DNA from: a bacterium
GTDB taxonomy: Bacteria; Actinomycetota; Acidimicrobiia; Acidimicrobiales; CATQHL01
Length of the DNA stretch: 10,873 nucleotides
Direction of reading: 5' to 3'
Assembly (NCBI GenBank): GCA_028819945.1
Contig: JAPPKQ010000334.1
Location: 1-10,873 of the forward strand
In this document: piece after piece, positions 1 to 10,873 of the stretch
How the letters are laid out: each line of letters starts with the position of its first letter
How positions within the stretch are numbered: the stretch's first letter is position 1
Notes under the pieces: generated by a model
The model's database searches: none
Told to the model about the DNA's origin: nothing
Seen by the model: the letters and a program-made list of their open reading frames with translations, nothing else
Made by a program: the position numbers and the translations under genes

Positions 1-1
1 C

Positions 2-481
2 ATCAACGACGCCCAGTATGCGCTTCTCGTGCTCACCGACTCCCCCAAGTCGCAGGGCGTCAATCTGGTGCAGGTCAGCTCGCGGCGAGCGGCTGACGAT
101 CCAATCGCGGGTCTCGACCGGGGGTGTCTCAGCCTGCGCAACACCGGCACCGCCGCCGAACCGTTCAGCCACCGGTACCACACTGACGCCTGGAGCCTGA
201 TGACCGCCACCTGCGACTACCTCGACGTGGTGTTCAGTGCGATATCGAGGGTGAGCGATCCACTGACACGGGCGTCGTTCGTGGCTGCTCTGAGCGAGAC
301 CGGCTACGAGGCCGCCCACGGTCAGCGTGTGAGGTTCAGCGCCGGCGACCCCTACGGCTCGGACAGCTTCCGGGTGCTGAGCGCCGACCCCGACTGCGTG
401 CTGAACGACTGGGGGTGCATGCGTCCCCTGACCGACTGGTTCGAGCCGGCGGCCGCCGGCTCGGGAAGCGGAACGGGGTAG
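2..481 (+). CDS. ABC transporter substrate-binding protein, branched-chain amino acid-type (3' part)
   Basis: The frame is open from the first base and ends at TAG 479-481, so only the last 159 residues are present. The sequence resembles the C-terminal lobe of periplasmic-binding-protein type I receptors (Leu/Ile/Val-type, Peripla_BP_6): a helical stretch with TATCDYLDVVFSAI, then a segment of the form 'plTRASFVAALSETGYEAAHG', then a strand-rich end finishing in DWFEP and a Gly/Ser/Ala tail. Five cysteines are present, in keeping with an exported protein that could form disulfides. The next gene starts five bases after the stop, so the two are almost certainly co-transcribed. The family assignment is by eye and the N-terminal half is missing; the ligand is unknown. 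Confidence 0.7.
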   Translation: MNDAQYALLVLTDSPKSQGVNLVQVSSRRAADDPIAGLDRGCLSLRNTGTAAEPFSHRYHTDAWSLMTATCDYLDVVFSAISRVSDPLTRASFVAALSETGYEAAHGQRVRFSAGDPYGSDSFRVLSADPDCVLNDWGCMRPLTDWFEPAAAGSGSGTG

Positions 482-485
482 CGGC

Positions 486-1616
486 GTGAAGGCAGACGGA
501 CGCGCCCGCGGAGTCGCTCTCGCGACAGTTCTCGTGGCAGCGCTCGTGGCCTCGGCCTGCGCCGGCGGCGGGGGAGCGGGGGTCGCCAACGTCGCCACCG
601 GCACCACCGTCGCCGGTGTCGGGGCGGGGCCCGATCGGGTTCCGACCGAGACGACCGTCATCCGCCTGGCCCTGCCGCCCGACCCGGTCTGGCAGTGGCT
701 GGAGGACTCCGGCACACGCGCCGCCTGGGAGCGGGACCACAACATCCGCATCGACGTCAGCCATCCGTTCGACCAGTTCGCCGCGTTCGCCGGGGGTCAC
801 GCCGACGTGGTGGTCATCAACGTCCTGGACGTGCCGAAGTTCGTCTCCCAGCCGGGGCTCGAACCGGTGATACTCGGCAAGTACACGACCGACCGCAGCA
901 TCCTGGCGGTGCCGCGCGGCTCCCAGGCCGAGACCCTAGAGGATCTCGTGGATCGACGGATCGCCGTGGAGAGTTCAATCGCCTCGAGCCTGCTGTGGGC
1001 GCTCGTGGCCGACATCTTCTACGCCCTGGACTTCAGCGAGGGCAGCGCCGACTTCGACCTGGTGACCGTGGAGCCGGCCAGTGTGGCCGACCTGGTGATA
1101 CGGGGCGACGTGGACGCCTGCATCTGCACACCCGACTACAGCGTGCCGCTGCTCGTCTCGGGCCGGTTGCGGGCCCTCTATGACGGCATGTCCGCCTCGC
1201 AGCGCTACACGATCGCCATATTCGGCGGACAGGGCTTCGGCGGGGAGTCGGGGACCATCGCCGACGCCTTCGTCGCGGGCGCGGCGTGGAACGCGGCCAA
1301 CACGGAGGCGGCCGACGCCCTGTTGAGTCTGTGGGAGGAAGGTCTGGCCGCCTGGAGGCAGCACAAGGGGCAGATCGTGGCCGACTACCGGCATCTCTTC
1401 TCGGTGGAGAGTGAGGTCGAGGTCGCCTGGCTGACCGATTACGTGGAGGAGCACGACTGGTTCGTGCCGTCGGTCTACATCAGTCACCAGGAGGCCGAGA
1501 CGCACAGGTTCGCGTTCGACCGTCTGCGCGACATGGGTCTGGTGCCCGAGCAGGCAACGGTGCCCGAGATCAACATCGTCGATCCGGCGGCGGTGCCGGC
1601 GTCCTCGGGCGGATAG
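486..1616 (+). CDS. ABC transporter substrate-binding lipoprotein, NMT1/SsuA/TauA-like
   Basis: Product of 376 residues from a GTG start five bases after the preceding stop. It begins with a lipoprotein-type signal: basic start, hydrophobic stretch 10-23, and a lipobox-like A-S-A-C with Cys25 as the probable lipidated residue, followed by a Gly-rich linker. The body reads like a type II periplasmic binding protein of the NitT/TauT group: an initial strand (TTVIRLALPPDPVWQW), a 'GHADVVVINVLDVPKF' segment, 'LAVPRGSQAETLEDLVDRRIAV' as the usual second-lobe entry, and a later 'GDVDACICTPDY' segment. It is expected to sit on the outer face of the membrane and deliver a ligand to the two permeases encoded next. 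It is unusual that a second binding protein of a different fold class sits just upstream. The substrate (sulfonate, nitrate, thiamine precursor, riboflavin or other) cannot be told. Confidence 0.82.
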   Translation: MKADGRARGVALATVLVAALVASACAGGGGAGVANVATGTTVAGVGAGPDRVPTETTVIRLALPPDPVWQWLEDSGTRAAWERDHNIRIDVSHPFDQFAAFAGGHADVVVINVLDVPKFVSQPGLEPVILGKYTTDRSILAVPRGSQAETLEDLVDRRIAVESSIASSLLWALVADIFYALDFSEGSADFDLVTVEPASVADLVIRGDVDACICTPDYSVPLLVSGRLRALYDGMSASQRYTIAIFGGQGFGGESGTIADAFVAGAAWNAANTEAADALLSLWEEGLAAWRQHKGQIVADYRHLFSVESEVEVAWLTDYVEEHDWFVPSVYISHQEAETHRFAFDRLRDMGLVPEQATVPEINIVDPAAVPASSGG

Positions 1617-1627
1617 GGAGGTCGGAC

Positions 1628-2473
1628 GTGTCCACGGTGTCCACCGTCACCCCCGGCAGCGTCTCGGAGCTCTCCGCCAGGGAGCTGCGCCGGGCCGCCT
1701 GGTCGCGCTGGGGTTATCGCCTCAGCGTGGTCGCCGGCTGGGTGGTGTTCGTCGGCGTGTGGTACCTGGTGGCGCGCCTCGTCCTCACGCCCCAGCAGCT
1801 GCCGCAGCCCCACGTCGTGGCTGTCGAGGCGTGGGACGTGCTCCGCCTGCGGGAGTTCGGTGGCAACTTCCAGGCCAGCATCCTGCGGGTGGCCGCGGGG
1901 TTCCTGCTGGCGCTGCTGCTGAGCGTCGGCCTGGGCCTGCTGATCGCCTACAGCAGGTGGTGGCGCCGCCTGCTCGGCCGCGTCCTGCAGTTCGTCGTGA
2001 GTATCCCCACCGTGAGCTTCGCCGTCCTCTCGCTGATCGTGCTCGGCATCTCGCCGATGGGCCCCATCCTCAACACCATGATCGTGGCGACGCCGTACAT
2101 CACCACGAACCTCGCCCAGGGACTCACCGGTGTGGACCGCCGCCTGATCGTGATGAGCGAGTCCTTCGGCCGCACCCGTGCGCAGATCATCGTCGGCGTG
2201 CTGATCCCGTCGTCACTGCTGTCGATCCTCGGCGGCGCCCGCCTGGCGTTCGCCGTGGCCTGGCGCGTGGCGCTGCTCACCGAGATCTTCGCCTCCGCCG
2301 ACGGCATCGGCCTCCAGATCCGGCGCAGCTTCGAGAGCTACGACATCCAGGGGATGCTCGCCTGGGCGTTGCTGTTCATCGTGATCATGCTGCTGATCGA
2401 GAACCTGGTCCTCCGTCAGGTCGAGCGCCGGCTCTCCCGCTGGCGCACGCCGGCCACGGGGGTGGCGCCGTGA
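1628..2473 (+). CDS. ABC transporter permease 1 (SsuC/TauC-like)
   Basis: Product of 281 residues; the GTG start is preceded by a good ribosome binding site (GGGAGG at 1616-1621) and lies 11 bases after the previous stop. About six hydrophobic segments are visible, starting near residues 33-50, 77-99 and 110-130 and ending near 245-265. The cytoplasmic coupling loop that docks on the ATPase is clear at about residues 176-205: SESFGRTRAQIIVGVLIPSS followed by LLSILGGARLAFAVAW, the pattern of the BPD_transp_1 'EAA' loop in nitrate/sulfonate/taurine-type importers. It overlaps the next permease gene by four bases (GTGA), so translation is probably coupled and the two permeases made in equal amount. 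Family assignment is firm; substrate is not known. Confidence 0.9.
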   Translation: MSTVSTVTPGSVSELSARELRRAAWSRWGYRLSVVAGWVVFVGVWYLVARLVLTPQQLPQPHVVAVEAWDVLRLREFGGNFQASILRVAAGFLLALLLSVGLGLLIAYSRWWRRLLGRVLQFVVSIPTVSFAVLSLIVLGISPMGPILNTMIVATPYITTNLAQGLTGVDRRLIVMSESFGRTRAQIIVGVLIPSSLLSILGGARLAFAVAWRVALLTEIFASADGIGLQIRRSFESYDIQGMLAWALLFIVIMLLIENLVLRQVERRLSRWRTPATGVAP

Positions 2474-3354
2474 GCGGCATGGGCGCCCCGCAGGATCTCG
2501 GCGGATTCGGACCGTTCGACGTCCGGCCCACCGCTGAGGGTGCGACGATCAGGGAGCGCCTGCTGCGGTCGCCCCCGTTCATCGGTCTGCTGGCCCTCGC
2601 TCTGCTGCTGCTGATCTGGCAGTGGATCGCGTGGGTCAACACGCGTGTGCCCGGCATCGACGAGATCGTGCGGTTCATGGTCACCGAGATGTCCGGCGGT
2701 TCGCACGGCGGCGCGCTCACCGGTGAGTTCTGGGCGCCTCTGGCGACGAGCATGCAGCGCTACGCCGTCGGCCTCGCCATCGGCGTTCCCATCGGCGCGG
2801 CGCTGGGCCTGCTCATCGGGGCCTTCCGCTGGGCCCGGGGTCTGTTCAACGACACGGTGCTGGTGCTGCTGGCGCTGCCGGCGGTCGTCTGGGCGTTCCT
2901 GGCCGCGCTGTGGTTCGGTCTGTCCGCGTGGGGTCCGATCCTGGCGGTGGTCCTGACCGTCGTGCCGTTCATGGCGGTCAACCTCAGCGCCGGTGTGCGC
3001 AACATCGAACCGGGTCTCATCCAGATGTCCCGATCGTTCGACGTGCCGTTCGGGCGGCGCTTCGTCCACCTGCTGTTCGGCGGGAGCCTCCCCAGCGGTT
3101 TCACCGGGCTCCGGCTCGCCTTCATGACCGGATGGAACAGCCTGTTGATCGTGGAATGGTTCGGCGCCACCTCCGGGGTGGGCTGGCGCGCCCGCTTCTG
3201 GTACGACGCTCTGCGCTATCCCGGCTTCGTGGGTTGGATCTTCCTGTTCGTGATCCTGATCACGCTGCTCGACCGGCTGCTGCTGAGCCCGCTGGAGCGG
3301 CGCGCCTTCCGGTGGAACCAGCAGCCCACGCTCACCTTCGAGGAGGAGCTGTGA
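2470..3354 (+). CDS. ABC transporter permease 2 (SsuC/TauC-like)
   Basis: Product of 294 residues. I place the start at GTG 2470, which overlaps the stop of permease 1 (GTGA 2470-2473); ATG 2479 is an alternative three codons in. The frame is open far upstream, but that part lies over permease 1 and is not coding. A hydrophilic N-terminal tail of about 35 residues precedes TM1 (IGLLALALLLLIWQWIAW); further hydrophobic segments follow, including YAVGLAIGVPIGAALGLLIG and a pair around VLVLLALPAVVWAFLAALW. The coupling loop is recognisable as SRSFDVPFGRRFVHLLFGGS then LPSGFTGLRLAFMTGWN. It is clearly divergent from permease 1, so the transporter is probably a heterodimer in the membrane. It is 78 bp from the ATPase gene. 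Confidence 0.9.
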   Translation: MSGMGAPQDLGGFGPFDVRPTAEGATIRERLLRSPPFIGLLALALLLLIWQWIAWVNTRVPGIDEIVRFMVTEMSGGSHGGALTGEFWAPLATSMQRYAVGLAIGVPIGAALGLLIGAFRWARGLFNDTVLVLLALPAVVWAFLAALWFGLSAWGPILAVVLTVVPFMAVNLSAGVRNIEPGLIQMSRSFDVPFGRRFVHLLFGGSLPSGFTGLRLAFMTGWNSLLIVEWFGATSGVGWRARFWYDALRYPGFVGWIFLFVILITLLDRLLLSPLERRAFRWNQQPTLTFEEEL

Positions 3355-3355
3355 C

Positions 3356-3383
3356 CGCCCGGAGGGCCGCACCCCGCCGGGCG
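3356..3383. other. Inverted repeat between permease 2 and ATPase genes
   Basis: CGCCCGG at 3356-3362 pairs with CCGGGCG at 3377-3383 around a 14-base loop; an alternative pairing CCGGAG 3359-3364 with CTCCGG 3384-3389 overlaps it. There is no T-tract, so it is not an obvious intrinsic terminator. It could lower expression of the ATPase or stabilise the upstream message, or be chance in GC-rich DNA. A -10-like TACCAT at 3401-3406 follows, which might give the ATPase gene its own transcript. Confidence 0.25.
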
Positions 3384-3432
3384 CTCCGGCTACCGACCGC
3401 TACCATCGACCCATCGGAGAGGCAGGGATGAC

Positions 3433-4200
3433 ATGGCGACCGTGCTCATAGAGGACCTCACCAAGGTCTACCCACCGACCATCAACAACCCCAAGCAGGT
3501 GCAGGCCCTCGGCGGGCTCAGCATGTCGATCACGGGCAACGTCTTCGTCGCCGTCGTCGGGCCCTCCGGCAGCGGCAAGACCACCCTGCTGAACATCGTC
3601 GCCGGCGTCGAGTTGCCCACCTCGGGTTCGGTGCGCGCCCTGCAGGAGGGTGTGCCCGCCCGGGTGGGCTACGTGTTCCAGGAGCCCCGGTTGCTGCCGT
3701 GGCGCACCGTCGTGGACAACATGCTGTACGTGCAGGACCGCAAGTCGGACCGCAGCCGGCGCGAGGCCGAGTTCTACCTGCAGATGGTGGGCCTCGGCGA
3801 CGTGGCCGACCTGTACCCGTCGCAGCTCTCGGGGGGGATGCAGCAGCGTGTCGGCATCGCCCGGGCGTTCCTCGTGAATCCCGACGTTCTGCTGCTCGAC
3901 GAGCCGTTCAGCCACCTCGACGCCCTCACCGGACGGTCGTTGCGGGACTACCTGCAGCGCATCTGGTTGCAGAGCCGCAAGACCGCCCTGTTCGTCACCC
4001 ACGACGTGACCGAGGCGGTGGAGCTGGCCGACCGCATCGTCATGCTGCGACCCGGGGGCGTGACCTACGACGACATCTCCATCGACCTGCCCCGGCCGCG
4101 CCGCCACGGGGACCCCGCCGTCCGCGACATACAGGACGAGGTGCTGCGCCGCTTCGACGCCATGGGGGCGGCCGTCCGCTTCGGCGCCGAGGGCGTCTAG
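3433..4200 (+). CDS. ABC transporter ATP-binding protein (SsuB/TauB-like)
   Basis: Product of 255 residues, the usual size for this family. All nucleotide-binding motifs are intact: Walker A GPSGSGKTT at 43-51, Q-loop Gln83 in YVFQEPRLLPW, signature LSGGMQQR at 132-139, Walker B VLLLDE at 152-157 with the catalytic Glu157, D-loop SHLD at 160-163, and the switch His190 in FVTHD. The 'FQEPRLLPW' form of the Q-loop is typical of the nitrate/sulfonate/taurine group. It should dimerise under the two permeases and power import. The ATG start has a purine-rich stretch (GGAGAGGCAGG) a few bases upstream. The stop TAG shares CTAG 4197-4200 with the stop of the convergent gene on the other strand. Confidence 0.95.
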   Translation: MATVLIEDLTKVYPPTINNPKQVQALGGLSMSITGNVFVAVVGPSGSGKTTLLNIVAGVELPTSGSVRALQEGVPARVGYVFQEPRLLPWRTVVDNMLYVQDRKSDRSRREAEFYLQMVGLGDVADLYPSQLSGGMQQRVGIARAFLVNPDVLLLDEPFSHLDALTGRSLRDYLQRIWLQSRKTALFVTHDVTEAVELADRIVMLRPGGVTYDDISIDLPRPRRHGDPAVRDIQDEVLRRFDAMGAAVRFGAEGV

Positions 4201-4496
4201 GCCGCGCTCTCCTCGGTTGCCGCGGCGGCGGCCGGGTCTCGGCCCTCCAAGCGGGCGATCCGCTCCCCTTGGCCTCCGATCACCGTGACCACCTCGTCGA
4301 ATCGCTGGTCGACCCTCTGGAACCGCTCGTCGACCCTCTGGAACCGCTCGTCGATCTTGTCGAATCGCTGGTCGACCCTCTGGAACCGCTCGTCGATCTT
4401 GTCGAACCGCTGGTTCATATCGATGCGCATCCAAGTGATGCTGCCGGCGATGAGCAACCCGCTCAAGCCGACCAGGGATGCGATGATCGCCTCCAT
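4197..4496 (-). CDS. Small membrane-anchored coiled-coil protein with heptad repeats
   Basis: I prefer the ATG at 4496, giving 99 residues; a TTG at 4547 in the same frame would add 17 residues but has no better start signal, and the 4496 ATG sits six bases after a plausible -10 box. One hydrophobic helix (residues about 4-22, IIASLVGLSGLLIAG) is followed by an uninterrupted series of seven-residue units alternating QRFDKID and ERFQRVD (about residues 26-67), then GGQGERIARLEG and an Ala/Glu-rich end. Position-specific Phe and Ile/Val every seven residues predicts a parallel coiled coil, probably cytoplasmic or periplasmic depending on topology. Similar short proteins are known as hypotheticals in many bacteria; no function can be given. 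It converges on the ABC ATPase gene. Confidence 0.72.
   Translation of the reverse strand: MEAIIASLVGLSGLLIAGSITWMRIDMNQRFDKIDERFQRVDQRFDKIDERFQRVDERFQRVDQRFDEVVTVIGGQGERIARLEGRDPAAAAATEESAA
4297..4422. repeat. Six tandem 21-bp units encoding coiled-coil heptads
   Basis: Units start at 4297, 4318, 4339, 4360, 4381 and 4402. Each is 21 bp, so unit number can change without breaking the frame of the minus-strand gene. Two alternating versions exist (one encoding QRFDKID or QRFDEVV, one encoding ERFQRVD); several copies are identical or nearly so, pointing to recent unit duplication. The last unit is degraded. Confidence 0.85.
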
Positions 4497-4501
4497 GTCG
4501 A

Positions 4502-4613
4502 CAGTCTGCCACAGCCTGATGCTGATTGCAATGCGATTTTCTGACAATGGATGATATTTCGAGTAGGTGATAGTTCATATCTATCGCGACCCGGGTGCCG
4601 ACCTGGCAGACTG
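4502..4613. repeat. 10-bp inverted repeats flanking an AT-rich patch
   Basis: CAGTCTGCCA at 4502-4511 is perfectly complementary to TGGCAGACTG at 4604-4613. The roughly 90 bp between them are strikingly AT-rich for this window (around 4525-4590), and contain a smaller GATAG/CTATC inverted pair near 4569-4586. It lies between the divergent coiled-coil gene and prepilin-like gene and could be a regulatory region or a small insertion; no target-site duplication is evident. Confidence 0.4.
4503..4531 (-). promoter_or_regulatory. Probable leaderless promoter for the coiled-coil gene
   Basis: On the minus strand TTGCAA (plus coordinates 4526-4531) is followed after exactly 17 bases by CAGACT (4503-4508), then six bases, then the ATG at 4496. 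The spacing is ideal for a housekeeping sigma factor and the short distance to ATG matches the leaderless arrangement of the 5619 and 8483 genes. Both boxes are imperfect, so the call is moderate. Confidence 0.4.
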
Positions 4614-4640
4614 CTGAGCAATGCCGCCGACGCCCCGATT

Positions 4641-4703
4641 CGTCGTTCCGGCGGAGAGCCTGCCCCGGACTCGATCCGGCGCCGGAATCCAGGTCTCGGC
4701 CAC
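4641..4703. repeat. Dispersed palindromic repeat, copy A
   Basis: A 63-bp element that matches copy B at 7796-7857 in the same orientation, with a one-base gap and only a few substitutions. Outer arms (TTCCGGC and GCCGGAA) and an inner CCGGA/TCCGG pair allow a long two-tier hairpin. It resembles the widespread REP-like intergenic palindromes of the 'TTCCGGCG...GCCGGAATCCAG' kind. Here it lies upstream of the frameshifted prepilin-like gene. Confidence 0.75.
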
Positions 4704-4740
4704 GAGACCGGCGCTGTCCGTGGAATACTCAGCACACTCC

Positions 4741-4746
4741 TAGCCT
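4741..4746 (+). promoter_or_regulatory. Possible -10 box upstream of the first prepilin-like gene
   Basis: TAGCCT followed by CGGACCC closely resembles the -10 contexts at 5606 (TAGCAT then CCGACCC) and 8470 (TAGGCT then CCGGACG). No convincing -35 is seen. Transcription would start about 30 bases before ATG 4786, so unlike the others it would have a short leader. Confidence 0.3.
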
Positions 4747-4785
4747 CGGACCCGACCTGAACCCGAGCAGCATTCCTGACCGGAC

Positions 4786-5246
4786 ATGAGCAGAGACAGG
4801 CACACCATGCGCGCAGCCCGACGAACCGACAGCGCGATGACGACCCTGGAATGGTTGATGATCGTGGGCGCCGTGTCCGGGTTGGCCGCCTTGGCGGTGG
4901 TGCTGGTGGCGGGGCTGGTGGACGACACGGCGGAGGGTGTGGCCGGCGGGGCGACCACCAACCCCGCCGCGGCGCAGGTCGCCGCGGGCAGGTCGCCGAG
5001 GAGGCCCGCAGGGCGGAGGGCGCCGGCGAGGGATTCGACACCTGGGGAGAGTGGAGCCGCTACTACACCGCCCGCTGCACCCGGCTGGCCGTTCTGTACA
5101 GCACCATCGAGGTCGAGGTGAGCGCAGAGTTCAAGCCGCCGCCGGGGAAGGTAGGCGACAAGCCGACCCCTGAGGAGCTGCGGGACGCGCACGAGGCTGG
5201 TCCCGAGCCGGGCAAGCCGCAGATTCTCTGCACGGTCGCCGGATAG
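4786..5246 (+). pseudogene. Prepilin-like protein with paired-cysteine head, frameshifted
   Basis: The first half reads from ATG 4786 (or ATG 4807) as a basic leader, the processing site S-A/M-T-T-L-E-W with Ala instead of Gly at -1, and a hydrophobic helix (LMIVGAVSGLAALAVVLV). After codon 4984-4986 the original frame degenerates into Arg/Pro-rich nonsense, while the frame one base earlier continues with QVAEEARRAE, the WGEWSRYYTARC motif and the end ILCTVAG. Against its closest relative (minus strand, 8356-7874) the two halves join with exactly the right spacing if one base is restored in GGGC at about 4986-4989; the repaired product is about 153 residues with two Cys, one in the motif and one near the end. 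As it stands it is broken, unless the missing base is a sequencing error in a G/C run. Confidence 0.75.
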
Positions 5247-5261
5247 GGCCAGGCCCCGCGC

Positions 5262-5375
5262 TCAGGGCGGACCCTTTCGGGTGACTTCACAGTGGACTTG
5301 CGCCAGCGCGGTGAACCCGGCGGCGGCCGCGATCAGCAGCAGCCACTCGTCGCTGGCCAGCCCCTCTGTCCTCGA
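5262..5375 (-). pseudogene. Remnant of a prepilin-like gene (processing site and helix only)
   Basis: The minus strand encodes SRTEGLASDEWLLLIAAAAG then FTALAQVHCEV and stops at 5262-5264. This is nearly the same as residues 16 onwards of the 7234 product (GERGLASHEWLLLIAAAAS, then FTALAV). By hand alignment about 53 of 63 bases match between 5301-5363 (minus) and 7282-7344 (plus). The G-L-A-S-D-E-W processing motif is intact, but the frame has no usable start codon upstream and the head domain is gone, so it is a broken relic in inverted orientation to the intact copies. Confidence 0.7.
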
Positions 5376-5417
5376 GGCCCGCGACGGCCGCCGGGAAACC
5401 GACGCGGTATTCGTCCG

Positions 5418-5597
5418 GCCGAGCGTTGTACGAAACGAGCCGCATGGTGCCGCCCTTGTGGGTGATCTTGCGCTGCTCCTCCACGAGGCAGATCACCGGA
5501 TGCGGGGTGCGGGTTCGAACTCGGTGGAGTGCGCCTCGGCCACCGAGAGGTCGGCGTCGATGAGGCGCACGTACTTGCCGACCATCCCGACGGGCGC
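5418..5597 (-). pseudogene. CTP synthase (pyrG) relic, internally deleted and frameshifted
   Basis: Read on the minus strand from about 5597, the sequence gives PVGMVGKYVRLIDADLSVAE, matching the start of the CTP synthase glutaminase domain (family pattern VGKYVxLPDAYLSVxEA). It runs straight on into HSTEFEPAP and, after a shift of frame near 5500-5510, HPVICLVEEQRKITHKGGTM then RL, matching the later family segment (STEFDPxTxHPVIxLxxEQ...GGTMRLG). In an intact enzyme these two blocks are separated by a long stretch that includes the catalytic Cys of the glutaminase; that stretch, the synthetase domain and the C-terminus are all missing. After MRL the similarity ends. It cannot be functional. 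The stop caused by the shift is TGA at 5493-5495. Confidence 0.72.
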
Positions 5598-5605
5598 CGC
5601 GGCGG

Positions 5606-5611
5606 TAGCAT
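5606..5611 (+). promoter_or_regulatory. -10 box of a leaderless promoter for the prepilin-like trio
   Basis: TAGCAT is followed by seven bases (CCGACCC) and then ATG 5619, the spacing expected when transcription starts at the A of the start codon. No Shine-Dalgarno sequence precedes the ATG. A clear -35 at the right distance is not seen. Confidence 0.5.
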
Positions 5612-5618
5612 CCGACCC

Positions 5619-6635
5619 ATGAAGGCGGTCGCCCATGCGCCTGCCCGCCGGCGGCTGGCGCGCCGCAACCAGCGGGGCGCGTTCGCCGCCGACTGGCTGC
5701 TGGTTATCGCTGCCGTCATGGGACTCGGCGGGCTGTCCGCCTACCTCGTGGAGGACTACGTCGAGTCCCTCACCCTGGAACGCTCCGCGGAGCAGCGCGA
5801 CCTCACCGCCTACCTCGACGACGGCCGCGTGCTCAACCTCGAGCACCGCACGGTCCGCCACGCCGCCGCGGCGGCCGCCGCCGTCGTCGAGGAGGCTCTG
5901 TCGGTCGATCCGGACGACCCGCGCTTCCCCCGCTGGTCCGACTGGACCGCCCACTTCGACGCCAAGTGCCGGCGCTTGGCGCTCAGCTACAGCGAGCTCG
6001 ACGGTTTCGCGGTCGCTTCGCTCTTCCTGCCGCCGCTGCGGCCGGAGAACAAACCCACCAAGGCGGAATACACGAGGGAGCCCTCCAGATCCCGAGAGCC
6101 GCTCACGGCCGCCGGCCTGGCCGACGCCGACTCCACCCCCTACGAGGGCGGCGCGACGGTCGCCGACCTCGCACTGCTGGCCAACCGGAAGAAGATCATG
6201 ACGGGGGTCAACCCCGACCGCAAGAGATTCGCAGGGCTCCAGTCGGCGCAAAACGCTGTGTTCAAGGGCGCCGTGGCCTGGTGCTTCCTTCCGCGGTCGG
6301 TGTCGGCGGTCACCGCCGGCGGTCAGCTGGACGAGGACAACCTGCGCGTGCAGGCCGCCCGGACCTACGCCGCAGGCGTCGGGATCTCCGCGCGGACCGA
6401 CGACCCGGAGAACCCGGGCGACAAGGCCCTGCCCGGCACCTGGCGCAACTGGGAGACCTACTGGGACGCCAAGTGCCGGAGAACCGCGGAGGTCTTCCGC
6501 GATTTGCGGGGCTTCACCGTGGACTCTCGGTTCGAGAAGCCTGGCGCCGTGCCCAGTCCGGACGATCTGATCAGCGATCGGAGCGGGCGCAAGTTCGCGG
6601 ACGTCACCGCTGTCTGCGAGGTCGTGGCGGCGTGA
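5619..6635 (+). CDS. Prepilin-like protein with duplicated paired-cysteine head domain
   Basis: Product of 338 residues, about twice the size of its relatives. I chose ATG 5619 because of the -10 box seven bases upstream; the open frame reaches back to 5529 but through the pyrG relic. Layout: basic leader 1-20 (ends RRNQRG), processing site G20/A-F-A-A-D25-W with Asp where Glu is usual, helix about 26-44, head domain 1 with WSDWTAHFDAKC (Cys117) and closing Cys222 (AVAWCF), then head domain 2 with WRNWETYWDAKC (Cys286) and closing Cys333 (AVCEV). These are its only four cysteines, which fits two disulfides outside the cell. Each domain has a V-x-x-x-F strand ending in Pro after the motif. Its GTGA overlap with the next gene implies coupled translation. 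Probably a filament subunit or tip protein; function is inferred. Confidence 0.8.
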   Translation: MKAVAHAPARRRLARRNQRGAFAADWLLVIAAVMGLGGLSAYLVEDYVESLTLERSAEQRDLTAYLDDGRVLNLEHRTVRHAAAAAAAVVEEALSVDPDDPRFPRWSDWTAHFDAKCRRLALSYSELDGFAVASLFLPPLRPENKPTKAEYTREPSRSREPLTAAGLADADSTPYEGGATVADLALLANRKKIMTGVNPDRKRFAGLQSAQNAVFKGAVAWCFLPRSVSAVTAGGQLDEDNLRVQAARTYAAGVGISARTDDPENPGDKALPGTWRNWETYWDAKCRRTAEVFRDLRGFTVDSRFEKPGAVPSPDDLISDRSGRKFADVTAVCEVVAA

Positions 6636-7237
6636 GTCCACCGGGGCGGGCGCCGGCGCCGCGGCGCCGGTCGCGCCGGCATGCGGGCCTGGCGACTCTC
6701 GAATGGCTGCTGGTGGTGTCGGTCTCGGCCCTGCTGGCCGCGCTGGTCATCGCCCACGTGCAGCGCAACGTGGACCGCGGCGTGACCCTGATCGCCGACG
6801 CCTCCGACGCCGGACTCGGCGCGCCGGGCAGCCTGGACCGGGCGCAGGCGCTGGCCGACGAGCTGGCCTACCGGGTGCAGGTGGCGTCCCTGCAGTACGA
6901 CCCCCGCGACTACCGCTTCCAGGACCCGTCGTTCTGGAGCGACCACTTCAGCACCCGTTGCCGGCGGATTCGGGAGATCTTCAGCGACATCGCCGCCGAG
7001 GACGTTCAGGTCACCGTCGAGACCGACTTCCGGTTCGGCGCGATTGAGATCGCGGGTCAGCGGATCAACCCCCGTGAGATCGGCGAGATCCCCTGGGTCT
7101 TCGGCGAGCAGGGCCACGACCCGGACCTTTTGAGACGAGGTGTCTTCGACCAATCGGAGCGAGGCCGGTATGTCCCTGCACAGACGGTCTGCCAGGTCTT
7201 CCTGAGCCATGGGGGATCGCGGACTCCGCCGCCATGA
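6632..7237 (+). CDS. Prepilin-like protein with paired-cysteine head
   Basis: Product of 201 residues from GTG 6632, which overlaps the upstream stop (GTGA 6632-6635); the frame is open further back, but only as a shadow of the 5619 gene. Basic leader 1-19, then a perfect type IV/Flp processing site G19/L-A-T-L-E24-W, helix about 25-42 (LLVVSVSALLAALVIAHV). The head has FWSDHFSTRC with Cys110 and a late Cys187 (QTVCQV); these are the only two cysteines. Between them the strand-like VQVTVETDF is followed by an insertion rich in charged residues (about 135-180). The C-terminus extends beyond the last Cys by 14 residues, more than in its relatives. Middle gene of the coupled trio. Confidence 0.8.
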   Translation: MSPPGRAPAPRRRSRRHAGLATLEWLLVVSVSALLAALVIAHVQRNVDRGVTLIADASDAGLGAPGSLDRAQALADELAYRVQVASLQYDPRDYRFQDPSFWSDHFSTRCRRIREIFSDIAAEDVQVTVETDFRFGAIEIAGQRINPREIGEIPWVFGEQGHDPDLLRRGVFDQSERGRYVPAQTVCQVFLSHGGSRTPPP

Positions 7238-7764
7238 CCCCCGGGGGCGGCTCGCCGTCGAGGCGGGGGCGCGGCGAGCGAGGCCTCGCCAGCCACGAGT
7301 GGCTGCTGCTGATCGCGGCGGCGGCATCCTTCACGGCGCTGGCGGTCTTCGTGCTGGCCGAGACCGTCGACGACGCCGTGGCGCGCGCAGGCGCCGACGA
7401 TCCGGCCAGCCGGGCGTCGGCCGAGCGCGACGCTGCGCTGGTGGAGAACGAGGCGGTCACCATCGTGCCGGCCGACTGGAAGATGCGGCTCTGGGGCGAG
7501 TGGGCGGATTACTACGCCCGGCGGTGCCGCAACGTCCAGAACGCCTACCGGGCCCACGGCTACACGGTGGTCACCGCCGTCGACACCGACCTGCCGCCGT
7601 TCAAGCCCCCGAGCGACAAGAGCGACGAGGATCGCATGATCAAGGTGATCCCGGGACCGCCGGAGGTGAGAGCCTTCGAAGTCGGCGTCGCCGAGGCGCT
7701 GGCCCACGCCGACCCTCTTCCTCCCGCCCGCGGCAAGCCGCAGGCGCGCTGCGAGATCGAATAG
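7234..7764 (+). CDS. Prepilin-like protein with paired-cysteine head
   Basis: Product of 176 residues from ATG 7234, overlapping the previous stop (ATGA 7234-7237). Arg/Gly-rich leader 1-17, perfect processing site G17/L-A-S-H-E22-W, helix about 23-41 (LLLIAAAASFTALAVFVLA). The head contains LWGEWADYYARRC with Cys98, then TVVTAVDTDLPPFKPP, and ends ARCEIE with Cys173, three residues from the C-terminus; no other cysteines. The helix segment is almost duplicated in the inverted relic at 5262-5375. Last gene of the trio; the palindromic repeat copy B about 30 bp downstream may end the transcript. Confidence 0.8.
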   Translation: MTPGGGSPSRRGRGERGLASHEWLLLIAAAASFTALAVFVLAETVDDAVARAGADDPASRASAERDAALVENEAVTIVPADWKMRLWGEWADYYARRCRNVQNAYRAHGYTVVTAVDTDLPPFKPPSDKSDEDRMIKVIPGPPEVRAFEVGVAEALAHADPLPPARGKPQARCEIE

Positions 7765-7795
7765 TGCCCTGAGCGATCCGGCGCACACTCTGCCC

Positions 7796-7857
7796 CGTCA
7801 TTCCGGCGAAGGCCTGCCCCGGACTCGATCCGGGGCCGGAATCCAGGCCCTGGCCAC
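7796..7857. repeat. Dispersed palindromic repeat, copy B
   Basis: A 62-bp copy of the element at 4641-4703. Here the inner arms are perfect: GCCCCGGA and TCCGGGGC around a CTCGA loop; the outer ATTCCGGC pairs with GCCGGAAT. It lies between two convergent prepilin-like genes, so besides being a mobile or REP-like repeat it could act as a two-way transcription stop, although no T-tract follows. Confidence 0.78.
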
Positions 7858-7873
7858 CCGACTGGCGATGCGG

Positions 7874-8356
7874 CTACGGATCCTCGATCTCGCATTTGAT
7901 CTGAGCGGGTTCGCCCGACGCCGTCGGCTTCGACTTGACTGCGGCTGCCAGCTCGGCGGCGGTCGGGGCCTGGACGCCGAGTCCGTAGGGCGCCTCGAAC
8001 TCAGCTTCGACCTCCACCGGGACGCTGCTGTAGAGGATCGCCAGCCGGCTGCAGCGGGCCGTGAAGTAGCGGTCCCACTCGCTCCAGGTCGCGAACGGTC
8101 CGCTGCCCGAGGTGTCGATGGTGCGGGCCTCCTGTTCGATCTGGCTTGCCGTGGCGACCGCGGCGCTGCGGTTGGTGGTGACACCGCCGCCGGTCTGCTC
8201 GGCGGTCTCGTCCACGAGCCCCGTGACGAGCACCACCGCCAGGGCGGCCAGTCCCGACACCGCCCCCACGATCATGAGCCACTCGAGCGTGGTCATGCCT
8301 CGGGTGTCCTGGAGTCGCCGCCGCGGCGGCCAGCTTCGCCCGCCGGGAGCCTTCAT
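7874..8356 (-). CDS. Prepilin-like protein with paired-cysteine head, close relative of the broken 4786 gene
   Basis: Product of 160 residues from ATG 8356 on the minus strand. The same frame is open to beyond 9900, but that part lies over the TadG-like and secreted-protein genes and has no pilin features, so it is a shadow. A GAGGAG is found about 14 bases before the ATG, rather far. Basic leader 1-20 ends TRG, then the perfect processing site G20/M-T-T-L-E25-W and helix LMIVGAVSGLAALAVVLV, nearly residue-for-residue that of the 4786 gene. The head has WSEWDRYFTARC with Cys102, VEVEAEFEAP, and KCEIEDP at the end with Cys155; only two cysteines. It is convergent with the trio and divergent from the TadG-like gene, so it has its own promoter in 8357-8482, which I could not pin down. 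Confidence 0.82.
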   Translation of the reverse strand: MKAPGGRSWPPRRRLQDTRGMTTLEWLMIVGAVSGLAALAVVLVTGLVDETAEQTGGGVTTNRSAAVATASQIEQEARTIDTSGSGPFATWSEWDRYFTARCSRLAILYSSVPVEVEAEFEAPYGLGVQAPTAAELAAAVKSKPTASGEPAQIKCEIEDP

Positions 8357-8448
8357 CTGATCATCACCCGCTCCTCGCGATCGGCCGGCTGTCACCTCAA
8401 TCCTGCCACCGACGAAGGCGGAAGAGACCCCGGGGCGGTGGGCGCGCC

Positions 8449-8475
8449 TTGACAGCGGGTGTGCGGCGTTAGGCT
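8449..8475 (+). promoter_or_regulatory. Leaderless sigma70-type promoter of the TadG-like gene
   Basis: A perfect -35 TTGACA at 8449-8454 is followed after 15 bases by TAGGCT at 8470-8475, then seven bases, then GTG 8483. The 15-base spacer is a little short; the -10 and its distance to the start codon match the 5606 box. This is the best promoter in the window and it decides the start codon of the downstream gene. Confidence 0.7.
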
Positions 8476-8482
8476 CCGGACG

Positions 8483-9208
8483 GTGCGCACAGAAGGTCGT
8501 CGTCGACGCGTCCCGCACCGCCTGAGGCGCGGTCAACGCGGCGGCGCCATCAGCCTCTGGGTGGTGCTGATGGTGCCGGTTCTGCTGGGGTTGGGGTTCG
8601 CGGCCTTGGCCGTCCCCCAGCGCATGGCCGCCGAGAACACCATGGCGAGCGCATCCTCGGACCTGGCCACCATGGCGGTGGTCTGGCGCGACACCACCGG
8701 CATCCTGCAGGGCCCCCTCGACGGCTTCCCGCCCGACTGCTTCAGCGACGACGCCGAGGCGGCGGCCGCCTGCCACGCCTTCTGGGGTGTGCTGGCCCGC
8801 GACCTCAACAGCCAGGGCATCGATATCTTCTCGGTCCGGGGGTTCTACAGCGACTCGTACTACACCTCGCCGGACGCCGCGCTGCGACCGCCGTGCCGCA
8901 TCTACGGAAGCACCCTGCTGCTCGACGCCAACCATGTCGCCGTCGCCGCCGACTGGTACGGCAACTGGGCCGCCCGGCAACTGTGGCCCGACGGCATCCG
9001 CATGGCCTCGGAGTCGGTGGGCCACTTGAACGTGCTGTTCGTCGAGACATCCGGCGCCCCGGCCACTCCCGAGGAGAAGGGGAACGAGTGCGGGGACCGG
9101 TTCGACATGGTCGACGACGACGGGGTGGCGCACTGGCTGTCGGAGCAACGACCCGAGGCGCGCCGGCTCTCGGAGTCGCTGGCGTTCCGCAACACCTTCG
9201 AGGGCTGA
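8483..9208 (+). CDS. TadE/TadG-like membrane-anchored pseudopilin-type protein
   Basis: Product of 241 residues from GTG 8483, chosen because a promoter -10 ends seven bases upstream; a start further up at 8459 would lie inside the promoter. The N-terminus is Arg-rich (1-19), followed by RGGAISLWVVLMVPVLLGLG and a hydrophobic helix to about 44, then AVPQRMAAENTMASASSDLA, the layout of TadE/TadG-family proteins of Tad (Flp) pilus systems, in which a helical stretch rich in Ala, Ser and small residues follows the single helix. The remaining 170 residues are soluble, with four cysteines (Cys86, Cys97 and two later) and several Trp/Tyr, and are expected to lie outside the membrane. It belongs in context with the prepilin-like genes upstream and the secreted protein downstream. 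Family assignment rests on the N-terminus only. Confidence 0.65.
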   Translation: MRTEGRRRRVPHRLRRGQRGGAISLWVVLMVPVLLGLGFAALAVPQRMAAENTMASASSDLATMAVVWRDTTGILQGPLDGFPPDCFSDDAEAAAACHAFWGVLARDLNSQGIDIFSVRGFYSDSYYTSPDAALRPPCRIYGSTLLLDANHVAVAADWYGNWAARQLWPDGIRMASESVGHLNVLFVETSGAPATPEEKGNECGDRFDMVDDDGVAHWLSEQRPEARRLSESLAFRNTFEG

Positions 9209-9274
9209 GGCCTGCGCCCGCAGCGCCCCTCGGCGCGCCTCTCCCCGCAGCGGTCCCCCCGGCGGGTTCGGGCC

Positions 9275-10873
9275 GTGCGGCTGCTGGTGGTCCCCGGGCT
9301 GCTGGCGGCGTCTCTGGCGCTGCCCCTCGTGGCGTCGAGCACCGCGCAGGCGCAGACGGTCACACCGGTCACGGTGACCACGTCGGTGTCGGTGAACCCG
9401 CGACCCGACCACGTCCGTCTCGGCTGGGTTCCCCAGGGGGACGGCCCCAGTCCCGAGTCGGACTTCTCGGTGCGCGACAACGATGAGGTCACCGTCGAAC
9501 GCTGCGCGGTGCGGCCCGACGGCACCGAGGACTGCGCGGTGCTGACCGCTTCCTGCGGCGCCGTGTTCGAGGACATGGAGGCCCTCTTCGAGATCCTCGA
9601 CGAACTGTCGGTGAAGCTTAAGGCCGGCTGGGAGTCCCAGGACGACGCCGGCGACGGGCTGCCGGCGGACTACCCGCTGCTTCCCGCGGCCGGCGACTAC
9701 AGCAGCATCGGCATGGCCCATTTCCTGCAGGCCGCCTGGGGGCTGCTGCCGCTGGAGTACATGTTCCTGGATTGGGACATGGCCTTCCCTCCCCCCAATC
9801 GGATCAACAGTCCGTCGACCCTGGCGACCACTCTCAATACCCGACTCGAGGGAACGGGTCGCTCCCGCTACCGCTACGAGGCGATCCTCCGACACCACAC
9901 GACGGGCGCCTGGAACGTCCGCACCAAGCACAGCGCCGATCGCCAGATCGCCGCCGGCGGCGCCGAGGCCACCGAGGTGGCGGCCTGGATCACCGGCAAC
10001 GAGGTCGGCGTGCCGGAGTTCCCGGTCTTCACCCTGGGCGCCCTGCTCCGCCCGGCGACGCTCGCCGTCCGCCCGACGCCCGACCCGTCGTCGAGTTTCA
10101 GTAAGGCGCTGGACCGGCTCACCGGATCCAGGTCGTTCGCGGACTGGAAGGCCGATCTGCAGAGCAAGCCGCTGAAGGAGGTGGCCGAGGCGCTGGGCGA
10201 CCGCCTCAGCGCCGAGGACAGCTCTCGGCTGGAAGCGGTGCCGGAGACGGACGAGGGCAGGGCCGTACTCGACGGCCTCAAGGAGAGGTTCAATGCGGCC
10301 GAGGGCCTAGCGGGGAAGCTGGCCGGCTCGCACCACTCCGACGCGCTGCCCTACCAGGTCCGCGCCGTGCTGGCCTACCTGAAGCTGATCATCGAGTCGC
10401 CCGATGACCGCGCCGGCGGCTTCGGCGGCGGCGCTCGCTCCTACGAGGGCATCCACCTGATGCCGTTCCACGTCCTCTTCGAGGCGCCCGAGTTGGTTCC
10501 GGGACTGCTGGAGCTGTTCGGGCGGACGCGCCCGGAGTACCGATCGGTCCGGGACGTCCGCTTCGGCGGCGCCGGCCCCGGCACCTTCTACGAGCAGCGC
10601 GCCGAGTCGCTGCTGGCGGACATGTTCGAGTACTGCGCCACGCAGTTGGTGCTCCACGACGAGCAGTACGTCCGCTGGGACGACCCTTACGCCGGAGGTT
10701 CCGCCGCGACCGGGCGCTACGCCAGCTTCGAGCTCGCACGCCAGGACCCCCTCACGTCCCGCACCGGCGCCTCCGGGGTCAGCCTCGATAGGTCCCCCGC
10801 CTCGCCGGCAACAGGCTCGATGCTGCGCCTGCGGGCGAGGGGGACCGAGCTCGGCGAGACGCGGCTGTGGTAC
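9275..10873 (+). CDS. Large secreted protein of unknown function (5' part, runs off the window)
   Basis: The frame is open from GTG 9275 to the last base, giving 533 residues without a stop. It is in the same frame as the preceding gene, and no other ATG, GTG or TTG lies between that stop and 9275, so the start is well fixed. Residues 1-26 form a clear Sec signal peptide (RLLVVPGLLAASLALPLVAS, cleavage expected after AQA26). The mature part begins with a Thr/Val-rich strand region (TVTPVTVTTSVSVNP), then a Cys-containing block (ERCAV, EDCAV, ASCGA), then mostly helical and charged sequence; a fourth Cys occurs in FEYCAT. No transmembrane segment or known domain is recognised in what is visible. 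Position after the TadG-like gene suggests an exported partner of the same surface apparatus, but this is inference. Confidence 0.75.
   Translation, partial: MRLLVVPGLLAASLALPLVASSTAQAQTVTPVTVTTSVSVNPRPDHVRLGWVPQGDGPSPESDFSVRDNDEVTVERCAVRPDGTEDCAVLTASCGAVFEDMEALFEILDELSVKLKAGWESQDDAGDGLPADYPLLPAAGDYSSIGMAHFLQAAWGLLPLEYMFLDWDMAFPPPNRINSPSTLATTLNTRLEGTGRSRYRYEAILRHHTTGAWNVRTKHSADRQIAAGGAEATEVAAWITGNEVGVPEFPVFTLGALLRPATLAVRPTPDPSSSFSKALDRLTGSRSFADWKADLQSKPLKEVAEALGDRLSAEDSSRLEAVPETDEGRAVLDGLKERFNAAEGLAGKLAGSHHSDALPYQVRAVLAYLKLIIESPDDRAGGFGGGARSYEGIHLMPFHVLFEAPELVPGLLELFGRTRPEYRSVRDVRFGGAGPGTFYEQRAESLLADMFEYCATQLVLHDEQYVRWDDPYAGGSAATGRYASFELARQDPLTSRTGASGVSLDRSPASPATGSMLRLRARGTELGETRLWY

Follow-up and report, generated by a model that had tools for sequence, protein, structure and literature searches.

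A family of headed prepilin-like proteins encoded beside Tad pilus genes in Acidimicrobiia

In the window analyzed here, a stretch of 10,873 nucleotides, a family of prepilin-like proteins with C-terminal heads is represented by four genes that are intact, a fifth that is split by a frameshift, and a leader relic. The split gene, G1 (4786..5246, plus strand), encodes a headed prepilin interrupted by a frameshift near 4989, with the leader piece before this point and the head piece after it. The two pieces cover consecutive stretches of the family profile (4795-4989 corresponding to profile positions 6-69, and 4989-5240 to positions 70-155), and P0011 is a relative that lacks the split. The relic (5295..5384, minus strand) corresponds to the first part of a headed prepilin, comprising its leader and its N-terminal helix (profile match E = 5.9e-4), and its frame meets a stop soon afterward. 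On the plus strand lie G2 (5619..6635), a double-headed prepilin of 338 aa with four cysteines, and the headed prepilins G3 (6632..7237; 201 aa) and G4 (7234..7764; 176 aa); with a 4-base overlap at both junctions, G2-G4 look like one operon. Counterparts of G2 and G3 are found in L017/L094, and in the L017 counterpart of G4 the acid of the prepilin site is replaced by Q. G5 (7874..8356, minus strand; 160 aa; structure model m46745134ea0f), also a headed prepilin, is the window member closest to a conserved pilin that adjoins the peptidase in other genomes. The remaining two genes are both on the plus strand. One (8459..9208, start codon uncertain) encodes a TadE/G-like protein of group c1; its match to the Pfam Tad model stays below the cut-off (E 0.23), and relatives of it occur at 23 of the 34 genome loci with the family. 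The other (9275..10873) runs off the contig end and encodes the N-terminal portion of a group c15 protein that is large and probably exported. This portion matches residues 56-563 of an L017 protein of 1434 aa, and contig C201 covers residues 562-1431 of that L017 protein.

With G5 as query against the window's own genome, the other members were recovered at E-values from 1.3e-18 (G1 head piece) to 2.8e-9 (G3), and the second head of G2 alone scored only 0.004; judged by sequence comparison, the likeness among the window members exceeds chance. The family is rare: a set of about 5.8 billion proteins yielded 13 entries, including two from the window itself, and 27 of its 34 genome loci are titled Acidimicrobiia/-ales/-aceae. 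Type IVa genes and capE are reported as absent from sponge genomes of UBA5794 (PMC12008989), an observation that may bear no relation to this family.

The original prediction described five genes and a relic sharing a prepilin-site leader with tryptophan directly after the acid. The leader, [GA]-x4-[ED]-W, is present in all six (AMTTLEW in G1, GAFAADW in G2, GLATLEW in G3, GLASHEW in G4, GMTTLEW in G5, and GLASDEW in the minus-strand relic, by eye most like that of G4), but G1 is not an open gene: its leader is encoded in one frame and its head in another, with the junction near 4989. From 76 leader-bearing records, 70 family members were counted; the six dropped are a headless pilin on contig C394, two records truncated where their contigs end, a frame containing masked bases, the leader piece of G1 and the relic. 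The counted members include near-identical ones from related genomes, with 69 distinct. In this count, which itself required the site pattern, a class III prepilin site followed by a hydrophobic helix is preceded by G in 68/70 members and by A in 2/70, with EW in 67/70 and DW in 3/70. A further 15 matches lack the standard site, including four that are pieces or unclear and 11 with the acid replaced, so that at least 11 additional members carry Q, S or G at this position. EW is also present in the genome's headless Tad pilin, P0024, and tryptophan alone is therefore no marker of the headed family.

The leader region resembles that of known Tad pilins. At E ≤ 0.01, rather than at the curated cut-off, 32 of 44 aligned relatives match Pfam DUF4244. 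Within the window, G5 (20.9 bits) and the G1 leader (16.2 bits) score below the DUF4244 cut-off of 27 bits, G2-G4 yield no DUF4244 match, and Flp_Fap is matched by none of the window members. The headless P0024 falls just under the same cut-off (26.1 vs 27 bits) and has a weak Flp_Fap match. For Bifidobacterium, PMC11418510 assigns the role of Tad pre-pilin to a DUF4244 protein, alongside TadA, TadB and TadZ.

All six heads encoded by the five window genes match the originally proposed head motif, W-x2-[HY]-[FYW]-x2-[RK]-C, exactly, and in each of the five genes E/Q/T and I/V come after the last cysteine. The proposed V-x-V-x3-F strand before proline, read by eye from the translations, proved less uniform, being exact in G1, G3 and G5 but not in the others, and G3 has no proline after it. 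Cysteine numbers agree with those predicted, with two in mature G3, G4 and G5, four in G2, and two in the G1 head piece. Across the 70 counted members, the strict W motif is a subgroup feature (27/70) and the cysteine pair is general; 60 members have two cysteines, nine have four, one has six, and none has an odd number. Similarly, 10 of the 11 acid-replaced members have two cysteines, and the remaining one, which is frame-shifted, has four. Alignments A5 and A6 were built from two-cysteine rows, and their invariant cysteine columns are thus partly a selection effect. Mature two-cysteine members span 103-182 aa (median 136), and double-headed members reach 365 aa.

AlphaFold predicts the G5 head as helix-helix-strand-strand (pLDDT 88-98, with short strands), placing one cysteine in the last helix and the other in the last strand. 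A model of a divergent paralogue has the same element order and cysteine placing, extending the prediction to two paralogous groups. The even cysteine numbers (70/70) and the similar cysteine placing in the two models lend indirect support to a predicted intramolecular disulfide. The helix-plus-sheet pilin fold that had been anticipated, with a beta-sheet head and a C-terminal D-loop disulfide as in type IVa/IVb pilins, is not clearly seen in the models, whose two short strands differ from the classic pilin beta-sheet. Foldseek searches of the head models against solved structures returned no match with E ≤ 0.001; solved pilins, to which the head may still be related, were not among the fold matches. 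As first suggested, the head has no named family: searches with the Pfam, NCBIfam and PHROGs models gave no match over the head that reached a model's cut-off. In the open-licence PMC literature, judged mostly by titles, no paper on this family was found.

Tad genes accompany the family at many of the 34 loci (TadA at 22, TadB at 23, TadC at 22, RcpC at 22 and the peptidase at 12). A contig from the same genus carries counterparts of G2-G5 together with TadE-like genes, a prepilin peptidase, RcpC, TadZ, TadA, TadB and TadC. Examples of TadA, TadB, the A24 peptidase, the RcpC SAF domain and TadE pass their Pfam cut-offs, and Pfam gave no match for TadC, TadZ, c1, c9 or one of three c3 proteins tested; TadC and TadZ were assigned by homology and position only. 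The scenario in which carriers of the family would have no prepilin peptidase or assembly ATPase anywhere is contradicted, both genes adjoining the family in relatives, and the expectation of several different prepilin-like subunits side by side is supported. The window itself contains neither TadA nor a peptidase, and its draft genome (76% complete) contains no close copy of the TadA that accompanies the heads (best 37%). The same holds for G298, a further head-carrying genome (83% complete). At 10 of the 34 loci the search for nine Tad genes recovered none of them; one of these loci, L046, shares a contig with L041, a locus with Tad genes. Among genomes of the taxonomic family to which the window belongs, the head-type TadA occurs in five of the seven with matches reaching the head, four times at 73-100% identity and once at 49%, but in 0/2 of those with leader-only matches.

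We consider it likely, with a probability of roughly 0.7, that the encoded prepilins belong to a Tad (type IVc) pilus machine of their own and combine an Flp/DUF4244-type N-terminus with a gained head that is predicted to be closed by a disulfide. Each protein would consist of a leader, a cleavage site after G/A, usually an acid at +5, and a hydrophobic assembly helix, followed at the C-terminus by a head of ~60-150 residues that is not found in Flp pilins. The prepilin would enter the membrane and, as the site and the gene suggest, the A24 peptidase encoded in the same locus in many relatives would remove the leader. Outside the membrane, the head would fold as helix-helix-strand-strand, with the last-helix cysteine presumably pairing with that of the last strand, and gene content points to TadA, TadB and TadC as the builders of the filament. 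The chances are about even that the remaining headed pilins, among them the double-headed form, act as minor or tip parts, as would the TadE-like proteins that bear Calx-beta or other large ectodomains, probably in adhesion.

The earlier description of these proteins as minor pilins or pseudopilins holds insofar as they are prepilin-like, but that they are only minor pilins is doubtful, because no headless pilin was found in the head-Tad loci to serve as the major one. None was detected in the 24 head-Tad locus pieces scanned, and the same scan found one in 5/6 control pieces. In 98 of 105 locus pairs, conservation is higher in the head of the G5-type pilin than in that of the post-TadC pilin. 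The conserved G5-type pilin may tentatively be regarded as the main subunit, a proposal that we place slightly below even odds. A less probable, though still serious, alternative retains the core of this explanation and differs on the shaft only, with the headed pilins being exclusively minor or tip components and the shaft being formed by a headless Flp-like pilin from another Tad locus, such as that on C394, where P0024 of the window's genome is encoded. Genomes with head-Tad loci contain additional TadA genes, and some encode a headless pilin at another site. All nine genomes compared from the window's taxonomic family have a second TadA (37% identity to the head type), which is C394-like (90%) in both other genomes tested (G300 and G303), and genomes of other families have a headless pilin (G459, G570) or weak Flp_Fap candidates (G428, G541). 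Known Tad tips consist of minor pilins (PMC12075869). The replaced acids are acceptable for minor subunits and unexpected for a main subunit. However, the head-Tad loci, in which no headless pilin was found, have their own TadA, TadB, TadC, RcpC and often the peptidase, and in 7/7 genomes tested from two other families the P0024 matches fall at leaders that the headed profile recovers too, although one of these leaders was traced only part of the way.

The many headed subunits of differing size per locus, and the large exported proteins (c15, c3) that adjoin them, could also suit pseudopilins of a Tad-derived secretion device that exports large partner proteins and forms no surface pilus. We regard this as improbable; the c3 proteins of L017 and L044 combine a TadE-type helix with a Calx-beta domain, which suits a filament tip better than cargo. 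That the family merely represents ordinary TadE/TadF/TadG-type minor pilins under another name, as the globular heads of these prepilin-like proteins, their location in Tad loci and a single weak NCBIfam GspH match (1/44 members) might imply, is very unlikely given that 0/44 members match Pfam TadE (PF07811) or Tad (PF13400) at E ≤ 0.01, vs 32/44 for DUF4244, and that separate TadE-like proteins occur in the same loci.

The proteins of the proposed Tad machine with headed subunits can be set against several known systems. Type IVa and IVb pilins and type II pseudopilins have a lollipop layout of helix and head, with a cysteine pair ending near the C-terminus; the likeness to the present family is in layout only, the predicted head here having two helices and two short strands. 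Flp/Tad pilins (Flp_Fap, PF04964; DUF4244, PF14029) share the leader, cleavage site and N-terminal helix, and are likewise encoded with TadA, TadB, TadC, RcpC, TadZ and often an A24 peptidase. Unlike the two-cysteine members described above, with their mature lengths and the alpha/beta head predicted in two models, Flp pilins are described as 50-80 aa and fully helical (PMC12075869), and Tad pilins as having no globular domain (PMC11067988). TadE/TadF/TadG and the Myxococcus KilLMN tips are presented in PMC12075869 as headed and pilin-like, with predicted disulfides, modular ectodomains and several paralogous sets per genome. Heads, predicted disulfides, modular ectodomains, Tad context and paralogous sets are shared with the present system, but the known tips are TadE/F/G homologues with beta-stranded heads, whereas the headed pilins here have a DUF4244-like leader and no TadE match.

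Tad pili have been characterized as a type IV branch with headless pilins, in which a special hydrogen-bond network is a possible compensation (PMC11067988). It is conceivable, at somewhat less than an even chance, that in some Acidimicrobiia the main shaft subunit of the Tad pilus bears a disulfide-locked alpha/beta head, a headless Tad pilin lineage having re-evolved the lollipop layout of other type IV pilins with an unrelated head and then given rise to many paralogues per genome. If a Tad machine does handle subunits with heads, it offers a test of the bulk that the motor and the filament lattice can accommodate, and also of how pilin heads arise. The family accounts for a set of unannotated genes and can serve as a marker for one subtype of Tad system in an actinobacterial lineage about which little is known.

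Within the window, the five prepilin genes (G1-G5), which encode a Flp/DUF4244-like leader and a C-terminal head with a Cys pair (two heads and four Cys in G2), are flanked by an ABC-transporter-like operon on one side and a large protein on the other. G1 (4786-5246, + strand) runs over two reading frames that meet near 4989, so the five genes of the original prediction amount to four intact genes and one split gene; the intact ones are G2 (5619-6635, +), G3 (6632-7237, +) and G4 (7234-7764, +), with a four-base overlap at each junction, and G5 (7874-8356, -). A leader relic lies at 5295-5384 (-), and in the adjoining 5400-5610 (-) two frames resemble fragments of another single broken gene. 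Next come a TadE/G-like gene at 8459-9208 (+) and, at 9275-10873 (+), the first part of the large protein. The apparent ABC transporter operon (486-4200, +) comprises a binding protein, two permeases and an ATPase and by eye resembles small-molecule uptake systems, while a small protein at 4197-4547 (-) resembles, by eye only, coiled-coil proteins found near headed pilins elsewhere.

The window is an entire contig, C424, of a draft genome of 2.62 Mb in 485 contigs (76% complete), in which further family copies and Tad loci were found. In a relative, a 1434-residue protein aligns over residues 56-563 with the last protein of the window and over residues 562-1431 with the first protein of contig C201 (L015); because the two pieces abut, C201, which carries a single-headed family gene, is, as judged from sequence, very probably the next contig, its start meeting window positions 10800-10873. 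What comes next in the locus is very probably the remainder of the large protein, then a further headed pilin and a TadE-like gene, as also arranged in L017, a locus of the same-genus genome G300. Contig C450 has a double-headed family gene (L014:223-981) directly upstream of mraZ (MraZ by Pfam) and, by eye, a cell-wall/division gene cluster. A separate Tad locus on C394 has a headless 81-residue pilin, and C445 (L016) holds a third Tad-like locus, whose short pilin-like protein has no acid at +5 and two Cys near its C-terminus.

Of 76 gathered records with a leader, six were dropped, leaving 70 members. The mature part has exactly two Cys in 60, four in nine (seven of them double-headed) and six in one, with an odd number in 0/70. 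In 11 further members the acid is replaced by Q, S or G; ten have two Cys and the eleventh is frame-shifted. The motif W-x2-[HY]-[FYW]-x2-[RK]-C, originally proposed as the shared head motif, holds in its strict form for 27/70 counted members. Invariance across a 44-row alignment is limited to W26, L27 and both Cys, that of the Cys columns being partly an effect of selection, since every row has two Cys.

The predicted G5 model (mean pLDDT 84.5, pTM 0.64) scores 88-98 by ten-residue blocks over residues 61-160, and 54-77 in the leader, first helix and linker. It has predicted helices at 22-49, 58-79 and 91-108 and strands at 115-121, onto which the V-x-V-x3-F stretch of the original prediction falls, and 152-158; Cys102 lies within the third helix and Cys155 within the last strand. 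A paralogous group encoded after TadC is related to the G5 type at profile level (hhalign probability 99.7), the alignment starting at the leader and ending shortly after the first Cys, and the group's model has the same order of elements, with Cys likewise in the third helix and last strand. Searches of solved structures gave no convincing match.

Motor and peptidase genes were expected beside the family, and loci of relatives bear this out: tblastn over 34 loci found TadA in 22, TadB in 23, TadC in 22, RcpC in 22, TadZ in 21, the A24 peptidase in 12, and the neighboring protein groups c1 (TadE/G-like) in 23, c3 (TadE-like) in 21 and c9 in 14. None of the nine was found in 10/34, of which L046 shares a contig with L041, which has them, and three (L033, L039, L040) have double-headed members beside c10 proteins, as does L038, with partial Tad genes. 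These c10 proteins, all from genomes other than the window's, appear to be RCC1-like repeat proteins (RCC1_2 Pfam-confirmed for L040:1476-3155 only). The fetched L017 stretch lacks TadA, yet its contig carries it, in the order counterparts of G2, G3, G4 and G5, a TadZ-like-looking gene, c1, large protein, headed pilin, c9, c3, a small coiled-coil gene, A24 peptidase, RcpC, TadZ, TadA, TadB and TadC. Matches above Pfam cut-offs were obtained for TadA (T2SSE), TadB (T2SSF), two peptidases and the RcpC SAF domain, and also for TadE in two c3 proteins (L017, L044), each of which bears a Calx-beta domain as well; c1, c9, the large protein, a third c3 protein (L020), TadC and TadZ had no Pfam match, and the identity of the last two thus rests on homology and position. 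The c3 proteins, with Calx-beta in the two tested, are possible tip adhesins. They range from ~150 to >2100 residues (L044:13747-20174, L018:12502-16500). Several genomes also encode, near headed pilins, small proteins of repeating coiled-coil that may carry a membrane anchor (L029, L035, L044, L045, L093:15880-16242).

A leader profile followed by a general prepilin scan found an intact headless pilin in 0/24 head-Tad locus pieces, the three hits being two contig-end-cut headed pilins and one stretch within another gene; in controls the scan recovered the headless pilin in 5/6 pieces, missing the short, acid-less pilin of L016. The head-Tad machine could still use a pilin supplied by another locus. 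In seven genomes of two other families, C394-pilin matches fall at leaders that the headed profile also finds (G475:C1:900060 traced in part). Two of the seven, G459 and G570, do encode a different headless pilin, at a separate locus, and two more genomes, G428 and G541, have weak Flp_Fap candidates. As far as the scans reach, they indicate that headed pilins are the sole pilins of their own loci.

Among 105 of 136 locus pairs, those with TadA identity of 40-97% and including some loci from one genome, mean head identity was 54% for the G5-type pilin versus 32% for the post-TadC pilin, a value lowered by varying linker length, and the G5-type head was the more conserved in 98/105. Together with the lack of a headless pilin in the scans and the nearby peptidase (12/34 loci), this conservation suggests that the G5 type is the likelier main subunit and the other headed pilins minor.

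Searching ~5.8 billion proteins with G5 returned 13 entries, including the window's own two. By record title, the 34 loci of the genome collection comprise 27 from Acidimicrobiia/Acidimicrobiales/Acidimicrobiaceae, six labeled 'bacterium' only and one 'Acidobacteria'. In whole-genome searches, 9/9 genomes of the window's taxonomic family matched (G299 and G303 over the leader only), as did at least 15/397 of its order at E <= 1e-8, in three families (G299 by leader only), and at least 4/296 of its class at E <= 0.001, with a strong match only in the window's own genome; the order and class counts are lower bounds because few candidates were scored per genome. G300 has 20 matching stretches, and the family thus looks narrow in spread, with many copies per genome.

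No paper on this headed-pilin family was found in the open-licence PMC literature, mostly judged by title. Flp pilins are described as fully helical proteins of 50-80 residues (PMC12075869), a globular domain as absent from Tad pilins (PMC11067988), a Bifidobacterium Tad pre-pilin is listed as a DUF4244 protein (PMC11418510), and the Tad diversity known so far resides in TadE/F/G-type tips (PMC12075869). The headed family departs from the short and headless description in joining a head to a Flp-like leader, and differs from the TadE/F/G-type tips in having no TadE match. These proteins would represent a new variety of Tad pilin that, judged by gene content, works within a Tad machine.
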